A program made the translations under genes and the position numbers. DNA of 64,000 bases, taken from NCBI RefSeq assembly GCF_025397915.1, contig NZ_JALIDZ010000006.1, positions 248,001 through 312,000 on the forward strand, in the 5' to 3' direction. The stretch is from Microbaculum marinisediminis (GTDB lineage: Bacteria > Pseudomonadota > Alphaproteobacteria > Rhizobiales > Tepidamorphaceae). How positions within the stretch are numbered: position 1 is the stretch's first letter; each line of letters opens with the position of its first letter. Under the pieces are notes generated by a model. It searched no databases, was not told the origin of the DNA, and saw only the letters and a list, made by a program, of their open reading frames with translations. Below, piece after piece: positions 1-64,000 of this stretch.

Positions 1-952
1 GGCCGGTATGCAAGGCCGGGCGTTTGAGGAAGGGATCGAGCCGGGTTCCGAAGCTGCTGGAGTATTCGATCGGACCCGCGAGCGGCGCGCGAACCGGGAG
101 GCGGCCGATATGGGTCCGCAGGACGTCGAGCCGCTCGAGCTTACCGTTGATTCGCTCGATCTGGCGATCGGGGACCGACGGGGTGCTCATGCGGCGCAAC
201 TCGATGAGTGGCCCTCCCACGCCGCCTTCGGCGACATCGTTTGGCAGATCCGCGCCGACCGCGCCGCTGACTTCGATCAGTCGTTCCGAAAGGCCCCCGA
301 CCGTGGCTTCCAGGCTATCGAGCACCGACGTCTGCATCGTCTCTACGCGCGTAAGCGATGCCTGAACCCGGTCGATCGGCGCCAGGTCGGCGTCCTGTGC
401 CAGGGGCTGGGAGGAAATCATTTTGGGCTTGTCCAGCGGGGCAGGGCGTGACGGATCGAAGGACGCCGCTTTTGCCGGGCTGGTCAATAGGCCGTAACCG
501 CGGCTATCCGTAACCTGCCGTTCGGCGTCCGGCTGGAAATCGAGCGTTACCTTGCGGGCCCTGGCCGCGTCGATCAGTCCGGCGATGTCGTGTTGCCGTT
601 CTTCCAGGGCGGTCTGCTTGCGCAGGAGCGTTTCGAGGCGCCCCTCGAAGGCCTGCTGATCCAGGAACTGGCGGGTGTTGATATCGTCGATCTTGCGCCG
701 GAGCGAGGCGATGCGATCCTCATAGGCGCGCTCGACCGAAATACGATGCACCTTCGCCGCGGCGTTGATGTCGTCCTGAAACGCGATATAGGCGGTCGAA
801 CCGATCAGCCAGGTGATGGCGGCGGCTGCGGTCGCACCGCCCACCCAGACAGCCCATGTCGGCAATGTCACCGACCGAACCTTGTCCCCGCGGGCGACGA
901 TGAAGTGATGCGGCTGTGAGCGACGGCCGAAAAATCGGTGAGAAATAGGCAT
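1..952 (-). CDS. M23-family (LytM-type) metallopeptidase, N-terminal part
   Basis: This is the amino-terminal part of a membrane-anchored murein endopeptidase, cut by the window edge. It reads from ATG at 952-950 for 317 visible codons. A basic tail is followed by one membrane segment (about residues 33-57), a charged coiled-coil stretch (about 65-130), a linker, and then the beginning of the peptidase domain. The motif SFGTRLDP and the histidine of HTG, the usual first zinc ligand, sit in the last 15 or so visible residues. Family knowledge: such proteins cut peptidoglycan cross-links, or activate amidases when zinc ligands are missing. Only one ligand is inside the window, so activity cannot be judged. 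bcp lies 142 bp upstream on the same strand, a pairing common in Rhizobiales. Confidence 0.85.
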   Translation of the reverse strand, partial: MPISHRFFGRRSQPHHFIVARGDKVRSVTLPTWAVWVGGATAAAAITWLIGSTAYIAFQDDINAAAKVHRISVERAYEDRIASLRRKIDDINTRQFLDQQAFEGRLETLLRKQTALEERQHDIAGLIDAARARKVTLDFQPDAERQVTDSRGYGLLTSPAKAASFDPSRPAPLDKPKMISSQPLAQDADLAPIDRVQASLTRVETMQTSVLDSLEATVGGLSERLIEVSGAVGADLPNDVAEGGVGGPLIELRRMSTPSVPDRQIERINGKLERLDVLRTHIGRLPVRAPLAGPIEYSSSFGTRLDPFLKRPALHTG

Positions 953-1094
953 GAATTCGACAACGCGACTCTGTTTGAACCCAGCGCCGCGATTATCGAT
1001 CCATTAAGGTTAAGAAAGTCCGAAACGGGCCGGCAATTACCCTGAAAACGCGTGTTGAATCATGGTGCAAACGGGCGCTCGGCTGCGATCGCGC

Positions 1095-1565
1095 CTAGAG
1101 CGTGCGGGCGGCCTCAAGGACTTCCTCGGCGTGGCCTGCGACCTTTACCTTGCGCCACACCCTGCGGATGGTTCCGCTCTTGTCGATCAGGAAGGTGGAG
1201 CGCTCGACGCCCATGAACTTGCGCCCGTACATGCTCTTTTCCTTCCACACACCGTAGGCTTCGAGCGTGGTTTTCGATTCGTCCGAAACCAGGTCGATCG
1301 CCAGGTCGTGCTTGGCCTTGAATTTGTCGTGCTTCGACGCGGGGTCGGGGGACATGCCGACGACAACGGCGCCGGCCTTCTCGAAGTCCGCGACGAGGCC
1401 GGAAAAGTCGATGGCCTCCCGGGTGCAGCCGCTCGTATCGTCCTTGGGATAGAAGTACAGGACGACGGCATTGCCGCGCAGATCAGAGAGCCGAATCTGC
1501 CCGCCGCCATCCGCCGGCAGTGTGAAATCCGGTGCCTGCGAGCCTTCAACAGCGTCCGAGCTCAT
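1095..1565 (-). CDS. bcp: Peroxiredoxin, Bcp/PrxQ family (1-Cys form)
   Basis: Thiol peroxidase of 156 residues that reduces hydrogen peroxide and organic hydroperoxides in the cytoplasm. The peroxidatic cysteine is Cys47 in DDTSGCTREAI. In E. coli Bcp a resolving cysteine follows five residues later, but here that position is Ile52 and the protein has no other cysteine. It therefore must work as a 1-Cys enzyme that is resolved by an external thiol. The ATG at 1565 is chosen because an AAGGAAGG ribosome site precedes it and the family begins here. An upstream in-frame ATG would add 53 residues unlike the family. The gene faces away from the AsmA-like gene at 1757. Confidence 0.93.
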   Translation of the reverse strand: MSSDAVEGSQAPDFTLPADGGGQIRLSDLRGNAVVLYFYPKDDTSGCTREAIDFSGLVADFEKAGAVVVGMSPDPASKHDKFKAKHDLAIDLVSDESKTTLEAYGVWKEKSMYGRKFMGVERSTFLIDKSGTIRRVWRKVKVAGHAEEVLEAARTL

Positions 1566-1756
1566 AGCTTGCCTTCCTTTTGTCTTGTTTTCAGTAGCAA
1601 AAACGGCGGGCACACTGGAAACCGCACCGGCGCCGCGCGATAGTGTACGCGATCGGCACGCTGCTGGATGGATATCTCTTTGCACGTGTATCGTCACGGT
1701 TATGTAACCGGCCGGCAGCGGCACTGTCAGCCGCTGATTGAGGTGATGCGCAGCCG

Positions 1757-4700
1757 ATGACTTCTGAAGCCAATCCTGGCCCCAACCGCAGGCGCGCCGT
1801 GCGGCGCGCTGCGGCGTCGAGCCTGAAGCGGCTGCGCAATCTTCGCGCGCGCCGCAGGATGTGGCTGCGCGTGGCTCAGGTGCTCGCGGTAATCGCTGTC
1901 GTCGCCGGCGGATTGCTTGGTGGCGCGGTCTTCCGACTGTCGCAGGGGCCGGTTTCCGTCGGCTTCCTGACTCCGCGGATCGTCGAGGCGGTCCAGAAAC
2001 AATTGCCGCCGGAATTTACCGCGCATGTCGCCGATACGGTCATCGAACGCGATGCCGGTTCCGGCGAGGTTCTGCTGAGATTGCGCGACGTGTCCGTACT
2101 TGGGCCGGACGGCGCCCCGGTCTTCGCCGCTCCGCGCGCCGCGATCGGTCTGTCGGGACTTGGCCTGTTTGTCGGCGACGTGATGCCGCGCAGCGTCTTC
2201 CTGATCCGTCCCGCCTTGACCGTCATCGAGGAAAACGGGCGGCTGCGTATGAAGGCGGGCACTGACCTTGCCACCGGCGAAGCCGAGCCTCCGGCGAAGA
2301 TGGTCAATCCGATTGAGGCATTCGCCGTGCTGTTCGCGGTGCTGGGACAGGACGGACAGGGCGGCGCGCCGGCCCTGTCATCGATCGGCGCGCGCGGGGC
2401 AAGCCTCAGCATCGCCCGATCGGACGGCACCACGGGCACGCTGCAGCAGATCGACGTATCGGCCGAGCGTGGCGACGAGCCCGGGGCGGTGACGGTAAGC
2501 GTTGGCCTGGGCCGCAAGACCGGAGCCCCGCTTTTAACCGCATCGCTGCGGCGGCGCGACGATGGAACCTACGCGATCGCAGGAACGATCGAGAATATCG
2601 CCCTGGACGATGTCGCTCCACTGGTTCCCGGCGGATTGCCCTTCGACATGACCGGGCCGATTTCTGGCCAGCTTGATGCCTTCATCGACGCCGCGGGCGG
2701 CTTCGACAATCTGTCGGTCAAACTGACGCTGGGCGCGGGATATGTCGGCAAGGGCGACCGACGGATCCTCGTTGACGAAGCAGACTTGGCCTTTGACTGG
2801 CGGTACGCCACCGGCGCGATCAATATCGGGCCGTCGCATGTCCTGATCGGCAACAGCCGCGGGACGGTCTCGGGCCAGATCGCCGTACCGAGCCGTGGCG
2901 ATTTCAGCTACGGCACCGTGCCGCTACGGCTCGACTTCACTGATATCGTTTTGGATGACCCGGATACCGGTGTCCCCGCAGCCTACGATTCGATCACCGT
3001 TGAAGCCTTCTTTGTCACCGCGCAGCGGGTGCTGCATATCAGCCGGATGGACGTCGCAGGAGCCGGAACCGCGGGGTCGTTCGTTGGGTTCATCGGCGGC
3101 GGTGGCGAGACGCCGGGCATCCGGCTTGCCGGCTCCATGACGCCCACCTCGGTCGAGACCTTCAAGACTGTCTGGCCGCCGTTCCTCGCCGACAAGGCGC
3201 GGCGCTGGTTCGTTAACCACATGCTTTCCGGGCAGATCGTCGGCGGTCGCGTCGATGTCGATATCCGCCCCGGCGAGATCGCGCGGGCTCTCAGGGGCGT
3301 GCCGTTTCACCGGGAAGCCTTCGACCTGGGCTTTTCGCTCAAGGACGGATCGCTGGTGTTTCTCAAGGAGATGCCGCCGCTTCTCGGCGTCAACGCCGAC
3401 GGCCGGGTCGATGCCCAGGAATTCACTGCACGGGCCACCACGCCCGGCCGGGTCGATCTGCCCGATGGCGGGACGGTCACCCTGCCTGCTGGGCGTTTCT
3501 TTGTTCCCGACATACCGGCCAAGCCCTCAAGCGGCGAGCTGACCATCGAACTCGACGGCGAGATCAGGGACATCATGCGGCTGCTCGACTATCCGCCGAT
3601 CGAACTGGCCACCCGGCGCAAATTCGACATAGACAGTTTCGGCGGCGAAGGCGCGTTCGAGTTCACCCTCAGAATGCCGCTCATCGACGGTTTGCGCTTC
3701 TCCGATATCGATTTGGGAGCCGATGGCTCCATCACAGGCTTCAGCGCGGAGAATTTCGGCGGCGCGAGGAGCATCGGCGACGGCAATATCGACGTACGTG
3801 TCGCCGACGGCCGGGTTCTGATCGAGGGGGACGCGCTGGTCGACAATGTCCGCGCCGATCTGGCGCTCGACGATTCCCTCGACCCCTCTGGTGCCCCCGG
3901 CGCGCGTTCCGTCACCATGACCCTGGACGAGGCGGCGCGCGCGCGACTCGGCATGCCGCTCGACGCGATCCTGACCGGCCCGATCGTCACGACCGTATCC
4001 GACGTCAAGGCGACCGAGTCGGGCAACGTCCAGCAGATCGAGGCGGACCTTACCCGGGCCAAGGTTTCGTTCCCCGCGCTCGGTCTGGAAAAGCCCGCCG
4101 GCCAGCCGGCGACTGCGAATTTCAAGCTCACCCAGTCCGGTCAGACCGTGAAGCTGACCGATCTGCGCGTCCAGTCGGAATCGATGCGTGTGGAGGGCAG
4201 CGCCGAATTCTCCAAGGCGGGCGGGCTCGTCAGCCTCGATATGCCGGTCCTCCGGACGCCGCGCGGCACCGACCTCGCCGTCAGCGGAACGAGCCAGTCC
4301 GGCGCCCGTTCATTCAAGCTGAAGGGCAAGGCGCTCTATATGCGGGCGCTGCTCGCGAACCTCGGTGAGGCAGCCGAGAGTTCCGGCAATAGCGGGAACG
4401 AGGTGATGAACGTCGAAATCGACGTGGACCGCGCGATCGGTGTCGGCGGTGAGGTCTTGTCCAACCTGCAAGGCTCGGTGAGGCGTGTCGGAAACCGGAC
4501 CGACCGGCTCGATCTCTCGGCGTTGACGTCGAACGCTGTCCCGGTCAGCGTTCGTTATTCCGACGACGGCGCCAACTCGGACCTTTCGGTCGACAGCGCC
4601 GATGCGGGCAGGGTGCTCGCGTGGGTGGGCTATTATCCGAATATGCGTGGTGGTCAGTTGCGGGTTGTTGCCGGCCGCCGCGGGGCGAATGCGCCGCTGT

Positions 4701-5260
4701 CGGGCGATATCGCCATCGATCGGTTCCGCATCGCCAACGACCCGTCGCTCGCCCGGCTCATAGAGGAGGGCGAGGACCAGCCTGAGGCACTGGCCCGCCC
4801 CTCGGCCCCGGCGCAATCGGCCGGCGGTGCCGCGCAGCGGGTCAACGTCGCCGACGTAGGCTTCGACCGCCTCTCGGCGAAATTCGAGCGCGGCAAGGGC
4901 GACCTGAAGGTAAAGGAAGGCGTGCTGCGTGGCGTCGCCGTCGGGGCGACTTTCGAGGGCACCATCGATTTCGATGACGAGCGAATGAATCTACACGGCA
5001 CCTATGTGCCGCTCTACGCCCTCAACAACCTGTTCGGCCAGTTGCCGCTGTTTCTCGGGCCCTTGCTTGGCGGCAAGAAGAACGAGGGGCTGCTCGGCAT
5101 TACCTACTCGCTGAGCGGATCGACCAAGAAGCCCGTGCTGACCATTAATCCGATATCGGTCGTTGCGCCAGGTGTGTTCCGCTACATCCTCGGCATGGAC
5201 AATCCGCAGGCACCGGCGCGTCCCGACGGGGATACCCGCCCGGCCAGGACCATCCGCTGA
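1757..5260 (+). CDS. AsmA-like / DUF3971 (YhdP-type) envelope protein
   Basis: Very large inner-membrane-anchored periplasmic protein of 1167 residues. An arginine-rich cytoplasmic tail (residues 1-36) precedes one membrane helix (about 37-62). The rest is a long beta-rich body ending in the AsmA-like C-terminal domain (roughly 950-1150), which contains the hydrophobic stretch LFGQLPLFLGPLLGG and the closing motif VVAPGVFRYILGM. Family knowledge: YhdP/AsmA/TamB proteins form grooved beta structures that bridge the periplasm and help move phospholipids to the outer membrane. It ends 6 bp before the stop of the convergent tyrS. Family assignment is firm; the transport role is inferred from better-studied relatives. 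Confidence 0.88.
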   Translation: MTSEANPGPNRRRAVRRAAASSLKRLRNLRARRRMWLRVAQVLAVIAVVAGGLLGGAVFRLSQGPVSVGFLTPRIVEAVQKQLPPEFTAHVADTVIERDAGSGEVLLRLRDVSVLGPDGAPVFAAPRAAIGLSGLGLFVGDVMPRSVFLIRPALTVIEENGRLRMKAGTDLATGEAEPPAKMVNPIEAFAVLFAVLGQDGQGGAPALSSIGARGASLSIARSDGTTGTLQQIDVSAERGDEPGAVTVSVGLGRKTGAPLLTASLRRRDDGTYAIAGTIENIALDDVAPLVPGGLPFDMTGPISGQLDAFIDAAGGFDNLSVKLTLGAGYVGKGDRRILVDEADLAFDWRYATGAINIGPSHVLIGNSRGTVSGQIAVPSRGDFSYGTVPLRLDFTDIVLDDPDTGVPAAYDSITVEAFFVTAQRVLHISRMDVAGAGTAGSFVGFIGGGGETPGIRLAGSMTPTSVETFKTVWPPFLADKARRWFVNHMLSGQIVGGRVDVDIRPGEIARALRGVPFHREAFDLGFSLKDGSLVFLKEMPPLLGVNADGRVDAQEFTARATTPGRVDLPDGGTVTLPAGRFFVPDIPAKPSSGELTIELDGEIRDIMRLLDYPPIELATRRKFDIDSFGGEGAFEFTLRMPLIDGLRFSDIDLGADGSITGFSAENFGGARSIGDGNIDVRVADGRVLIEGDALVDNVRADLALDDSLDPSGAPGARSVTMTLDEAARARLGMPLDAILTGPIVTTVSDVKATESGNVQQIEADLTRAKVSFPALGLEKPAGQPATANFKLTQSGQTVKLTDLRVQSESMRVEGSAEFSKAGGLVSLDMPVLRTPRGTDLAVSGTSQSGARSFKLKGKALYMRALLANLGEAAESSGNSGNEVMNVEIDVDRAIGVGGEVLSNLQGSVRRVGNRTDRLDLSALTSNAVPVSVRYSDDGANSDLSVDSADAGRVLAWVGYYPNMRGGQLRVVAGRRGANAPLSGDIAIDRFRIANDPSLARLIEEGEDQPEALARPSAPAQSAGGAAQRVNVADVGFDRLSAKFERGKGDLKVKEGVLRGVAVGATFEGTIDFDDERMNLHGTYVPLYALNNLFGQLPLFLGPLLGGKKNEGLLGITYSLSGSTKKPVLTINPISVVAPGVFRYILGMDNPQAPARPDGDTRPARTIR

Positions 5261-5266
5261 TGCGGA

Positions 5267-6520
5267 TCACGCCGGCCGCAGCAACACGTGCTTCTTGCGG
5301 CCGAAGGAAAGCTTGATCACGCCTTCCGGCCCGATATCCGCTTCGGTCAGCGTCGCCGCCGGATCGTTCACCGGCTGGTCGTTCACCTTGATGGCGTTGT
5401 TGGAGATCGCACGGCGCACCTCGCCGTTGGTCTGGGCGAGCCCGGCCTGGACGACGGCCGAGAGCACGCCGATCCCGGCCCGGATCTCGGCAGCGGTGAC
5501 CTCGATCGTCGGCAGGCTTTCGGCGAGCGCGCCTTCCTCGAACGTGCGACGCGCCGTTTCCGCGGCATCCTCCGCCGCCTCGCGCCCATGCAGCAGCGCG
5601 GTGGCCTCGGTTGCCAGGATCTTCTTGGCCTCGTTGATCTCCGCGCCGCCGAGCGCCTCCAGCCTGGCGATCTCGTCGAGCGGCATGTCGGTGAACAGCT
5701 TCAGGAAGCGGCCGACGTCGCCGTCTTCGGTGTTGCGCCAGAACTGCCAGTAGTCCCAGGGGCTCAGCATCTCGCCCTTGAGCCAGATCGCGCCGGCGGC
5801 CGTCTTGCCCATCTTTGCGCCCGACGACGTGGTGATCAGCGGGCAGGTGAGGGCATAGAGCTGCGGCGTCCCCATGCGCCGGCCGAGATCGATACCGTTG
5901 ATGATGTTGCCCCACTGGTCCGAGCCGCCCATCTGCAGGGTGCAGCCGTAGCGCCGGTTCAGCTCGACGAAGTCGTAGGCCTGCAGGATCATGTAGTTGA
6001 ATTCGAGGAACGACAGCTCGTGCTCGCGTTCGAGCCGCATCTTCACGGACTCGAAGCTCAGCATCCGGTTGACCGAGAAATGCCGTCCGACGTCCCGCAG
6101 GAAATCGATGTAGTTGAGCGGCGCCAGCCACTCGGCGTTGTCGAGCATGGTCGCGTCCGTGGCCTTGTCGCCGAACGACAGGAAACGCGCGAAGACCTCC
6201 TTCAGGCTTTGCTTGTTGGCCTCTATCTGGTCGTAGGTGAGCATCTTGCGGCTCTCGTCCTTGCCGGACGGATCGCCGACCCGCGTCGTACCGCCGCCCA
6301 TCAGCGTGATGGGCTTGTGACCGGTCTTTTGCAGCCAGCGCAGCATCATGATCGACAAGAGGTGGCCGACATGCAGCGACGGGCCGGTGCAGTCGTAGCC
6401 GATATAGGTGGTTATCGGCCCTTCAAGCGTCTTCTGGTCCAGCCCTTCCGGGTCGGAGCACTGATGGATGAAGCCGCGCTCTTCGAGCACGCGCAGGAAA
6501 TCGGACTTGAAGGCACTCAT
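5267..6520 (-). CDS. tyrS: Tyrosyl-tRNA synthetase
   Basis: Cytoplasmic class I aminoacyl-tRNA synthetase (417 residues) that charges tRNA-Tyr with tyrosine. The HIGH-type signature is LHVGH (residues 49-53), the tyrosine-pocket region contains [10 protein letters not shown] (about 196-205), and the KMSKS loop is KMGKT (236-240). An S4-like RNA-binding domain occupies about 350-410. Start ATG at 6520 gives the usual TyrS N terminus; an in-frame extension to 6625 would overlap the divergent anmK. It is transcribed away from anmK with 58 bp between starts, and converges with the AsmA-like gene. Confidence 0.97.
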
Positions 6521-6578
6521 GTCGACTGTGTATCCCAGGTAATCTGTTTGCCGACATGGCTCTACCAGAGGCTTCCAC

Positions 6579-7685
6579 GTGACGAAAGCGCTGACGGCGA
6601 TTGGACTGATGAGCGGCACGTCCATGGACGGTGTCGATGTGGCGCTGATAGAGACTGACGGCGAAATGGTTTTTGCTTTCGGACCGACCGGCAGCAGACC
6701 CTATTCTGCGGCCGAGCGTCGCACGATCGCTGCGGCGGTCGCGCAGGCACCCGGGATTTCCGACCGCAACGAACGGTCCGGTGCCTTCGGCGAGGCCGAG
6801 GGCATCGTTACCGGGGCGCATGCGGACGCGGTAGAAGCGTTCTTGGCTGAAAACGGCCTGACCGCCGCGGATATCGACGTCATTGGCTTTCACGGGCAGA
6901 CGATCTTCCACCGTCCAGAGACACGCCTGACGGTCCAGATCGGCGACGGACCGGCTTTGTCGGAGCGGTTGGGCATCGATGTCGTCCATGATATCCGCGC
7001 CGCCGACGTCGCCGCGGGCGGGCAGGGGGCACCGTTCGTCCCGGTCTACCATCGGGCGCTCGCCGCTCATGCCGGCCTCGATCTTCCGGTGGTGGTCCTC
7101 AATCTCGGGGGCGTCGGCAATGTCACCTACTTGAGCGGGGAGGCTCCGCTGGCCTTCGACACAGGTCCCGCCAATGCACTGATCGACGATTGGGTGAGCG
7201 CGCGGGCCGGGATGGCATATGACGAGGGCGGGCGGATCGCGGCGCGCGGCCGGATCGACGAAGACGCCCTCGCAGCGCTTCTGTCCGGACTCTATTTTTC
7301 AAGAAGGCCGCCGAAATCTCTGGATAGAAACGAGTTTTCCGCTTCTTCTCTGGAAGGCCTGTCGCTCGAGGACGGCGCCGCGACGCTTGCCGCCTTCACA
7401 GCGGCATCCGTGGCGCTGGCGCGGGACTGGTTCCCGGAGCCGGCACGCCAGTGGATCGTGGTCGGTGGTGGCGCCAACAACCCGACGCTCATGGCGATGC
7501 TGCGCGACCGGCTCGATGCCCCGGTCGTGACTGGCGCCGAGATCGGCTGGTCGGGCGATCACGTCGAGGCGCAGGCTTTTGCCTATCTGGCGGCCCGCTC
7601 GTTGCGCGGATTGCCGCTCACCTTCCCGACGAGCACCGGCGTGCCCGAGCCGATGACCGGCGGCGTATTGGCGAAGGCGCGGTAA
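6579..7685 (+). CDS. anmK: Anhydro-N-acetylmuramic acid kinase
   Basis: Peptidoglycan-recycling enzyme (368 residues) that opens 1,6-anhydro-MurNAc and phosphorylates it to MurNAc-6-phosphate with ATP. The N terminus carries the family signature [12 protein letters not shown] (residues 9-20), and later ASKHA-fold motifs include the GFHGQT segment (about 107), NLGGVGN (about 180) and VGGGANN near residue 300. The start is GTG at 6579, preceded by AGAGG; the second codon gives the typical [13 protein letters not shown] beginning. It is divergent from tyrS, an arrangement common in Rhizobiales. No other MurNAc-recycling gene is adjacent. Confidence 0.96.
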
Positions 7686-7722
7686 GGGACGCGGGGAAAT
7701 ACTCCCTGCGGTCGTAAGTGCC

Positions 7723-8694
7723 TCAGGGCCGCACGACGATCTTGCCGATCTTCGCCGCTTCCATCGCCTCGTGCGCCGTGACGATGTCGTCGAGGCCGAA
7801 CTCCGGTCCCAGGTGATGCACGAGCGTGCCGGCCGCGAGCCTGGCGTTGATCTCGTCGACGGCTTCCTGCCGCTCCGCCTCGTCGAGTTCATAGACGAGG
7901 AAGAACTGCAGCCGGATCGTGTTCACCAGGCAGAAGGCTGCGGGAATGGTCGCGTCCGGACCGGTGCCGTAGATCACCACCTGTCCCTTCGGCTTGATAG
8001 CCTTTGGGATCAGCCCGGCATTGGCGGTCAGGTCCATCTCGATGATGCTGTCGACGCCCATCTGCATCGTCAGGTCCATCACGCGTGTCCCGACGTCTTC
8101 GCGCGTGTAATCGATCGTCTCGTCGGCGCCGGCCTCTTTCGCCATCGCCGCCTTCTGCGCCGACGAGACCGTCGTCAGCACCCGCGCGCCGCGCGCCTTG
8201 GCGAACTGGATCACGTAGTTCGCGACCGCACCGGCGCCACCGGAAACCAGGATCGTGGTTTGCGGCGAGGCGCTGGCCAGCGAGATGGCGTGAACCGCCG
8301 TCATCGCCGGAATGCCGAGGCAGGCGCCGACCTCGAAGCCCGTATCGTCCGGCAGCCGAACCGCCATGACTTCCGGCAGAACGATGTATTCGGCCGCGGT
8401 GCCGAACGGCCGTTTCCACTGGCCGTTCCAGATCCAGACGCGCTCGCCAAGCCGCGACGGCGACACACCGTCGCCGACCATGTCGATCGTTCCGGCGCCG
8501 TCGGAATGCGGGATGACTCGGTCAAAGGCTATCTTGCGGGCTGTGCCGGCGCGCGACTTGACGTCGGACGGATTGACCCCGGAGGCCGCGATTTTCACGC
8601 GCACCTCGCCGGGACCCGGCTCCGGCGTCTCGACCTCGCCGATCCTCAGCACATCGGCTGCGGCGCCGTTCTCCTCGTAATAGGCGGCTTTCAT
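7723..8694 (-). CDS. NADPH:quinone reductase / zinc-free MDR alcohol dehydrogenase family
   Basis: Medium-chain dehydrogenase/reductase of 323 residues with a GroES-like N-terminal domain (about 1-115) and a Rossmann domain whose nucleotide loop is SGGAGAVANY (151-160). The cysteines of zinc-type alcohol dehydrogenases are absent, so quinone reductase or a related enoyl/quinone activity is most likely; the substrate cannot be read from sequence. Start ATG at 8694 has GGGGAAA seven bases upstream. It converges with anmK across 37 bp. Confidence 0.87.
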   Translation of the reverse strand: MKAAYYEENGAAADVLRIGEVETPEPGPGEVRVKIAASGVNPSDVKSRAGTARKIAFDRVIPHSDGAGTIDMVGDGVSPSRLGERVWIWNGQWKRPFGTAAEYIVLPEVMAVRLPDDTGFEVGACLGIPAMTAVHAISLASASPQTTILVSGGAGAVANYVIQFAKARGARVLTTVSSAQKAAMAKEAGADETIDYTREDVGTRVMDLTMQMGVDSIIEMDLTANAGLIPKAIKPKGQVVIYGTGPDATIPAAFCLVNTIRLQFFLVYELDEAERQEAVDEINARLAAGTLVHHLGPEFGLDDIVTAHEAMEAAKIGKIVVRP

Positions 8695-8922
8695 GGCGTT
8701 TCCCCGTTTCGCTGTTTACCCGCGCGTTTGCCGACACTTAGCAGCTCGACCCGCGAGGATGTAGGCTGCACTGGCACGACCGCCAATTGGGTGGACGACC
8801 GACCGGTGCCCGGCATTGCATGGGCGGACAAGTTCAGCGCATAACAACGCCCCATAAGGTCAGTGGCGGTCGTGGGGTGCACGAACAACGCCGCATGGCA
8901 TGCCCGGTCAAAGAGAAGGGTG

Positions 8923-10311
8923 ATGTTCCTCTCCGTATTCGAACTGTTCAAGATCGGAATAGGTCCGTCGAGCTCGCACACGGTCGGCCCGATGGTCGCG
9001 GCAGCGCGCTTCCTGTCGCTTCTGGGCAAGCGCGGTGCCGACGATGTCGCGCGGATCTCGGTCTCGCTGCACGGATCGCTTGCCTTCACCGGCAAGGGGC
9101 ACGGTACCGACCGCGCCGTCGTGCTGGGCCTGATCGGGGAGAAACCGGATCGGGTCGATCCGGACGCCGTCGACGGCCTGCTCGACGAAGTGGCCCGGGC
9201 GAAGCGCATTGCCCCGCCTGGATTGCCATCGATGTCCTTCGATCCGCAGCACGACATCGTATTCGACTACGGCGATCCGCTTCCCGCCCATTCGAACGGC
9301 ATGAAGGTCTTCGCCTATGCCGAGGACGGCACGGTGCTGGTCGAGGAAACCTACTATTCGATCGGTGGTGGCTTCGTGAAAACAGCGGCCGAGCTCGACG
9401 AGGTGGGCGAGGACGAAAGCCCGCTCACCCATGAGGCGAAGGTGCCGTATCCTTTCTCCACCGCCGGCGAGATGCTGGCGATGGGTCGCGACGCCGAGTT
9501 GTCGATCGCGGAGATGAAGCGCGCCAACGAACTTTCGCGTGGATCCGGCGCCGACCTCGACGCCGGCCTCGATCGCATCTGGTCGGCAATGCTCGGTTGC
9601 ATGACCCGCGGCCTCGGTTCCGGCGGGCAATTGCCGGGCGGCCTGCGGGTCAAGCGTCGCGCCGCCGACATCCATGCCAAGCTGGAGGGCGAGGCGGGAC
9701 ATAACCGCCCCTTCGAGCACACGGTGATGGACTGGCTGTCCGTCTATGCGATGGCCGTCAACGAGGAGAATGCCGCCGGCGGCCGTGTCGTGACGGCGCC
9801 GACCAACGGCGCCGCCGGCGTCCTGCCCGCGGTGATCCGCTACTATCTCGATCATTGCCCCGAGGCGAAGGCCGAAGGCGTGCGCACCTTCCTGCTGGCC
9901 GCCGCCGCGATTGGTGGCATCATCAAGCACAACGCGTCGATTTCGGGCGCCGAGGTCGGCTGCCAGGGCGAGGTCGGCTCGGCTTCGGCCATGGCCGCGG
10001 CGGGGCTGGCGGCGGCCCTTGGTGGTACCAACGAGCAGATCGAGAACGCCGCCGAGATTGCGCTCGAGCACCATCTGGGGATGACCTGCGACCCCGTCGG
10101 TGGTCTCGTCCAGGTGCCCTGCATCGAGCGCAACGCACTGGGGGCCGTGAAGGCGGTGACCGCGGCGTCTCTGGCGCTGCGTGGCGACGGCAGCCATTTC
10201 GTGCCGCTCGACAGTTGCATCGAGACGATGCGCCAAACCGGTCTAGACATGAGCGAGAAGTACAAGGAGACGAGCAAAGGCGGCCTGGCCGTCAGCATCG
10301 TCGAGTGCTGA
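8923..10311 (+). CDS. sdaA: L-serine ammonia-lyase (iron-sulfur serine dehydratase)
   Basis: Converts L-serine to pyruvate and ammonia using a [4Fe-4S] cluster. The single chain of 462 residues carries both domains: an ACT-like beta domain starting [15 protein letters not shown] and the catalytic alpha domain. The cluster cysteines are in GCQGE, MTCDP and VPCIER (about residues 347, 389, 400). The protein ends in cysteine (IVEC). In the Legionella enzyme a C-terminal cysteine folds back onto the cluster as a fourth ligand, so the same tail-in-mouth arrangement is expected here. The start at 8923 is chosen over an upstream in-frame ATG (8863) because AGAAGGG directly precedes it. Confidence 0.95.
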
Positions 10312-10371
10312 AGTCCGCACCCGCGCCTGTCCCGATTGCCCGCCTACCTCAGGGATGAGATAACGTTCAGC

Positions 10372-12342
10372 ATGATTAAGACGCTCCTCATCGCCAACCG
10401 TGGCGAGATCGCCTGCCGTATCATCAGTACGGCCCGCCGCATGGGGCTCACGACGGTTGCCGTCTACTCGGACGCCGATGCCAATGCCATGCATGCGAGT
10501 ATGGCGGATATCGCCGTGCCGATCGGCCCGGCGGCGGTCAACGAGAGCTATCTGGTCGCCGAGCGCATCATCGCCGCGGCCCGGGAGGCGGGGGCGGACG
10601 CAATCCATCCGGGTTATGGCTTCCTGTCGGAGAACGCCGCGTTTGCCGAGGCGTGCGCCGCCAACGGCATCGTATTCGTCGGCCCGCCGGCATCGGCGAT
10701 CAAGGCGATGGGGCTGAAGGACGAAGCGAAGGCGTTGATGGACAAGGCCGGGGTACCGGTGGTGCCGGGATTTCACGGTGCGCGTCAGGAGCCGGAGTTC
10801 CTGCACGAGAAAGCCTACGAGATCGGCTATCCGGTGCTGATCAAGGCGGTCGCCGGCGGCGGTGGCAAGGGGATGCGGCGCGTCGACAAGGCGATCGAAT
10901 TCGACGACGCGCTGGCCGGCGCCAAACGTGAAGCCAAGGCGGCGTTTGGTGACGACCGGGTCCTGATAGAGAAGTTCGTCTCCCAGCCGCGCCATATCGA
11001 GATGCAGGTCTTCGGCGACAGCCATGGCAACGCCGTGCACCTGTTCGAACGCGACTGCTCGCTGCAGCGCCGTCATCAGAAAGTGATCGAGGAGGCGCCG
11101 GCGCCCGGCATGACCGAAGGCCTCCGCGCCAGGATGGGGCAGGCGGCGGTCAAGGCGGCGCTTGCCGTCGGCTATCAGGGCGCTGGCACGATCGAGTTCA
11201 TCGTCGATGGCTCGAAGCCATTGTCGGACGAGACGCCCTTCTACTTCATGGAGATGAATACCCGCCTGCAGGTGGAGCATCCGGTGACCGAGGAGATCAC
11301 CGGACAGGATCTGGTCGAATGGCAGATCCGCGTCGCCTCGGGCGAGCCGCTGCCGCTCGCCCAGGAGGAAATAACGATCAACGGCCATGCAGTGGAGGCG
11401 CGGCTTTACGCCGAGGACCCGGACAACGGGTTCCTGCCTTCGACCGGCCATCTGCATGTCCTGTCGCTGTTCGAGGGGGAGGGCATCCGCATCGACACCG
11501 GCGTCAGCGAAGGCGATGACGTCAGCCCGTTCTACGATCCGATGATCGCCAAGGTGATCGCCCACGGCGAAACCCGCGACGAGGCTCTCGATCTGCTGTC
11601 GCAGAGCCTGGATGCGAGCATGGTCGCCGGCCCGCGCACCAATCTCGGCTTCCTTCGGCGTCTGGTGGACGATCCGGACTTTCGCGCGGTTCGCTTCGAT
11701 ACCGGCCTGATCGACCGCAAGCTCGATACGCTCGTCTCGGCCGCGCCGGGAGTGAGAGAGGCGGCAATTGCGCTCGGCACGCTGCGGCTCGTCGATCGCG
11801 AGCAGGAGCGCGTCGAGATGGAGCGGCTCAATCGTTCGAACGAGATCTACAGCCCATGGAGCGTCGCCGACGGCTTTCAGCTCGGCGCGGGCCGAATGAC
11901 GGCCGAGCCGCTGGTCGTCGACGGAGCGCAGGACACCGTTCCTGTCGAATGGGTGGATGGCGAACCGGCCATCCGCGTCTCGCACCCGGACGATGGGGAA
12001 GAGGAGATCGAAGCCGATTTGATCGACGCCCCGGACGGCATCTACGTTCTCGTCGATGGTCGTCAGTTTCTCGTCGCCGCACGCGACCCGTTCTCGGTCG
12101 ATCTGGACGCCGCCGATGGCGACGCCGTCATCAAGGCGCCGATGCACGGCAAGGTGGTCTCCGTTCATGTCGAGGAAGGCCAGGCCGTCGAGCGCGGCCA
12201 GAAGCTCGCCGTCATCGAGGCGATGAAGATGGAACACACCCTGACCGCGGGGCGCGCCGGCACGGTCTCCGAAGTCGCCGCCGGTGCCGGCGACCAGGTC
12301 GGCGAAGGGCAGAAACTGATCGTCGTTCACGCCGAGGAGTGA
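10372..12342 (+). CDS. Biotin-dependent acyl-CoA carboxylase alpha subunit (methylcrotonyl-CoA type most likely)
   Basis: Biotin carboxylase plus biotin carrier in one chain of 656 residues. Residues 1-110 form the carboxylase N domain (MIKTLLIANRGEIACRI), about 115-325 the ATP-grasp domain with the glycine-rich AGGGGKGMR, then the C domain, a linker, and a biotinyl domain where Lys619 in AMKM is the attachment site. The motif EITGQDLVEWQIRVASGEPLP resembles 3-methylcrotonyl-CoA carboxylase more than propionyl-CoA carboxylase. The matching carboxyltransferase beta subunit is not adjacent, so substrate assignment is tentative. ATG at 10372 lies 60 bp after sdaA. Confidence 0.9.
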   Translation: MIKTLLIANRGEIACRIISTARRMGLTTVAVYSDADANAMHASMADIAVPIGPAAVNESYLVAERIIAAAREAGADAIHPGYGFLSENAAFAEACAANGIVFVGPPASAIKAMGLKDEAKALMDKAGVPVVPGFHGARQEPEFLHEKAYEIGYPVLIKAVAGGGGKGMRRVDKAIEFDDALAGAKREAKAAFGDDRVLIEKFVSQPRHIEMQVFGDSHGNAVHLFERDCSLQRRHQKVIEEAPAPGMTEGLRARMGQAAVKAALAVGYQGAGTIEFIVDGSKPLSDETPFYFMEMNTRLQVEHPVTEEITGQDLVEWQIRVASGEPLPLAQEEITINGHAVEARLYAEDPDNGFLPSTGHLHVLSLFEGEGIRIDTGVSEGDDVSPFYDPMIAKVIAHGETRDEALDLLSQSLDASMVAGPRTNLGFLRRLVDDPDFRAVRFDTGLIDRKLDTLVSAAPGVREAAIALGTLRLVDREQERVEMERLNRSNEIYSPWSVADGFQLGAGRMTAEPLVVDGAQDTVPVEWVDGEPAIRVSHPDDGEEEIEADLIDAPDGIYVLVDGRQFLVAARDPFSVDLDAADGDAVIKAPMHGKVVSVHVEEGQAVERGQKLAVIEAMKMEHTLTAGRAGTVSEVAAGAGDQVGEGQKLIVVHAEE

Positions 12343-12449
12343 GGCCCGAAGAGTGAGGAGCCGGCACCGCGCCGCCGTAGAGAACCGGCGCTCACGGTTT
12401 CGGCGGGCCGGTCGTCTGTCTCGCGGGCTGGCCGCGCAAACGCGTGTCG

Positions 12450-13472
12450 CTATTGCGCGATGATCTCGACTTCGGCGTCGCGACCGGCTTCCACGACGAA
12501 ATCGCGGCTGTAGAGCTTCTCGTCGTGGCGGGCGACGACGGAATATTCCCCGGCCGCCAGTACATGGGTTGGGAAGGCGCCGTAGCTCTCCTTCACCACG
12601 TCGCCGCCCGGCGAGAGAATGCTCCAGGCGGTGTTGGCCAGGGCCTCCCCGCCGGCTTCGTTGACGAGCTTCAGCGTGATGGCGGCGGCCCGATGCTTGA
12701 TCGTCGCGTCGGTTAGCTGCCCCGGCTTCACCAGGATGTCGGCACGCATCACCGAATTGCTGTCGCCGAAGCGGCTGACCACGTGATAGCTGCCGGCGTT
12801 CAGGCGGATGACCTTGCCGGGCTCGGCCTGTTCCACCAGAAGCTTCCGCTGTCCGTACTCGTCCTGCTCGGACGAATAGACCGATACCGAGATCTGCTTG
12901 GATGGGATCGGCTCGTCCAGGACGCCGATCGCCGCCAGCCGCATACCGCCGGCATTCAGGTCGAGCGTCTGTTCGGCCGGGCCCTCGCGCAACGATACCC
13001 GGCTGGCGGTGTTGGCAAGACCATAGGAGACGTGAACGATGTAGTCGTCAGCCGGCAGCGTGAAGATCGGAGCGGAGGCGTCGCTCTCCTCGACCAGCTC
13101 GAACGACCCGTCGACTCCCGGTTGCGCCCGGTAGATCCGCCACGCCAGGCCGTCGACGAGCATGTCGCCTTCCTCGGAAAGACGCGCGGCGAGCCGCATC
13201 TGCCGATCCGGTCGGACGAGGTCGGCGGCCGCATCGCCGAACGCGCTGTCCGGGTCGATGTTGAGCCCCTGCAGCAGGTCGAGCGGCGCACCCGGGCTTT
13301 CGCCCATGGGGGCGGCCCTGGGCGGCTCGACCATCAGCGGTCGTTCACGGGGAATCGGAATTGTGTTCTGCGCGACCAGGATCGGATCGGAAGGCACGAC
13401 CGCCGAGTTCTCCGCCGCTGTGCTGCCTGCGATCAACCCGACCGATAACACCGCGAAAACGGCAGTTTTCAT
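12450..13472 (-). CDS. Secreted repeat protein, partner/paralogue of the neighbouring vWA protein
   Basis: I do not recognise a named family. The 340-residue product begins with a signal peptide (MKTAVFAVLSVGLIAGSTAA, then ENS) and a proline-rich segment (residues 35-65). Three imperfect beta-rich repeats of about 80 residues follow (roughly 90-172, 176-259, 262-339). Each contains an aromatic-x-I/V-Y/S core and a turn such as LPADDYIVHVSY, LNAGSYHVVSRF or LAAGEYSVVARH. The same repeat, with the same turn (LPAGKYLVVARS), builds the C-terminal half of the vWA protein encoded just upstream at 13672-15621, so the two genes share an ancestor and probably a periplasmic or surface site of action. 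The start at 13472 is chosen for the signal peptide; ATG at 13511 is possible. Confidence 0.72.
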   Translation of the reverse strand: MKTAVFAVLSVGLIAGSTAAENSAVVPSDPILVAQNTIPIPRERPLMVEPPRAAPMGESPGAPLDLLQGLNIDPDSAFGDAAADLVRPDRQMRLAARLSEEGDMLVDGLAWRIYRAQPGVDGSFELVEESDASAPIFTLPADDYIVHVSYGLANTASRVSLREGPAEQTLDLNAGGMRLAAIGVLDEPIPSKQISVSVYSSEQDEYGQRKLLVEQAEPGKVIRLNAGSYHVVSRFGDSNSVMRADILVKPGQLTDATIKHRAAAITLKLVNEAGGEALANTAWSILSPGGDVVKESYGAFPTHVLAAGEYSVVARHDEKLYSRDFVVEAGRDAEVEIIAQ

Positions 13473-13557
13473 CAAGGTTCGAAGGTGCAATTGGCGGAGT
13501 CTCAAGCGCATCCGGCTGCTTTGGTCCAGGTAGGTTACCCACGCAGTTCGCCGCGCC

Positions 13558-13587
13558 GAAAATCCGGCCGGTAGGGGCCGGCCGGAT
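13558..13587 (-). terminator. Rho-independent terminator after the vWA gene
   Basis: A perfect 10-bp inverted repeat (ATCCGGCCGG / CCGGCCGGAT, loop of six) at 13562-13587. On the minus strand it is followed by TTTTC. It lies 84 bp downstream of the vWA gene stop and before the paralogous gene at 13472, so the two paralogues probably have separate transcripts. Confidence 0.6.
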
Positions 13588-13671
13588 CTTCTGTACGCGA
13601 ACGGCGCTAATACGGGCCGCGAATATGGCACCGAAAAGGCGTGCGGTGCCAAGCCCTACCCGGGAAAATCG

Positions 13672-15621
13672 TTACTGCGCCGGCGCCATCCCGATTTCGA
13701 GGGTCTGTCCACTGGCGACCGTGAAGGCCCGCGTGGCGGTCTTGTCGCCGACGATCAGGCGGGCTTCATAGTCGCCCGGCGCCAGTACGTAGCTGACATC
13801 TTGGCGCGTTGTCGCACCGATCTGCTTGCCGGCCGCATCGTTGATTTCCCAGCGAATCCGCTCCTCGGGGTCGCCGTCCACGGCGAACCGGACGAAGCCG
13901 GCCTGCTGTTCGATCGTGATTTCCGAAAGCTGGCCGGCCGGAACGCTGACATCTGCCTCGGCAATGACGTTTTGGCTCCCGAGCCGGGCGATGACGCGAT
14001 AGCTGCCGGCGGGAAGACGAAGGACCGGCTCCTGCCTGGCCGTTGCCGTGATCTTCTTGCGCTTTCCGGACATGTCCTGGGAACCCGATTCGATTTCGTA
14101 GCGGAATCCGACGTCCGGAATGGCACCGGACAGGCCCGCGACCTGGGTGGACAGTTTCAGCGCGCCGACCTCCATCACGATCGTGCGCTCGGTACGCTGG
14201 TTGGCTACGACCTCGACCTCGGTCGACACCTCCGCCTGGCCGGAACGAGCCACCACCAGGTATTTTCCGGCCGGCAGGCCGAATTCCGCGACGTCTCGGC
14301 CAGACCGAGTCACGTCCTTGCGTTTGCCCGACAGGTCGGCGGCCGCCTCGTAGACGGTGAAGTGCATGTCGTCGAGCGGCTCGCCGCCTTCAGTGGCGGT
14401 CGCCGAGATCACCAGGATGCCGGCGCCCAGGACGAGGGTCTCCTCGGTGAGCTTGCCGGCCGCGACGGTGACCTCCTTGCCGCCGCTGGCGCTCTTGTAC
14501 TTTCCTTCCAGCCAGTAAGTACCGGCGGGTACGAAGAAATCGCCCTTGGCGCTGCCGGAGCGGGCGATCTCCTGGCGTTTGCCCTGCATGTCCTTTTCGC
14601 TGCCATAGAGGGTCCAGTAGGCATCTTCCAGCGGCTCGGCGCCTTCCGCCGGTACCGCGACGGCGGTCAGGCGACCGGCGCCGAGGACGAATACCTCGTC
14701 TGCAACGGCCCCTTCGGGCACCTCGATCTCGCGGGCCTGCTTGGCCTGCTTGTAGGAGACCTCGACCCAATACCTGCCGGGCGCAACCTCGAGCGTCGCC
14801 ACCGGGCTGCCGCTGCGCTTCACTTCCTTGCGCTTGCCGTTCTGGTCGGCATCCGCCTCGTAGATCACCCAGTACGGTCCGGACGACAGCACCTCTGCGC
14901 CTTCGGTGGGAACCGCGGAAAGCTTGAGATTCGGACCGGTCTGCGCCGGTTCCGGGGCCGGTTCGGGAGCCGGTTCCGGTTCGGTGGCGGCAACCTCGCG
15001 CACCGCGGTGTCGAGCGCGTCGGTCAGTTCGCCGGCGTTGCGCGCCTGGAAGAACTGACCGCCGGTACGATCGGCAAGGCAGGAGAAGCTGGCGGCTTCC
15101 TCGGCGCTCACGTCGAAGCCAACGACGTGGACGGTGAAGTCGACTCCGGCGGCTTCAAGGTCGGCGGCGAGTCGGCAAGGGTCGGCATTGCAGGTCTCGA
15201 TGCCGTCGGAGACCAGGATCACCGTCGACGGCACGTCGCTGTAGCGCAGTTCCTCCGCCGCGCGCCGCACGGCCTCCGTCAGCGGCGTCTTGCCCTTCGG
15301 CTTGATCGCGTCGATCACCGACATGTAGCGCTGGCGATCGACCGGCCCGACCGGGATCACGGTTTCGATGTCGCCGCAATCGCCTTCCGAGCGGTGGCCG
15401 TAGGCGATCACGCCCAGGCTCATGTCAGCGGGAATGTCGCCGAGCACGTCGCGCACCACGTCGCGGGCGATGACGATCTTGTTCTTGCCGTCGATCTGCC
15501 CCCACATGCTGTTGGAGGCGTCGAGCACCAGCATCACGTTGCGCTGTTGGGCTTGGGCGGAGGGAAGAAAAACGAGAGCGGTGAAAAGAAACAACGAAAA
15601 TGCGACGATTCGTTTGAACAT
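13672..15621 (-). CDS. Secreted von Willebrand A domain protein with five tandem beta repeats
   Basis: Exported protein of 649 residues. The signal peptide ends near AQAQQ (residue 24). The vWA domain (27-210) has an intact metal-ion-dependent adhesion site: DASNS (34-38), Thr112 and Asp139. A proline/glutamate linker (214-228, EPAPEPAPEP) leads into five tandem repeats of about 84 residues (231-313, 315-398, 400-483, 485-571, 573-646). Four of them carry the signature GKRK/Q-E/D/K-V/I, and all five carry a VAPG or LPAG turn before a tyrosine. vWA domains bind ligands through a divalent metal; the repeat domains look like immunoglobulin or PEGA-like beta sandwiches. Likely a periplasmic or surface adhesion/scaffold protein, but the partner is unknown. 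Confidence 0.82.
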   Translation of the reverse strand: MFKRIVAFSLFLFTALVFLPSAQAQQRNVMLVLDASNSMWGQIDGKNKIVIARDVVRDVLGDIPADMSLGVIAYGHRSEGDCGDIETVIPVGPVDRQRYMSVIDAIKPKGKTPLTEAVRRAAEELRYSDVPSTVILVSDGIETCNADPCRLAADLEAAGVDFTVHVVGFDVSAEEAASFSCLADRTGGQFFQARNAGELTDALDTAVREVAATEPEPAPEPAPEPAQTGPNLKLSAVPTEGAEVLSSGPYWVIYEADADQNGKRKEVKRSGSPVATLEVAPGRYWVEVSYKQAKQAREIEVPEGAVADEVFVLGAGRLTAVAVPAEGAEPLEDAYWTLYGSEKDMQGKRQEIARSGSAKGDFFVPAGTYWLEGKYKSASGGKEVTVAAGKLTEETLVLGAGILVISATATEGGEPLDDMHFTVYEAAADLSGKRKDVTRSGRDVAEFGLPAGKYLVVARSGQAEVSTEVEVVANQRTERTIVMEVGALKLSTQVAGLSGAIPDVGFRYEIESGSQDMSGKRKKITATARQEPVLRLPAGSYRVIARLGSQNVIAEADVSVPAGQLSEITIEQQAGFVRFAVDGDPEERIRWEINDAAGKQIGATTRQDVSYVLAPGDYEARLIVGDKTATRAFTVASGQTLEIGMAPAQ

Positions 15622-15740
15622 TGCTTTGGAAATCCCGATCTGACCACGCTAAAAAACCGCAACCTGTCGAAAGAGTACCGGTGCAGGATGACGCGACGAT
15701 ACCTTGCGCCGGGCTCCAGAAGAAGAGCCACTCCACGGTT

Positions 15741-16322
15741 ATGAACAAGCCCAATACCGACTTGATGACATATCTGTCGACCCGCCGGTCGATCCCGTCG
15801 GCGAAACTGGTCGAGCCCGCGCCGTCGAAACCCGAACTGGACCGGATCCTGACGATTGCGGCCCGCGTGCCAGACCACGGCAAGCTGGCGCCGTGGCGCT
15901 TCGTCGTGATCGCGGGGGAGGCGCGGTCCGTGTTCGTCGACCGATTGATGGCGATCTGGCGCGCCAATCATCCCGACGCGTCCGCCGAGGCCGAGGCTGT
16001 CGAGCGCGGCAAGAAGGAGGGCGGACCGCTCGTGGTGGCGGTGATCTCGCGCACGAGTGAGCACCCCAAGGTACCCGCCTGGGAGCAGGAGCTGTCGGCC
16101 GGGGCCGCGTGCATGAACCTGCTTCATGCCGCCCATGCCAGCGGCTATGCCGGCCAGTGGCTGACAGGTTGGCCCGCGTTCGATGCCGACGTGGCGACGT
16201 TGCTCGCGGTGGAAGCCAACGAGCGGATCGCCGGATTCGTCTATATCGGTACGCCGGCGGAGCCGCCGAGCGAGCGCGACCGGCCCGATCTGTCCAAGAT
16301 CGTCACAGAGTGGCGAGGCTGA
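15741..16322 (+). CDS. Nitroreductase family protein (YdjA-like)
   Basis: FMN-dependent oxidoreductase of 193 residues. The N terminus has the flavin-phosphate motif STRRSIPSAKL, followed by AARVPDHGKLAPWRF, which matches the short YdjA-type nitroreductases. The C-terminal GFVYIGTP strand is also typical. The physiological substrate is unknown for this family; dehydrogenation or nitro/quinone reduction with NAD(P)H are possibilities. ATG at 15741 gives the family N terminus, whereas an upstream in-frame ATG at 15621 would overlap the divergent vWA gene. It ends one base before the start of the HAD gene, so the two are co-transcribed. Confidence 0.88.
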   Translation: MNKPNTDLMTYLSTRRSIPSAKLVEPAPSKPELDRILTIAARVPDHGKLAPWRFVVIAGEARSVFVDRLMAIWRANHPDASAEAEAVERGKKEGGPLVVAVISRTSEHPKVPAWEQELSAGAACMNLLHAAHASGYAGQWLTGWPAFDADVATLLAVEANERIAGFVYIGTPAEPPSERDRPDLSKIVTEWRG

Positions 16323-16323
16323 C

Positions 16324-17070
16324 ATGAGGCCGCGACGCCGGATTCGCGGCGTATTGCTCGACAAGGACGGTACGCTGATCGACTGCGATGCCACCTGGGC
16401 GCCGGTGATCCGCCACCTCGCGGTCGAACTCTCCCCGTCGGGCGATCCAGAGGACCTGGTCGAAGCCGCCGGCCTCGACCGCGAGACCGGGCGCCTGAGG
16501 GCGGGCTCGATCTGGGCCGCGGGCTCGACGCGCGATCTCGTCCGGTTGTGGTGGCCGTCCGCGGACGCGGAAGAGGCGCGCGAACTGGCGACGCGGATCG
16601 ACGCGATCTGCGCCGTGAAGGGACCTGAAAACGTGGTGCCGCTGCTGGATCTTCACGGATTGATCCGCGATCTGCGCGCGCGCGGGCTGGAAGTCGGGAT
16701 CGCCACCAACGATTCCACCGTCGCTCTGGCGGCCTTCATCGACAAACTGGGGCTGACCGGCCGCATCGACCACCTGATCGGATACGACAGTGTCGCCCGG
16801 CCGAAACCGGAGGCGGACATGGTCCATGCCTTTTGCGATGCCGCCGGGCTGCATCCGGGCGAGGTCGCCGTCGTCGGTGACAATACGCATGACCTGGATA
16901 TGGCGCGTGCGGCCGGCGCAGGCTGGGCCGTCGGTGTGCTGACGGGCACCAGCGACAGGGCCCATCTCGAGCCGCATGCCGACGTCATACTCGAAGGCGT
17001 GTCCGAGCTGGTGGCCTGGCTGGAGCAGACGAACGGCCGGCCGGCTTCGTCCACAGCCGCGAAAGAGTGA
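16324..17070 (+). CDS. HAD-superfamily hydrolase (phosphoglycolate-phosphatase-like)
   Basis: Haloacid-dehalogenase phosphatase of 248 residues. Motif I is LDKDGTLID (residues 13-21), which supplies the nucleophile and acid aspartates; motif II is ATNDST, motif III the lysine in RPKPEAD, and motif IV VGDNTHDLDMA. An alpha-helical cap lies between motifs I and II, as in phosphoglycolate phosphatases, but the substrate cannot be fixed. ATG at 16324 follows the nitroreductase stop by one base, suggesting translational coupling. Confidence 0.9.
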   Translation: MRPRRRIRGVLLDKDGTLIDCDATWAPVIRHLAVELSPSGDPEDLVEAAGLDRETGRLRAGSIWAAGSTRDLVRLWWPSADAEEARELATRIDAICAVKGPENVVPLLDLHGLIRDLRARGLEVGIATNDSTVALAAFIDKLGLTGRIDHLIGYDSVARPKPEADMVHAFCDAAGLHPGEVAVVGDNTHDLDMARAAGAGWAVGVLTGTSDRAHLEPHADVILEGVSELVAWLEQTNGRPASSTAAKE

Positions 17071-17116
17071 GACCGGCGGATTTGCGGTTTCCGGGGAACG
17101 GACTAGTTTCGGTGGC

Positions 17117-17554
17117 ATGACCGTCAACCTGATCAAGCTCTGCGTCGGCGCGGACTCCGTCGAGGACCTGACAGGCTGGATCGCCGAACGTCTCGCCGAC
17201 AAGCAGAGACGTGGCGTTCCGGCCGAGCAGGTCCATGTCACCCGCATGACGCCGAAGCGGCAGGACGATATCCTCGACGGCGGGTCGCTGTACTGGGTGA
17301 TCAAGGGCATCATCCAGTGCCGTCAGCGCATTCTGGAGCTGCGCCCGGTGACGGGGGAGGACGGCGTAGCCCGCTGTGGCATCGTTCTCGATCCCGATGT
17401 GCGGCTGGTCGAGCCGCGCCCGCGTGGCGCTTTCCAGGGCTGGCGCTATCTTGACGCCAAGGACGCGCCGCCGGATCTGGGAGACAAGACGAGCGGCATT
17501 GCCGATATGCCGGCCGCCATGCGCCGGGAGCTTGTCGAACTGGGCCTGCTTTAG
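17117..17554 (+). CDS. DUF1489 family protein
   Basis: Conserved alphaproteobacterial protein of 145 residues with no known function. It starts MTVNLIKLCVGADSVEDL, has the central LYWVIKGIIQCRQRIL segment and ends in a short helical tail, matching DUF1489 across its whole length. No signal peptide or membrane helix is visible, so it is probably cytoplasmic. It follows the HAD gene by 46 bp on the same strand. ATG at 17117 is chosen because conservation begins there. Confidence 0.86.
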   Translation: MTVNLIKLCVGADSVEDLTGWIAERLADKQRRGVPAEQVHVTRMTPKRQDDILDGGSLYWVIKGIIQCRQRILELRPVTGEDGVARCGIVLDPDVRLVEPRPRGAFQGWRYLDAKDAPPDLGDKTSGIADMPAAMRRELVELGLL

Positions 17555-17655
17555 GCCTTGCCGAGGCGGCGCGCAGGCCTCGGTTGCGATTTCGTCGCAA
17601 CGCGCCAATCTTACTAGGATAGAGAAACGATTGCCTCGGGAGGCAGCGAAGAGCC

Positions 17656-18390
17656 ATGTCGGGGGAGCGGAAAGCCCCTGTAACCCGCCAGGAAGGCGGC
17701 AAGATCGAGGAGGCGAGCTCGCGCTCCGAGATCGACGCGTTTCTGAAGCAGGCGCACACGATGACGCCCGCCAACACCGGCGGCGCGCGCGGTCGACTCA
17801 TCTTCGCGCTGGACGCCACCATGAGCCGGCAGCCGACCTGGGACAGCGCCTGCCAGCTCCAGGCGGAAATGTTCAACGAGACGGCCCAGATCGGCGGTCT
17901 GGACGTGCAGCTTCTCTATTTCCGCGGCTTCAACGAGTGCCGGGCGAGCCGCTGGGTCAGCGATCCCAAGGCGCTCGCCGACCTGATGACGCGGATCGAT
18001 TGCCGCGGCGGGCACACACAGATCCGCCGGGCCCTGGCGCACGTGCGCAACGAGTCCCGCAAGAAGCCCGTGCAGGCACTCGTCTACATCGGCGATTGCA
18101 TGGAGGAATCCATCGACGACCTGTGCGCCGTGGCCGGCGAGATCGGCATGACCGGCACGCGGGCCTTCATGTTCCACGAGGGCCGCGATGCGATCGCCGA
18201 GAAGGCGTTCCGCGAGATCGCCCGTTTGACCAACGGTGCCTATTGCCGTTTCGACACGGGATCGGCCCAGCACCTGCGCGAGCTGCTGGCGGCGGTCGCC
18301 GTCTATGCGGCCGGTGGCCGGGCGGCGCTGGTCGATTACGGCCGGAAGGGTGGCGGCCAGGCCCGGCTGCTGCTCCAACAGATGCGGTGA
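17656..18390 (+). CDS. Cytoplasmic vWA-domain protein
   Basis: The 244-residue protein has a short charged N terminus (1-45) and a single vWA fold (47-235). The metal site reads DATMS (53-57), so the first serine of DxSxS is replaced by threonine, with a likely third-loop threonine in GGHTQI and an aspartate in YIGDC. It has no signal peptide. It lies 12 bp upstream of the membrane J-protein gene; the pair recurs in Rhizobiales as far as I recall, which suggests a shared task in protein quality control or complex assembly. That function is inference. Confidence 0.82.
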   Translation: MSGERKAPVTRQEGGKIEEASSRSEIDAFLKQAHTMTPANTGGARGRLIFALDATMSRQPTWDSACQLQAEMFNETAQIGGLDVQLLYFRGFNECRASRWVSDPKALADLMTRIDCRGGHTQIRRALAHVRNESRKKPVQALVYIGDCMEESIDDLCAVAGEIGMTGTRAFMFHEGRDAIAEKAFREIARLTNGAYCRFDTGSAQHLRELLAAVAVYAAGGRAALVDYGRKGGGQARLLLQQMR

Positions 18391-18402
18391 GGCGAGCTGG
18401 GT

Positions 18403-19119
18403 ATGGGGCCGTTTCTGCTTGGTCTGATCGGACTGATTCTTCTGGTGATCGCGGCGAACGCCTTCACCAAGGCCAATCCCGCGACGCTTGCGGCGAGTCT
18501 GCGCAAGGGCGTGGGCGGCGCCTTGCTTCTCGGCGCGGTCGGTCTGGCGCTGATCGGACGCTGGCAGCTTGCCGCGCCGCTGGCGATCGTCGGGTTCTCG
18601 CTGTTCGGGTTCGGCCGCAACCCGTTCGCCGGGCTTGGGTCGCGTTCGAACCGATCGGCGGGCCAGACCTCGACCGTACGCTCGCCCTGGCTCGAGATGA
18701 GACTCGATCACGACAGCGGGCGTATGGAGGGAACCGTGCTGCGCGGGCAGTACGCCGGGCGTTCGCTGGAATCGCTTGAGGTCGACAGCCTGCTGGACAT
18801 GCTGTCCGAGCTCGACGACACGGAGAGCCGGCAGCTACTCGAAGCGTATCTGGACCGCCGGGCGCCCGGATGGAGTGAAGACGGAGAGGCTGACGCGGCA
18901 ACGGGGGCGGGCGGCCCGCGACACACTGGGCCAATGACGGCGGAGGAGGCCTATCAGGTTCTGGGCGTTGAGCCGGGGGCCGACGAGGCCGAGATCCGGC
19001 GTGCGCACAAGGAGCTCATGATGAAGCTCCATCCCGACCGGGGCGGATCGACCTACCTTGCCGCGAAGATCAACGAGGCCAAGGAGTTTCTGCTTGGCAA
19101 ACATCGCCGCCGCTCCTGA
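18403..19119 (+). CDS. Membrane-anchored J-domain protein (Pam18/Tim14-like)
   Basis: DnaK co-chaperone of 238 residues with reversed topology compared with DnaJ. Two hydrophobic segments lie at the N terminus (about 3-20 and 38-70), then a charged linker (75-175), and a C-terminal J-domain (178-238). The HPD tripeptide that stimulates the Hsp70 ATPase is at 210-212. The tail [18 protein letters not shown] closely resembles the mitochondrial import-motor subunit Pam18/Tim14, which has the same membrane-then-J layout. It probably recruits DnaK to the inner membrane; its client is unknown. Coupled to the preceding vWA gene by a 12-bp gap. Confidence 0.87.
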
Positions 19120-19124
19120 CCCGG

Positions 19125-20501
19125 TCAATTGCGGGCCGGGAAGCAGCCGAACGAACGCTGCTTGAGCTGCGAACAGGCGCCTTCCGCTCCCATCCTGTCG
19201 AACCCGGCGAAGCGGGCGCGCCACAGGGTTTCGCCGTTCTTCTCGATCGTTTCCGTGAAGGCCTTCGCCGACGCCAGGGCAGTCGGCGCGCTGGTCTTGG
19301 CCCTTTCCAGTGTATCGAGCGCCAGACCGCGGTCGTTGAAGGCGCCGATCTGGATCACCCATCCGCCGGCATTGGCGATCGAGGTGGTCTCGAGCTCCGG
19401 AACGTCGGCGCTGGTATCGCCCTGGTCCACGGGCGGCAGGTCGGCGGTCTGCTGTTCGATCAGCGCGACCATCGCGTCGCCGTTGAGCGGCATCGGCTTG
19501 CCCGCCATGCCGGCCGTCACGAGGGTTCCGGGCACCGTGGTCGACGGCACCAGCATTCTGGGGGCAGGAACGGCCTGCATCGCGGTCGCCGTGACTGGAA
19601 GCGAGGCATTGTCGGGCCGCGAGCGCGGCAGCGGCGCGTTGGCGAACATGATCGATCCGCCCGTCGAGGCAAGGCGGATGTTCTTTTCGAGGATGTCGCG
19701 CATGTGCGCGTCACGGCTGGAACCGGTGCGGCCGCCCATGACGACGCCGATGATGTGGCGGCCGTCGCGGCGCATCGAGGAGACGAGGTTGAAGCCGGAG
19801 GCGCGGATATAGCCGGTCTTCATGCCGTCGACGCCCTTAACACGGCCGAGCAGCTTGTTGTGATTGCCGTAGGTGCGCCCCTTCCACGTAAAGGAGCGCG
19901 TCTGGAAATAGCTGTAGTACTGCGGAAAGCGGCGCTGGGTCTGGATCGCCAGCGTCGCCATGTCGCGCGCCGTCGTATACTGGCCGGAGTCCGGCAGGCC
20001 GTGCGGATTGCGGAAATTGGTGCTGCGCATGCCCATGGCGTGGGCGGTGCGCGTCATGCGCAGGGCGAAGGCGGCAACCGTGCCGCCGAGATTTTCCGCC
20101 ACCACGACCGCGACGTCGTTGGCGGATTTGGTCACCAGGGCGCGGATCGCCTGATCCACGGTGATCGTCTCGCCGGGGCGGACACCGATCTTCGACGGCG
20201 CCTGGTTCGCGGCGTTCTGGGAAACCTTCAGCGGGGTGTCGAAGCGGATGCGTCCGGCTTCGACATCCTCGAGCATCAGGTAGATCGTCATGATCTTGGT
20301 GAGCGACGCGGGATAGCGCCGATTGTCGGCGTAGCGCGAGAAAAGCACATTGCCGTTCAAGGCATCGATGACGAATGCCGCGTAGCGTTCTTCCGCGCTG
20401 GCCGGCTGCGCCGAAAGCAGACCGGTCGCGACCGCCGCGACGCCGATACCCAATGTGAACAATTTGAACGTCGTCCGGATACGCCGGAGTACGCCGATCA
20501 T
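19125..20501 (-). CDS. D-alanyl-D-alanine carboxypeptidase (PBP5/6-type) with SPOR domain
   Basis: Periplasmic serine peptidase of 458 residues that trims the terminal D-Ala from peptidoglycan stem peptides. A signal peptide (to about residue 36, QPASA-EERY) precedes the S11 domain with SLTK (66-69, Ser66 nucleophile), SAN (126-128) and KTG (228-230). The C terminus (about 378-455, starting GWVIQIGAF) is a SPOR domain, which binds denuded glycan at the division septum. The start at 20501 is supported by GGAGAT ten bases upstream; a longer in-frame start would add residues without signal-peptide character. It converges with the J-protein gene across 5 bp. Confidence 0.93.
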   Translation of the reverse strand: MIGVLRRIRTTFKLFTLGIGVAAVATGLLSAQPASAEERYAAFVIDALNGNVLFSRYADNRRYPASLTKIMTIYLMLEDVEAGRIRFDTPLKVSQNAANQAPSKIGVRPGETITVDQAIRALVTKSANDVAVVVAENLGGTVAAFALRMTRTAHAMGMRSTNFRNPHGLPDSGQYTTARDMATLAIQTQRRFPQYYSYFQTRSFTWKGRTYGNHNKLLGRVKGVDGMKTGYIRASGFNLVSSMRRDGRHIIGVVMGGRTGSSRDAHMRDILEKNIRLASTGGSIMFANAPLPRSRPDNASLPVTATAMQAVPAPRMLVPSTTVPGTLVTAGMAGKPMPLNGDAMVALIEQQTADLPPVDQGDTSADVPELETTSIANAGGWVIQIGAFNDRGLALDTLERAKTSAPTALASAKAFTETIEKNGETLWRARFAGFDRMGAEGACSQLKQRSFGCFPARN

Positions 20502-20784
20502 CGATCGATCTCCATTCCGCTGAGCCGGCCTCTCCGCGCGAGGCTTGCTGCCACGCGACGCTGTCGCCCGGTTTCTGTCGGCCGACGCATACGACGGATA
20601 CCTATTGCGGAATCCCCACGCCCACGCAATCGACCTGTTTACACCGTGCGAATGCAGCAATTCTGCGGCCGTCCCTGCTGTTGGTGCCTTTGTCGACCGC
20701 TAAGCTATGTACGATCGAGTTAGGAAACCGTAAAGCAAGATCGATCATGACGGTTACCGTTACGGCGGCCGGGGCTTTCCTGTT

Positions 20785-20797
20785 TTGTGCAGTGCAA
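20785..20797. promoter_or_regulatory. Candidate PhaR-type operator, upstream copy
   Basis: The 13-mer TTGTGCAGTGCAA is a near-palindrome lying 7 bp upstream of the -35 box of the phasin promoter. The opposite strand of 20837-20849 reads TTGTGCATTGCAA, identical except at one position. PhaR repressors of polyhydroxyalkanoate granule genes recognise TGC/GCA dyads at phasin promoters; the assignment is by analogy. Confidence 0.45.
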
Positions 20798-20804
20798 AAA
20801 AATA

Positions 20805-20832
20805 TTGACAAATATGCTGCGCTGCATATATC
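20805..20832 (+). promoter_or_regulatory. Sigma-70-type promoter of the phasin gene
   Basis: TTGACA at 20805-20810, a 16-bp spacer and TATATC at 20827-20832, about 70 bp before the phasin start codon. The perfect -35 hexamer in an otherwise GC-rich genome and the bracketing inverted 13-mers support it as a strong regulated promoter. Confidence 0.6.
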
Positions 20833-20836
20833 GTGA

Positions 20837-20849
20837 TTGCAATGCACAA
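20837..20849. promoter_or_regulatory. Candidate PhaR-type operator, downstream copy
   Basis: TTGCAATGCACAA, the inverted partner of the site at 20785-20797, placed just after the -10 box where a bound repressor would block initiation. The opposite strand reads TTGTGCATTGCAA. Confidence 0.45.
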
Positions 20850-20902
20850 GGGCCGGACAAGTCCGGCCGTGAGGTCGTATCGAAGTTCTAGGAGATCCGC
20901 CC

Positions 20903-21235
20903 ATGATCAACGGTTTTGATGACATTCAGAAACTCGGCAAGGACAACATGGACTATGCGATGAAGAGCTTCGGCTCGTTCTCCAAAGGCATGCAGTCGCT
21001 CGCCGTCGAGATGGCCGACTATTCGAAGAAGTCCTTCGAGGACAGCGCGGCCACCATGGAGAAGCTGATGGCTGCGAAGTCCATCGACAAGGCCATGGAA
21101 ATCCAGACCGATTACGTGAAGTCGACCTACGAAGGCTTCGTCGCGCAGGCCACGAAAGTCGGTGAGCTTTATGCCGACCTGGCCAAAGACGCCTACAAGC
21201 CCTTCGAGGGCATGGTCGCCAAGGCGTCCAAGTAA
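20903..21235 (+). CDS. Phasin family protein
   Basis: Small helical protein of 110 residues without cysteine or signal peptide, matching the alphaproteobacterial phasin family. It consists almost wholly of amphipathic helix (DNMDYAMKSFGSFSKGMQ through LAKDAYKPFEGMVAKASK). Phasins coat polyhydroxyalkanoate granules and control their size and number. ATG at 20903 is preceded by AGGAG (20890-20894), a strong ribosome site. A promoter lies upstream and a terminator follows, so it is a single-gene transcript. No pha synthase or depolymerase gene is nearby. Confidence 0.9.
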   Translation: MINGFDDIQKLGKDNMDYAMKSFGSFSKGMQSLAVEMADYSKKSFEDSAATMEKLMAAKSIDKAMEIQTDYVKSTYEGFVAQATKVGELYADLAKDAYKPFEGMVAKASK

Positions 21236-21278
21236 GGCGTCCTCGACGCAAACCACTGCGTATTCAGTCAGCGCGTAG

Positions 21279-21304
21279 GGCCCGGCCGTTTGGTCGGGCC
21301 TTTT
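21279..21304 (+). terminator. Rho-independent terminator of the phasin gene
   Basis: Nine-bp stem GGCCCGGCC / GGTCGGGCC (one G-T pair) with a four-base loop, followed by TTTT, 44 bp after the phasin stop codon. Confidence 0.8.
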
Positions 21305-21513
21305 GCTTTTGTGCGCCCCCTCTGGAAACGTCGGCCGGCGGTTCCTAACTTAACCATCGAGCGTCTAGCCTGTCGCATCGGCAGCTTTTACAATGGGATT
21401 CGAAGGCACCTAACGCGATTTCCCGGATCGAGGGGATGCTGACAGTTGCGGGAGAGCGCACGGGAATGAAGGGTTTCACGCCATCTCTGGCCGAACGCGA
21501 CTGGCCCCTCCGT

Positions 21514-21852
21514 ATGGCCAAGCGCGACGGTGGGACGGACGACGAAAACGGTGACGAAAGCGGGACCGGCACCGCCACCAAGACACGGCCCAAGACCAAG
21601 CGGCCGAGCCTGTACCGGGTGCTGCTTCTGAATGACGACTACACGCCGATGGAGTTCGTCGTCCACGTTCTGGAGCGGTTCTTTCACAAGGGCCCGGAAG
21701 AGGCGACGACCATCATGCTGCACGTGCACCACAACGGCGTGGGCGAATGTGGCGTATATACGTACGAGGTGGCGGAGACCAAAGTGACACAGGTCATGGA
21801 CTTTGCCCGAAAGCATCAGCATCCTTTGCAGTGCGTCATGGAGAAGAAGTAG
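21514..21852 (+). CDS. clpS: ATP-dependent Clp protease adaptor ClpS
   Basis: Adaptor of 112 residues that delivers N-end-rule substrates to ClpAP. A flexible acidic/Thr-rich N-terminal tail leads into the ClpS core, with [17 protein letters not shown] (substrate pocket and ClpA contact) and [20 protein letters not shown]. The C-terminal [10 protein letters not shown] is also conserved. ATG at 21514 gives the family length; in-frame ATGs at 21466 (with GGGAGAG upstream) and 21436 would add 16 or 26 residues and cannot be excluded. clpA begins 10 bp downstream. Confidence 0.94.
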
Positions 21853-21861
21853 GATCGCATC

Positions 21862-24303
21862 GTGCCATCGTTCTCGAGAAGTCTAGAGCAGGCCCTGCAC
21901 CGCGCGCTCGCCATCGCCAACGAGCGGCGCCACGAATACGCGACGCTTGAGCATCTGCTGCTGGCGCTGGTCGACGACCAGGACGCGGCGGCCGTGATGC
22001 GCGCCTGCAACGTCGATATCGACGCGTTGCGGCAGAGCCTCGTCGACTACATCGACAACGAGCTCGACAACCTGATCAGCGAGAGCGGCGAGGATTCGAA
22101 GCCGACCGCAGGCTTCCAGCGCGTCATCCAGCGCGCCGTCATCCACGTGCAGTCCTCCGGCCGCGAGGAGGTGACCGGCGCCAACGTGCTGGTCGCGATC
22201 TTCGCCGAGCGCGAGAGCCACGCCGCCTTCTTCCTGCAGGAGCAGGACATGACCCGCTACGACGCGGTCAACTACATCAGCCATGGTATCGCCAAGCGGC
22301 CCGGATTCTCCGAGACGCGCACCGTGCGCGGCGCCGAGGACGAGGCCGGCGAGGGCGAGGAGGGCGACAAGAAGAAGTCCGACGCGCTCGAGGCCTACTG
22401 CGTCAACCTGAACCAGAAGGCCAAGGAAGGCCGCATCGATCCGCTGATCGGCCGCGAGGCCGAGCTGCAGCGCACGATCCAGGTCCTGTGCCGCCGCCAG
22501 AAGAACAACCCGCTGTTCGTCGGCGATCCCGGCGTCGGCAAGACGGCGATCGCCGAGGGTCTCGCCCGCCACATCGTCAACGGCGACGTGCCGGAGGTCC
22601 TGAAGAAGGCGACGATCTTCCAGCTCGACATGGGCACGCTGCTCGCCGGCACCCGCTATCGCGGCGACTTCGAGGAGCGGCTGAAGGCGGTTGTCAAGGA
22701 GATCGAGAAGTATCCCGGCGCCATCATGTTCATCGACGAGATCCACACGGTGATCGGCGCCGGCGCCACGTCCGGCGGCGCGATGGACGCCTCGAACCTG
22801 CTCAAGCCGGCGTTGCAGAGCGGCCAGCTGCGCTGCATCGGCTCGACCACCTACAAGGAGTACCGCCAGTACTTCGAGAAGGACCGCGCCCTGGTGCGCC
22901 GGTTCCAGAAGATCGACGTCACCGAGCCGACGGTTCCCGACGCCATCAAGATCCTCAAGGGGCTCAAGCCCTATTTCGAGGACTTCCACGGCGTCAAATA
23001 CACCAACGACGCCATCAAGTCGGCGGTCGAGCTGTCGGCGCGCTACATCCATGACCGCAAGCTGCCCGACAAGGCGATCGACGTCATCGACGAGACCGGC
23101 GCCTCGCAGATGCTGCTGCCCGAATCCAAGCGTCGCCGCACGATCGGCGTGAAGGAGGTCGAGGCGACGGTCGCCACCATGGCCCGCATTCCGCCGAAGA
23201 CCGTGTCGAAGACGGACTCCGAGGTGCTCGCCCATATCGACGGGAACCTGAAGCGCACCGTGTTCGGCCAGAACAAGGCGATCGAGGCGCTGTCGGCGGC
23301 GATCAAGCTCGCCCGCGCCGGCCTGCGCGAGCCCGAGAAGCCGATCGGCAGCTACCTGTTCTCCGGCCCCACCGGCGTCGGCAAGACCGAGGTCGCCAAG
23401 CAGCTCGCACAGTTGCTCGGCGTCGAGCTGCTGCGCTTCGACATGTCCGAGTACATGGAGCGGCACACGGTGTCCCGCCTGATCGGCGCGCCGCCCGGCT
23501 ATGTCGGCTTCGACCAGGGCGGCCTCTTGACCGACGGCGTCGACCAGCATCCCCATTGCGTGCTGCTGCTCGACGAGATCGAGAAGGCCCATCCGGACCT
23601 GTTCAACATCCTTCTGCAGGTGATGGACCACGGCAAGCTGACCGATCACAACGGCAAGCACGTCGATTTCAGGAACGTCATCCTGATCATGACGACCAAT
23701 GCTGGCGCCGCCGACATGGCCAAGGCGCCGATGGGCTTCGGCCGCACCAAGCGGGAAGGCGACGACGAGGAAGCGATCAATCGCATGTTCGCGCCGGAGT
23801 TCCGCAACCGGCTCGACGCGATCATCCCGTTCGACAACCTGCCGCCGGAAGTGGTGGCGATGGTGGTCGACAAGTTCGTCCTGCAGCTGGAGGCCCAGCT
23901 CGCCGATCGCAACATCACGATCGAGATGAGCCAGGAGGCGAACAAGTGGGTCGCCGATCGCGGCTACGACCCGCAGATGGGCGCCCGGCCGCTCGCGCGC
24001 ATCATCCAGGAATACATCAAGAAGCCGCTCGCCGAAGAGGTGCTGTTCGGCAAGTTGAAGAACGGCGGTACGGTGAAGGTGATCGTCGAGACGCCGAAGG
24101 ATGCCGAGCCGCGCCTGGGCTTCGAGTTCATCGAGCCGGCGCCGCGTCCCAGCCCGCCCAAGAAGGCGCGCAAGAAGAGCGCCAAACCCAAGAAGTCCGG
24201 TCCGTCCGGAGGCAAGACCGGCGGCGATCCGGGCGGCGAGGGATCGGGCACGGGAAAGCGCGGCGGTACTGTCGTGCCGAAGATCCCGCTGACCAGCCAG
24301 TAG
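21862..24303 (+). CDS. clpA: ATP-dependent Clp protease ATP-binding subunit ClpA
   Basis: AAA+ unfoldase of 813 residues that feeds substrates to ClpP. It has an N-terminal Clp_N repeat domain (1-145) that binds ClpS, an acidic linker, and two ATPase modules. The Walker A motifs are GDPGVGKT and GPTGVGKT. After the D2 small domain comes a lysine/proline/glycine-rich tail of about 55 residues ([17 protein letters not shown] and onward), which makes it longer than E. coli ClpA (758). The start is GTG at 21862 after AGAAGAAGTAGG. Partner ClpP is not in the window. Confidence 0.97.
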
Positions 24304-24330
24304 CCGCCGGGCGGCCATGACCGGACATCT

Positions 24331-25047
24331 GTGGTGAGCGAGGCGTCGAACGGTCGACGTGCGGCGTTTCGAATGGGGGCGGGCAGGGCGATCGGCGTTC
24401 CCGGTATCGTTCTGTTCGCGTCGTTCTTCGGTTTCGGCGCCTTCGCCCGCGCCGCGGGCCTCGATGTCTTCCAGGCGACGATCATCACCGCCACCGTTTT
24501 CGCCCTGCCGGGGCAGGTCGTTCTCGTCGACCAGATCGCAACGGGCGCGAGCCTCGCCACCGCGACCGTCGCCGTGACCTTGACGGCCGTTCGGCTTCTG
24601 CCGATGACGGTCGCGATCCTTCCCGTTCTCCGCCAGCCCGGTCAGTCCGCCTGGAAACAGATCCCGCTGTCGCACTTCGTGGCGGTGACTGTCTGGATCG
24701 AGTCTATGCGCCGGCTGCCGGAGATCGAGCGCCACCTTCGCATTCCCTATTACCTCGGCATTGTCGCGTCGCTCTGGCCGATCTGTATCGTCGCGACCGT
24801 GCTGGGTTACGAAATCGCCGGAGGCGTGCCCGTGGCCATCGCCGCCGCGCTCCTGCTGCTGACGCCGTTCTATTTTCTGCTGTCGATGATGGCCGCGGCG
24901 CGCGAGCGGATCGATTGGATCGCCATCGTCGCGGGCTTCTGCCTGGGCCCGGTGTTCTACTGGTACATGCCGGGACTGGACCTGCTGTGGACCGGGCTGG
25001 TCGGCGGCACCGCGGCCTTCGTGCTCACGCGCGGATGGCGCCGATGA
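24331..25047 (+). CDS. azlC: AzlC-family branched-chain amino acid exporter, large subunit
   Basis: Membrane protein of 238 residues with about eight hydrophobic helices, including the family region FFGFGAFARAAGLDVFQA. With AzlD it forms a two-component exporter for branched-chain amino acids or analogues; substrates are little studied in Alphaproteobacteria. The start is one of two adjacent GTG codons (24331 or 24334). The stop codon lies inside a 15-bp tandem repeat that extends to the azlD start. Confidence 0.88.
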   Translation: MVSEASNGRRAAFRMGAGRAIGVPGIVLFASFFGFGAFARAAGLDVFQATIITATVFALPGQVVLVDQIATGASLATATVAVTLTAVRLLPMTVAILPVLRQPGQSAWKQIPLSHFVAVTVWIESMRRLPEIERHLRIPYYLGIVASLWPICIVATVLGYEIAGGVPVAIAAALLLLTPFYFLLSMMAAARERIDWIAIVAGFCLGPVFYWYMPGLDLLWTGLVGGTAAFVLTRGWRR

Positions 25048-25084
25048 CCGGGGTACCGACAGCCGGGGTGCCGATGGTCGGGGC
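25040..25084. repeat. Three 15-bp tandem repeats at the azlC-azlD junction
   Basis: Three consecutive imperfect units, GCCGATGACCGGGGT, ACCGACAGCCGGGGT and GCCGATGGTCGGGGC. They span the azlC stop codon and most of the short gap before azlD. Confidence 0.7.
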
Positions 25085-25090
25085 GGCAAG

Positions 25091-25438
25091 ATGAGTGGGG
25101 TCGCGGGGGGCTGGTGGCCATACGTCTTCATTGCCGTGGCCGGCTTCGCGGCAACCGATTTCTGGCGCCTCCTCGGCGTCGGCATGGCCGCTCGGATCGA
25201 CGAGACCAGCCTTGTCCTGCGTTGGGTGAAGGCGGTTGCGACGGCGCTGATCGCGGGACTCGTCGCGCGGCTGATCGTCTTTCCCGTCGGCGATCTCGCC
25301 GCCACCAGCCCTGTCGCCCGGTTCGGCGCGGTCGCCGTCGGCGTGATTGTCTTCGCCCTGTTCAGGCGCAACATGCTGATCGGCATCCTCGCTGGCGAGG
25401 CGGCGCTGCTGGCGCTGATCTGGCTCGGGGCGGGGTGA
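25091..25438 (+). CDS. azlD: AzlD-family branched-chain amino acid exporter, small subunit
   Basis: Membrane protein of 115 residues with four hydrophobic segments, e.g. YVFIAVAGFAATDFWRLLGV and a C-terminal LAGEAALLALIWLGAG. Length, topology and position 43 bp after azlC match AzlD, the obligate small partner of AzlC. ATG at 25091 follows GGGGCGGCAAG. Expression is probably coupled to azlC. Confidence 0.87.
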   Translation: MSGVAGGWWPYVFIAVAGFAATDFWRLLGVGMAARIDETSLVLRWVKAVATALIAGLVARLIVFPVGDLAATSPVARFGAVAVGVIVFALFRRNMLIGILAGEAALLALIWLGAG

Positions 25439-25538
25439 GGCCGGCAACGGCAGAAACAGACGGCGGTCCCTCGCCAGGGTGCGCGACGCCACTATATGGC
25501 GTCCTTATCGAACCTCGCGATCACAACGGAGCATATTC

Positions 25539-25973
25539 ATGAGCATCAAGCCGCTTTTCACCGCGACGGCGAGTGCCACCGGCGGCCGTAACGGCCATTC
25601 GGAGGCCGCCGACGGATCGGTATCGGTCGATCTTTCCGTGCCGAAGGAGATGGGCGGTCCCGGCAAGCCGGATACGACGACGCCGGAGCATCTGTTCGCC
25701 GCGGGCTACGCCGCCTGCTTCGGCGGGGCGCTCGACTTCATCGCGTCCCAGCACAAGAAGGACGCCACGGCGGCCGTGGTCACCTGCTCCGTCACGATCG
25801 GTCCGCGCGATGCGGGCGGCTTCGGCTTGATGGTGAAGCTGCACGTCAAGGACGACAGCCTGCCGACGGACGAGCTGCTGGCGCTCGCCAACGAGGCGCA
25901 CGAGAAGATCTGCCCCTATTCGCACGCGACGCGCGGAAACGTACCGGTCGAGATCGAGGTGGACGGCGCCTGA
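25539..25973 (+). CDS. ohr: Organic hydroperoxide resistance protein (Ohr, OsmC family)
   Basis: Thiol peroxidase of 144 residues that detoxifies organic hydroperoxides, typically with a lipoyl-protein reductant. The peroxidatic Cys60 (YAACFGGAL) and resolving Cys125 (KICPYSHAT) are present, plus one extra cysteine, Cys83. The start at 25539 gives the usual MSIKPLFTATASATGG beginning. The usual regulator OhrR is not adjacent. A strong terminator with a tandem repeat follows. Confidence 0.95.
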   Translation: MSIKPLFTATASATGGRNGHSEAADGSVSVDLSVPKEMGGPGKPDTTTPEHLFAAGYAACFGGALDFIASQHKKDATAAVVTCSVTIGPRDAGGFGLMVKLHVKDDSLPTDELLALANEAHEKICPYSHATRGNVPVEIEVDGA

Positions 25974-26022
25974 CGAGCGTGAGGGGCGTCATCGACGTCC
26001 CCACGTTTCGCGACCGCCCAAT

Positions 26023-26055
26023 GGCCCCGGATCCACATCCGGGGCCAATATTTTT
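26023..26055 (+). terminator. Rho-independent terminator after ohr
   Basis: Perfect 10-bp stem GGCCCCGGAT / ATCCGGGGCC with loop CCAC, then AATATTTTT. It sits between the convergent ohr and HIT genes. The poly-T side points along the plus strand, so it ends ohr transcription. Confidence 0.82.
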
Positions 26056-26071
26056 CGGGCCAATATTTTTC
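26042..26071. repeat. Exact 15-bp tandem duplication in the ohr terminator
   Basis: GGGCCAATATTTTTC occurs twice without interruption. The unit contains part of the right terminator arm plus the poly-T tract, so the T-run has been duplicated. Confidence 0.85.
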
Positions 26072-26083
26072 GGGGGCGATTCT

Positions 26084-26509
26084 TCAGTCAGCCAGCGCCG
26101 CGGCGACGATTTTCGCTGTTTCCGCCAGCTCGTCCTTATCGGCCATCGTCGTGCCGTGCGGCTTCAGGCTTTCGCCCTCCCAGCGCGGGATGATGTGGAT
26201 GTGCAGGTGAAACACCGTCTGCCCCGCGGCGGCGCCATTGAACTGCTGGATCATGAAACCCTCTGCGCCGAGCGCGTCCCTAATCTTCGGTGAGAGTGCC
26301 TGCACGACGCTCATCAGGTTGGCGAGGTCGTCATGGCCGATGTCGGTGAGGTCGGTCGCCTTCACCTTGGGGATGACCAGCGTATGGCCGCGCGAGCGCG
26401 GCATGATGTCGAGGAACGCGAAGCTGCGGTCGTCCTCGTAGACTTTGAAGCTCGGAATCTCGCCACGGAGAATCTTGGCGAAGATGTTGTCGTCGTCGTA
26501 GGCGGCCAT
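26084..26509 (-). CDS. HIT family protein (histidine-triad nucleotide hydrolase)
   Basis: Purine-nucleotide phosphoramidase-like protein of 141 residues. The histidine triad HLHIHIIP has His101, His103 and His105, and the N terminus (NIFAKILRGEIPSFKVYEDD) is typical of HinT/Hint proteins that hydrolyse AMP-NH2 or aminoacyl-adenylates. Start ATG at 26509 is preceded by a purine-rich AGGAAG. It converges with ohr. No operon partner is evident. Confidence 0.94.
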   Translation of the reverse strand: MAAYDDDNIFAKILRGEIPSFKVYEDDRSFAFLDIMPRSRGHTLVIPKVKATDLTDIGHDDLANLMSVVQALSPKIRDALGAEGFMIQQFNGAAAGQTVFHLHIHIIPRWEGESLKPHGTTMADKDELAETAKIVAAALAD

Positions 26510-26598
26510 GGCGGTCTTCCTTTCTGCGGGCTCGCCGTTACAAGCCAGAGCCGCCGGGGCAGGTCAAGGCCGACCCGCCGAACGGTGCCGCCGCCGTG

Positions 26599-28050
26599 TT
26601 ACGCCACCGAGACGAGTGCGACCGGATGCGACGGCTTGCCGGTCCCGGGATGCGCCTTGACGACCCGGTTTCGGCCGGTTCTCTTGGCCTGGTAGAGCGC
26701 GGCATCGGCGGATTCGATCAGGTCCTCGCTCGGCATGGCGTCCGGCTGTCGACAGGCGCAGCCGATGCTGACGGTGACGGTGATCGGCTCGGCGGCCCCG
26801 CAATCGAAGAGCTGCCGCTCGACGGCGCGACGTATTCGGTCGGCCGTTGCCACGGCTTCGCGCTCGTCGGTATCGGGAAGAATGACGGCGAACTCCTCGC
26901 CGCCATATCGCGCGACCACATCTCCCGGGCGGATGGTGTTTTCCATCAGGTCCACCACGCCCTGCAGGATCCGGTCACCGGTCTGGTGGCCGTGCATGTC
27001 GTTGACCCGTTTGAAGAAATCGATGTCGACCATCAGCAGCGACAGCGGCCGCTCGTGCCGGTCGGAACTCGCGCAGTCCGCCGACAGGCGCTCGGTGAAG
27101 GCGGCCCGGTTCAGCGCGCCGGTGAGGCCGTCGCGGGTCGAGCGGTGTTCGAGTTCCCGGTATAGCCGTTGCAGCGAGGCGGCGGCGACGTTGAACGCGC
27201 GGCCGAGCTGACCGAGCTCGTCGGCCTTGTTGTGCAGCCGGACGCGATGGGCGAAGTCGCGCTTGCCCAGCCGGCGCGCGCCTTCCTGCAGGCTTTCGAT
27301 CGGATGGAGGATGGATCGGCAGACATAGAGGCTGGTGAGGATCAGGATCAGATAGCCGGCCAGGATCGCCGACATCATGACATAGCCCGCCCAACTGGAA
27401 ACGGCCTGACCGTTGCTGAGGTGCCGCTCGATCTCGCTGACCGTCCGGCGATAGAAGTCCGAGGTCGCGGCGTAGGCGCTTTCGAGGCCTGTGGTCGTGT
27501 CGTGGAACGACGCGGAGAACGCGGGCGTCTCCGGATTGCGTGCAAAGAGACCGCTGGCCGCCTGACGCGCGCCTTGCCAGGCGTCGTAGGCCGAGACCAT
27601 CAGATGGACGTCGATGTCGTCCTGATGTTCTTCGACGTTCGTCAGATGGCCGACGAACATCAGAAAGTTCGATTCGATCGCGCCTGCGGCCAGCTCGAAT
27701 TCCGTCGCCAACGCCGGGCTCTGATCTTTTTCGTAGAGCCTTACCAGCCGCTCGGCCTCCAGCAGCGAAACGGCGATATTGTGCGAGGGGGTGATGTCCG
27801 TCCGTACCTCGTGCACCGTGTGTTCGAATGTCGACAGAAGCGCGTACTGCGATGCCTTCCAGACCGCCGCGGTGAGGGTAATGCCGAGGAGCGCGCAGGC
27901 CAGCGCGAAGACGAACCGAACGCGGATCGACCTGCGAAACCTACGCGTGATGGCGGTCCAGGTCGGCAGTGCGCGGCGCGATCCCGGGCGATCGCCGGAA
28001 GCAGGTCGGATTTTCCCGGCGTCCCCGTTTTCTGGGTATGAAATGGACAT
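26599..28050 (-). CDS. Membrane diguanylate cyclase with HAMP domain
   Basis: Makes cyclic di-GMP from two GTP. In this 483-residue protein a basic N terminus precedes TM1 (about 47-67), a periplasmic four-helix sensor (68-220), TM2 (221-243), HAMP (about 244-297) and GGDEF (305-465). The active site is GGEEF (383-387). The product-inhibition I-site RPGD is at 374-377, exactly five residues before it, so the enzyme should be catalytic and feedback-controlled. The sensed signal is unknown. It converges with the HIT gene and is followed by no obvious terminator. Confidence 0.92.
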   Translation of the reverse strand: MSISYPENGDAGKIRPASGDRPGSRRALPTWTAITRRFRRSIRVRFVFALACALLGITLTAAVWKASQYALLSTFEHTVHEVRTDITPSHNIAVSLLEAERLVRLYEKDQSPALATEFELAAGAIESNFLMFVGHLTNVEEHQDDIDVHLMVSAYDAWQGARQAASGLFARNPETPAFSASFHDTTTGLESAYAATSDFYRRTVSEIERHLSNGQAVSSWAGYVMMSAILAGYLILILTSLYVCRSILHPIESLQEGARRLGKRDFAHRVRLHNKADELGQLGRAFNVAAASLQRLYRELEHRSTRDGLTGALNRAAFTERLSADCASSDRHERPLSLLMVDIDFFKRVNDMHGHQTGDRILQGVVDLMENTIRPGDVVARYGGEEFAVILPDTDEREAVATADRIRRAVERQLFDCGAAEPITVTVSIGCACRQPDAMPSEDLIESADAALYQAKRTGRNRVVKAHPGTGKPSHPVALVSVA

Positions 28051-28235
28051 GAGCCCCCTTGTCGCGCGTCGCAGTCGATTTTTCGTTGTGTCGACCGGCT
28101 AACCTAGGGGCAATAGGTCGCGATCCGGTTAATCGGCGGGTGCGGTTTGGACACACCCGAACTGGGCGTGCTGTGTAGCGGGGCGTGCCGGGGACCGGAT
28201 CGGGGCATTGTGCCTGCGGAGCCGGAGCCGCCGCC

Positions 28236-28264
28236 GCGGGCGGCGGATGGTTTCCGCCGCCCGC
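28236..28264 (-). terminator. GC-rich hairpin downstream of the carbonic anhydrase gene
   Basis: An 11-bp perfect stem with a seven-base loop, 16 bp past the carbonic anhydrase stop codon. It has no T-run, so it may stabilise the mRNA end or act with Rho rather than terminate by itself. Confidence 0.3.
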
Positions 28265-28280
28265 CGCTTCGCTTGTCGTG

Positions 28281-28868
28281 TCAGCGCCGGCCCCTGGACT
28301 GTCCCGCCTTGGTTGCGGAAGGCACCTCGACCAGCTTGCCGGTCTTCACGTCGTAGATGTAGCCGTGGATCGGGATGCGTCCCGGCACCAGCGGATGGCT
28401 TCGGATGCGCTTGACGTCCTCGACGACGCTTTCGGCGAGGTCCGAGATGGTCAGCCAGTCGATGTACTTTCCTTCGGACGAGCCGCGACCCTTTCCGATG
28501 TCGTGCCAGCCGTCTTCGTCGACCGTCGCCGTCTCCAGGCTCTTGCCGAGGAGGCCGCGCATGACGTCGTCGGTAAAGGTCTCCATGCCGCAGTCGGTGT
28601 GATGGATGACAAACCACTCGCGCGTGCCCAGCAGCTTGTAGGAGATCACCAGCGAACGGATGGCGTCGTCGCTGGCCCGGCCGCCGGCATTGCGGATGAC
28701 ATGGGCATCGCCTTCCGCCAGGCCCGCGTATTTCGCCGGATCGAGCCGTGCGTCCATGCAGGTCAGGATCGCGAAGGCGCGCGCGGGCGGCATCGGCAGG
28801 TGGCCCTTGTCGAAGCCCTTGGCGTATTTCTTGTTGGCCGACAGCACTTCCTTGAGAAGCTTGCTCAT
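28281..28868 (-). CDS. Beta-class carbonic anhydrase
   Basis: Zinc enzyme of 195 residues interconverting CO2 and bicarbonate. The ligand set Cys37 (TCMDAR), His90 and Cys93 (HTDCGM) is intact, as is the Asp39-Arg41 dyad. ATG at 28868 is preceded by a near-perfect AGAGGAGG ribosome site. A longer in-frame start at 28931 lacks support. The C terminus ([17 protein letters not shown]) is typical. It is divergent from the YeeE/YedE transporter gene across nearly 400 bp. Confidence 0.94.
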
Positions 28869-29264
28869 GGATTCCTCCTCTGTAGCGGTTGCCCGCTGCT
28901 GGTATTGCCGCGCGTTGGCGGCTCCTTTCATTGGTCGAAATATGTACGGGTCATCTGGCCGCCTGTTCCGGCGGCTTCGGTTTTCTACGCAACGCGTACG
29001 CGGGACGCCTGGCGATAGGGCGGACCGTGTCCGATCCGCGAAAACGACTTCAGGTCCAAAATGCGGGCAAAAGTGTCGCCTCCGCCATTGCGGCGGTCAA
29101 GATGAGGGCTTGAGGCTGTCCGGAAAATCGGTTTTTCCTGCCGCTGCGGTTGCACGCCTCCGGAACCGTTTTCTGGAAACACATTCTCAAATTATGATAT
29201 GAACATATGAGAGGCGGGGGCACGGGGCCGGCAAGAGCCCGATCATGGTAGGAGACAAGCGGCG
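28869..29264. other. Intergenic region between carbonic anhydrase and YeeE/YedE genes
   Basis: 396 bp without a convincing gene. It contains a small inverted repeat (GGAAAA / TTTTCC, 29122-29138) and an AT-rich palindrome near the transporter (separate entry). The central part, with dispersed short stems, resembles the palindromic filler common between rhizobial genes; I see no RNA gene. Confidence 0.5.
29195..29210. promoter_or_regulatory. AT-rich palindrome upstream of the YeeE/YedE gene
   Basis: TGATATGAACATATGA is built on a perfect ATATG-AA-CATAT dyad, within an AT-rich island 55 bp before the start codon. ArsR-family sulfur sensors (BigR/SqrR) bind AT-rich dyads before such transporters, so an operator role is plausible but unproven. 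Confidence 0.4.
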
Positions 29265-30365
29265 ATGGACGAGATTTCCGTCAGGATTCTGGTGGCGGCG
29301 GCGGGTTTCGGTGCCGGCATCATCTTCGGTGCGACGGCGCAGCGGACCAATTTCTGCACGATGGGCTCCCTGTCCGACATCGTCTACATGGGCAGCTACA
29401 CCCGCTTCCGGGCGTGGCTTCTGGCGATCGCGATCGCCATCCTCACGAGCCAGGCGATGGACGCTGCCGGCATGGTCGAGCTCGACGGCTCGATCTATCT
29501 GACCTCCAACTTCGGCTGGCTGACGTCGATCATCGGTGGCCTGCTGTTCGGCTTCGGCATGGTGCTGGCCGGCGGTTGCGGCAACAAGGTGCTGGTGCGC
29601 GTCGGCGGCGGCAACCTGAAATCGGTCGTCGCCGTGCTGTTCCTCGGCATCTTCGCCTACATGACCCTGCGCGGCCTGATCGGCCTGGCCCGGCTCGAGC
29701 TCGAACGCTCCAATATCGACCTGACGCAATACGGCCACGAGACCCAGGGCATTCCGGATCTCCTCGCCAACACGCTGGCCGTGGACGCCGGCACGATCCG
29801 CTGGGTGGTCGCGCTGGTGGTTGCGCTCGGCTTCCTGTGGTTCTGCTTCAAGGACCGGGATTTCCGGTCCTCGCCGCGCGACATCGCCGCCGGTGTCATC
29901 ATCGGCCTGCTGATCCCGACCGGCTGGTGGATCACCGGCGTGCTCGGCTACGACGACTTCGAGCCGACGCAGCTCGCCTCCTTCACCTTCGTCGCGCCGA
30001 TCGGCGAGAGCATGCAGTACCTGATGACCTTCACCGGCGCGACGATCAATTTCGGCATCGCCACGGTCGGCGGCGTCATCGTCGGCTCGTTCCTGGCGTC
30101 GATCCTGTCGCGCGAGTTCCAGGTGGAATCCTTCACCGATGCCGCCGACACCATGCGGCACATGCTCGGCGGCGCGATGATGGGCGTCGGCGGCGTGCTG
30201 GCGCTCGGCTGCACGATCGGGCAGGGGCTGACCGGGCTGTCGACATTGGCGCTCGGCTCGTTCATCGCCTGGCTGTCGATCATCGCCGGCGGCGTTCTCG
30301 CGCTGAAATATCTCGAGGAAGGCTCGATGAGCGGCGCCTTCAGGGCGCTGATCGTCCGCTCCTGA
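29265..30365 (+). CDS. YeeE/YedE family sulfur-compound transporter (TsuA-like)
   Basis: Inner-membrane protein of 366 residues with about nine to ten helices in two related halves. The conserved cysteines that relay thiosulfate through the pore are visible: QRTNFCTMG (about residue 30), GGCGNK (about 105) and LGCTIGQGLTG (about 310). Family members import thiosulfate or move other sulfur species. ATG at 29265 has GGAG (29252-29255) upstream. The gene stands alone; no rhodanese or sulfur dioxygenase gene is adjacent. It converges with the thioesterase gene. Confidence 0.9.
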   Translation: MDEISVRILVAAAGFGAGIIFGATAQRTNFCTMGSLSDIVYMGSYTRFRAWLLAIAIAILTSQAMDAAGMVELDGSIYLTSNFGWLTSIIGGLLFGFGMVLAGGCGNKVLVRVGGGNLKSVVAVLFLGIFAYMTLRGLIGLARLELERSNIDLTQYGHETQGIPDLLANTLAVDAGTIRWVVALVVALGFLWFCFKDRDFRSSPRDIAAGVIIGLLIPTGWWITGVLGYDDFEPTQLASFTFVAPIGESMQYLMTFTGATINFGIATVGGVIVGSFLASILSREFQVESFTDAADTMRHMLGGAMMGVGGVLALGCTIGQGLTGLSTLALGSFIAWLSIIAGGVLALKYLEEGSMSGAFRALIVRS

Positions 30366-30391
30366 CGCCGCCGATCTCGCCGGCGGCCGGT

Positions 30392-30829
30392 CTAGTCGAC
30401 GGCGATCTCCCGGAGCGCCGCGCGCATCGGATCGGGCAGGGGCATCGGCCGGCGCGTGGTGCTGTCGACATAGACGTGGACGAAGCCGCCCTGCGCGGCC
30501 GCGGTCCCGGCGTCTTGGGCGAAGATGCCGATCCCGTATGCGACGCTGGACGAGCCGATGCGGTCGACCCGCAGGCCGCCTTCGATCGGCTCGGGAAACG
30601 CGAGCGGCGCGAAATAGTGGCAGTGCGAGTTGACGACGAGGCCGATCATGGCGCCGCCGAGCGGGTCGACGAGGCCGTTGTCGATCAGGAACCGGTTCAC
30701 CACCGTGTCGAACAGCGAGTAATAGACCACGTTGTTGAGATGGCCGTACTGGTCGTTGTCCATCCAGCGCGTGGTGATCGGCTGGAACAGGCGGTAACGG
30801 TCGCGGCTCTCGGGCGTCGCCCTCGTCAT
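30392..30829 (-). CDS. Acyl-CoA thioesterase, 4HBT (hotdog) family
   Basis: Hotdog-fold thioesterase of 145 residues. The active-site helix contains TTRWMDNDQYGHLNNVVYYS, the YbgC/4HBT pattern, and a second strand HCHYFAPLAF. The acyl-CoA substrate cannot be deduced. Its ATG (30829) overlaps the stop of the GNAT gene in an ATGA arrangement, so it is translated as the last gene of a minus-strand operon with RidA, GDPD and GNAT proteins. Confidence 0.9.
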   Translation of the reverse strand: MTRATPESRDRYRLFQPITTRWMDNDQYGHLNNVVYYSLFDTVVNRFLIDNGLVDPLGGAMIGLVVNSHCHYFAPLAFPEPIEGGLRVDRIGSSSVAYGIGIFAQDAGTAAAQGGFVHVYVDSTTRRPMPLPDPMRAALREIAVD

Positions 30830-32097
30830 TGGCTGTCTTTCTTGAACGGAGCGTGGTCTCTCAGCAGCCTGGCCTCCGCGTCGACATAGTGCCGCTCGCG
30901 ATCGAGATAGTCGGCGATCGCGTCGCGCAGGCCCGCATCGGCGATGTAGTGGGCGGAATAGGTGGTGACCGGCAGATAGCCACGCGACAGCTTGTGCTCG
31001 CCCTGGGCGCCGGCCTCGACGAAGGCCATGCGGTTGTCGATCGCGTGCTCGATCGCCTGGTAGTAGCAGACCTCGAAATGCAGGAACGGGTGGTCCTCGA
31101 CGCAGCCCCAGTGGCGGCCGTAGAGCGTCGTGTCGCCGGCGAAGTTGAGTGCGCCCGCGATCCAGCGGCCCGCGCGCCTGGCCATGACCAGGACGATGCG
31201 CTCGGCCATCGATGCGCCGATCTCCGAGAAGAACGCCCGGTTCAGATAGGGCCGGCCCCACTTGCGGCCGCCGGTATCCATGTAGAACGCGAAGAACGCG
31301 TCCCAATGGTCTTCCGTGATATCGGAGCCGGACAGGCGGACGATCTCGATGCCCTCGGAAAGGGCCTCGCGCCGCTCGCGGCGGATCGCCTTGCGCTTGC
31401 GCGACGACAGCGCGGCGAGAAATTCCTCGAAATCCGCATAGCCCTCGTTCGCCCAGTGGAACTGCCGGTCGGTGCGCTGCAGCGCGCCAACCTCCCCGAG
31501 CAGGTCCCACTCGTGCTTCGGCAGGAACGTCCAGTGGACCGACGACGCCTTGTGCCGTTTGCACAGTTCGACGGCGGCGGCGATCAGCGCATTGCGGTTG
31601 CGGTCGGCGTCGGGACCCGGCTGCGCCAACAGCCGAGGCCCCGTCACCGGTGTGAATGGCACGGACACCTGGAGCTTCGGATAATAGTGCCCGCCGGCCC
31701 GCTCGTAGGCGTCGGCCCAGCCGTGATCGAACACGTACTCGCCGTAGGAATGGTTCTTCAGATAGCAGGGCATCGCCGCGGCGATGACGCCGCCGTCCGT
31801 GCCGCCGTCCGTGCTGTCGTCCGTGCCGCGATCCTCGACCACGAGATGCTGCGGCAACCAGCCGGTCTTCGCTGCAACCGTTCCGGATGCTTCTAAGGAA
31901 TTCAGAAAAGCATGTGAAACAAATGGGTTATAGGTTTCCTCTGAAGTGATTTCAGAGGGGGTGCGTGACGCAGCCTCGGGCTGCGCCCGGGGATTGGCGC
32001 AGGCATCCCAGTCCGCGGCTGGAATGTCGCCCAGCCGGTCCACGACGCGGACCGAAATGGTCCCGCCGCCGGGTTCGGACGATTTCGAACGCGCCAT
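30826..32097 (-). CDS. GNAT-like acyltransferase of the COG3146/FemAB-like group
   Basis: Protein of 423 residues with two GNAT/FemAB-like halves. Conserved segments include ETYNPFVSHAFLNSLEASG (about 54-72) and YGEYVFDHGWADAY, GGHYYPKLQVSVPFTPVTGPRLL and the C-terminal SRGYLPVTTYSAHYI. This group is often annotated as peptidoglycan or secondary-metabolite acyltransferase, but its substrate is not established. Two low-complexity insertions stand out: residues 37-53 (encoded by AT-rich DNA with an 8-bp inverted repeat) and TDDSTDGGTDGG. It lies between the GDPD gene (26 bp gap) and the thioesterase (4-bp overlap). Confidence 0.85.
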   Translation of the reverse strand: MARSKSSEPGGGTISVRVVDRLGDIPAADWDACANPRAQPEAASRTPSEITSEETYNPFVSHAFLNSLEASGTVAAKTGWLPQHLVVEDRGTDDSTDGGTDGGVIAAAMPCYLKNHSYGEYVFDHGWADAYERAGGHYYPKLQVSVPFTPVTGPRLLAQPGPDADRNRNALIAAAVELCKRHKASSVHWTFLPKHEWDLLGEVGALQRTDRQFHWANEGYADFEEFLAALSSRKRKAIRRERREALSEGIEIVRLSGSDITEDHWDAFFAFYMDTGGRKWGRPYLNRAFFSEIGASMAERIVLVMARRAGRWIAGALNFAGDTTLYGRHWGCVEDHPFLHFEVCYYQAIEHAIDNRMAFVEAGAQGEHKLSRGYLPVTTYSAHYIADAGLRDAIADYLDRERHYVDAEARLLRDHAPFKKDSQ

Positions 32098-32123
32098 CGC
32101 TCAAGTCCCCGCCACGAGATGTT

Positions 32124-32867
32124 TCAGGCCCGGAACCCCTCGAAGGTGATCTGATCGGCCCAGGTATCGCTGCGCCGGCGCTGTTTTTCGGACCGGACCG
32201 TCCAGGTAATCAGCGGCAGGCCGAAGACCCAGCGCAGCGCCATCGGCGCCACCGCCGGCAGGTCGTCCACGCTATACGAAACGAAATGCGGTTTGGTTCG
32301 CCAGCCATGGAGAAGATGGCGCAGCCTGAACACGTCCCACCACGTCATTCCTTCGGGTTTGTCCTGCCGGAAGGATTCGGCGACGATCCCGCGCGGCAAA
32401 GCCGGAGCGATACGGCGAAACGCATCGACGGTCCCGGGGTCGAACGACATGACCGCGACGCGACCCTCGTAATCCTTCAGGACGTCGGCGATCCGGGCAC
32501 AGAATTCGGGCATTCCCGTGAAGTCGGTCTTCACCTCGACGATAACCGGCACGTGATCGCTCACCACCGCGAGGAAGTCGCTGAGCGTCGGTATGCGGTC
32601 GTCCGTCCCCTTGAAGGCGATGCCGGCCAGTTCTTTGGCCGACAGGGCGGAAACAGGCCCGGAGCCCGTCGTCAGCCGGTCGAGCGTGAAGTCGTGGAAG
32701 ACGACCGGGACCAAGTCCCGGTCGGGCTGGACGTCGAGCTCGATGGAATAGCCGGCCTCCATCGCCGCCCGCGCCGCCGAAAGCGTGTTCTCGATGACGC
32801 CGTTTTTGGCGTCATGCAGCCCGCGATGGGCGATGGGGCGGGCGGTGAGCCAGTCGAGGCCGGCCAT
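32124..32867 (-). CDS. Glycerophosphodiester phosphodiesterase (UgpQ-like)
   Basis: Cytoplasmic enzyme of 247 residues, without signal peptide, that hydrolyses glycerophosphodiesters to glycerol-3-phosphate and an alcohol. The TIM-barrel catalytic residues are clear: HRG (14-16), Glu26 in IEN, ELD (43-45) and His58 in FHD. EVKTD supplies a further acidic ligand. It begins 8 bp after the RidA gene, in the same operon. Confidence 0.93.
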   Translation of the reverse strand: MAGLDWLTARPIAHRGLHDAKNGVIENTLSAARAAMEAGYSIELDVQPDRDLVPVVFHDFTLDRLTTGSGPVSALSAKELAGIAFKGTDDRIPTLSDFLAVVSDHVPVIVEVKTDFTGMPEFCARIADVLKDYEGRVAVMSFDPGTVDAFRRIAPALPRGIVAESFRQDKPEGMTWWDVFRLRHLLHGWRTKPHFVSYSVDDLPAVAPMALRWVFGLPLITWTVRSEKQRRRSDTWADQITFEGFRA

Positions 32868-32875
32868 GTGATCCC

Positions 32876-33340
32876 TTAGGCGACCTCGAAGATGCCTTCG
32901 ACCTCGACGGCGACGCCGAGCGGCAGCGCCGAGGTTCCGACGGCGGCACGGGCGTGCTTGCCCTTGTCGCCGAGCGCCTCGGCGATCAGGTCGGACGCGC
33001 CGTTGACGACCTTGGGCTGGTCACGGAAATCGGGCGTGCAGTTGACGTAACCGTTGAGCTTCACGCAGCGCGTCACCTTTTCCAGGTCGCCGACCGCCAT
33101 CTTCATCACCGCGAGCAGGTTGATGGCGCACAGCCGCGCGGCCGCCATGCCCTGTTCGATGCTGTAGTCGTCGCCGAGCTTGCCGACATGCTCGATCCCG
33201 TTCGGTCCCATCGGCACCTGGCCGGAGCAGTAGACGAGGTTGCCGGTCTTCACGAACGGCACGTAGTTGGCGGCAGGCGCCGGCGGCGTGGGCAGGGTGA
33301 TGCCCATGGCGGCCAGGCGGGATTCGACGGTATCGGACAT
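32876..33340 (-). CDS. RidA family protein (YjgF-like enamine/imine deaminase)
   Basis: Small enzyme of 154 residues of the RidA superfamily, which hydrolyses reactive enamines or imines released by PLP enzymes. The conserved SGQVPMGPNG, the arginine in TRCVKLNGYVN and the C-terminal VGTSALPLGVAVEVEGIFEV are all present. This longer version (about 155 residues) is the form often found next to GDPD genes in Rhizobiales. ATG at 33340 is preceded by AGGAGA. First gene of the four-gene minus-strand operon ending at 30392. Confidence 0.92.
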   Translation of the reverse strand: MSDTVESRLAAMGITLPTPPAPAANYVPFVKTGNLVYCSGQVPMGPNGIEHVGKLGDDYSIEQGMAAARLCAINLLAVMKMAVGDLEKVTRCVKLNGYVNCTPDFRDQPKVVNGASDLIAEALGDKGKHARAAVGTSALPLGVAVEVEGIFEVA

Positions 33341-33486
33341 GCGTAAGTCTCCTAGAGTGTCGGCGCAGTGCCATCGTTGATCCCCGATTTCGCGACGGCA
33401 TGCAAGGCGCCGCCCCGCGCGCCCTTGTAAAAACATCATGTGATGCGAGATTGTCGAAACATCGGAACGCTGAAGGGATTCGCCTA

Positions 33487-34308
33487 ATGCTCATGCCGCG
33501 CCTCGGCCGGTTCGCCTTTGCCGCAACGCTGGTGCTGGTCGCGACACCGCTCCAGGCGGGTGTGCCGACCATCGCCTCGCACCGGGCCGTCTACGACCTC
33601 GAGATCGATCGCACCCAGGGCGGGGGCGGTTCGTCGGACATCGAGGGGCGGCTGGTCCTGGAGACGATGGGGTCGGCCTGCGAGGGGTTCACGGTGACGA
33701 CGCGCTTCGTCACCCGTATCACCGGCACGCGGCGCAGCCTCGTCAACGACCTGCGCTCGACCACCTGGGAGGCCGGCGACGGCTCCAGCTACCGCTTCGT
33801 CACGAAGAACTATCTCGACCAGGACCTGGCGGACGAGACCGACGGTATCGCGACACGCGAGGATGGAACGATCACGGTCGACCTGAGCGTCCCCGAGGAC
33901 GCGGAGTTCTCGCTCGACTCCGAGATCCTGTTCCCGACCCAGCATGTGATGCGCATTCTCCAGGCCGCGGAGTCGGGAGAGAAGATCGTCGCCGCCGACG
34001 TCTATGACGGCTCCGATACGGGCCGGAAGACCTATTCGACCACCACCGTGATCGGCGCGCGCCGGGAGCCCGCCGGCGACGAGGGCCAGACCGGAGACGA
34101 GGTGCTCGGTGAGCTGGCCAGCTGGCCGGTGACGGTCGCCTACTTCGACAACGATGCGGAGAACAAGGACCTGCCGTCCTACGAGTTCAGCTACGATCTG
34201 TTCTCGAACGGCGTCAGCCGCAAGATCGTGCTCGACTATGGCGACTTCACCCTGGTCGGCGACCTGTCCGCGATCGAGTTCCTCGACGCTGAGCCCTGCG
34301 AGCAGTAG
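33487..34308 (+). CDS. eipB: EipB/DUF1849 cell-envelope integrity protein
   Basis: Periplasmic protein of 273 residues. A signal peptide (about 1-24, ending LQAG) is followed by SHRAVYDLEI, the hallmark start of DUF1849. Two cysteines, Cys65 (SACEGF) and Cys271 (EPCEQ), correspond to the disulfide that closes the spiral beta-barrel of Brucella EipB, which is needed for envelope integrity. The start at 33487 has AAGGGA upstream; ATG at 33493 is an alternative. It is divergent from ridA and converges with dinB. Confidence 0.9.
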   Translation: MLMPRLGRFAFAATLVLVATPLQAGVPTIASHRAVYDLEIDRTQGGGGSSDIEGRLVLETMGSACEGFTVTTRFVTRITGTRRSLVNDLRSTTWEAGDGSSYRFVTKNYLDQDLADETDGIATREDGTITVDLSVPEDAEFSLDSEILFPTQHVMRILQAAESGEKIVAADVYDGSDTGRKTYSTTTVIGARREPAGDEGQTGDEVLGELASWPVTVAYFDNDAENKDLPSYEFSYDLFSNGVSRKIVLDYGDFTLVGDLSAIEFLDAEPCEQ

Positions 34309-34336
34309 GGCGGGGCCTGCCCGGGCCTACCCGGAG

Positions 34337-35626
34337 CTACTTCGACCGGTCCCGCGGCGCGGTCCCCGAAAACGCGATCCCGCGCGTCACGGCGTCGCGG
34401 CCGAACTTGTCGCGCACCGCGTCGACGGCGCGTTCCGCGGCCGCACGGCGGGCCGGTCCCGTATCGATGAGGTCGGTCAGGGCGTCGGCGTCCTCGGCAC
34501 CGAACTCCGAGACGCCGATGCCGATCAGCCGGAACGCGGTGCCGTCGGCGGCGTCGGCGAGCAGCCGCTGGCCGCTTTCGAAGATGCGGTCGGCGAGCTG
34601 GGTCGGCGAGGACAGCGTGTGCGAGCGGGTCAGCGTGCGGAACCCGGCCGTCTTGAGCTTCAGCGTCACCGTGCGCCCGCTCAACTGCGCCGTCTTGAGC
34701 CGGCGCGAGACCGTTTCGCTCAGGCCCCACAGGATCGTCCTCAATCGGACCGGATCTGAAATGTCATCCTCGAACGTCGTTTCGGAGCTGACGCTCTTGG
34801 CCGGCCTGTCGGGTGAGACGCGCCGGTCGTCCTCGCCGCGCGCCAGATGCGCGAGCCGCATCCCCGTCGCGCCGTAGCGCCGCGCCAGGTCGGTTTCCGG
34901 TATCCGCTGCAGGTCTCCGATCCTGGTGATGCCGTCCCTGGCCAGCTTCGTTTGCATGGCCGCGCCGACGCCGAAGATCAGGCCGACCGGCTTGTCGCGC
35001 AGGAAGTCCAGCGTCTCCGCCTTGCCGATGACCGAGAAGCCGCGCGGCTTCTTCAGGTCGGAGGCGATCTTGGCGAGGAACTTGTTGTGGCTGAGGCCGA
35101 CCGAGATGGTGATGCCGATCTCGGTCTCGACGCGGTGGGCGAAGCGGACCAGCGTGCTCGCCGGCGCCATGCGATGGACGGCCTGTGTGCCGGTTAGATC
35201 GAGGAAGGCCTCGTCGATCGACAGCGGCTCGACCAGCGGCGTCAGCTCCAGCATCAGCGCACGGACTTGGCGGCCGACGGCGGAATACTTCTCCATGTTC
35301 GGCTTGATGACGACGGCGTTCGGGCAGAGCTTCAGCGCCTTGAACATCGGCATCGCCGAGCGCACGCCGTCGATGCGGGCGATATAGCAGGCCGTCGACA
35401 CGACGCCGCGCTTGCCGCCGCCGATGATCAGCGGCCTGTCGGCGAGGCTGGGGTCGTCGCGCTTCTCGATCGCCGCGTAGAAGGCATCGCAGTCCACATG
35501 GGCGACGGACAGGTCGAACAGCTCGGCGTGGCGCACGAGCCGGGGCCCGCCGCAGGACGGGCAGCGCGCCGCCCCGTCGGGCGGGCGCGTCGAACAATCG
35601 AGGCAGAGAGTGGGCAGTCCCGACAT
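34337..35626 (-). CDS. dinB: DNA polymerase IV with N-terminal zinc ribbon
   Basis: Y-family translesion polymerase of 429 residues. Before the palm domain there is a four-cysteine zinc-ribbon-like module (Cys8, Cys11, Cys22, Cys25) not found in E. coli DinB. The catalytic acids are Asp45 in HVDCDAFY and Asp137-Glu138 in SIDEAFLD. The little-finger domain follows (about 290-420). The C terminus has no clear beta-clamp motif that I could identify. I found no GTTC-N7-GTTC LexA box upstream, so SOS control is not supported by sequence. It lies 66 bp after the ROK kinase gene. Confidence 0.94.
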
Positions 35627-35692
35627 GGCCGTGCCTGGCGAGCGACGAGATCGGCCCGACTATAGCGCGTCGGGCCGTCGGCGGCATCCATC

Positions 35693-36622
35693 TCAGCGCG
35701 AGGGGGCCTCTCCGGTCCACAGCCGCGCCGCGCCGCGCACGCCGCTGGCATCGCCGTGCGCCGGCGGCCGGATGTCGATCTTCGGCTTGTCGGCGAAGAC
35801 ATAGGGCGCCATCGCCGGAGGCACCCGCGCGTAGAGATGGGGAAGTTGTGACAGCCCGCCGCCGAACACGATGACCGCCGGGTCGATGATGTTGGTGATC
35901 ATCGCCAGCGCCCGGGCGAGCCGCGAAACGTGGCGCTCGAGCGCCGCCTCGCAGGCCGGATCGTCGGCGGCGCGGGCGGCGATCTCGGGACCCGACAGGG
36001 CGCGGCCCGTCGCCTGTGCGAAGTCCCGTTCCAGCCCGCTTCCCGACAGCCAGGTCTCCAGGCACCCCAGCCGGCCGCACCAGCAGCGCGGGCCTGGATG
36101 CTCCTCGGCGGTGGACCAGGGGAGGGGCGTGTGGCCCCATTCGCCGCCGCAGCGGTTCGGCCCCTCGACGATCCGCCCGCCGACGACCACGCCGCCGCCG
36201 CAGCCGGTGCCCATGATGACGCCGAACACGCTGTCCGCGCCCGCCGCGGCGCCGTCGGTGGCCTCGGACAGGGCAAAGCAGTTGGCGTCGTTGGAAAAGC
36301 GCGCGGGCCGGCCGAGCGCGGCCTGCACGTCCTCGGCGAAGGGCTTATCGTTGAGCCACACCGAATTGGAGTTCTGGACGCGGCCGGTCACCGGCGAGAT
36401 CGAGCCGGGCATGCCGATGCCGACCGTGCCGGTTCCACCGGCTTGCGTCTCCAGCGCGCCGATCGCGTCCACCACTGCCGCGATCGTCGCGCGGTAGTCG
36501 TCGCGCGGCGCCGGCCCGCGCGTCTCGGCGACGACCGTATCGGCATCATCGAAGACGATCCCGGCGATCTTCGTGCCGCCGAGGTCAATTCCGATGCGCA
36601 GGCCGGTGCTGGATGTGTCCAT
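35693..36622 (-). CDS. ROK-family sugar kinase (N-acetylglucosamine/fructokinase type)
   Basis: ATP-dependent sugar kinase of 309 residues. The phosphate loop is GIDLGGTK (11-18), the catalytic aspartate lies in FSNDANCFAL, and the ROK zinc site is GEWGHTPL with CWCGRLGCLETW. No DNA-binding domain precedes the kinase, so it is an enzyme rather than a NagC-type regulator. GlcNAc and fructose are the commonest substrates for this size class; sequence alone does not choose. ATG at 36622 has only a weak ribosome site. The DUF3572 gene ends 19 bp upstream. Confidence 0.9.
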   Translation of the reverse strand: MDTSSTGLRIGIDLGGTKIAGIVFDDADTVVAETRGPAPRDDYRATIAAVVDAIGALETQAGGTGTVGIGMPGSISPVTGRVQNSNSVWLNDKPFAEDVQAALGRPARFSNDANCFALSEATDGAAAGADSVFGVIMGTGCGGGVVVGGRIVEGPNRCGGEWGHTPLPWSTAEEHPGPRCWCGRLGCLETWLSGSGLERDFAQATGRALSGPEIAARAADDPACEAALERHVSRLARALAMITNIIDPAVIVFGGGLSQLPHLYARVPPAMAPYVFADKPKIDIRPPAHGDASGVRGAARLWTGEAPSR

Positions 36623-36641
36623 TCGGGCCAGATCCGCTGTT

Positions 36642-36926
36642 TCAGAACATTTTGTCCGGCTCGCCGAGCGCCATCCGCGCCGCCGGCACGGATCGGGCCG
36701 AAATGCCGGAATCCTCGGCGAACATGAGCAGAAGTGGCTCGTCGGCAAGGAGATAGTCGAGAACGGCGGCCAGGAAGCCCGGTTCGCGGGCGACGTCGCG
36801 CAGCCGGTCCGGTCCGATTCCGGCATTCGCCAGAAAGCCGGAGACGCGATCGGGGTCCCGGGCCAGGAAAGAGAGGGCTTCGATCGCCACGGCCTGCGCC
36901 GCTTCGCGGCTGTTCAAGTTGGTCAT
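36642..36926 (-). CDS. DUF3572 family protein
   Basis: Small alphaproteobacterial protein of 94 residues with mostly helical content: [19 protein letters not shown], then a GIGPDRLR turn and [16 protein letters not shown]. Its function is unknown. Family members are almost always divergent from divK, as here, which suggests a shared control region. The 149-bp gap to the divK start holds no recognisable CtrA box. Confidence 0.88.
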
Positions 36927-37075
36927 GTCCAGTATCTGGTTTGCTTTTGCGTAAGGAATCCCCGGTAAGGTTACAGCGGATCACGGGAACACATAAACCC
37001 GCCACCGAGCCGGTACGGCAGATCCGTGAACGCACCGGCGCCGCCGCGCGCCGGCCCATTGGGGACGTCGGAACA

Positions 37076-37456
37076 TTGGCCAAGAAGATACTGATCGTCG
37101 AAGACAACGAGCTCAACATGAAGCTCTTCAACGATCTGCTCGTCGCCAACGGCTACGAGACCATACAGACGCGCCATGGCACCGAGGCCATGAAGCTCGC
37201 CCGCGAGCATCGTCCCGACCTCATCCTGATGGACATTCAGCTCCCCGAGGTTTCGGGCCTCGACGTCACCCGCTGGATCAAGGAAGACGATGAACTGCAC
37301 ACCATACCGGTGATCGCGGTAACCGCTTTCGCGATGAAGGGCGACGAGGAACGCATCCGCAAGGGCGGCTGTGAGGCCTATATCTCCAAGCCGATCTCGG
37401 TCGCCAAGTTCATCGAGACCGTGAAGCACTATCTGGGCGACGGCGACGAGGCCGTC
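37076..37456 (+). CDS. divK: Single-domain response regulator DivK
   Basis: Essential polarity and cell-cycle regulator of 127 residues (start codon read as Met). It accepts phosphate from DivJ and loses it to PleC, and controls DivL-CckA-CtrA. The phospho-acceptor Asp53 (LILMDIQLP), acidic pair Glu9-Asp10, Thr83 and Lys105 (ISKPIS) are all present. [20 protein letters not shown] is nearly diagnostic for DivK. No ATG or GTG is in frame close to the conserved start; TTG at 37076 (with GGGGA upstream) must serve. The TGA stop shares its final A with the ATG of the pleD remnant. Confidence 0.95.
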
Positions 37457-37458
37457 TG

Positions 37459-37700
37459 ATGACCGCGCGTGTCCTCGTCGTCGATGACACCCCCGCGGCG
37501 TCGACCTTGCGTGCCGGTATGGCGGTGAGGAGTTCGTCGTGGGCGCGGGCCGCCACACGATCGATTTGACCGTGAGTATCGGCGTCGCGGCGCTGGAGCA
37601 TCCCGACGATACGCCCGAACGCCTCCTCAAGCGCGCGGATCACGCCCTCTATGCGGCCAAAAAGACGGCCGCAATCGCATTACGGCAAGATCGGCATAAG
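37459..37700 (+). pseudogene. pleD: pleD remnant (internally deleted and frameshifted)
   Basis: The expected partner of divK survives only as scraps. ATG at 37459 begins MTARVLVVDDTPA, the start of the PleD receiver domain. About 13 codons later the sequence switches frame to DLACRYGGEEFVV (about 37503-37541), the cyclase active-site region, so roughly 340 codons of the receiver and linker are gone. Directly after GGEEFVV comes HTIDLTVSIGVAALE, so about 25 further codons are lost. Near the end a run of five A (37660-37664) replaces six, shifting ALYAAK out of frame with DGRNR...TAA at 37698-37700. Translation from the ATG stops after 36 residues. A 73-residue reading frame from GTG at 37539 is just the tail of the ghost. 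Confidence 0.85.
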
Positions 37701-37793
37701 ACGCCTAATGAAAAATTTCGCGATCCGCCGGACGAAAACGCGGTTCGATCTTTACCTTAATAGCCTAATACGCCGCAATTATCGAAAATTAGA

Positions 37794-37821
37794 TTGATTC
37801 TTTCGGCTGGCGGGCTACCCT
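37794..37821 (+). promoter_or_regulatory. Promoter-like element before the structured interval
   Basis: TTGATT at 37794-37799, a 16-bp spacer and TACCCT at 37816-37821. If active, transcription would start near 37828, just before the first complementary segment. Confidence 0.3.
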
Positions 37822-37827
37822 CACGGC

Positions 37828-38005
37828 GAAGTTAGAACTGTCCGGCGGCAGGGGCGCAAACGGAGGCCACACGGACAGCGACCGAATACCCTACGGAATG
37901 CTCAGGTCCGCCGCATCTCCTGGGTCCGTGGGGTTAGGCCGGTCGGAGTGCGGTTAGAGTGGCCTCCTCGTATGACCCGCCTCCGGCCGGCCACCAATCT
38001 TTTTT
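37828..38005 (+). ncRNA. Candidate structured RNA or attenuator, unknown family
   Basis: Complementary segments suggest folded RNA. CTGTCCG (37838-37844) pairs with CGGACAG (37872-37878). GGAGGCCAC (37862-37870) is a perfect match to GTGGCCTCC (37959-37967). The same GTGGCC can instead pair with GGCCAC (37989-37994), followed by a T-run at 38000-38005. The last two pairings exclude each other, as in attenuators. I could not match it to 6S, SRP, RNase P, tmRNA or a known riboswitch by eye. The boundaries are guesses from the promoter-like element and the T-run. Confidence 0.35.
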
Positions 38006-38078
38006 AGAACGGGACGTGGTCTCGACGACGGCGAGGGCGCGCCAGATGGCGATGCCTTTGGATAGGCTGGGGTAGTCA

Positions 38079-38109
38079 GGCGGTGCCTTCGGGCGCCGCC
38101 TTTTTTTTT
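38079..38109 (+). terminator. Strong plus-strand terminator with UUCG loop
   Basis: Nine-bp stem GGCGGTGCC / GGCGCCGCC (one T-G pair) capped by TTCG and followed by nine T. The nearest intact plus-strand gene, divK, ended more than 600 bp earlier, so it implies a transcript arising in this interval or a long divK read-through. Confidence 0.82.
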
Positions 38110-38254
38110 GGCGGCATCCCTCGACTCGCCGTGATCCGGATCGGCTTGAGCCGGGTACTTGTCGGCGACGCGGACCGACTTGAAAGTTTCCGGGACTTCG
38201 GGCGCGGTCGTCGCGCCATACCGCGCCTGCAAAGACGGACAATGCTTCGGCTTA

Positions 38255-38287
38255 AACCAAAAGAGGCACCGCAAAAAGCGATGCCTC
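38255..38287 (-). terminator. Rho-independent terminator of rpmG
   Basis: On the minus strand: stem GAGGCATCGC / GCGGTGCCTC (one wobble pair), loop TTTTT, then TTTTGG. It starts 40 bp after the rpmG stop codon. Confidence 0.75.
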
Positions 38288-38326
38288 CCAGTAGTCCAGC
38301 GAGAAACGAAGTCGCGGAAACCGCGA

Positions 38327-38494
38327 TTATTTGATCTTCGCTTCCTTGAACTCGACGTGCTTGCGGACGACCGGGTCGTATTTCTTGACGGTCATCTTTT
38401 CCGTCATCGTCCGGGTGTTCTTCTTGGTCACGTAGAAATAGCCCGTGTCGGCGGTGCTCACGAGCCGGATCTTGACCGTTGTCGGCTTGGCCAT
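38327..38494 (-). CDS. rpmG: 50S ribosomal protein L33
   Basis: Ribosomal protein of 55 residues: [20 protein letters not shown] at the start and [19 protein letters not shown] at the end. The CxxC zinc pairs of some L33 forms are absent, as usual in Alphaproteobacteria (zinc-independent type). ATG at 38494 is the family start. It is the last gene of the minus-strand run beginning at topA and has its own terminator. Confidence 0.97.
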
Positions 38495-38579
38495 TGTTCT
38501 CAATCCTTGCGAAAGGTCGCCGCACCTCCGCGGCCGGCGTTCGATATCGGGCGGCAACCTACGCCGCGCGCGCGAAAAG

Positions 38580-39788
38580 TCAAGGAATAGGGCGTCCGGA
38601 TGCCGCTGGTGGCGCTAGCCACCAGCGCACGAACGCAAACGCCGCGTAGATGCCGAAGAAGGTGGCGATCACCATCGGCATGCCGTAGAGCGGCCAGAGG
38701 TCGAGGGCTATGCCGCCGACGCCCGGTCCGACAAGCATGCCGACCGCGTACAGCATGACGAACAGGCCGTTCGCAGCGGCCAGGTCGGCGCCCGAAAAGC
38801 GGGCCCCGAGCTGCGTCAGGCCGACGGTATAGAGGCCGGCGGCCATGCCGCCCCAGAAGAAGATGACGGTGAAGACGAGCCAGGGCGTGCCGACGGTCGC
38901 GGGGAGAAGCGCGGCGCCAATAAAGCCGAACGCGCCGCAAACGGCGAGAGCCAGCGTCTTGTTGGCACGGTCGGCGACGAGGCCGATGGGAATTTGCGAG
39001 AGCATGTTGCCGAGCCCCGCCATCGTAATCAGCAGCGCCGCGGTGGACTCGGTCAATCCGCCGCGGATGCCCCAAAGCGCCATGAAGGTGAACATCGTTG
39101 ATTCCCCGCTGCCGTAGACGAAAGCGGCAAGCGTGGCGGCGGGGGCGACGAAGAGCAGAGCCAGGAGTCGGTAGTTGGCGCGCCCCTCGACCCGCGGCAC
39201 GAGGGGGCCGGCGAAGGCGACGGGGACGGCGGCGAACAGGAACGCGGCGATCGCGATTCCCAGCGGCACGGTGCTGGCGCTGCCGAAGATCGCCAGTACC
39301 GCCGGGCCGAGGGCGAATCCCATCGAGAGCACCGTCGAGTATATGCCCATTACCAGTCCGCGCTTGTGGTCCGGCGCCGCCGCGTTGATCCAGAATTCGC
39401 TGATGACGAACAGGATCGTGATCGCGGCGGACAGGATGAAGCGGAGCGGGAACCAGAGCCAGAACGGCGCGGGAGCCAAGAGCAGCAGGCAGACGCAGCC
39501 GGCGAGGATCGCAAGGTAGATGAGGCGTGTCGTGCCGAACCTGCGCGCAAGGCCGGCGGTCAACGGCGAGACGATGAGGGCGGCGACGCCGGCGACCGCT
39601 GTGTTGAGGCCGATCCAGGTGTCGGATACGCCGCGCGCCTCCAGCATCAGCGACAAGAGCGGCAACGTCAGGCTGAGCGCGAAACCGACCACGGAAATGC
39701 AGACGATCGCCGCGGCCATGCTCCGCAAGCGGCCCTGCTGGCGGGATTCGGGCTTGTCCGCCGATCTCTCGACCGCGTTCTGAACCAC
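38580..39788 (-). CDS. MFS transporter
   Basis: Major-facilitator permease of 402 residues with 12 hydrophobic helices. Between helices 2 and 3 the loop reads [11 protein letters not shown], and the second half repeats it as [11 protein letters not shown]. The [13 protein letters not shown] periplasmic loop and the EFWINAAAP motif in helix 5 resemble the YcaD-like group, whose substrate is unknown. The start is GTG at 39788. It is conserved beside rpmG and rnr in Rhizobiales. Confidence 0.9.
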
Positions 39789-39833
39789 CTGACGACCTCG
39801 TCCTGTTACGGGAAGGCCGTCAGTCCGCGGATT

Positions 39834-40571
39834 CTAGAGCAACTCGCGGTGGAATCGGCTTCCGACGGCGTAATAGTAGGGGACCGGATGCTTGGCCGCG
39901 AGCCCGTCGGGCGAGGCGAGGCGGGCGTGCAGCTCCTCCATCGCCACCTGGGTGATGTTGGGCAGATGCAGCGACTTGAGATCGGTCAGCGGGACCCACA
40001 CCATATCGCCCAGTTCGTCTGTCGGCCGCTGCTCGCGCGGCAGATCGAGCGTGATCGCCGAGACGTCGACGGCGAAGAACCGGTTGTCGAATCGGCGCGG
40101 GCGGCGCGGCGGCGTCGTCGCGCGCATGAAGTAGATGAGCGGCGTGGGGTCGGGCAGCAGGCCGTGGTCGACGAAGCCCTGCCAGTCCTTCGGCACGGGC
40201 TTGTTCGGCTTGCCCGGCTTGCCGATCAGGATGCCGGCTTCCTCGAACGCCTCGCGGATGCCGGCAAGCGCAATGGCGCGCGCGCGGCGCTGGCTCGGCC
40301 GTCCGCGCATGCGCACCTTCAGGCGGTTGATCAGCTCGGGGTCCGGTTCGATCGCCGCCGACATCGATGCGTCGTCGGGATCGACGCGTCCACCCGGGAA
40401 CACATAGGCGCCCGGATAGAAGACGTGGGCGTCGCTGCGCCGCCCCATCAGCACGTGCGGCTCTTTCCCGCGCGTGTCGACGATGACGAGCGAGGCGGAA
40501 TCGGCGGGCTTCATGTTGGGCCCCGAGAGGCGCTTCTTGGCCTCCTTGGCGAGACCAGGGGCTATCGTCAT
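39834..40571 (-). CDS. NUDIX hydrolase with a split Nudix box (NUDT19-like)
   Basis: Pyrophosphohydrolase of 245 residues. The Nudix box is interrupted: FPGGRVDPDD (58-67) supplies its glycine start, and REAFEEAGI (106-114) supplies the catalytic glutamates only after about 40 inserted residues. This layout is known from NUDT7/NUDT19-type CoA or nucleoside-diphosphate hydrolases. The start at 40571 overlaps the DUF983 stop (ATGA), indicating translational coupling. The substrate is not determined by sequence. Confidence 0.9.
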   Translation of the reverse strand: MTIAPGLAKEAKKRLSGPNMKPADSASLVIVDTRGKEPHVLMGRRSDAHVFYPGAYVFPGGRVDPDDASMSAAIEPDPELINRLKVRMRGRPSQRRARAIALAGIREAFEEAGILIGKPGKPNKPVPKDWQGFVDHGLLPDPTPLIYFMRATTPPRRPRRFDNRFFAVDVSAITLDLPREQRPTDELGDMVWVPLTDLKSLHLPNITQVAMEELHARLASPDGLAAKHPVPYYYAVGSRFHRELL

Positions 40572-41056
40572 GACTTGGCGGCAGGGGCCGGGGCTGGGGA
40601 TGACAATGTGTCTCGGCTCATGCCGTCCCAGTCCTCGCGTCCGCCCGACCGCGGATCGAAGCCGTGCATGTAGTTGGCCCACTGCAGGCCAACCAACGCG
40701 CCCTTGATCGGCGGCAACAGCATCATGCACAGAGCGACCGTGATCAGGGTCCAGACGGAGGCCTGCAGCCAGATCGCCGGTGCGAACATCCGCTCCACGG
40801 TCAGCACCAGCGGAACGACGATGTGTCCCACGATGACGATGGTGAAATAGGGCGGGGCGTCGTCGGCACGGTGATGATGCAGGGCCTCGCCGCAGGTCGG
40901 GCAGGCATCGTTGACTTTCAGGTAGGCACGAAAGATCGAACCGCCGCCGCAGGCCGGGCAGCGCATCCTGAGGCCGCGCAGCATCGCGTCGGCAACCGGC
41001 CGGGGCGGCAGCGCGCTACCGTCCTGGGTCCACGTGGTGGGGTGGGCTTCGCTCAT
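40568..41056 (-). CDS. DUF983 zinc-ribbon membrane protein
   Basis: Inner-membrane protein of 162 residues. Two CxxC pairs (Cys33/Cys36 in RCPACGGG and Cys52/Cys55 in CPTCGEAL) form a cytoplasmic zinc ribbon, followed by two membrane helices (about 72-90 and 97-120). Its function is unknown. It overlaps rnr upstream and the NUDIX gene downstream by 4 bp each, in the topA-rnr operon. Confidence 0.88.
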   Translation of the reverse strand: MSEAHPTTWTQDGSALPPRPVADAMLRGLRMRCPACGGGSIFRAYLKVNDACPTCGEALHHHRADDAPPYFTIVIVGHIVVPLVLTVERMFAPAIWLQASVWTLITVALCMMLLPPIKGALVGLQWANYMHGFDPRSGGREDWDGMSRDTLSSPAPAPAAKS

Positions 41057-43329
41057 CGTTTTCCCTGTTTCCTCGCTCTTGCACCGCCCCCCGAACGGGC
41101 ACGGCCGCCCGCCTTGCGGCCGGGTCTGATACTTACATACTTGCCTTCACTCACGATCTCAAACCGCAGCGCGCCGGCCAGCGGCACCGCCTCGACGAGC
41201 TTGACCTCGCAAGGATCGCCGAGTGTGAACGCCTCGCCGGTGCGCTCGCCGACCATTCGTCGGCCCGCTTCGTCGAAACGGAAATAGTCCGCGCCCAGCG
41301 TCGAGGCCGGTATAAAACCGTCCGCGCCGGTATCGTCGAGCCTCACGAACAGGCCCGATTTGGTGACGCCGGTGACCGTGCCGTGGAAGCGGGCGCCGAC
41401 CCGATCGGCCAGGAAATCCGCGATCAGCCGGTCGACGGTTTCACGCTCGGCCGCCATGGCGCGGCGTTCTGTCGCGGAAATATGGGCGGATATTTCGTCG
41501 AGATCCGCGATCGTCCGGTCGCTCAGGCCGTCCTTGCCGAGATCGAGCGCCCGGATCAATGCCCGATGCACGATCAGGTCCGCGTATCGCCGGATCGGCG
41601 AGGTGAAATGCGCGTAGCGCCGCAGATTGAGGCCGAAATGGCCGAAGTTCTCCGGCGTGTACTCGGCCTGCGCCTGACTGCGCAGCACCACTTCGTGGAC
41701 GAGCCGCTCGTTCTCGGTGCCTTCGACCTTCGCCAGGATGCCGTTGAAATGGTGCGGCAGCAGGACGCCCGCCTTGGGTAGCTTCAGGCCGATCGTCGCC
41801 AGGAAGTCGGCGAGGGCGGCGAGCTTCTCCGGCGACGGCGAGTCGTGCACGCGGTAGATCAGCGGCGTGTGCTTCTTTTCCAGCGTCTCGGCTGCGGCCA
41901 CGTTGGCGAGGATCATGAAGACCTCGATCAGCTTGTGGCTTTCCAGACGCTCGGGAACGAGCACGCGGGCGACATGACCGGTCTTGTCGAGGATCAGCTT
42001 GCGCTCGGGGATCTCGAGCTCCAGCGGCGCGCGCGCGTCCCGCGCCTTGGCGACGGCCCGATAGGCGTCCCACAGGGGCTTCAGAACGGTATCGAGAAGC
42101 GGACCGGTTTGTTCGTCCGTCTGGCCGTCGATCGCCGCCTGGGTCTGCCGGTAGTCGATATTGGCGGCGACGCGGACCATCGCCCGGAGGAAGCGATGCC
42201 GCCTGACCCGGCCATCGGGCGCGATCGCCATTTCGCAGGCGAGCACGGGCCGGTCCTGGTTTTCCTTCAGCGAGCACAGGTCGGCCGACAGCTGCTCGGG
42301 CAGCATCGGCACCACCCGGTCGGGAAAATAGACCGAGTTGCCGCGTTCGCGCGCCGACCGGTCGAGCGCGCCGTTGGGTCGCACGTACCAGGCGACATCG
42401 GCGATCGCGACGGTGACGACGAAGCCGCCCTTGTTGTCGGGATCGGCGTCGGGGGCCGCGTGCACCGCGTCGTCGTGGTCCTTGGCGTCGGCCGGATCGA
42501 TGGTAACGAGGGGAAGACTACGCAGGTCCTCGCGTCCGGCCATCGCCGCCGGTGTGGCGGCCTCGGCTTCGGCGATGACGTCGTCGGCGAAGGGCTGGGG
42601 AATGCCATGCGTCAGGAGGGCGATCTGGCTGACGGCCTTCTCGCTCTTCATGTCGCCGACGACCTCGCGCACCACCGCCCGTGGCGGCCCGAAGCGCGTG
42701 CTCTTGCGGATCTCCACGGCGACCAGGTCGTCCTTGCGGGCGTCGCCGGTATCCTCCGGGGCGACGGTCAGGTCGCGCCGCTCCTTCTTGTCGACCGAAT
42801 GGACGACGCCGCCGCCACCCGGGCGCGGCGTGAACACGCCGATCACCGTGCGCGGCCGCCGGTCGAGGATGCGAACGACCTTGCCCTCGTGGTGCGTGGC
42901 GCCGGTCTCGTCGACGACCTCGCGCACGCGCGCCATCACCCGGTCGCCGACGCCGGGCACCGGCATGCGTGACTTGCGGCTGCGGTCGGGCAGGATCAGG
43001 ACCGACGGCGCGGCGCCGTGCAGCGCCTCGTCCCAGTCGGTCGGGGCGGCGATCAGCTCGCCGTCCCGGTCGCGGCCGGTGATCTCCAGTTCCTCGACCG
43101 GCGCCATGTGGCCGGCCCGCTGGACGCGCTTGCGGCGGCCCTCGATCTGGCCGTCGTCTTCCATGTCCCTGAGCAGGCGCTTCAGGGCGATGCGATCGGC
43201 CGACTTGACGCCGAAGGCGCGCGCAATCTCACGCTTGCCAGCCCGTCCGGGATGGTCGCGCAGGAACTCGAGGATCGCCTCGCGGCTCGGCAGTCCTTGA
43301 TCGGACGCGCCGCCACGGCGTTTTGCCAT
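41053..43329 (-). CDS. rnr: Ribonuclease R
   Basis: Processive 3'-5' exoribonuclease of 758 residues that degrades structured RNA. It has an N-terminal winged helix (10-75), cold-shock/OB domains, an RNB catalytic domain with DPADAKDHDDAVHA (magnesium-binding aspartates, about residue 280-290), and an S1 domain (about 640-725). It ends in a basic tail (GRKAGGRARSGGGARARK). It begins 15 bp after topA and its stop overlaps the DUF983 start. Confidence 0.96.
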   Translation of the reverse strand: MAKRRGGASDQGLPSREAILEFLRDHPGRAGKREIARAFGVKSADRIALKRLLRDMEDDGQIEGRRKRVQRAGHMAPVEELEITGRDRDGELIAAPTDWDEALHGAAPSVLILPDRSRKSRMPVPGVGDRVMARVREVVDETGATHHEGKVVRILDRRPRTVIGVFTPRPGGGGVVHSVDKKERRDLTVAPEDTGDARKDDLVAVEIRKSTRFGPPRAVVREVVGDMKSEKAVSQIALLTHGIPQPFADDVIAEAEAATPAAMAGREDLRSLPLVTIDPADAKDHDDAVHAAPDADPDNKGGFVVTVAIADVAWYVRPNGALDRSARERGNSVYFPDRVVPMLPEQLSADLCSLKENQDRPVLACEMAIAPDGRVRRHRFLRAMVRVAANIDYRQTQAAIDGQTDEQTGPLLDTVLKPLWDAYRAVAKARDARAPLELEIPERKLILDKTGHVARVLVPERLESHKLIEVFMILANVAAAETLEKKHTPLIYRVHDSPSPEKLAALADFLATIGLKLPKAGVLLPHHFNGILAKVEGTENERLVHEVVLRSQAQAEYTPENFGHFGLNLRRYAHFTSPIRRYADLIVHRALIRALDLGKDGLSDRTIADLDEISAHISATERRAMAAERETVDRLIADFLADRVGARFHGTVTGVTKSGLFVRLDDTGADGFIPASTLGADYFRFDEAGRRMVGERTGEAFTLGDPCEVKLVEAVPLAGALRFEIVSEGKYVSIRPGRKAGGRARSGGGARARKQGKR

Positions 43330-43344
43330 CAGCTTTGTCCGCCC

Positions 43345-45912
43345 CTAGCTTTTCGGGGATGCCTTCTTCTTGGCCCGTTTGGGTTTCTTGCCGCCGCCCT
43401 TTTCAGCCTTGGCAGCGAGCAATTCGGCGGCAAGCTCCATCGTCACGCCTTCCGGGTCGGTGCCCTTGGGCAGCGTCGCGTTGATCTTGCCGTTGGTTAC
43501 ATATGGGCCGTAGCGGCCGGCTTTCACCTCTACCGCGCCGAAATCGGCGTTGTCGCCGAGCGCCTTGATCGTGGCCGCGGCGCCGCGTCGCCCGCCGCGC
43601 TGCTGCTTCTCGGCGATCAGCGTCACCGCCCGGTTGAGCCCGACGGTGAACACCTCGTCCGCCGATTCCAGATTGGCGTAGGTGCCGTCGTGCAGGACGA
43701 AGGGACCGTAGCGGCCGATGCCGGCGGTGATCGGCTTGCCCGATTCCGGATGAATGCCGACTTCGCGCGGCAGCGACAGGTAGGACAGCGCCCGCTCCAG
43801 ATCGACGGATGCCGCATCGACGCCCTTCGGCAGGCTGGCCCGCTTCGGCTTCTCGCCGTCGGGCGCCTCGCCGAGCTGAACGTAGGGACCGAACCGCCCG
43901 GTGCGGAGGGAAACCTCCTGATTCGTTTCCGGATCGACGCCGAGGACCCGCTGTCCGTTGACCAGCGCCTCGGCGCCATCGCCGTCGCCCGGCGTCGTGA
44001 GATCGCGGGTATAGCGGCAGTCGGGATAGTTCGAGCAGCCGATGAACGGGCCGTTCTTGCCGCGCTTGATCGACAGCCGGCCGCCCTCGCAGGACGGGCA
44101 GGCGCGTGCGTCGGAGCCGTCTTCCTTCGGCGGGAAGACATAGGGACCGAGAATGTCGTTGAGCGCCTCGAAGACCTCGGAGGTCTTCAGCTCGCTCGTC
44201 GCCTCGATCTCGGTGGCGAAATCGCGCCAGAATTCGCGCAACACGTCGCGCCAGCCGATCTCGCCGTTGGAGATGCGGTCGAGCTTCTCCTCCAGGCTCG
44301 CGGTGAAGTCGTACTCGACGTAGCGCTTGAAGAAGCCTTCGAGGAACGCCGTGACGATGCGGCCCTTCGGCTCGGGGATCAACCGGCGCTTGTCGAGGCG
44401 CACGTATTCGCGGTCGCCCAGGACTTTGAGCGTCGCCGCATAGGTCGACGGCCGCCCGATACCCAGCTCCTCGAGCCGCTTGATCAGCGTCGCCTCGGTG
44501 AAGCGCGGCGGCGGCTCGGTGAAATGCTGGGTCGCCGATATCTTCTCGAGGTCGAGGCTTTCGCCGTCCTTCATGGCCGGCAGGCGACGGTCTTCCTCGT
44601 TATCGGAGTCGTCGTCGGCGGTCTCCTGATAGAGCGTGAGGAAGCCGTCGAACCGCTGCACCGTGCCCACCGCGCGCAGGCCGTAGCGCTTTCCGTCCGG
44701 CGCGGTCGCCTCGATGTCGACGGTGGTGCGTTCCAGTTCCGCCGATTCCATCTGGCTGGCCAGGGTCCGCTTCCAGATCAGCTCGTAGAGGCGGGCCTGG
44801 TCCTCGTCGAGTGCGCGGCGCACGTCGGCCGGGCGTCGGTTCAGGTCGGTCGGCCGGATCGCCTCGTGGGCCTCCTGTGCGTTCTTCGCCTTGGTCTTGT
44901 AGATGCGCGGCGAGGCGGGCAGGTAGCGGTCGCCGTAATCCTGGGCGATGACGCCGCGCGCCGCGTTGATTGCCTCCGGCACGATCTCGACGCCGTCGGT
45001 ACGCATGTAGGTGATCAGGCCGACGGTCTCGCCGCCCAGGTTGATGCCCTCGTACAGCCGCTGGGCGGTGCGCATGGTGCGGTCGGCGGTGAAGCCGAGC
45101 TTGCGGGAGGCTTCCTGCTGCAGCGTCGAGGTCGTGAACGGCGCGTAGGGATGGCGCTTGACCGGCTTCTTCTCGACCGAGCGGACCGCGTAGCCTGACT
45201 GCTCCAGCGCCGCCTTCAGCGCTTCGGCTTCGGCGCCGGTCCCGATCGTCAGCCGCTCGATCTTCTTGCCGTCGGCGGTGACGAGCCGGGCGTCGAAGGC
45301 GTTGCCCTGCGAATTCAGGCCGGCGATGACGGTCCAGTATTCCCGCGGGACGAACGATTCGATCTCGGCTTCGCGGTCGCAGACGATCCGCAGCGCGACC
45401 GACTGAACGCGCCCGGCCGAGCGCGCGCCGGGAACCTTCCGCCACAGCACCGGCGACAGGGTGAAGCCGACGAGATAGTCGAGCGCGCGCCGGGCGAGAT
45501 AGGCCTCGACGAGCGGCCCGTCGATCTCCCTGGGATGGGCGATGGCATCGAGCACCGCCTGCTTGGTGACGGCGTTGAAAACCACCCGGTCGACGGGTTT
45601 GTCCTTCAAGACGCCCCTTCGGCGCAGGACCTCCAGCACGTGCCAGGAAATCGCCTCGCCCTCGCGATCCGGGTCGGTGGCGAGGATGACGCGATCGGCC
45701 GACTTCACGGCGCTTGCGATCTCGGAGACCTGCTTGGACTTCTTCGGATCGACCTCCCAGGTCATTTCGAAGTCCTGATCCGGCTGAACCGAGCCGTCTT
45801 TCGACGGCAGGTCGCGGATATGTCCGAAGGACGCCAGGACGTGGTAGTCGCCGCCGAGATACTTGTTGATCGTTTTTGCTTTCGCCGGGGACTCGACGAT
45901 GACAACCTGCAT
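43345..45912 (-). CDS. topA: DNA topoisomerase I
   Basis: Type IA topoisomerase of 855 residues that relaxes negative supercoils. The TOPRIM domain opens the protein (VVIVESPAKAKTINKYLG, with DPDREGEAI near residue 81), and the active tyrosine is in GLITYMRTDG (about 305). One C4 zinc ribbon is visible (CPSCEGG...GCSNYPDC). Several C-terminal TOPRIM-associated repeats (TGRFGPYVQLG, IGRYGPFVLHD, AGRYGPYVTNG) precede a lysine-rich tail. First gene of the topA-rnr-DUF983-NUDIX-MFS run. Confidence 0.97.
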   Translation of the reverse strand: MQVVIVESPAKAKTINKYLGGDYHVLASFGHIRDLPSKDGSVQPDQDFEMTWEVDPKKSKQVSEIASAVKSADRVILATDPDREGEAISWHVLEVLRRRGVLKDKPVDRVVFNAVTKQAVLDAIAHPREIDGPLVEAYLARRALDYLVGFTLSPVLWRKVPGARSAGRVQSVALRIVCDREAEIESFVPREYWTVIAGLNSQGNAFDARLVTADGKKIERLTIGTGAEAEALKAALEQSGYAVRSVEKKPVKRHPYAPFTTSTLQQEASRKLGFTADRTMRTAQRLYEGINLGGETVGLITYMRTDGVEIVPEAINAARGVIAQDYGDRYLPASPRIYKTKAKNAQEAHEAIRPTDLNRRPADVRRALDEDQARLYELIWKRTLASQMESAELERTTVDIEATAPDGKRYGLRAVGTVQRFDGFLTLYQETADDDSDNEEDRRLPAMKDGESLDLEKISATQHFTEPPPRFTEATLIKRLEELGIGRPSTYAATLKVLGDREYVRLDKRRLIPEPKGRIVTAFLEGFFKRYVEYDFTASLEEKLDRISNGEIGWRDVLREFWRDFATEIEATSELKTSEVFEALNDILGPYVFPPKEDGSDARACPSCEGGRLSIKRGKNGPFIGCSNYPDCRYTRDLTTPGDGDGAEALVNGQRVLGVDPETNQEVSLRTGRFGPYVQLGEAPDGEKPKRASLPKGVDAASVDLERALSYLSLPREVGIHPESGKPITAGIGRYGPFVLHDGTYANLESADEVFTVGLNRAVTLIAEKQQRGGRRGAAATIKALGDNADFGAVEVKAGRYGPYVTNGKINATLPKGTDPEGVTMELAAELLAAKAEKGGGKKPKRAKKKASPKS

Positions 45913-46232
45913 GCTTGAACCAATGGCCTCGATGTGGGGAGCGCCGGTACCGGACCGCGCTTATTCGGGCGCGAAGATGGGGAATGCCGCACACCAAGTC
46001 AAACGGGCAGTCCGGGAAAGCGTACCGAGCACCGCTTCAATACACGCATAACGTGTAAATATCTGTTATTTCAATTATTTATAGAAACGTGCTATCTCTA
46101 GACCTACCGAACGCGGCGTACGGGGGAGCGGCCTCACGCACAGGCGACCCTTCTGCGGCAAGAGTATTCGGTGGCGAAGAGGGGCTCGAATTGTCTGGGC
46201 GAGAAAGCCGGGATAGCGAGAGGAATGCGCCG
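45913..46232. other. Intergenic region upstream of topA
   Basis: About 320 bp between topA and the small plus-strand gene. It includes an AT-rich patch (46030-46100) that probably carries promoters for both directions, and one palindrome (separate entry). No RNA gene is recognisable. Confidence 0.5.
46041..46057. promoter_or_regulatory. 17-bp palindrome between divergent topA and a small gene
   Basis: TACACG-CATAA-CGTGTA, perfect six-bp arms in an AT-rich patch, 129 bp from the topA start. It has the size of a dimeric repressor site; no regulator can be named. Confidence 0.35.
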
Positions 46233-46406
46233 GTGATAGGGCCTCCGTCCGACCTGGCGGCGGCCGACTATCTGGCGGGCATTCTTCCGGAACTCGTGCA
46301 GATAGCCGACCGGGCCGGCCTGGACCTGACTGCCTATCTCCTGGAAATGGCGCGAATCGAGGCGACGAGCAAAGCCATGAATTCCGCGGCCCGAAAGCCG
46401 CGTTGA
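46233..46406 (+). CDS. Small hypothetical protein
   Basis: No named family is known to me. The likely product has 57 residues from GTG at 46233, which follows AGAGGA by eight bases: a short lead, then an amphipathic helical pair (DLAAADYLAGILPELVQIAD, then GLDLTAYLLEMARIEA). Similar short proteins ending LxYxLEMARxEA occur in rhizobia. The reading frame is open back to ATG at 46089, but that extra region looks unstructured. It may be a small helical regulator; function unknown. Confidence 0.55.
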   Translation: MIGPPSDLAAADYLAGILPELVQIADRAGLDLTAYLLEMARIEATSKAMNSAARKPR

Positions 46407-46455
46407 TCACCCGCGCCGGTATGCCGGGGCAAGACGCACGCATTCGGCGACCGGT

Positions 46456-46887
46456 TCAGGTCCGGATCTCGCGTCCCTTGATCGGTTCGCGGTCGTCTAT
46501 GAACAAGAGCCCGTCCGGCTTGAGGGCGGCCTTCAGCCGCACCATCGCGAGTTTTCCGGCCGCCGGATGACGACCGTCCAGCGCGCCGACCCGCATGGCA
46601 AAGGCCAGATCGAATGGCTCTTCGCCGTCTTCAAGCGCGAAATGCTCGATCGCGACGGTTCGCAATTCCAGTCGCCCGGCCTCGATTTCGGTTGCTGACG
46701 ATTGGGTCGCGATCCCGATGGCCTTGGCGGAGCGATCTATCGCCACGACCTTGCCGTCGCCGATCCGCCGGGCGACTTCGCGCGCGGCAACGCCCGGGCC
46801 GCAGCCGATCTCAAGCACGCGAAGTCCCGGATCCAGCGGGAGGTCCGCGACGTAGTTAGCGATTCTGTCGGATGGTCTGCTGTTCAT
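46456..46887 (-). CDS. Class I SAM-dependent methyltransferase
   Basis: Small Rossmann-fold methyltransferase (144 residues from ATG at 46887; in-frame ATGs at 46926 and 46938 are alternatives). Motif I is VLEIGCGPGVAA, followed by the acidic VVAIDRS strand and FDLAFAMRVGALDG. It is shorter than most family members, ending soon after the LLFIDDREP strand, so it may lack the last beta strands. The substrate is unknown. Confidence 0.82.
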   Translation of the reverse strand: MNSRPSDRIANYVADLPLDPGLRVLEIGCGPGVAAREVARRIGDGKVVAIDRSAKAIGIATQSSATEIEAGRLELRTVAIEHFALEDGEEPFDLAFAMRVGALDGRHPAAGKLAMVRLKAALKPDGLLFIDDREPIKGREIRT

Positions 46888-47032
46888 GCCCGCAGCAATC
46901 GTTGTGGAACCGCAACGTTTTCCCATCTTTGGTTGCATTTTGTAAAGTTCGCACGTGAGGCGTCGGCGACGTAAACAATGTCAGGAATGCCCGGCGTCGC
47001 GAGGGGGCTCCACCCCATGGCATGTTCGTTGT

Positions 47033-48163
47033 CTAGAGCAGCGACACCCGTTGCCCGGCGTGCCGCTCGATGCGGCCGGCGAGTTCCAGCTCGATCAGCG
47101 CCAGCATCAATTGTCCGTGTGAGAGCCCGGTCAGCCGCAGGATATCGTCGATGGCGACCGGACTCGGACCGATCGCGTCGATGACCCGGCGCCGGTCGGA
47201 ATCATCGATATCGGCGGAGACCGGCCGACCGTCCTCCGGTTCGCCGAGCGGGGCGACCGGCGGGGCGAACAGCCCGAGCATTGGGCGCAGCACCTCCAGG
47301 ACGTCCTCGGCGTTGCGCGTCAATGTGGCGCCGTCGCGGATCAGCCTGTTGGTTCCGTCCGCCCGCGGGTCCAGCGGCGAGCCGGGTACCGCGAAGACCT
47401 CGCGGCCCTGCTCCAGCGCGAATCGCGCCGTGATTAGCGACCCCGAGCGCGCCGCGGCCTCGACGATGACGACGCCGTATGAGGCGCCGGAGATGATCCG
47501 GTTGCGGCGGGGAAAATCCTTTGCGCGCGCGATCCAGTAAGGCGGCATCTCGGTGATCAGCGCGCCGTCGGCCTTGATCGCGTTGGCGAGATCGCCGTGT
47601 TCGGCTGGATAGATGTGGCCGTGCCCGCCGGCGAGGATCGCGATCGTGCCGGTCCTGACCGAGGCCTGGTGCGCGGCGGCATCGATGCCGCGGGCAAGGC
47701 CGGAGACGACCGCGAAGCCTTCCGCGCCGAGATCGTGCGCCAGGGTAGAGACGAGGCGCCGGCCGAGCGCCGAGCAATTGCGCGATCCCACGATCGCCAC
47801 CGTCGGCATGTGGGTGACGTCGAGGCGCCCTGCCGCGTAGAGCAGCGGCGGTCCGCCCTCGGTATCGGAGAGCCGTTTCGGATAGCCCGGCTCGCCCCAG
47901 GCCACCAGCGTCGCGCCGAGACGTGCCGCCGTCTCTATCTCCCGCTCGGCATCGGCGCGCGAGCACACCTTGATGCGGCGCCTCAGCCCGCCGCGGGCGG
48001 ACAGGTCGGGTAGGGCGTCAATTGCCGCAGCGGCGCTGCCGAAGCGGTTGACGAGGGCCCGGAACGTCGCCGGGCCGACATTTTCGGAGCGAAGGAGACG
48101 CAGCCAGTCGAGCTTCTGCGCGTCAGTCAGCGTTGCCTGCCGACTGCCGCCCGTGCCGGTCAC
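47033..48163 (-). CDS. dprA: DNA-processing protein DprA
   Basis: Protein of 376 residues that binds incoming single-stranded DNA and loads RecA in natural transformation. It has an N-terminal SAM-like helical part, the Rossmann-like DprA core ([47 protein letters not shown]), and a C-terminal winged helix (about 305-370). The start is GTG at 48163, overlapping the plsY stop as GTGA. A reading frame extending further upstream is only open antisense-free sequence overlapping plsY. Confidence 0.94.
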
Positions 48164-48777
48164 GACTTGGCGCCGCCGATCCGGCCCTCTGTGCCGCTGA
48201 CCAGCCGCTGGATATTGGCGCGATGGGCGATGAACAGCAGCGCGGTCAGGACGGCGAACAGCTCCGCTGCCTGCCACTCGCCCGACAGGACGAGCACGAA
48301 CGGCGTCAGCGCGCTGGCGACCAGCGCCGACAGGGACGAATAGCGCGAGACGAATGCGGTCACGAGCCACATGGCGGCGAAGATCAGCATGGCCGGCCAG
48401 TAGAGGCCAAGCAGCACGCCGAGATAGGTCGCGACGCCCTTGCCGCCCTTGAACTTGAGCCAGACCGGGAATAGATGGCCGACGAAAGCGCCGAAACCGG
48501 CCAAAATCGCCGTATCCGGCCCCCATTGGGCGGCGACCAGCACCGCGACGGTGCCTTTCAGCGCATCCGCCAGCAGCGTTGCCGCCGCTAGCCCCTTGCG
48601 CCCGGTGCGCAGCACGTTGGTCGCCCCGATATTGCCGGACCCGATCGCGCGTACATCGCCGAGCCCCGCCATGCGGGTGAAGATCAGCCCGAACGGGATA
48701 GAGCCCAGCAGGTAGCCGAACAGCAGGGCCGCCAGCAAATAGGGCAGGGCGAGGCTCCAACTGATCGGATCGGGCAT
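48160..48777 (-). CDS. plsY: Glycerol-3-phosphate acyltransferase PlsY
   Basis: Inner-membrane enzyme of 205 residues that transfers acyl groups from acyl-phosphate to glycerol-3-phosphate, the first step of phospholipid synthesis. The three active motifs are visible: [26 protein letters not shown] and [18 protein letters not shown]. Five hydrophobic helices. ATG at 48777 lies 25 bp after pyrC; the stop overlaps dprA. PlsX is not nearby. Confidence 0.95.
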
Positions 48778-48802
48778 GGCGTCGGCCGGTGTCTGGTTCG
48801 GT

Positions 48803-50140
48803 TCAGTCCGAACCGTAGTCGTAGACCGTGCGTCCGGCAACGATGGTGCGCAGGACGCGGCCCTGCATGCGCGCATCCTCGAACGGCGTGTTCTTCGAGC
48901 GCGACGACAGCGCGCCGGCATCGACGATCCACGGCTCGTCCGGATCGAAGAACACGAGATCGGCCGGCCGCCCCATTTCCAGGCTGCCGCCTTCCAGACC
49001 GAGGATCGCCGCCGGCCGCGTCGACATGGCGTCGATCAGGCGCATGAGCGGGACGTCGCCGGAATGGTGCAAGCGCAGGGCCGCCGACAGGAGCGTCTCC
49101 AGGCCGATCGCGCCGACCTCGGCCTCCGCGAACGGATGCCGCTTTGTCTCGACGTCGTGCGGATCGTGGCTGGAAACGATGACGTCGATCAGCCCTTCGG
49201 CCAGCGCCGCGACGAGCGCCATGCGGTCGTCCTCGGAGCGCAGCGGCGGCGACAGCCTGACGAAGGTGCGGTAGGTGCCGATGTCGTTTTCGTTCAGCGC
49301 CAGATTGTTGATCGACACGCCTGCGGTGACCTTGATGCCGCGCTCCTTGGCGCGGCGCAGCGTCGTCAGCGAGCGGCCGGCGGACAGCTGGGCGGCGTGA
49401 TAGCGCCCGCCCGCGAGGCCGACGAGCTTGAGATCGCGCGACAGCATCACCGTTTCGGCCTCGACCGGAATGCCCTTCAGGCCGAGGCGCGTCGCCATCT
49501 CGCCCTCGTGCATGACACCTTCGCCGACGAGATCGGGATCTTCGGGGTGATGGACGATGAGCGCGTCGAAATCGCCCGCGTAGGTGAGCACCCGGCGCAT
49601 GGTCTGGGCGTTGGTGATCGCCCGCCGCCCGTTGGTGAAGGCGACCGCGCCGGCCGCCGACATCAGGCCGATCTCGGTCATCTCGGTGCCTGCGAGATCC
49701 CTGGTCAGCGCACCCATCGGCAGCAGCCGGACGATGGCGGTATCCCGCGCCAGCCGCTGGACGTAGTCCACCATGGCGACATCGTGGATCACCGGATCGG
49801 TGTCCGGCATGCAGATCATCGTGGTGACGCCGCCGGCCGCGGCGGCCCGGCTCGCCGAAGCGATCGTCTCGCGGTGCTCGAAACCCGGCTCGCCGGTAAA
49901 GACCTGCATGTCGATGAGGCCGGGCGCCAGCACCTTGGCCCCGCCGTCGATCACCTCGGTGCCGTCGAGAAAGGAACCGGCCTTCAGATGCGGCCCCACA
50001 TCGGCGATGCGACCGCCGTCGATCAGCAGGCCGCCGATCTCGTCACGGCCGATTGACGGATCGATCAGGCGCACGTTGTGGAATCCGGTCGGACGGACCT
50101 TTTCCGGCTCGAAGCGTTCCGGCGACCCCCAGACTGGCAT
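48803..50140 (-). CDS. pyrC: Dihydroorotase-like protein, probably non-catalytic (PyrC'/PyrX type)
   Basis: Amidohydrolase-fold protein of 445 residues that sits next to aspartate carbamoyltransferase. Active dihydroorotases have PGxxDxHxH; here the segment is [14 protein letters not shown], so both metal-binding histidines are missing. The later metal region also differs (SSHDPHD instead of TDHAPH). Family knowledge: such inactive homologues form a structural complex with PyrB, with a separate true PyrC elsewhere. ATG at 50140 has GAGGAAA upstream; a GTG at 50152 overlapping the pyrB stop is the alternative. Confidence 0.9.
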
Positions 50141-50148
50141 CGGTTTCC

Positions 50149-51105
50149 TCACGCGTTCGGAAGGTTGCTGGCGAGCGCCTCGAGCACCGCCATGCGGACC
50201 GCCACGCCCATCTCGACCTGCTCGCGGATGACGCTCTGCGGGCCGTCGGCGACGTCGCTGTCGATCTCGACACCGCGGTTCATCGGTCCGGGATGCATCA
50301 CCAGCGCGTCCGGCCTGGCGAGCGTCAGCTTGGCGGCGTCGAGGCCGAAATAGTGGAAATACTCGCGCACCGACGGCACGAAGGCGCCGCTCATGCGCTC
50401 ACGCTGGAGCCGCAGCATCATCACCACGTCCGCGTCCCTGATGCCGGAACGGATGTCGCGATGGACCTCGACGCCGATCCGGTCGATCGCCGCCGGCAGC
50501 AGGGTCGACGGGGCGACGACGCGCACCCGGGCGCCCATGGCATTGAGCAGCAGGATGTTCGAGCGGGCGACCCGGCTGTGCAGGACATCGCCGCAGATGG
50601 CTACGATCAAGCCCTGGAGGGCACCCTTGTGGCGTCGGATGGTCAGGGCGTCGAGCAGAGCCTGCGTCGGATGCTCGTGCGCGCCGTCGCCGGCATTGAC
50701 GACGGAGCACCCGACCTTCCGGGCCAGCAACTCCACCGCGCCGGCGGCGTGATGGCGCACGACGATCAGGTCGGGATGCATGGCGTGCAGCGTCACCGCC
50801 GTATCCAGCAGCGTTTCGCCCTTCTTCACCGAAGACGAGCCGACCGACATGTTCATGACGTCGGCGCCAAGCCGCTTGCCCGCGAGCTCGAACGAGCTCT
50901 GCGTCCGGGTGGAGGCTTCGAAGAACAAGTTGATCTGGGTGCGCCCGCGCAACGTCGACAGCTTCTTTTCCACCTGCCGGTTGATATCGACGAAGCCGTC
51001 GGCGAGATCGAGCAGGCCCGAGATCTCGACCGGCGAAAGCTGGTCGATGCCAAGCAGGTGGCGATGCGGAAACGCGATCGGGCGGGGTTGGTGCGTGGTG
51101 GCCAT
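50149..51105 (-). CDS. pyrB: Aspartate carbamoyltransferase, catalytic subunit
   Basis: Pyrimidine-synthesis enzyme of 318 residues joining carbamoyl phosphate and aspartate. The carbamoyl-phosphate loop is [13 protein letters not shown], with [28 protein letters not shown] and the C-terminal [12 protein letters not shown]. The regulatory PyrI is not beside it, consistent with the PyrB-PyrC' class of complex. ATG at 51105. A CCCTATAGGG dyad lies 10 bp upstream of the start, function unknown. Confidence 0.97.
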
Positions 51106-51193
51106 TAAAAGCGTCCCTATAGGGGGAGTCCGGCGGTCCGGCAAGCGCGACCCCGGCGTTTGTCGGCGCTATCCACGGTTCGATGTGTCGCGA

Positions 51194-52549
51194 TCAGGTC
51201 GGCCGGACGAGTTCGGGGTGGCCCTCGCCGTGTCTGTCATCGCCCGTGATCACCCGGTCGCGGCCGCTGCCCTTGGCGGCGTAGAGACGCTTGTCGGCCC
51301 GCGACAGCAGGGCCAGAAAATCATTTCCGTCTTCCGGCGAATGCGCGGCGCCGATGCTCACGGTCAGTGGGGCGTTCAGGTTCGGAATATCCAGCTTGCC
51401 CGCAAGCCGATGCAAACGCCGGGCGAGGTTGGACGCGTCCTCGCGCGCCCGGCCGGAGGTGATCACGACGAATTCGTCGCCGCCAAAGCGATAGATCCGG
51501 TCGACCTCGCGCAGGTCGCGCGTCAGCAGCTCGGCCAGGCCACGCAGCGCGGCATCGCCGACGAGGTGGCCCGAATCGTCGTTGAGCTGCTTGAAGTTGT
51601 CGATGTCGATGACCAGGACGCTGGCGATATCGCCGCTGGCGATGATCCGCGCCGTGCATTGCTCGGCCTCGGCCTCCATGCGGCTGCGGTCGGCGATACC
51701 GGTCAGGCCGTCGCGTCCGCTGCGTTCGAGCAGGGTTTCGTACCGCTCGCGGTAGGTCAGCGCGTCGAAGACGTCGGCAAGGCGGGGATGGGCGAGGCCG
51801 TCGAACATACGTCGTTCGAAATGGCGCAAATAGATGCCGGCAAGTACGGCATAGGCCACGGCCGCGATCGACTTGGCGATCAGGCCGCCATACAGGATTT
51901 CGACCGGGATGCCGGCGACCGCATGCAACACCGGCCAGAACGCCAGCTGGTCGAAGGCAAGGACGGCGACGCCGCTTATCGCGATCCGCAGCGTCATGTG
52001 CGGGCCGAGCCAGCGGCCGACCTGCTCGTAGATCAGGATGATCAGGATCCCGTCGATCAGCAGCAGGACCGTGCCCCAGATCATCAACAGGCCCATCTGG
52101 TCCAAGAACGGGAAGTCCGGCGACTGGTCCGCGCCGGGCAGCAGCGTGTTGGCGCCGAGGATCGCGACGAGGCCGATCGTCAGGACGTTTCCCGCGAATA
52201 GGCCGTAGATCGGCTGTCGCACGGCGATCGCGTCCTCGCGGATATAGACCAGCAGGAGCAGGATGATCTTTCCGGGAAACAGGATCGTGGAGCCGGGCGA
52301 GACGACGATGCCGAACGGCACGGCCACGTAGAAGGTGGCGGCGAGATAGGTTTCGAGGAAATGCATTGCGCCGAGCGCGCAGAAGAAGATGCCGATGCCG
52401 TAGCGGTGCCGAAGCCCGAACAGCGTCGCAAGGACGGAGAAGTACAAAACGAGCTGACACCCAAGCAGCCCGAGATCCCACAGTCCCACGAGGGCCCCCC
52501 GGAAAAGGCGAGTGCGCGAAAAAATCAGCGTGTCAGAATCACCCGACAC
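51194..52549 (-). CDS. Polytopic membrane diguanylate cyclase
   Basis: Cyclic-di-GMP synthase of 451 residues. About seven to eight membrane helices fill residues 18-245 and form an integral sensor that I cannot assign to a named MASE family. A short coiled linker (250-275) leads to a GGDEF domain (277-440) with intact GGDEF (356-360) and an I-site REVD at 347-350, five residues before it. The start is GTG at 52549; no closer in-frame ATG precedes the first helix. Confidence 0.9.
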   Translation of the reverse strand: MSGDSDTLIFSRTRLFRGALVGLWDLGLLGCQLVLYFSVLATLFGLRHRYGIGIFFCALGAMHFLETYLAATFYVAVPFGIVVSPGSTILFPGKIILLLLVYIREDAIAVRQPIYGLFAGNVLTIGLVAILGANTLLPGADQSPDFPFLDQMGLLMIWGTVLLLIDGILIILIYEQVGRWLGPHMTLRIAISGVAVLAFDQLAFWPVLHAVAGIPVEILYGGLIAKSIAAVAYAVLAGIYLRHFERRMFDGLAHPRLADVFDALTYRERYETLLERSGRDGLTGIADRSRMEAEAEQCTARIIASGDIASVLVIDIDNFKQLNDDSGHLVGDAALRGLAELLTRDLREVDRIYRFGGDEFVVITSGRAREDASNLARRLHRLAGKLDIPNLNAPLTVSIGAAHSPEDGNDFLALLSRADKRLYAAKGSGRDRVITGDDRHGEGHPELVRPT

Positions 52550-52638
52550 GAGGATCGACGAGGTCGAACGCCTGAATAAGCGAGTGCCTTACGCTTGGGG
52601 AGTCCTGCCTTTGATTAAACAATAGGCAGATCCAAACC

Positions 52639-53571
52639 TCAGGCGAGCGCCATCAGCGCGAGCCACAGGGGCAGGGTGATCGCCGCCGCCATCGTCTGCA
52701 ATGTGATGATCTCGGCCATCAGCTTGGCGTCGCCGCCCATCTGGCGCGCCAGCAGATACCCGTTCGACGCCGTCGGCACCGCCAGGGCGACCACCGCGGT
52801 GCCGAGCGCGGTGCCGGTGAGCCCGAACAGCGATGCATAGACCAGACCGATCGCCGGCATCACGATCAGCCTCAGCCCGGTTCCGAAGAGATGGGCGGGC
52901 CCCGGACGGCGCAGTGATGACAGATCGAGACCGAGGCCGACGGCAACCAGCGCCACGGCCAGGCCGGCGCGCCCGAAAATGTCGAGGCTCGCCGCGATCG
53001 GCCCGGGGATCGAGAGGCCGGCAATGCTCAGCGCCAGGCCGACGACGCAGGCGATGATCAGCGGGTTCTTCGCGATCTCCCGGAGCAGGATCCGCGCCGG
53101 CGGGCGTGTCGTCCCGCCGTGATGCGCCAGAACGACGACGGATATCAGGTTGAGGATCGGCACCATGGCGACGATCGCCACGGCGACCAGCGTCAGCCCC
53201 TCCTTGCCGAACAGGCTTCCCGACAGCGCCAGTGCGATGAACGTATTCCACCGGGCCGCGCCCTGGAACACCGAGGTGAAGGCGGGACCGTCCACGCGGA
53301 ACCGGTTCTTCAGGATGGGATAGAGGGCGAGGCACAGCGCCGTCATCGTCAGCACCGAGAGCAACAGCGTCGCGCCCAGCGCCTGCCAGGGCAGGGCGCC
53401 GTAATCGGCACTGGCCAGCGTCAGCACGATCAGGCAGGGAAACAGAACGTAGTAGGCGAGCCGCTCGATGCCCGCCCGGCCGGCGTCGTCGATGATGCCG
53501 AAACGATGGATGGCCCAGCCCGTCGCGATGACGATGAGGACGGGCAGGATACTGTACAGGGCTGCATGCAT
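52639..53571 (-). CDS. AEC family transporter (auxin-efflux-carrier-like permease)
   Basis: Inner-membrane permease of 310 residues with about ten helices in two inverted halves of the bile/auxin carrier fold. Landmarks are ATGWAIHRFGIID near the start, FQGAARWNTFIALAL in the crossing helix and VALAVPTASNGYLLA in the second half. Bacterial members move malonate, malate or unidentified organic acids; the substrate here is unknown. ATG at 53571 lies 11 bp after ruvX. Confidence 0.9.
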   Translation of the reverse strand: MHAALYSILPVLIVIATGWAIHRFGIIDDAGRAGIERLAYYVLFPCLIVLTLASADYGALPWQALGATLLLSVLTMTALCLALYPILKNRFRVDGPAFTSVFQGAARWNTFIALALSGSLFGKEGLTLVAVAIVAMVPILNLISVVVLAHHGGTTRPPARILLREIAKNPLIIACVVGLALSIAGLSIPGPIAASLDIFGRAGLAVALVAVGLGLDLSSLRRPGPAHLFGTGLRLIVMPAIGLVYASLFGLTGTALGTAVVALAVPTASNGYLLARQMGGDAKLMAEIITLQTMAAAITLPLWLALMALA

Positions 53572-53582
53572 GGCGGACCTGG

Positions 53583-54053
53583 CTAAAGGGAGGTGAGGCG
53601 GTCGAGCGCGCCTTGCAGGATGTAGGCGGCGGCGACCTTGTCGACGATCTCGGCGCGTTTCTTGCGGCTCGTGTCCGCCTCGATCATCGCCCGTGTGACA
53701 GCAACCGTCGACAGCCGTTCGTCCCACAGGAGGATCGGCAGTTCGACGACGCCGGCCAGGTTGCGGGCGAAGGCGCGCGCCGCCTGCGCCTTGGGCCCGG
53801 CGGTGCCGTCCATGTTGAGCGGCAGGCCGATGACGATGCCGGTGACCTTGTTGTCCGTGCACAGCTTGCCGATGGCCGGCCCGTTTTCCTTGAACTTCGC
53901 TTTCTTCAGGCCGAGCAGCGGCGAGGCGATCCGCCATCCGGCGTCGCAGATTGCGATGCCGATGGTCTTTTCGCCGGGGTCGATCCCGAGCAGCGCCCCC
54001 TGTGTCGGCAGGGTGGCGGCGAACTCTTCGGCGTTTTCGGTGGGCGCGGTCAT
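53583..54053 (-). CDS. ruvX: RuvX/YqgF Holliday-junction-resolvase-like nuclease
   Basis: RNase-H-fold protein of 156 residues required for pre-16S rRNA 5'-end processing in E. coli. The first catalytic acid is Asp25 in GIDPGEKTIGIA; a glutamate in LLWDERLST and an aspartate in EIVDKVAAAYIL complete the site. IGLPLNMDGT is the family hallmark. It faces away from the metallo-hydrolase gene. Confidence 0.95.
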   Translation of the reverse strand: MTAPTENAEEFAATLPTQGALLGIDPGEKTIGIAICDAGWRIASPLLGLKKAKFKENGPAIGKLCTDNKVTGIVIGLPLNMDGTAGPKAQAARAFARNLAGVVELPILLWDERLSTVAVTRAMIEADTSRKKRAEIVDKVAAAYILQGALDRLTSL

Positions 54054-54171
54054 GGGCGCCTCCTAGCAGATACCGCGGCGCCTGGCAGCGGTTGTTGGCG
54101 GGAAATGGCCGTGTATAACCTCAAGACGAGATAAACGCGGCGTCGCGGCCGCCAATACGGAGGCGATTTCC

Positions 54172-54873
54172 ATGAAGGTAACCTGGTTCGGCCACTCGGC
54201 CTTCCGTGTCGAGACCGGCAACGCCGTCATCATGATCGACCCGTTCCTGAGCGGCAATCCGACCTGGGACGGCTCCGTGGAGGAGGCAAGCGCCGGCGCC
54301 ACCCACGTGGTGCTCACCCACGGCCACAGCGATCACATCGGCGACACGGTCGATATCTGCAAGGCGACGGGCGCGGTGCTGATCGCCAATTTCGAGATCT
54401 GCATGTACCTGGCGGCCAGGGGCGTCGAGAATTTCAGTCCCGGCAACCACGGCGGCACGCAGTCCTTCGATAACTTCGACGTCTCCTTCGTCCAGGCATG
54501 GCATTCCTCCTCGGAGATCGAGGACGGTGGCAGGCCGCTCTATCTCGGCAATCCGGCCGGCGTCGTCGTCGCCTCCAAGGCGGAGCAGGGCAAGGTGCTC
54601 TACCACATGGGGGATACCGACATTTTCTCCGACATGGGCCTGATCAACGAGATCTACCGACCGACCGTCGGCATCGTTCCGATCGGCGACCGCTTCACCA
54701 TGGGCGCGAAGCTCGCCGCGATGGCCTGCACCAAGTACTTCGCGTTCGACACGATCATCCCCTGCCACTACGGCACCTTCCCGATCATCGACCAGACGGC
54801 CGACAAGTTCGTCGCCGAGGCGGCGGGGCTGAACGTGGTGGTGCCGGACCGGGGCGTCGCCGTCGATCTCTAG
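54172..54873 (+). CDS. Metal-dependent hydrolase, metallo-beta-lactamase fold (UPF0173/UlaG-like)
   Basis: Protein of 233 residues with the zinc motif THGHSDHIGD (His50, His52, Asp54, His55), AWHSSS and a conserved C-terminal HYGTFPII histidine. It matches the UPF0173 metal-dependent hydrolases, whose substrates are not known (UlaG acts on ascorbate-6-phosphate lactone). ATG at 54172 follows GGAGGC. gatC follows 112 bp later on the same strand. Confidence 0.92.
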   Translation: MKVTWFGHSAFRVETGNAVIMIDPFLSGNPTWDGSVEEASAGATHVVLTHGHSDHIGDTVDICKATGAVLIANFEICMYLAARGVENFSPGNHGGTQSFDNFDVSFVQAWHSSSEIEDGGRPLYLGNPAGVVVASKAEQGKVLYHMGDTDIFSDMGLINEIYRPTVGIVPIGDRFTMGAKLAAMACTKYFAFDTIIPCHYGTFPIIDQTADKFVAEAAGLNVVVPDRGVAVDL

Positions 54874-54985
54874 GTCCGGGGACTGACCTGCGCCCCGCGC
54901 GCGAGGCGTCGGGTTGCCGGGCCGCCCGCGCCGGTGATATAGCCGGCGCGACCTTTCTCATACTCTGTCCATCGGAAGCTGTCCC

Positions 54986-55273
54986 ATGTCGGTCGACATC
55001 GACACCGTGAAGCGCATCGCGCGACTGGCCCGCATCGCCGTGAGCGAGGAGGAGGCCCAGGGCCTCCAGGGTGAGCTCAACTCGATCCTCGGCTGGGTGG
55101 AGCAACTGAGCGAGCTCGACGTCGACGACGTCGAGCCCATGACCTCCGTCGTCCAGGTTGCGATGAAGAAGCGCGAGGATGAAGTGACCGACGGCGATAT
55201 CGCCGCCGACATCGTCGCCAACGCGCCGGAGACCGAGGACAACTATTTCGTCGTGCCCAAGGTCGTCGAGTAG
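54986..55273 (+). CDS. gatC: Aspartyl/glutamyl-tRNA(Asn/Gln) amidotransferase subunit C
   Basis: Small stabilising subunit of 95 residues of the GatCAB complex that converts Glu-tRNA-Gln and Asp-tRNA-Asn to the amide forms. The helical start [19 protein letters not shown] and the C-terminal [10 protein letters not shown] are typical. gatA follows 58 bp later; gatB lies outside the window or elsewhere. Confidence 0.96.
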
Positions 55274-55331
55274 GACGCCTGCGGGGCTTCTTGAAGAAAA
55301 CCGCTGAACCGCTGACCACGCACTGACGAAC

Positions 55332-56810
55332 ATGACCGATCTCACCGAACTGACCATCGCCGAAGCCCGTGACGGCCTGAAGGCGAAGACACTCTCCGCC
55401 GTCGAGCTGACCGACGCCTATCTGAAGGCGATGGAAGCGGCGCGCGGCCTGAACGCCTATGTCGCCGAAACCCCGGAAAAGGCGCGCGAGATGGCCGCCG
55501 CTTCCGACGCCCGTATCGCGACGGGCGAGGCGCGGCCGCTGGAAGGCATTCCGCTCGGCATCAAGGACCTGTTCTGCACCGAGGGCGTGCACAGCCAGGC
55601 CGGCAGCCACGTGCTCGATGGCTTCAAGCCGACCTACGAATCGACCGTCACCGCCAATCTTTGGGCCGACGGCGCGGTGATGCTCGGCAAGCTCAACATG
55701 GACGAGTTCGCCATGGGCTCGTCCAACGAGACCTCCTACTACGGCCCGGTGATCAGCCCGTGGCGGTCGAACGCCAACAATGCCGATCTGGTGCCGGGCG
55801 GGTCGTCCGGCGGCTCTGCGGCCGCGGTCGCCGCGCGGCTCTGCGCCGGCGCCACGGCCACCGACACCGGCGGATCGATCCGCCAGCCGGCCGCCTTCAC
55901 CGGCACGGTCGGCATCAAGCCGACCTACGGGCGCTGCTCGCGCTGGGGGACGGTCGCCTTTGCGTCCTCGCTGGACCAGGCAGGGCCGATCGCCCGCGAT
56001 GTCCGCGACGCGGCGATCATGCTGAAGTCGATGGCCTCGGTCGATCCAAAGGACACCACGTCCGTGGATATCGAGGTGCCGGACTACGAGGCGGCGATCG
56101 GCAAGTCGATCAAGGGCATGCGCATCGGCATCCCGAAGGAGTACCGAATCGACGGCATGCCCGCCGAGATCGAGGAGATGTGGCAGAAGGGCGCCGCCTG
56201 GCTGAAGGATGCCGGCGCCGAACTCGTCGATATCTCGCTGCCGCACACGAAATATGCGCTGCCGGCCTATTACATCGTGGCGCCGGCCGAGGCCTCGTCC
56301 AACCTCGCCCGCTACGACGGCGTGCGCTACGGGTTGCGCGTCGACGGCGACGATATCGTCGACATGTACGAGAAATCCCGGTCTGCGGGATTCGGCGCAG
56401 AGGTGAAGCGCCGCGTGCTGATCGGCACCTACGTGCTCTCGGCGGGCTACTACGACGCCTATTACCTGCGCGCCCAGAAGGTCCGCACCCTGATCAAGCG
56501 CGATTTCGAGACCGTCTTCGCCGACGGAATCGACACGATCCTGACGCCCGCCACGCCGTCCGCCGCCTTCGGCGTCGCGGCGATGTCGACGGCCTCGCCG
56601 ATCGAGATGTACCTGAACGACGTCTTCACCGTGACGGTCAACATGGCCGGCCTGCCGGGTATCGCCGTTCCCGCCGGCCTCAATGCCGAAGGTCTGCCGC
56701 TGGGGCTGCAACTGATCGGCCGTCCGTTCGACGAATCGACACTGTTCCAGGCCGCCAAGGTTGTCGAAGACGCCGCCGGCTCGTTCGCGCCGAAGCGCTG
56801 GTGGGCCTGA
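55332..56810 (+). CDS. gatA: Aspartyl/glutamyl-tRNA(Asn/Gln) amidotransferase subunit A
   Basis: Amidase of 492 residues that releases ammonia from glutamine for tRNA-dependent amidation. The Ser-cisSer-Lys triad is intact: Lys78 in GIKDLF, Ser158 in [13 protein letters not shown] (nucleophile in the cluster) by spacing, and Ser182 in DTGGSIRQ. The C-terminal [12 protein letters not shown] is conserved. Starts at ATG 55332, downstream of gatC in one operon. Confidence 0.97.
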
Positions 56811-57035
56811 GTTCCGGACCGCACACGCGGTTTATCCGGGCGCGACGCGGACCGCTCCGCGTCGGGTTAGCCTTGATATCGGCTCAATGAGCCCTTAATC
56901 ACGGGCGCCGAACGATGGTTCGCATGTCTGTTTGCGCCGGGGATTGCAGACGGGCAGGCGGCCGCGATATTTTGTCGGCCCGGACGGGCCCGCCGATTGT
57001 ACGGCGTCGAGAAAAGAGAGCGCGGGCGGAACTGA

Positions 57036-57731
57036 ATGTCCGACATTTTTCGCGAAGTCGAAGAAGATGTCCGCCGGGAACAGGCCAAGGAGCTCTGGGA
57101 CCGGTTCGGGGCCTATGTGATTGGCGTTGCCGTCTTGATCGTCGTGGTCACGGCGGGCTGGCGCGGCTGGGAATGGTATTCCGCCCAGCAGGCTGCGCAG
57201 GCCGGTGCCGAGTACTACGAGGCGATGCAGCTTGCCGATGATGGCAAGTCCGAAGAAGCCCAGGCCGCGTTCGAGGCGATCGCCAAGGAAGGCGGCGGCT
57301 TCGGTACGCTTGCCCGTCTGCGCGCCGCGGCCGGCAAGGCGGCGGCAGGCGACGCGCAGGGCGCGCTCGCCGATTACGACGCCATCGCCTCCAATTCGGC
57401 GCTCCCAGTCGATCTGCGCAACGTCGCCCGCGTGCGCGCCGCCTATCTCCAGCTCGAAGCCAATGATCGCGCCGGCGTCGAGCAGCGCGTCGGTCAGATG
57501 GCCGTTGAAGGCAATCCATGGCGGGCGTCGGCGCGGGAGCTTCTCGGCCTTGCCGCCTATCAGGCCGGCGACTACGAGGTCGCGACCCAGCGCTTCGAAG
57601 AACTTCTCGGTGACAATGAAACACCGCAGGAGATGCGCGCGCGCGCTCAGTTGATGATCGCGCTTCTCGCCGCCGACCGTGCCCCGGCCCCGGCCCCGAC
57701 CGAGGCCGACGCTGCGACGGATGCTCAGTGA
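57036..57731 (+). CDS. Tetratricopeptide-like membrane protein (YfgM-type)
   Basis: Protein of 231 residues with one N-terminal membrane helix (about 25-45, YVIGVAVLIVVVTAGW) and a TPR_21-like helical domain outside the cytoplasm (55-215), ending in an Ala/Pro-rich tail. The order with bamB and der matches gammaproteobacterial yfgM-bamB-der, where YfgM works with periplasmic chaperones and the translocon. ATG at 57036 gives the family start MSDIFREVEEDVRREQ. Its stop overlaps the bamB start. Confidence 0.9.
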   Translation: MSDIFREVEEDVRREQAKELWDRFGAYVIGVAVLIVVVTAGWRGWEWYSAQQAAQAGAEYYEAMQLADDGKSEEAQAAFEAIAKEGGGFGTLARLRAAAGKAAAGDAQGALADYDAIASNSALPVDLRNVARVRAAYLQLEANDRAGVEQRVGQMAVEGNPWRASARELLGLAAYQAGDYEVATQRFEELLGDNETPQEMRARAQLMIALLAADRAPAPAPTEADAATDAQ

Positions 57732-59104
57732 TGGCGGTATTTCGTACGCGATCGGCCCGGATCCTGCCGGCCGTCCTCATGGTCGGCGCCTTTGCCCTGT
57801 CGGCTTGCGACAGCGCGCCGTCGCTTGAGGACCTGAGCCTCGTCGCCAACCCCTTCGCGGAGAAGGAGAAGCGTCTCCCGGGCGAGCGCCGCGCCGTGAT
57901 CCAGTCCACTGACGGCCTAGTGATCGATGAATCCGCCGCCGCCGCGCCGGTCAGTCTGCCGGCTGCCAAGGATATCGGCGACTGGTCGCAGCCTGGCGGC
58001 AACGCCGCCAACGCGCCCGGCAACGTCGCCGTCGGCAGCGGCGGGTCCACCTGGGCGGCATCGGTCGCCAAGGTCGACCGCAAGGGACGCCTGTCGTCGC
58101 GGCCGATCGTCTATCGCGGCCTTGTCATCGTCATGGATCAGAAGGCCAGCGTTTCGGCCTATAGTCTGAACGGCGGCGGCCGCGGCTGGACGGTTTCGCT
58201 CAGGCCCGAGAAGGAAGACAGCCCGAGCTTCAATGGCGGGGTCGCCGCGGAGGGTGGTTTCGTCATCGCCGCAACGGGGTATGGCACCGTCGCCGGCATC
58301 AGCGCGAACGACGGCGGAATCCTCTGGTCGGTCGAGCTCGGCGCGCCCGCGCGCAGCGCCCCGACGATCGCCAACGGCAAGGCCTACGTCGTTTCCTCGG
58401 ACAACATCGTCTACGCGATCGCCATCGATACCGGCGAGACCGTATGGACCTATTCGGGAATCGGCTCCTCGGCCGGTGTGCTGGGCAATGCGAGCCCGGC
58501 CGTCGTCGGCAATCAGGTGATCGTGCCCTATTCGTCCGGCGAAATCCTGTCCTTCGACACCGAGAACGGCGAGCCGAAGTGGCTCGACGCGCTGACCGGC
58601 GCCAGCCGCTTCACCGCCGTCTCCGGTCTGACCGATGTCGCCGCGTCTCCGGTCGTCTACGAGGGCTCCGTCTACGCGGTGTCCGTCTCGGGACGGATGA
58701 TCGGCGTCAGTGTGAAGGACGGCAACCGCCTGTGGGCGCAGAACGTCGCCAGCGCCCATACGCCCGCGGTCGCCGGCAACGCGATCTTCGCGACCACGCT
58801 CGGCGGGACCGTTGTCGCGCTCGACCGCAAGAACGGTGCGGTGCGCTGGATATCGGACCTGACGCCGGAGACCGGAGACAAGAAAAAGAAGAAGAACGAC
58901 GTGTTCAGCCTTGCCGGTCCGCTGCTGGCCGGCGGCCAGCTCTGGGTCGGCACCTCCGACGGGCGGATCATCACGCTCGATCCCTCGAGCGGGTCGGTCG
59001 TATCCGCCCAGACCGTCGGCAGCCCCGTCTATGTCAACCCGATCGCCGCCGGTGGCCGCATTCTGGTCCTCGACAATTCGGGCAAGCTCACCGCCTATAA
59101 CTAG
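57731..59104 (+). CDS. bamB: Outer-membrane assembly lipoprotein BamB
   Basis: Periplasmic lipoprotein of 457 residues in the beta-barrel assembly complex. The signal peptide ends in the lipobox ALSAC, with the cysteine at residue 26 as the lipid anchor. The remainder is an eight-bladed PQQ-like propeller with repeated motifs (GKAYVVSSDNIVYAIAIDTG, GTVVALDRKNGAVRW, DGRIITLDPSSG). A lysine run (KKKKK) interrupts one loop. ATG at 57731 shares one base with the upstream stop; the preceding GTG (57728) could also serve. Confidence 0.93.
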   Translation: MAVFRTRSARILPAVLMVGAFALSACDSAPSLEDLSLVANPFAEKEKRLPGERRAVIQSTDGLVIDESAAAAPVSLPAAKDIGDWSQPGGNAANAPGNVAVGSGGSTWAASVAKVDRKGRLSSRPIVYRGLVIVMDQKASVSAYSLNGGGRGWTVSLRPEKEDSPSFNGGVAAEGGFVIAATGYGTVAGISANDGGILWSVELGAPARSAPTIANGKAYVVSSDNIVYAIAIDTGETVWTYSGIGSSAGVLGNASPAVVGNQVIVPYSSGEILSFDTENGEPKWLDALTGASRFTAVSGLTDVAASPVVYEGSVYAVSVSGRMIGVSVKDGNRLWAQNVASAHTPAVAGNAIFATTLGGTVVALDRKNGAVRWISDLTPETGDKKKKKNDVFSLAGPLLAGGQLWVGTSDGRIITLDPSSGSVVSAQTVGSPVYVNPIAAGGRILVLDNSGKLTAYN

Positions 59105-59128
59105 GCGAACGAGCGAAAGGGCAGGGCG

Positions 59129-60487
59129 ATGGCGCCTCCGCTACGGCCCCTCAAGGTCGCGATCATCGGCCGTCCCAACGTCGGCAAGTCGACGCTGTTC
59201 AATCGGCTCGTCGGCCGCAAGATCGCGCTCGTCGACGACCGGCCGGGCGTGACCCGGGACCGTCGCGAGGGCACCGCCGAACTCGGCGATCTCCTGATCA
59301 CCCTGATCGATACCGCCGGTCTCGAGGAGGCCGATCCGGGAAGCCTGGAAGGCCGCATGCGCGCCCAGACCGAGCGCGCCGTCGACGAGGCCGACGTGTC
59401 GCTGTTCCTGATCGACGCGCGCGCCGGCCTGACGCCGACCGACCGCCATTTCGCCGACATGCTGCGCAAGACCGGCAAGCCGGTCGTCCTCGTCGCCAAC
59501 AAGTGCGAGGGCGCAGCGGGCGATCCCGGTTTCTACGAGTCCTTCGCGCTCGGCTTCGGCGAGCCGGTCGCCTTTTCCGCCGAGCACGGGCTCGGCCTTG
59601 CCGACCTGCACGAGGCCCTGCGGGCGCATCTGCCGGACGAGCAGCCGGAAGACGAGGCCGCGGCGCCGGAGGACGACGGTACGGTCCGCATCGCCGTCGT
59701 CGGACGTCCGAACGCGGGCAAGTCGACGCTCGTCAATCGGCTGATCGGCGAAGATCGCATGCTGACCGGCCCGGAAGCCGGCATCACCCGCGACGCGATC
59801 GCGGTCGACTGGGAATGGAAAGGCCGGCCGGTCCGCCTGGTCGATACCGCCGGCCTGCGCCGCAAGGCGCGGGTGCAGGAGAAGCTGGAGAAGCTGTCCG
59901 TCGGGGATGCGCTACGCGCGATCCGGGCCGCCGAGGTGGTGATCCTCGTCGTCGACGAGCAGATGCCCTTCGAGAAGCAGGATCTGCAGATCGCCGATCT
60001 GGTGACGCGTGAGGGCCGTGCGCTTGTCATCGCCGTTAACAAGTGGGACCGCTGCGAGGAGCCCGACACCCGCATCCGCGAGCTGCGCGAGATGGCCGAC
60101 CGTCTGCTGCCGCAGGTGCGCGGCATGCCGCTTGTCCCGGTCTCGGCGCTGACCGGCTACGGTCTGCCGAAGCTCATGCAGGCGGTCTTCAAGGTGCGCG
60201 AGCGCTGGGAGCGGCGTGTGCCGACATCGGAGCTGAACCGCTGGTTCGCGGCCTTGATCGAGCACCATCCCCCGCCGGCGGTCGCCGGCCGGCGCATCAA
60301 GCTGCGCTACGTGACCCAGGGCGCGAGCCGTCCGCCGACCTTCATCACGTTTGGAACGCGCGTCGACGCGCTTCCCGAATCCTACCGGCGCTATCTGCTG
60401 AATGGCCTGCGTGAGGCGTTCGATCTCGTCGGCGTGCCGGTGCGCCTGTACCTGCGCAAGACCGAGAACCCGTACGAGAAGAGCTAG
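59129..60487 (+). CDS. der: Ribosome-assembly GTPase Der (EngA)
   Basis: Essential GTPase of 452 residues with two consecutive G domains and a KH-like C-terminal domain, needed for 50S subunit maturation. The P-loops are GRPNVGKST (first domain) and GRPNAGKST (second), with DTAGLEEA and DTAGLRRK switch regions and NKCEG / NKWDR base-recognition motifs. It follows bamB by 24 bp. Its stop codon overlaps, on the opposite strand, the stop of the SDR gene inside one CTAG. Confidence 0.97.
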
Positions 60488-61236
60488 CCGTCGATCGGCG
60501 CCGGCGGCTGCGGCCTGAGCCAGGTCTTCTGCGGGAAGCTGTAGATCAGCCCGTTATGGGTCTGGGCGGGCAGCACCATCTCGACGATCGCGGGCGCCAC
60601 GTCCTCGGGCTTCGGCAGGTCGGAGAGATCCTGGCCGCGGAACAGCATCTGCTGCATGCGGGTGAACACCCGGCCGGGCCCGAACAGGTTCACCTTGATG
60701 CCGAACTGCTCGACCTCGGCGGCATAGGTCCGCGCCAGAAGCTCCAGCCCCGCCTTCGAGGCCGCATAGGCCGAATGGTAGGGCTGGCCCATATGGGCGA
60801 GGCCCGAGGTCACGAACACCGCGCGGGCGGCGTCCGACTGGCGCATCAACGGATCGAGCGAGCGGATCAGCCGCCAGTTGGCGGTCAGATTGACGGCGAT
60901 GGCCTCGTCCCAGTCCTTGGCGCGGATATGGCCGACAGGCGTGAGCGCGCCGGCGATGCCGGCGTTGCCGACGAGAATGTCGAGCTTGCCCCAGCGCTTG
61001 TGGATTGCGCCGCCCAGCCGGTCGATCGCCGCCATATCGGCAAGCGAGAACGGCACGAGGGTGGCGCTCGATCCGGCTTTCCGGATCTCGTCGTCGAGCT
61101 CCTCAAGCGCGCCGGTGGTGCGGGCTATGGCGATGATGTGCGCGCCCTCGCGGGCAAGGGCGATGGCGGCGGCGCGGCCGATGCCGCGCGACGCACCGGT
61201 GACGACCGCGATGCGGTTTTCCAGACGACGTTCCAT
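60484..61236 (-). CDS. Short-chain dehydrogenase/reductase
   Basis: NAD(P)-dependent oxidoreductase of 250 residues. The cofactor loop is TGASRGIG (15-22), then NAGIAG, a catalytic serine in VTSGLA and YAASK at about 157-161. The substrate cannot be assigned. Rhizobial genomes often carry this gene just downstream of purF, as here (12 bp gap), so it belongs to the cvpA-purF transcript. Confidence 0.92.
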
Positions 61237-61247
61237 GGCGCTGCGAA

Positions 61248-62738
61248 CTATCCGGTTTCGGCCAGAAGCGAAAGGTGCTCGTCGCGTTCGGAGGCGCTCT
61301 TGTCGGTCAGCGTCGTCGGATAGTCGCCGGTGAAGCAGTGGTCGGTGTACTGCGGCTCGTCGGCGTCGCGATGGTTATGCCCCATGGCGCGATAGATGCC
61401 ATCGACCGACAGGAAGTCCAGCGTGTCCGCGCCGATGAACTTGCACATCTCCTCCAGGCTCATCTGAGAGGCGAGCAGGTTTTCCTTTTCCGGCGTGTCG
61501 ATGCCGTAATAGTCGGGATGGGTGATCGGCGGGCTGGCGATGCGCATATGCACTTCCTTCGCGCCCGCCTCGCGGATCATCTGCACGATACGCGCCGAGG
61601 TCGTGCCGCGCACCAGGCTGTCGTCGATGAGGACGACGCGCTTGCCGGCGATCTGGCTGCGGTTGGCGCTGTGCTTCAGGCGCACGCCGAGCGCGCGGAT
61701 CTGCTGGGTCGGCTCGATGAAGGTGCGGCCGACATAATGGTTCCGGATGATTCCGAGCTCGAAGGGGATGCCGGACGCTTGCGAATAGCCGATCGCCGCC
61801 GGCACGCCGGAATCGGGCACCGGCACGACGACATCGGCGGGCACGGGCCGGTCGCTGGCCAGCTCCTGGCCCATGCGCTTGCGCACCTCATAGACGCTCT
61901 TGCCGCCGACGACCGAGTCGGGCCGCGCGAAATAGATGTATTCGAAGATGCAGGGACGCACCTTCTGCGGCGGAAACGGCTTGTGCGATTCGATGCCGTC
62001 CTTCGAGATCACGACGACCTCGCCGTTCTCGACGTCGCGGACGTAGCGCGCGCCGATGATGTCGAGCGCGCAGGTTTCCGACGCGAGGATCGGCGTACCG
62101 TCGAGGTCGCCGAGCACCAGCGGGCGGATTCCAAGCGGGTCCCGCGCGCCGATCAGCTTCTTGTTGGTCAGCGCCACCAGCGAATAGGCGCCTTCGATCT
62201 GGCGCAGGGCGTCGATGAACTTGTCGACGAGGCGCGGTTTCGTGCTGCGTGCTATGAGGTGAAGCATCACCTCGGTGTCCGACGTCGACTGACAGATCGC
62301 GCCGTCGCGGATGAGCTGGCGGCGCAAAGACAGCGCATTGGTCAGGTTGCCGTTATGGCAGACCGCGATGCCGCCGCCGGCCAGGTCGGCATAGAGCGGC
62401 TGGACGTTGCGCATGATCGTGTCGCCGGTGGTGGCGTAGCGGCAGTGCCCGATGGCGGCCTCGCCGGCAAGCCGATCGATCACCGAGGCCTTGGAGAAGT
62501 GGTCGCCGACCAGTCCCATCCGCCGCTCGGAATGAAAGTGCCGGCCGTCGAAGGTGACGATTCCGGCCGCTTCCTGTCCGCGATGCTGCAGGGCGTGCAG
62601 GCCGAGCGCGGTGAAAGCGGCGGCGTCGGGATGGCCGAAGACGCCGAAGACGCCGCATTTCTCACGCAGAAAATCGCCCTCGACGTCATTAGCCACGTCA
62701 CCTGGGCAGGTATTTTGACCCTCGTCGGGGTGTGTCAT
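61248..62738 (-). CDS. purF: Amidophosphoribosyltransferase
   Basis: First enzyme of purine synthesis, making phosphoribosylamine from PRPP and glutamine. In this 496-residue chain, Cys28 in EKCGVFGVFG becomes the N-terminal nucleophile after removal of a 27-residue propeptide. The PRPP loop is VVLIDDSLVRGTTS. Four cysteines towards the C terminus do not form the Bacillus-type iron-sulfur pattern as far as I can see. Flanked by cvpA (upstream) and an SDR gene (downstream), a common arrangement. Confidence 0.96.
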   Translation of the reverse strand: MTHPDEGQNTCPGDVANDVEGDFLREKCGVFGVFGHPDAAAFTALGLHALQHRGQEAAGIVTFDGRHFHSERRMGLVGDHFSKASVIDRLAGEAAIGHCRYATTGDTIMRNVQPLYADLAGGGIAVCHNGNLTNALSLRRQLIRDGAICQSTSDTEVMLHLIARSTKPRLVDKFIDALRQIEGAYSLVALTNKKLIGARDPLGIRPLVLGDLDGTPILASETCALDIIGARYVRDVENGEVVVISKDGIESHKPFPPQKVRPCIFEYIYFARPDSVVGGKSVYEVRKRMGQELASDRPVPADVVVPVPDSGVPAAIGYSQASGIPFELGIIRNHYVGRTFIEPTQQIRALGVRLKHSANRSQIAGKRVVLIDDSLVRGTTSARIVQMIREAGAKEVHMRIASPPITHPDYYGIDTPEKENLLASQMSLEEMCKFIGADTLDFLSVDGIYRAMGHNHRDADEPQYTDHCFTGDYPTTLTDKSASERDEHLSLLAETG

Positions 62739-62786
62739 CGGGTGCTCCGGGTCGGCGCCGCGCAGTCCGCGCGGAGCCGGGGACCA

Positions 62787-63440
62787 TTACTGGTTGGCGC
62801 CGCGCGTACTGTCGAGCAACTGGTTGAGGCCCTGCCTTTCGGTGGGCTGGTAACTCTGATCCGTCTGGTCGCCGTTTCCTGCTGCGTCGTCCCCTTCGGG
62901 GGCGGGCGCTTCCTCGCCTGGACCGCCGCGATTGCGCAGCTTCTCGAGGATCGCCTTTTCCGGGTCCTCGGGCAGAAGCGCGATGATCGCATCGCCGGTC
63001 TGTTTCAGGATCGGCGCCGAACGGGCGTCGCGGATCCAGTTTGGCTGGTTCTCGACCGGCACGAGCCAGACGAGGAACATATAGGCGATCACGACGAGAA
63101 GTAGACCCCTGAAAAGGCCGAAAATGAATCCGAGCGTGCGGTCGAGCGCGCCGATCCGGCTGTCCAGGATGAAGTCGGAGATGCGCATCGTGATGAATGA
63201 CACGACGATGAGCGTGATCACGAAGATGCCGACGGCGAGCGAGATGTCGGCCAGCCAGTTCGGCTCCACCATCGCCCGTACGTCCGCCTGGAAGCGCGGA
63301 AAGAAGTAGAGCGTCGCGCCGGCGGCGACGACCCATGAGGCGATCGACAGCACCTCCCGCGTCAGCCCGCGCACCATGGCGAGCAGCGCCGAGATCAGCA
63401 TGATCGCTACGACTATGAAATCGAGCCCCGTAATCACCAT
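62787..63440 (-). CDS. cvpA: CvpA family membrane protein
   Basis: Inner-membrane protein of 217 residues with four hydrophobic helices in the first 135 residues, then a hydrophilic, acidic and Gly/Pro-rich tail. LDRTLGFIFGLFRGLLLV is the family hallmark before the fourth helix. Named for colicin V production; in Alphaproteobacteria its role is not settled. It lies upstream of purF by 48 bp, the usual order. Confidence 0.92.
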   Translation of the reverse strand: MVITGLDFIVVAIMLISALLAMVRGLTREVLSIASWVVAAGATLYFFPRFQADVRAMVEPNWLADISLAVGIFVITLIVVSFITMRISDFILDSRIGALDRTLGFIFGLFRGLLLVVIAYMFLVWLVPVENQPNWIRDARSAPILKQTGDAIIALLPEDPEKAILEKLRNRGGPGEEAPAPEGDDAAGNGDQTDQSYQPTERQGLNQLLDSTRGANQ

Positions 63441-63535
63441 TTTCGCGGGGAGCCTCCGTTGCGCGAGCCGAGGTTAATTACGCCGAATTTCCAGATGGCG
63501 CAAACGCATCGCAGCCAAAATCCCCAGACTCGGGC

Positions 63536-64000
63536 TCAATCCTGGTCGCGTTTGGGCGCTTCGGCAGCGATCCGCGCCACCAGGCCGGCGAGAGACTCGA
63601 TCGGATCGATCGGGATCGGCGGCGCGTCACCGGCCTCGGCGATATTGCCGGCAGGAGCCAATGCCTTGGAAAACCCCAGCTTTTGGGCCTCGCGCAGCCG
63701 CGCCGAGGCATGCGCGACGGAGCGCACCGCGCCCGACAGGCTGATCTCGCCGAAAAACACCGCATCGGCGGGCAGCGGCGCCTGTGCCAGGGAAGAAACC
63801 AGCGCCGCCGCGGCGGCGAGATCGGCGGCCGGCTCGATGATTCGCAGGCCGCCGGCGACATTGAGATAGATGTCGTGCCCGCCGAGCTTCAGGCCGCAAT
63901 GGGCGTCGAGCACGGCCAGCACCATCGAAAGACGGCTCGAATCCCAGCCGACGACGGCGCGCCGCGGCGTGCCGAGCGGGGAGGGCGCGACGAGCGCCTG
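63536..64000 (-). CDS. radA: DNA repair protein RadA, C-terminal part
   Basis: The last 154 residues of the RecA-like branch-migration helicase RadA, cut by the window edge. The visible part starts with QALVAPSPLGTPRRAVVGWD and continues through the Lon-protease-like domain (GGHDIYLNVAGGLRIIEPA; FFGEISLSGAVRSV), which binds DNA and shapes the hexamer. The RecA core and N-terminal zinc finger are outside. The order radA-cvpA-purF is conserved in Rhizobiales. Confidence 0.95.
   Translation of the reverse strand, partial: QALVAPSPLGTPRRAVVGWDSSRLSMVLAVLDAHCGLKLGGHDIYLNVAGGLRIIEPAADLAAAAALVSSLAQAPLPADAVFFGEISLSGAVRSVAHASARLREAQKLGFSKALAPAGNIAEAGDAPPIPIDPIESLAGLVARIAAEAPKRDQD

Follow-up and report, generated by a model that had tools for sequence, protein, structure and literature searches.

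Introduction

In textbook accounts, PleD connects polar phosphorylation to c-di-GMP. In the relay to which it belongs, DivK and PleD are both targets of DivJ and PleC, DivK controls CckA, and the c-di-GMP made by PleD biases CckA toward its phosphatase state (PMC7003649). The phenotype described for the deletion of pleD in A. tumefaciens is mild (PMC3577659, PMC7003649): no obvious developmental defect was seen, and adherent biomass rose only modestly (PMC3577659). The loss of pleD restored the swimming of a pleC mutant (PMC7003649). In S. meliloti, the small RNA EcpR1 is encoded between divK-pleD and rpmG (PMC4414408). The name "PleD" is found nowhere in the main text of a 2010 survey of alphaproteobacterial cell-cycle genes (PMC2877005). 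A literature search at the level of titles and abstract openings found no report of repeated PleD loss in the order, which is weak evidence of absence, as subscription papers lie mostly outside its scope.

Here, we describe a divK locus of Microbaculum marinisediminis, found in a stretch of 64,000 nucleotides (the window), in which pleD is reduced to a remnant. The order divK, (pleD), EcpR1, rpmG is that outlined for S. meliloti, from which the window differs by the state of pleD and by the remnant of an aldehyde dehydrogenase-like gene between EcpR1 and rpmG (Table 1). With DivK present and PleD gone, the strain has in effect the same genotype as the A. tumefaciens pleD deletion mutants of the two reports cited above (PMC3577659, PMC7003649), although those were made in the laboratory and the present loss arose naturally. 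Very probably, pleD was inactivated recently in this lineage, through two internal deletions, one of them large, and the loss of one base.

Anatomy of the pleD remnant

Around 230 bp are left of the 1,371-bp pleD directly 3' of an intact divK. The initial annotation of this DNA, made from the letters alone, had described a pleD start right after the divK stop, followed by an out-of-frame jump, a second missing block and a single base missing from an A-run ahead of DGRNR, and had counted at least three lesions. All of this was borne out when the translated pieces were aligned with the intact pleD of the genus-mate G002 (P0001, 457 aa), which yielded three blocks in the order of the protein and a shifted DGRNR. 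The TGA of divK overlaps the pleD ATG at 37459. The first lesion, a net deletion of 1,048 bp, disrupts the reading frame as well, leaving block B out of frame with block A; the second removed a net 84 bp and kept the frame, and the third is the base missing from the A-run. The exact base of the first junction is not fixed, because a short CGCG stretch there fits either side. This stretch perhaps resembles those seen at deletions between short matches, and the large deletion may have arisen in such a way.

Table 1. Features of the divK-rpmG region (window positions)
Feature	Position	Strand	Description
divK	37076-37459	+	intact, 127 aa, TTG start, one Response_reg domain
pleD remnant, block A	37459-37497	+	MTARVLVVDDTPA; residues 1-13 of G002 PleD, start of receiver domain 1
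pleD remnant, block B	37500-37541	+	VDLACRYGGEEFVV; residues 364-377, contains RYGGEEF; reading frame differs from that of block A
pleD remnant, block C	37560-37661	+	IDLTVSIG...ALYAAK; residues 412-445, from the C-terminal portion of the GGDEF domain; same frame as block B
pleD 3' end	37662-37700	+	DGRNR (37664-37678) displaced by one base; no clear similarity beyond
EcpR1 sRNA	37886-37997	+	Rfam RF02500, intact, 104 bits against a gathering threshold of 60
Aldehyde dehydrogenase-like gene remnant	~38117-38211	-	head, and by eye a probable tail; limits approximate
rpmG (ribosomal protein L33)	38327-38494	-	intact, 55 aa

Chance similarity to PleD is ruled out by a tblastn comparison of eight intact PleD proteins with the 1.5 kb behind divK, in which the window gave E values down to 1.7e-14, while the best values were 0.12 in 32 other loci and 0.28 on reversed sequences. 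The remnant lies directly downstream of divK, in the position and order of the intact pleD of G002 and of five other family members (G003-G007), and therefore represents a pleD pseudogene. It resembles PleD as described by NCBIfam NF007135 (REC-REC-GGDEF) in its place directly behind divK, its overlapping start and the order of its three blocks, and departs from it in lacking nearly all of both receivers and much of the GGDEF domain and in its broken frame; the intact G002 protein reaches 652 bits with this model. Residues 14-363 are missing, so the two receiver domains that characterise PleD are not retained. In the family search the GGDEF domain is incomplete as well (profile positions 118-157 of 161 only), and in place of the open frame of about 457 aa expected for PleD, the forward strand holds frames of 36, 73 and 48 aa. 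As judged from its sequence, the remnant cannot make a diguanylate cyclase, since it lacks receiver 2, the first part of GGDEF and nearly all of receiver 1, and its frame breaks off after residue 13.

The product of the divK gene upstream is a stand-alone receiver domain close to the DivK proteins of the order, encoded upstream of pleD, and is 97.6% identical to the DivK of G001 and 91.9% identical to that of G002 (over 123 residues).

Close relatives and timing of the loss

Examination of the locus in close relatives, one of the checks proposed in the initial annotation, found divK, an intact pleD and rpmG in this order in G002, which belongs to the same genus, and in the five other members of the family compared. 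In G001, also of the same genus and the closest to the window by the identity of DivK, DUF3572 and MFS proteins, pleD is absent behind divK and no remnant of it is detectable there. The G001 genome is 85% complete, and its best PleD match spans residues 270-456 (E 5.5e-39).

The substitution pattern of the remnant was compared with that of working genes over 61 codons. G003, whose pleD frame is also intact, was left out of this count. Between the remnant and G002, the differences at codon positions 1, 2 and 3 numbered 9, 7 and 35, respectively. Against seven intact pleD genes from outside the genus, the remnant showed 10-16, 7-13 and 29-33 differences, and the intact G002 gene 12-18, 9-13 and 24-35. 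The codon pattern of the remnant is thus still like that of a working gene, which points to a recent decay of pleD. Under free drift from the split with G001 onward, no more than 16 differences from G002 at the 122 first and second positions would be expected with P = 2e-5 when the third-position rate of the MFS gene is applied, or 3e-3 with the rate of DivK; the test is small and simple (61 codons, plain Jukes-Cantor correction). A single loss common to the window and G001 is disfavoured by both the codon pattern and the drift test, albeit over these 61 codons only. The loss in G001 was probably separate from that in the window, and PleD may have been lost twice within this genus.

Diguanylate cyclases in the rest of the genome

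The window belongs to the one genome of its species in this comparison, an assembly of 5.1 Mb in 55 contigs with a completeness of 98.66%, and the site lies inside a contig of 373 kb. A genome-wide search for a second REC-REC-GGDEF gene, likewise proposed from the outset, was carried out with the G002 PleD as query and with all 71 candidates scored, and it revealed no second full-length PleD. The best other match in this genome covers only residues 270-455 (E 2.5e-40), and none of the matches listed, down to an E value of about 9e-5, spans the receiver and GGDEF domains.

The genome encodes 16 other GGDEF proteins above the family cut-off, not counting L018, the weakest match, which falls below it. 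None of the 16, the three longest of which were scanned from stop to stop, contains a receiver domain (Pfam Response_reg). Two GGDEF proteins are encoded on the reverse strand of the window itself, one with a VUPS (vitamin uptake-like sensor) domain at 51194-52549 and one with a HAMP domain at 26599-28050. The phosphotransferase ChpT is present, and fliF is retained.

PleD and DivK in the order

Across 297 sampled genomes of the order, each at least 90% complete, PleD was called at E <= 1e-60 among the best five candidates per genome, a procedure that a badly ranked PleD could escape. It was found in 250 genomes and was absent from 47, including that of the window; the loss is not particular to this lineage. 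DivK was kept in 41 of the 44 PleD-less genomes searched for it, the three without a DivK match being G179, G200 and G223. The genomes that lack PleD and keep DivK fall in about ten families, the window's own among them, and six of these (f1, f15, f23, f35, f41 and f50) also hold PleD-positive members. On this family count, the presence of both states in six families makes several separate losses of PleD likely.

At the level of the locus, a long pleD match lies beside divK in 77 of 80 named divK loci. The exceptions are the record of G001 itself (L120), Roseibium suaedae (L179) and a metagenome-assembled genome of Hyphomicrobiales (L196). In the 30 higher-scoring of the 41 PleD-less divK loci of the order sample, a direct check of the 1.5 kb behind divK revealed no trace of pleD, and rpmG was inside the retrieved stretch in 21 of these 30.

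The tallies of GGDEF and FliF matches cover 45 of the 47 PleD-less genomes, again with that of the window. Two or fewer GGDEF matches were present in 18 genomes (none at all in 10 of them) and at least five in the other 27; the counts derive from about 12 scored candidates per genome at most and are used here solely to set genomes with at most two matches apart from the others. FliF gave a strong match (E below 1e-30) in 23 of the 45 genomes and a weak one in four, with none among the matches listed for the remaining 18, and it exceeded the family cut-off in 224 of the 297 genomes of the whole sample. The loss of PleD and the lack of flagella may go together elsewhere in the order. As a cause of the pleD loss described here, the loss of flagella is contradicted by the FliF of the window genome. 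Family f4, comprising 10 genomes of 1.3-1.6 Mb, has no GGDEF match, yet a DivK relative is kept in it at 51-55% identity.

Alternative explanations and proposed working

A first concern with a gutted gene is that the assembly or the sequencing is at fault and the true genome carries an intact pleD. The aldehyde dehydrogenase-like gene nearby, which also appears as a head and a probable tail, could hint at a local assembly fault. Such an artefact is nonetheless very improbable, as it would have to account for three separate lesions of differing size at a site within a 373-kb contig whose flanks are broadly collinear with those of relatives; the missing 1 kb turns up nowhere else in a genome that is 98.66% complete, and the closest relative, G001, is also without pleD at this place. 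Less probable still is a retained use of the remnant, as a short peptide or as part of the control region of ecpR1. The window, G001 and G002 share a conserved EcpR1, and the sequence just upstream of it appears similar in all three by eye, but G001 has EcpR1 with no remnant at all, and the forward-strand frames of the remnant are short or shifted.

Two further explanations accept the loss of pleD and differ in what followed it. The sixteen other GGDEF proteins would offer material for the functional replacement of PleD by another kinase-controlled cyclase. We consider this unlikely, since not one of them has a receiver domain and no receiver and GGDEF span occurs among the matches listed, although it is possible that a replacement cyclase has its kinase-controlled partner in trans. 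The loss might also have been adaptive and have rewired polarity, for example if less local c-di-GMP disfavoured the CckA phosphatase and so raised CtrA output and motility. The renewed swimming of an A. tumefaciens pleC mutant upon loss of pleD, as reported in PMC7003649, the retention of fliF in the window genome and the recurrence of PleD loss in the order speak for such a scenario, which we regard as doubtful, if less so than a replacement: 18 of the 45 PleD-less genomes have at most two GGDEF matches, and there the decay of c-di-GMP signalling as a whole suffices as an explanation; a strong FliF match is limited to 23 of the 45. The initial annotation had concluded that PleD output was lost while DivK was kept, which stands, and that polarity or c-di-GMP control had been rewired, for which the persistence of 16 GGDEF proteins, fliF and ChpT gives no support. 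A rewired polarity is possible.

The finding is thus a real but fairly ordinary gene loss that is unusually fresh, a recent pseudogene of a dispensable regulator. After the inactivation of pleD, the kinases shared by DivK and PleD would work via DivK alone, onto the CckA-ChpT-CtrA relay, and c-di-GMP would be supplied by the remaining 16 GGDEF proteins, which are all without a receiver domain. The loss would be tolerated because the order can dispense with the PleD arm, presumably a redundant one, whereas DivK is rarely lost. Such tolerance is to be expected from the mild phenotype of the A. tumefaciens pleD deletion, with which the recurrence of PleD loss under retention of DivK also agrees (PMC3577659).

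With roughly even chances, PleD may be viewed more generally as an arm of the DivK-PleD relay that this order has discarded again and again, DivK staying behind, sometimes as c-di-GMP signalling collapses and sometimes in GGDEF-rich genomes such as the present one. If so, the connection from DivK to CckA would form the core that is conserved, while the phospho-activated synthesis of c-di-GMP would be an optional addition, and the window would be a rare case caught in decay. The apparently recurrent loss argues against divK-pleD as one obligate unit in the order. Natural, recent and apparently repeated losses of PleD with DivK kept provide natural knock-outs for the study of the role of PleD outside Caulobacter.

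EcpR1, rpmG and the surrounding genes

The genes flanking the locus are broadly collinear with G002 over about 18-63 kb and with G001 over about 35-57 kb, which speaks against a general local decay; pleD is, however, not the sole loss, since the aldehyde dehydrogenase-like gene also looks gutted. This gene is whole in G001, between EcpR1 and rpmG (L050:2090-3577). Its head in the window (~38158-38208) falls within an alignment to G001 in which 322 of 412 columns are identical, and gives a weak protein match (E 0.006). With a second, apparently gutted gene nearby, it may be the locus, and not pleD itself, that is prone to deletion.

EcpR1 is kept beside the pleD remnant, and also in G001, where pleD is wholly gone. 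It scored over the threshold in six of 18 scanned PleD-less loci, as well as in G001, G002 and Roseibium suaedae. The locus of the latter is like that of the window in that divK is followed by EcpR1 without pleD, and differs in that no pleD remnant was detected. Positions 4001-7048 of L179 hold divK, EcpR1 (4583-4694), a gene for a methyl-accepting chemotaxis protein and rpmG, and insertions may often occur in the interval that separates EcpR1 from rpmG.
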